A stretch of DNA of 7,851 nt from Candidatus Desantisiibacteriota bacterium (lineage in GTDB: Bacteria; JACRDZ01): positions 1 through 7,851 of the forward strand of contig JACQWU010000082.1 of NCBI GenBank assembly GCA_016209155.1, given 5' to 3'. This document shows, in pieces, positions 1 to 7,851 of this stretch (position 1 is the first letter of the stretch; the number at the start of each line of letters is the position of its first letter). The notes under the pieces were generated by a model, which was given only the letters and a program-made list of their open reading frames with translations, made no database searches and was not told the origin of the DNA. The translations under genes were made by a program, and so were the position numbers.

Positions 1-1659
1 AACTCCGCAGTATTTTTTTCTCCAATACGATCTGGAAAGTGGTTTAAGTTTCAAAAGGGAATGTTTATCTGCAATTTTTGAAACAGCATGTATTGCTTTA
101 TCTCGTATATGATAGTTCTCTGATTTATCAAATGTAACATCCATTAATAATTCTTGAAGCTCTTTAAGTTCACAAGCTCCGGCAATATCAATTGCAACAC
201 GCCTTACTAAAAAATGTTTTGCTTTATCCTGTATATATGGTTTTAATTGTACTGTTAATTCCGTATGCTTTAATTTATAATATTGTGAACTAAGTCCCCA
301 ATCCGAATCAGCTATTTTCATTTGTTCAAATTGTTTTAGCAGTGAATCAACTAAGTCCTTACGAAATCTATTTTCAATATCTCCTGATAATAATGATTGT
401 GGATCAGTGGTTATTATTTCTTCTATTATTTCAGGAACCATTGAATTTAACCATGAAGCTATTTGTTTCATCTGTGGAATAATCATTTGTTCAGGATCAT
501 TTGATATCTGAATTAATGATTTGATTTGCTGAATACTTAGTTTATGCAATGAAATATATCGCGCAGCTAAAAACTCAGTATAGGATTGATGCATAAAGCC
601 AAAACGATTTGGTCCTCTGCCTGAAAATAAGGCTGTTTGTGTAATGGTTTCTCGTAAATCATTTTCTGTAAAATTAAAAGTATGTTCACCGGTTGTTTCT
701 TCCCCTTCCTGTAACATTGAAAGTGTTAAATATCGATGATGATTATTATCTGGGTCTGATTTTGTTAATATGGATGAATAATTACAGAATGTCATTAAAG
801 CCGCAATACGGGATGCCAAAGCAAGACGCCGTTGAGGGGATAATTTCCCGGACTGTTTTGCTTCCATTCTTTCTTGATTGTTTTCGGTACATAAATATTC
901 ACATCCACGATGATATATCTTAGCTTTTGAGTTTGAAAATTGATTCCCGCTTTTAAATTCTTCCAATAAAAAATTTAAGGTAATTGGATTACTTGCTAAT
1001 GATTGTAAATCATTGTCTATTATATTTTTAATAAAACTATCCGGATTTAATTTGCTAATCTTTGCAGCTTCATAAACATCTTTTTTAAGAAGAGGTGTCA
1101 GTTCATAAATACCAACATTTTGTTCATCCCATATATAAGTTAAAGTATTTGTCAATGATTCCGGCCAATCACCTGTTCGGCAAGTAATACGTAAACTAAT
1201 ACGATTTTTATGCTCTTGAATTTTCTGAAATTGATTACTTAGTATAATTGCCGACTTAGGAATTTCTAAAAGACATTCATCTAAACTATCAAGAAATAAA
1301 TATAAATGATGCTGGCCATTTAACCAATTAATCATTTCCGGGGATTTAAATATATCATCTATTAATCTATTCTCGTCACCATATTCATTAAAATTTTTAT
1401 AATAAAGAACATCTGAAGAGTTTTTAATTTTATAAGAAAGAGTTTCTTTCTCTGAATTCAATGAAGTGGTTTTTCCTGATCCGGGTTCACCAAGTAATAT
1501 TAAACAAGGTGTTTTTTGAATTTTTTCAAAAGATACAACCCCATCGTTATAGTATTGAGCATCCTCTGACTCCGGATCAATCAAAAATCCATTATCATCT
1601 AAACTCATTGAACCGCCACGTGTACACCAAAATCGCTTCCATGGGAAAATGTTTTTCAT
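1..1659 (-). CDS. NACHT-type STAND NTPase with HEAT-like C-terminal repeats (C-terminus beyond the window)
   Basis: The frame is open for 553 codons from ATG (complement of 1657-1659) to base 1, so the C-terminus is missing. An N-terminal WKRFWC...GGSMSLDDNGFL segment (residues 7-26) precedes a P-loop NTPase: Walker A GEPGSGKTT (57-65), Walker B LFLDSLDE (121-128, D124 with the NACHT-style extra acidic residues D127/E128), a sensor-like RITCRTGDW (158-165), LASNPITL (221-228) and a closing FGFMHQSYTEFLAARY (353-368), typical of the winged-helix end of NACHT modules. Residues from about 470 (RRVAIDIAGACELKELQELL; IRDKAIHAVSKIAD) look like HEAT-type helical repeats, which in STAND proteins are usually the sensing arm. 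Start choice: AAAAGGG lies 6 nt before this ATG; an ATG two codons upstream directly abuts that site. Family knowledge: bacterial NACHT proteins are ATP-driven signalling switches, several shown to be anti-phage. Defence is inferred here. No effector domain is visible at the N-terminus, so its mode of killing or signalling is unknown. Confidence 0.88.
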   Translation of the reverse strand, partial: MKNIFPWKRFWCTRGGSMSLDDNGFLIDPESEDAQYYNDGVVSFEKIQKTPCLILLGEPGSGKTTSLNSEKETLSYKIKNSSDVLYYKNFNEYGDENRLIDDIFKSPEMINWLNGQHHLYLFLDSLDECLLEIPKSAIILSNQFQKIQEHKNRISLRITCRTGDWPESLTNTLTYIWDEQNVGIYELTPLLKKDVYEAAKISKLNPDSFIKNIIDNDLQSLASNPITLNFLLEEFKSGNQFSNSKAKIYHRGCEYLCTENNQERMEAKQSGKLSPQRRLALASRIAALMTFCNYSSILTKSDPDNNHHRYLTLSMLQEGEETTGEHTFNFTENDLRETITQTALFSGRGPNRFGFMHQSYTEFLAARYISLHKLSIQQIKSLIQISNDPEQMIIPQMKQIASWLNSMVPEIIEEIITTDPQSLLSGDIENRFRKDLVDSLLKQFEQMKIADSDWGLSSQYYKLKHTELTVQLKPYIQDKAKHFLVRRVAIDIAGACELKELQELLMDVTFDKSENYHIRDKAIHAVSKIADKHSLLKLKPLSRSYWRKKYCGV

Positions 1660-1729
1660 CAACATCCCTTTTAAAAAATACTTTTCTTAGTTTAATTAAT
1701 TTTTAGTGTTTTATTAAAATATTAGAAAT

Positions 1730-1758
1730 AATTTAACATTCACTTAAAAATATGTCAA
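1730..1758 (-). promoter_or_regulatory. Possible sigma70 promoter for the NACHT NTPase
   Basis: On the minus strand there is a perfect TTGACA -35 (complement of 1753-1758), a 17-nt spacer and TAAATT (complement of 1730-1735), a 4/6 match to the -10 consensus. Transcription would start near 1722 and leave a leader of about 60 nt before the start at 1659. The region is so AT-rich that -10-like hexamers occur by chance; the perfect -35 is the better evidence. Confidence 0.35.
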
Positions 1759-1903
1759 TTAGTTAAAATGAAATATATAGATTAGGTTGTAAAAGATTAA
1801 TATTATGGAGGTATAAACTTATAGCCAGTTTTAAATTCATTTTAAATCAAATACCCGGATTTTTGATTTATTTATAAATTTATATTAATATTACTTATAG
1901 AAA

Positions 1904-1932
1904 TAAATTTGTTATTGTTTTAAACAAATTTA
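1904..1932. repeat. 10-bp perfect inverted repeat just upstream of the small ORF
   Basis: Arms TAAATTTGTT (1904-1913) and AACAAATTTA (1923-1932) are perfect complements separated by 9 nt. The dyad ends 5 nt before the GAGGGA ribosome binding site (1938-1943) of the ORF at 1951 and lies downstream of the weak promoter candidate. It could be a repressor operator or a leader hairpin able to influence translation initiation. There is no GC clamp and no T-run after it, so it is not a good terminator. Confidence 0.5.
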
Positions 1933-1950
1933 ATATTGAGGGAATGTGTT

Positions 1951-2180
1951 ATGATTACTTCTACTTTTATTGCAAATAATACCCCCTGTGTTAATTTAGA
2001 TGTAAGTAGAGAAAGGGGCAATAAGCGTTTAACTTTTCTTTATTATCTTTTGGCTGCTTTTTTACACTTTCAATGGAAAATGCAAGACAGACTGTTTATA
2101 ATCCTCTTGAGTTAAAGACGGGCGAAAAAGAAAAACCAAGAATTTATGATATTGAAATTGAATTCAGCCAGATTAAGTAA
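1951..2180 (+). pseudogene. Small unrecognised ORF split by a -1 frame change at a T TTT TTA heptamer
   Basis: ATG at 1951 follows a good ribosome binding site (GAGGGA, 1938-1943, 7-nt spacing). The starting frame encodes 54 residues to TAA at 2113-2115: a polar N-terminus, then RGNKRLTFLYYLLAAF, which looks like a basic-plus-hydrophobic membrane anchor or signal peptide. After that the frame turns into unlikely sequence. The -1 frame takes over with TLSMENARQTVYNPLE and KPRIYDIEIEFSQIK and stops at TAA 2178-2180. Joined at 2058-2064 the two give a 76-residue protein of ordinary composition. The -1 part has an ATG at 2073 but no ribosome binding site, so it would need the frame change to be translated. 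The join sits on T TTT TTA, in the exact phase of an X XXY YYZ slippery site. I do not recognise the product. It is either a homopolymer mutation or sequencing error in a real gene, or programmed frameshifting; a chance ORF is also possible. Confidence 0.4.
2058..2064 (+). promoter_or_regulatory. Candidate -1 slippery heptamer T TTT TTA
   Basis: Within the zero frame (GCT TTT TTA CAC) the bases 2058-2064 form T TTT TTA, matching the X XXY YYZ rule; the same heptamer is used by HIV-1 gag-pol. Slippage here leads exactly into the frame that carries the plausible C-terminal half. I see no strong downstream hairpin and no internal Shine-Dalgarno about 10 nt upstream (the nearest, AAGGGG at 2013-2018, is about 40 nt away), so stimulatory elements are lacking. 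Confidence 0.3.
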
Positions 2181-2284
2181 TGAATTAATTTCCCGTTTCC
2201 ACACTGAAAAAAAACATTTCATAGACAAATAAAATATGATATATTAAATCAAAATATTTCTTATAAGGATATAACAATATTATC
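2181..2284. other. Short AT-rich spacer before the methyltransferase
   Basis: No terminator follows the small ORF, and no convincing promoter is present: TAGACA at 2222-2227 with TAAATC at 2245-2250 is a poor match. AAGG at 2265-2268 is the only ribosome-binding-like element before the methyltransferase start at 2285, and it lies 16 nt away, which is unusually far. The methyltransferase may be read through from upstream. Confidence 0.45.
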
Positions 2285-3007
2285 ATGGAAAAAATAAATA
2301 TTTTAAGTCATTATAAAAAATTATGGTTTTTTACTTTTAATAGACTTAAAGATAATAATTATCAGTTGATGCGTGAATATTTTGCGGAAGTATTAATAGA
2401 AGAATTAGAAGAATTTATTTCTCTTGAAAATAAAAAGATACTTGATGTTGGAGGGGCAAGAGGTGAATTTTGTAAAATAATATTTGATAAAAGCAAAAGC
2501 GATATTACTAATTTAGACCCATATCCCGGTGATGTTATATGGGAAAAAACAGTAGTTGGATTCGCAGATAAAATTCCTTTTCCTGATAATGAATTTGACT
2601 TAATTATTTCAAGGGGTGTATTGGAACATATTGTTCATGAAAAACAGCAGGAAAGTTTAAATGAAATGTATAGAGTAACTAAACAGAATGGCATTTGTTA
2701 TATAATGATTCCTCCCTGGTATAGTCCAAATGGAGGCCATGCTTTAAAACCTTTTCATGTATTTCCATTTAAAATCGCAAAAGCATTGCGCGAATTTTTT
2801 TTTAGGAATAAAATAGATGCTAAAAGTTATTCTGATATTCCGCTTTATCCGGTATCTTTCAGCAAAATGCTTAAAATGATAAAAGCAAGCGGATTTAAAA
2901 TTCTGGCAACAAGGGATACTCATTTTAAATTACATTTTGTTACAAAAATACCCGGTTTAAGAGAAGTTGCTGTGCTGGCGGCAGTGTTTATTTTGCAGAA
3001 GAAATGA
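2285..3007 (+). CDS. Class I SAM-dependent methyltransferase, probably acting on an envelope glycan or lipid
   Basis: The 240-residue product has the Rossmann methyltransferase signature in order: motif I ILDVGGARGEF (52-62, SAM-binding glycine loop), an acidic strand end NLDPYPG (76-82, D78 expected to contact the SAM ribose), ADKIPFPDNEFDLIISRG (94-111) running into VLEHI (112-116), the Methyltransf_11 hallmark, and a beta-4 strand GICYIMIPP (136-144). The next segment, WYSPNGGHALKPFHVFP (145-161), resembles methyltransferases I associate with cell-surface polysaccharide or glycolipid loci; that substrate class is an inference. There is no signal peptide, so it should be cytosolic or membrane-peripheral; the last 20 residues are hydrophobic. 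The ATG at 2285 is supported by the family-like N-terminus, but its AAGG (2265-2268) is 16 nt away. A rare ATT start at 2279 would be better spaced and would add only two residues. The gene ends 110 nt before topA, which has its own promoter. Confidence 0.85.
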   Translation: MEKINILSHYKKLWFFTFNRLKDNNYQLMREYFAEVLIEELEEFISLENKKILDVGGARGEFCKIIFDKSKSDITNLDPYPGDVIWEKTVVGFADKIPFPDNEFDLIISRGVLEHIVHEKQQESLNEMYRVTKQNGICYIMIPPWYSPNGGHALKPFHVFPFKIAKALREFFFRNKIDAKSYSDIPLYPVSFSKMLKMIKASGFKILATRDTHFKLHFVTKIPGLREVAVLAAVFILQKK

Positions 3008-3036
3008 TTTGATGCCGGCAGACTTTGTCTTTACAG

Positions 3037-3064
3037 TTGACAAAAAAAAATGATGTGTTAGTAT
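3037..3064 (+). promoter_or_regulatory. Sigma70 promoter for topA with extended -10
   Basis: A perfect TTGACA (3037-3042) is followed by a 16-nt spacer ending in TGT and then TAGTAT (3059-3064), a 4/6 -10 with the TGn extension that compensates for a weak -10. Transcription would start near 3071, giving a leader of about 47 nt to the GTG at 3118. A run of A follows the -35. TTTGTC (3024-3029) and GACAAA (3039-3044) form a 6-bp inverted repeat with a 9-nt spacer that overlaps the -35 and could be an operator. Confidence 0.55.
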
Positions 3065-3101
3065 GTATTTTCAAATTCAGTTTTTATGCAATATGTAAAT
3101 T

Positions 3102-3120
3102 AAGGAGGAATTATCAAGTG
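3102..3120 (+). promoter_or_regulatory. topA: Ribosome binding site deciding the topA GTG start
   Basis: AAGGAGG (3102-3108) is a near-perfect Shine-Dalgarno sequence 9 nt before GTG at 3118-3120. The protein then begins MKDKSLLIVESPAKSK, exactly where TopA proteins normally begin. The frame is open upstream to about 3025, but that extension is not TopA-like and lies across the promoter. Confidence 0.85.
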
Positions 3121-5234
3121 AAAGATAAGTCATTATTGATTGTTGAGTCGCCTGCTAAATCTAAAACTATTAATAAAATTTTAGGTTCGAATTTTATAGT
3201 TAAAGCTTCTATGGGGCATATAAAAGATCTTCCTGCAAAAAAAATAGGTGTAAATGTAGCTGATAATTTTAAACCCGATTATGTTTTTATCAAAGGCAGA
3301 AAAGACCTTGTGAAAGATATTAAAAAAGCCGCTGAATCGGTTAAAAATATATATCTTGCTCCTGATCCGGATAGAGAAGGGGAAATGATATGCTGGCATC
3401 TTAAAGAAGAGCTTGAAGATAAAAATAAAAGTATATATAGAGTAATGTTCAATGAAATTACGGAAAAAGCTGTTAGAGAAGCCATTCAGCATCCAACTGA
3501 AGTCGATATTAAAAAAGTTAATGCTCAGCAGGCAAGACGGATACTGGATCGTCTCGTAGGCTATATGATAAGTCCCTTACTATGGAAAAAAGTCCGAAAG
3601 GGATTAAGTGCGGGAAGAGTTCAATCTGTAGCGGTAAGGCTAATATGTGAAAGAGAAAAAGAGATAGAAAGTTTTATTCCTGAGGAATACTGGGAATTGA
3701 CAGCAGATCTGGAGACATTAAAAAAAGAACAATTTACCGCAAAACTTGATAAAAAAGATAATCAAAAAATAAAAGTAACCAATAGTGAAGAAAGCGCGGC
3801 GATATTAAAAGATCTGGAGGGAGCCGCTTATTCGGTAAGTAATTTAGAGAAAAAGAAGAAAAAACGTTCTCCAAATCCGCCTTTTATTACAAGCAAGCTT
3901 CAGCAGGAAGCTGTACGTAAATTAGGTTTTACCCCGAAGAAAACCATGATGATAGCTCAGCAGTTATATGAAGGATTAACAATCGGAGGAAAAGGAACTC
4001 TTGGTTTGATCACATATATGCGTACTGATTCTACAAGAGTTGCGGTTGAAGCTATACAAAGCGTGAGAGAATATATAGAAAAAAAATACGGGAATGAGTA
4101 TCTTCCTGAAAAACCTAATTATTATAAAAACAGCAAAATGGCACAGGAAGCCCATGAAGCAATTCGTCCGACAGCAATGGATTTGGAACCGGAATCAATA
4201 AAAGAGTATCTGACACCGGATCAATATAAACTTTTTAGTCTTATATGGAAAAGGTTTATATCAAGTCAAATGAAACCCGCAGTATATGATATTACGGTAG
4301 CTGAAATTTTAGCCGCTAATTATACTTTTGTTGCAGTAGGTTCTATGATAGTTGAAAAGGGTTTTACTGCTGTTTATGATGAGAGTAAGGAAGATAATAA
4401 TAACGGGGCAGGGAATAAAAACGGAGAGGTTTCGCATGACATAGATAATCTTTTACCGCCTCTTCAAGTGGGGGATAAATTGATATTAATAAAATTAGAT
4501 CCTTCTCAGCATTTTACCAAGCCGCCGGCACGATATAATGAAGCTACAATAGTTAAGGCTATGGAAGAAAGAGGCATCGGCAGACCGAGGAGAATAAATT
4601 GGATGAAATAGAAGAAGGCGGTACGGACAAAGATATTGTTTTAAAGGAGTTCTATGACGGTTTTGCCCGTACACTGGAAAATGCAAAAACAAATATGCGC
4701 AATATAAAAAAAGAAATGGAAGTTGAAACAGATATTGTGTGCGAAAATTGCGGAAAAAAGATGATTGTCCGCTGGGGACGCCATGGTAAATTTCTTGCGT
4801 GTCCTGGTTTCCCTGAATGTAAAAATACCAAACCTTTAAAAGATGACAAAGATGGTTCTGAACCTGCTGTAAAAGTTGAACTTACAGGAGAAAAGTGCAG
4901 CGCATGCGGCGGAGATATGGTAGTAAAGCACGGCCGTTATGGTAAATTTTTATCATGCAGTAATTACCCTAAATGCAAAACAATAAAATCTTTTACTCTC
5001 GATATAAATTGTCCTAACGAAGGATGCAGCGGTAAAGTTACCGAGAAAAGAGGCAAAAAAGGCAGATTTTTTTATGGATGCAGCAATTATCCTAACTGTA
5101 ATTTTGTATCGTGGTATAAACCTGTTAATGAACCCTGCCCTGAATGCGGGAGCAGGTATCTGGTTTTTAAACAGACCAAAAAAGGGACCTTTTACAAGTG
5201 CCCAAATAAAGATTGTAAATACGTGAAGGAGTAA
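3118..5234 (+). pseudogene. topA: DNA topoisomerase I gene, interrupted by an internal deletion and frame change near 4588
   Basis: Bacterial TopA relaxes negative supercoils by cutting one strand through a tyrosine. The 5' part (3118-4611, 497 residues) has the TOPRIM domain with VESPAKSKT (E10), the DPDREGE triad (D83, D85, E87), SAGRVQSVAVRL, and the active site ITYMRTDST with catalytic Y300 and R302. It reads normally to RYNEATIVKAMEERGIGRP (ending at P490, 4587), then RRINWMK and a TAG at 4609-4611. In the next frame, from 4590, ENKLDEIEEG and the rest of TopA continue to 5234. Compared with E. coli TopA as I recall it, about 50 residues between GIGRP and the MEN..LD segment are absent. 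The lost segment begins STYASII in the family and belongs to the DNA-binding core (domain IV). The lost length must be 3n+1 bases. Because topA is normally essential, a misassembly or a recent mutation should be suspected. The downstream trmFO is closely linked and intact. Confidence 0.85.
4599..5234 (+). CDS. C-terminal topoisomerase I fragment with four zinc ribbons, possible TTG start
   Basis: This is the 3' part of the interrupted topA. It encodes the end of the core (DEIEEGGTDKDIVLKEFYDG) and then four consecutive topoisomerase-type Cys4 zinc ribbons: C48/C51/C68/C74, C100/C103/C120/C126, C138/C143/C161/C167 and C180/C183/C201/C206 (numbered from the TTG). In TopA these bind single-stranded DNA and may contact RNA polymerase. 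GAGGAG (4587-4592) sits 6 nt before TTG at 4599-4601, and the upstream fragment stops at 4611, so ribosomes finishing it could restart here and make a 211-residue zinc-ribbon protein. That site may simply be the codons for two glutamates. Expression as a separate protein is speculative; the homology to the TopA tail is not. Confidence 0.6.
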   Translation: MDEIEEGGTDKDIVLKEFYDGFARTLENAKTNMRNIKKEMEVETDIVCENCGKKMIVRWGRHGKFLACPGFPECKNTKPLKDDKDGSEPAVKVELTGEKCSACGGDMVVKHGRYGKFLSCSNYPKCKTIKSFTLDINCPNEGCSGKVTEKRGKKGRFFYGCSNYPNCNFVSWYKPVNEPCPECGSRYLVFKQTKKGTFYKCPNKDCKYVKE

Positions 5235-5240
5235 TCTCTA

Positions 5241-6563
5241 ATGAACCCTTCTATTACAATAATAGGAGGAGGACTTGCAGGATGTGAAGCCGCATGGCAG
5301 ATAGCTGAAAGAGGTATACCTGTAAAGTTGTATGAAATGAGGTCGGCTAAGACAACTTCTGCCCATACAACCGGTTATTTAGCCGAGCTTGTCTGCAGTA
5401 ATTCTCTGCGCTCCAATTCTATCTCAAACGCGGCCGGGCTTTTAAAAGAAGAAATGAGAGTTTTAGGTTCATTAATAATAAATACTGCCGATGAGACAAA
5501 AGTTCCCGCGGGGCTTGCTCTTGCGGTTGACAGAGTTGAATTTGCCGATAGAATAACAACAAAAATATCCGGTCATAAAAATATCAAAGTTATAAGAGAA
5601 GAAGTAATATCCATCCCTGACAATGAAATTGTGATCATCGCTACCGGTCCTATGACTTCGGAAGCTTTATCTGACGAAATAATAAAAATAACAGGTAATG
5701 AATATTTATATTTTTATGATGCGATTGCTCCGATAGTTGAATACGATTCATTAGAACATGATAAAATTTTCCGCGCATCGCGCTACAATAAAGAAAATAC
5801 CGCAGATTATTTAAACTGTCCGCTTACAAAAGAAGAATATTATAATTTTGTTGATGCCCTTATATCCGGAGAGAAATATCCTGTTAAGGATTTTGAAAAA
5901 GGAATTTTTTTTGAAGGATGCATGCCGATAGAACAAATGGCAGAACGCGGAAGAGATACTTTATTATTCGGGCCTATGAAACCTGTCGGGCTTGTTGATC
6001 CTCATACAGGGAAAATGCCGTTTGCAGTTGTACAACTGCGGCAGGATAATAAGATTGGTTCATTATATAATTTAGTAGGATTTCAGACACGTCTTTTGTG
6101 GAAAGAACAGGATCGTACATTCAGGATGATAAGCGGACTTCAAAATACAGAATTTATGCGGTATGGAAGCATGCACAGAAACACTTTTATTAATTCCCCC
6201 GGACTTTTGAAAAATACCAATCAGCTTAAAAATAATCCGGATATTTTTTTCGCAGGTCAGTTAACAGGTGTTGAAGGTTATGTGGAATCAACATCCTCAG
6301 GACTTATTACCGGTATAAATGCCGCAAATTATATAAGAGGTAAATCTGTCGTAAGTCCCCCTCCGGACACTGCATGCGGAGCATTATTATCGTATATATC
6401 CGATCCGAAAATCGATAAATTTCAGCCAATGAATATAAATTATGGTATAATATCCGTAATAGATTCAGTTAAACATATAAGAGACCGCAAAGAACGTTAT
6501 GCTAAAATAGCAGATAAAGCTTTAATTAATATTAAGGAGTGGAAAGAAAAATATTGCGAATAA
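5241..6563 (+). CDS. trmFO: TrmFO, folate/FAD-dependent tRNA (uracil-54-C5)-methyltransferase
   Basis: TrmFO makes 5-methyluridine (ribothymidine) at position 54 of the tRNA T-loop, using methylenetetrahydrofolate as carbon donor and reduced FAD. The 440 residues match the family length. Visible motifs are the N-terminal dinucleotide-binding IIGGGLAGCEAAW (7-19), the family signature AHTTGYLAELVCSNSLRSN (41-59) with C52, FFEGCMPIEQMAERGRDTL (224-242) with C227, GFQTRLLWKEQDRTFRMI and the C-terminal FAD-contacting GQLTGVEGYVES. C52 and C227 correspond to the two cysteines (C53 and C226) studied in the Bacillus subtilis enzyme. GAAGGAG (5225-5231), inside the last codons of topA, is a good ribosome binding site 9 nt before ATG 5241. 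The gap to topA is only 6 nt, so they are cotranscribed and probably translationally coupled; topA-trmFO pairing is common in bacteria. There is no sign of damage in this gene, unlike its neighbour. Confidence 0.96.
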   Translation: MNPSITIIGGGLAGCEAAWQIAERGIPVKLYEMRSAKTTSAHTTGYLAELVCSNSLRSNSISNAAGLLKEEMRVLGSLIINTADETKVPAGLALAVDRVEFADRITTKISGHKNIKVIREEVISIPDNEIVIIATGPMTSEALSDEIIKITGNEYLYFYDAIAPIVEYDSLEHDKIFRASRYNKENTADYLNCPLTKEEYYNFVDALISGEKYPVKDFEKGIFFEGCMPIEQMAERGRDTLLFGPMKPVGLVDPHTGKMPFAVVQLRQDNKIGSLYNLVGFQTRLLWKEQDRTFRMISGLQNTEFMRYGSMHRNTFINSPGLLKNTNQLKNNPDIFFAGQLTGVEGYVESTSSGLITGINAANYIRGKSVVSPPPDTACGALLSYISDPKIDKFQPMNINYGIISVIDSVKHIRDRKERYAKIADKALINIKEWKEKYCE

Positions 6564-6586
6564 TTACAAGTTTAAGGAGATAACTT

Positions 6587-6790
6587 ATGCAATGGAAATT
6601 TTTTTCAAGTTTATTGCTAATTCTGATTTTTATATTTTTCACTTCACAGAATTGGGAAATGGTTACATTGAAAATTTTTTCGTACAGTTTACCTACCACA
6701 TTAGCTTTTATTATTGTATTATCATTACTTATCGGTTTTATTCTGGGAACAATAGTATCAGGTATAAAGCAGTACAAATTACAAAAATAG
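6587..6790 (+). CDS. LapA-domain (DUF1049) small inner-membrane protein
   Basis: The 67-residue product has two hydrophobic helices (about 4-20 and 37-58) joined by a short polar segment, and a basic tail IKQYKLQK. The pattern FTSQNWEMVTLKIF (residues 18-31), then a second helix ending GFILGTIVSG, is that of the LapA/DUF1049 family (FxxQN...V.L.F...L.GFLLG). In E. coli LapA works with LapB in controlling lipopolysaccharide assembly; many other bacteria have stand-alone small members of unknown role, so only the family assignment is firm. AAGGAG (6574-6579) lies 7 nt before the ATG, and the gene starts 23 nt after trmFO stops, so it is the last gene of the topA-trmFO operon. The N-terminus should be cytoplasmic or a non-cleaved anchor. 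Confidence 0.8.
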   Translation: MQWKFFSSLLLILIFIFFTSQNWEMVTLKIFSYSLPTTLAFIIVLSLLIGFILGTIVSGIKQYKLQK

Positions 6791-6838
6791 AAAAACAGTC
6801 TTCTGGAAAAAATTGAAAATCATAACATGAATGATTTG

Positions 6839-6880
6839 AAAAAAAAAGGATAAAGTAAAAATATTTTACTTTATCCTTTT
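6839..6880. terminator. Strong hairpin terminator between convergent genes
   Basis: AAAAGGATAAAGTAAAA (6844-6860) and TTTTACTTTATCCTTTT (6864-6880) form a perfect 17-bp stem with a 3-nt loop. For the leftward PEP-CTERM transcript the stem is followed by nine T residues (complement of 6839-6847), a standard intrinsic terminator. For the rightward operon only the four T residues inside the 3' arm are present before AAAC, so termination in that direction is plausible but weaker. Confidence 0.85.
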
Positions 6881-6899
6881 AAACTTAAACAAACAAAAA

Positions 6900-7673
6900 T
6901 TAACTTTTTTTGAATTTTTTTCTTAACAAACCGCTTCCGATTAGTCCTGTTCCTAAAAGAATTAAAGATCCAGGTTCTGGTACCGGAGGTAATTCCTGAG
7001 TTCCAAAACCATCAAGAAATACCAATCCGCCATGTCCGCCTAATCCACAGTCTCTAACAAATAATTCAACTTTAACCTGATCCCCTGCGCCTAAACCTAA
7101 ATCATCCAGGTCAATAGAAGCAACCTGAGATTTATACCATATATCACCTTCATCACCTGATCCGTCATCAGTTCCGATTAAGGTAAAACCAGGTTCATCA
7201 GCTCTATGATCTGCATAATAAATGGAATTCCATGTACTGCCGTTATAGCTGGAAATGTTTAAGCTGAAGAAAGGCTGACTGCTTGGAGCATGAACAACCC
7301 CATTAGTTGGCTCCTCAAGAATTGCTCCCCATCTGAAATAAAGTACAGCACCTTCAGCAACATCCTGTGCAGTTATTGTACCTGTTTGAGTTGCTGTGCT
7401 ATTGTGAGCATTATCCCATACAGCGCCGACATCACCGCTTCCAAGAAGTAATGAGTAAGCACCATAATAAGGAATACCAGAAGTCCATCCGGATGTGTTG
7501 TTAAACTGAGGAGTAAATGAGCTTATTACACTGTAATCAACAGGAGAAGTATTTCCTGTTAATGTCCATCCAGTAGCATCGCCTGTTTCAAAACCTCCAT
7601 TTGTAAAAAGAGCATAAGTTGTAGATACGTTTAATAATAATACAGCGATTAATAGAACGAAAAGTTTTTTCAT
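6900..7673 (-). CDS. PEP-CTERM sorting-domain surface protein
   Basis: The 257-residue precursor has a signal peptide (residues 1-21, MKKLF then a leucine-rich core, likely cut after TYA). The mature part, rich in Gly, Ser, Thr and Asp, opens with NGGFETGDATGWTLTGN (25-41), a common start of PEP-CTERM proteins that often heads a beta-sandwich, carbohydrate-binding-like domain. The tail is PPVPEPGSLILLGTGLIGSG (229-248) followed by LLRKKFKKS: the PEP box (232-234), a transmembrane helix and a basic end. By family knowledge, an exosortase (EpsH/XrtA type) recognises this tail, and such proteins are tied to exopolysaccharide and biofilm matrix. No exosortase is in the window. The function of the mature domain is unknown; no catalytic motif is visible, and it has one cysteine in RDCGLGGHGG. 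The ATG is fixed by GGGAGGTG (complement of 7679-7686) and by the signal peptide. Base composition is visibly less AT-rich than the neighbouring spacers. Confidence 0.92.
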   Translation of the reverse strand: MKKLFVLLIAVLLLNVSTTYALFTNGGFETGDATGWTLTGNTSPVDYSVISSFTPQFNNTSGWTSGIPYYGAYSLLLGSGDVGAVWDNAHNSTATQTGTITAQDVAEGAVLYFRWGAILEEPTNGVVHAPSSQPFFSLNISSYNGSTWNSIYYADHRADEPGFTLIGTDDGSGDEGDIWYKSQVASIDLDDLGLGAGDQVKVELFVRDCGLGGHGGLVFLDGFGTQELPPVPEPGSLILLGTGLIGSGLLRKKFKKS

Positions 7674-7759
7674 ATTTTCACCTCCCCCATGTTTTTAATA
7701 TACATTTGAATGTACCACTTAACTAATCTAATAAGTGATCTATTTTTGTATTGGTTATT
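7674..7759 (-). other. Structured 5' leader of the PEP-CTERM gene
   Basis: The leader is about 80 nt long. Two dyads stand out: TACATTTGAATGTA (7701-7714, 6-bp arms with 2 nt between) and CACTTA (7716-7721) with TAAGTG (7732-7737), whose 10-nt loop holds a doubled CTAAT. Both lie between the likely transcription start (about 7752) and the GGGGGAGGTG ribosome binding site (complement of 7679-7688). They could be operator half-sites or leader hairpins. I do not recognise a known riboswitch. Confidence 0.4.
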
Positions 7760-7787
7760 ATTATAACAATAAAAAAGCATTTGTCAA
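7760..7787 (-). promoter_or_regulatory. Near-perfect sigma70 promoter for the PEP-CTERM gene
   Basis: On the minus strand a perfect TTGACA (complement of 7782-7787) is followed by a 16-nt spacer and a perfect TATAAT (complement of 7760-7765). The spacer contains a T run. Transcription would start near 7752. Two perfect hexamers at a permitted spacing are rare by chance even in AT-rich DNA, so strong housekeeping-sigma expression is expected unless it is repressed. Confidence 0.8.
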
Positions 7788-7851
7788 GTAAAAAATGCAA
7801 ATAAAATTAAAAAAATATACAGAACAAATCAAGAATTACAAAAAATTACAA

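What the first reader, a model, noticed from the sequence alone, without database searches (positions are those of the whole stretch)
4575..4620. topA lacks about 50 core residues and shifts frame at the GIGRP junction
The sequence reads as a normal topoisomerase I up to GIGRP (4573-4587), then continues in another frame with ENKLDEIEEG. The roughly 50 residues that every TopA I can recall has between these points (starting STYASII) are missing, and the loss is not a multiple of three. Everything else, including the catalytic Y300, the TOPRIM acids and four zinc ribbons, is intact, so the lesion is recent or artificial. A cell with this as its only type IA enzyme would be expected to be severely impaired. 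The junction lies in GAGGAG, so a deletion between short GAG-like repeats, or an assembly collapse, would fit.
Basis: partly seen in the sequence, partly recalled or inferred. Interest (0 to 1): 0.7.

Follow-up and report, generated by a model that had tools for sequence, protein, structure and literature searches.

The report
Assembly error breaks a topoisomerase gene
An essential bacterial gene appears to have lost 154 bases, but other indispensable genes in the same draft genome (RNA polymerase, gyrase) carry the same kind of break, so this is almost certainly a faulty genome assembly and not a mutant organism.

Summary
Bacterial topA (start GTG 3118, catalytic Y300) reads normally to GIGRP (4573-4587). 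It then keeps two bases (AG) and continues in another frame from ENKLDEIEEG (4590) to the stop at 5234. Of 102 other loci with both ends matched, 95 have exactly 156 nt (52 residues, STYA...FTAxM) between these points and 6 have 159 nt. The window therefore lacks 154 nt (3n+1). The missing segment was not found elsewhere in the genome, although the same search finds it in 6 of 6 relatives.

The interpretation as a biological lesion does not hold. The window is one whole 7.85-kb contig of a fragmented draft genome (352 contigs, 79% complete). The same class of break, a small frame-changing loss with intact coding sequence on both sides, occurs in rpoB (~32 nt), the gyrB tail (~82 nt), a polysaccharide-biosynthesis gene (~134 nt), mutL and rlmD. 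An exact 28-nt tandem duplication breaks nnrE/D. Three same-phylum relatives have unbroken rpoB and gyrB. A cell cannot live with broken rpoB and gyrB, so the shared cause is most likely local assembly or scaffolding error. Reads are needed for proof. Nothing new about topoisomerases follows.

The parts
3102..3108 (+). Shine-Dalgarno AAGGAGG of topA
   Evidence: sequence
3118..4587 (+). topA 5' piece: TOPRIM, catalytic Y300 (TAT 4015-4017), up to GIGRP
   Evidence: TIGR01051 positions 1-491 E=3.5e-194; PF01751 and PF01131
4587..4592 (+). junction GAGGAG; AG (4588-4589) is left between the two pieces; 154 nt (52 codons less the 2 nt kept) are missing here
   Evidence: the frame-switch HMM places the switch at 4587
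4590..5234 (+). topA 3' piece in frame 3: end of the core plus C4 zinc ribbons, intact
   Evidence: TIGR01051 positions 544-631, four Zn_ribbon_Top1 stretches
5241..6563 (+). trmFO (GidA family), intact neighbour downstream
   Evidence: PF01134 2-390/391

Best explanation
The break is a local assembly error in a fragmented draft genome: two pieces of topA were joined without 154 bases that lie between them in the organism. The real gene is expected to be an ordinary, intact bacterial topA of about 760 codons. Shown: the missing length, its absence from the rest of the assembly, and the same lesion class in several other core genes. Inferred: that the DNA molecules themselves are intact, because reads are not available.
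For: (1) The window is the whole contig C292 (7851 bp) of a 352-contig, 78.8% complete assembly. (2) The same kind of break is found in rpoB: one frame to VTPKGE, then another frame from RAIFGEKAGD, ~32 nt short, while three same-phylum genomes each have one open frame. (3) The gyrB tail reads NPEN, then PRREFIETYAHAVRDLDI in another frame, 27 residues (82 nt) short, while three relatives are complete. (4) A polysaccharide-biosynthesis gene (PF02719, profile 82 then 126, ~134 nt short), mutL (NF000951 419 then 489) and rlmD (TIGR00479 176 then 212) are broken likewise. (5) An exact 28-nt tandem duplication breaks nnrE/D, the opposite kind of join error. (6) Scaffold gaps of variable N length (8-106) occur 15 times in 377 kb, one inside gyrB, against 3 in 821 kb of other loci. 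(7) Both flanks in topA are undecayed. (8) Local assembly errors and unmerged overlaps at scaffold joins are described for metagenome assemblies (PMC7111523).
Against: No reads could be mapped and no second assembly of the species was at hand (the genus holds only this genome). valS and carB are intact, so not every gene is hit. The crude count of frame switches without a start codon is not clearly above a control genome (7 in 334 kb coding against 2 in 187 kb); the argument rests on the homology-confirmed cases. Other assembly problems do not prove that this particular join is wrong.
Confidence: 0.92

Rival explanations
1. A real, recent 154-bp deletion in the sampled cell or strain, perhaps between short repeats, tolerated through compensation by gyrase mutations or topo IV amplification, as in E. 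coli topA nulls.
For: Clean junction, no decay on either side; E. coli topA nulls survive with compensatory changes (PMC3313902 and PMC7140829).
Against: The same assembly also has broken rpoB and gyrB; RNA polymerase beta and gyrase B have no known bypass. A single cause for all of them is simpler.
Confidence: 0.05
2. A genome in decay (a degrading symbiont) in which many core genes are pseudogenes.
For: Many broken genes.
Against: The broken genes include rpoB and gyrB, without which no cell lives; apart from the break each gene is well conserved; the genome is 3.1 Mb with normal coding density (334 of 377 kb).
Confidence: 0.01
3. A functional variant: a truncated 497-residue TopA, or one with recoding at the junction, that does without the 52-residue segment.
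For: Both pieces are open and conserved.
Against: All 101 other TopA loci measured in full have the segment, with invariant STYA, R, Y, P and G. It maps to E. coli TopA about residues 495-546, just after R493 and including R507 (from the alignment to 4rul). Recoding cannot supply missing DNA.
Confidence: 0.01
4. The missing piece lies elsewhere in the genome, as a split or trans-spliced gene.
For: None.
Against: A profile of the segment finds it in 6 of 6 relatives and nowhere in G000; there is no intron-like sequence at the junction, where the two pieces abut.
Confidence: 0.01

Closest known systems
Bacterial DNA topoisomerase I, TopA (TIGR01051; E. coli 4rul, T. maritima 2gai)
   Same: TOPRIM, catalytic tyrosine, core domains up to GIGRP and the zinc-ribbon tail all match, in the usual order and next to trmFO
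   Different: 52 core residues (E. coli ~495-546) and the reading frame are lost at one point in this assembly
Local assembly / scaffolding errors in metagenome-assembled genomes (PMC7111523)
   Same: small losses, unmerged duplicate ends and N gaps of estimated length inside genes, many per genome
   Different: read support, the direct test, could not be examined here

Membership tests
Bacterial topA (TIGR01051) | score over the curated cut-off | tested here: met
   5' piece alone 647 bits against a cut-off of 456
Bacterial topA (TIGR01051) | TOPRIM domain and catalytic Tyr in the core | tested here: met
   PF01751 E=7e-19, PF01131 E=2.7e-101; Y300 at 4015-4017 in TYMRTDS
Bacterial topA (TIGR01051) | one continuous open frame with profile positions 492-543 | tested here: not met
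   profile 491 then 544 in different frames; 154 nt missing against 101 other loci
Local assembly error | same lesion class in unrelated indispensable genes of the same assembly but not in relatives | tested here: met
   rpoB and gyrB broken in G000 and intact in G001-G003; capD-like, mutL and rlmD shown broken against profiles only
Local assembly error | junction not supported by reads | not testable with these tools
   no reads available
Biological pseudogene | organism can live with the set of broken genes | tested here: not met
   rpoB and gyrB are among the broken genes; their essentiality is established knowledge

The most novel reading that the evidence does not exclude
A living bacterium whose only type IA topoisomerase gene carries a real 154-bp core deletion and that survives by compensation through gyrase or topo IV.
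Probability: 0.04. Interest if true: 0.5.

Novelty: not a real feature. Interest (0 to 1): 0.06.

Why it matters
It matters mainly as a warning. This draft genome stands as the only representative of its genus in the held collection, and it breaks core genes such as topA, rpoB, gyrB and mutL at many places. Gene-loss, pseudogene or split-gene claims from it should not be made without reads.

Tried and rejected
Looked for the missing segment elsewhere in the genome with one relative's sequence (empty, no positive control) and then with an 11-row profile plus six positive controls (absent in G000 only). Looked for a second type IA enzyme with PF01131: none, but the genome is 79% complete. Looked for another genome of the genus: none held. 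Tested whether N gaps are always too short, which would put the topA join on the same line: the gyrB gap (19 N) looks about right in length, so no single bias in gap size was found. Tested for an excess of exact tandem duplications: one convincing case (nnrE/D), no clear genome-wide excess. A literature search for R493/R507 of TopA found nothing in the held library. Recoding and intron explanations were rejected because DNA is missing, not added.

Full report
What is there. topA begins at GTG 3118 behind AAGGAGG and reads normally through the TOPRIM domain, the catalytic Y300 and GIGRP (4573-4587). Two bases (AG) follow, then the gene resumes in another frame at ENKLDEIEEG (4590) and runs to the stop at 5234 with four intact zinc ribbons. 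In TIGR01051 the two pieces cover positions 1-491 and 544-631. I measured the distance between the two points in the related loci fetched: 95 have exactly 156 nt, six have 159, one gave 45 through an alignment end effect, and the window has 2. So 154 nt, 3n+1, are missing. The AG fits the start of a Ser codon AGY, the first codon of STYA.

What the lost part would be. Its invariant residues across 11 relatives include STYA, an Arg, a Tyr, a Pro and a Gly. In the alignment of a relative to E. coli TopA (4rul) it corresponds to about residues 495-546, right after R493 and including R507 (residue numbering counted by me from the alignment). A protein without it, and ending in RRINWMK*, would not be expected to work. 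All full-length relatives measured have it, so this is not a known variant.

Is it elsewhere? A profile of the segment finds it in 6 of 6 relatives at E of about 1e-26 or better and not at all in the window's own assembly. No second type IA topoisomerase was found there (PF01131, one match). The assembly has 352 contigs, 3.08 Mb, 78.8% complete, and the window is one entire contig of 7851 bp. The genus has no other genome in the collection, so no direct comparison with a sister assembly was possible.

Is topA special? No. I took 40 contigs of the assembly (369 kb) and ran a simple frame-switch HMM. It recovers the topA junction at 4587 and shows further genes that change frame in mid-sequence. 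Homology confirms several. A CapD-like polysaccharide-biosynthesis protein goes from profile position 82 to 126, ~134 nt short. mutL goes from 419 to 489 of NF000951, and rlmD from 176 to 212 of TIGR00479; the sizes of these two are rough. The gyrB tail goes from NPEN straight to PRREFIETYAHAVRDLDI in another frame, 27 residues (82 nt) short. An exact 28-nt tandem duplication breaks nnrE/D. I then tried long core genes chosen without regard to the survey: rpoB is broken (VTPKGE, then RAIFGEKAGD in another frame, about 32 nt short) while three same-phylum genomes have it in one frame; rpoC is split over two contigs; valS and carB are intact; dnaE is almost wholly absent. gyrB is complete in the three relatives.

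What follows. RNA polymerase beta and gyrase B cannot be dispensed with (established knowledge), so at least those breaks must be artefacts, and topA has the same anatomy: intact coding sequence on both sides, a clean junction, a frame-changing loss of tens to hundreds of bases. The assembly also contains scaffold gaps of variable estimated length (15 N runs in 377 kb, against 3 in 821 kb of other loci), one of them in gyrB. Local assembly errors, and overlaps left unmerged at scaffold joins, are described for metagenome assemblies, and the authors suspect one assembler in particular (PMC7111523). I cannot tell which assembler was used here. The likeliest account is therefore a misjoin in assembly or scaffolding; the real gene is expected to be whole.

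Limits. No reads were available, so the artefact is inferred from the company it keeps. The raw count of frame switches without a start codon is not clearly higher than in a control genome (7 in 334 kb against 2 in 187 kb), so the case rests on the confirmed genes. A real deletion with compensation is not excluded: E. coli topA nulls need compensatory mutations to grow (PMC3313902, PMC7140829). I give it about 5%.

Noticed in passing
L156 (G000:C276) about 2755-2785: rpoB of the same assembly is broken: VTPKGE to RAIFGEKAGD with about 32 nt missing and a change of frame; three relatives are intact.
   Followed up: yes
L150 (G000:C38) 5756-5774 and about 6458: gyrB holds a 19-N scaffold gap and an 82-nt loss in its tail, just before gyrA.
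   Followed up: yes
L148 (G000:C36) 7009-8280 minus strand: ispD reads in one open frame into the start of rlmD, and rlmD changes frame further on; probably two more misjoins and not a fusion protein.
   Followed up: partly
L152 (G000:C40) 6209 and about 15140: ddl lacks its N-terminal part (profile begins near position 38), and pstC runs into pstA with no start codon for pstA; possible further misjoins.
   Followed up: partly
L113 (G000:C1) 7324-7380: Exact 28-nt tandem duplication that shifts the frame of nnrE/D, like an overlap left unmerged at a join.
   Followed up: partly
window 1-1665, minus strand: Large P-loop ATPase-like protein, cut by the contig end; GEPGSGKTT motif, only a weak Nephrocystin-3-type match (E=3.5e-05, below cut-off). 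Looks NACHT/STAND-like; not tested against defence models.
   Followed up: no
window 6900-7673, minus strand: Secreted protein with a C-terminal PEP-CTERM sorting motif (PF07589).
   Followed up: no
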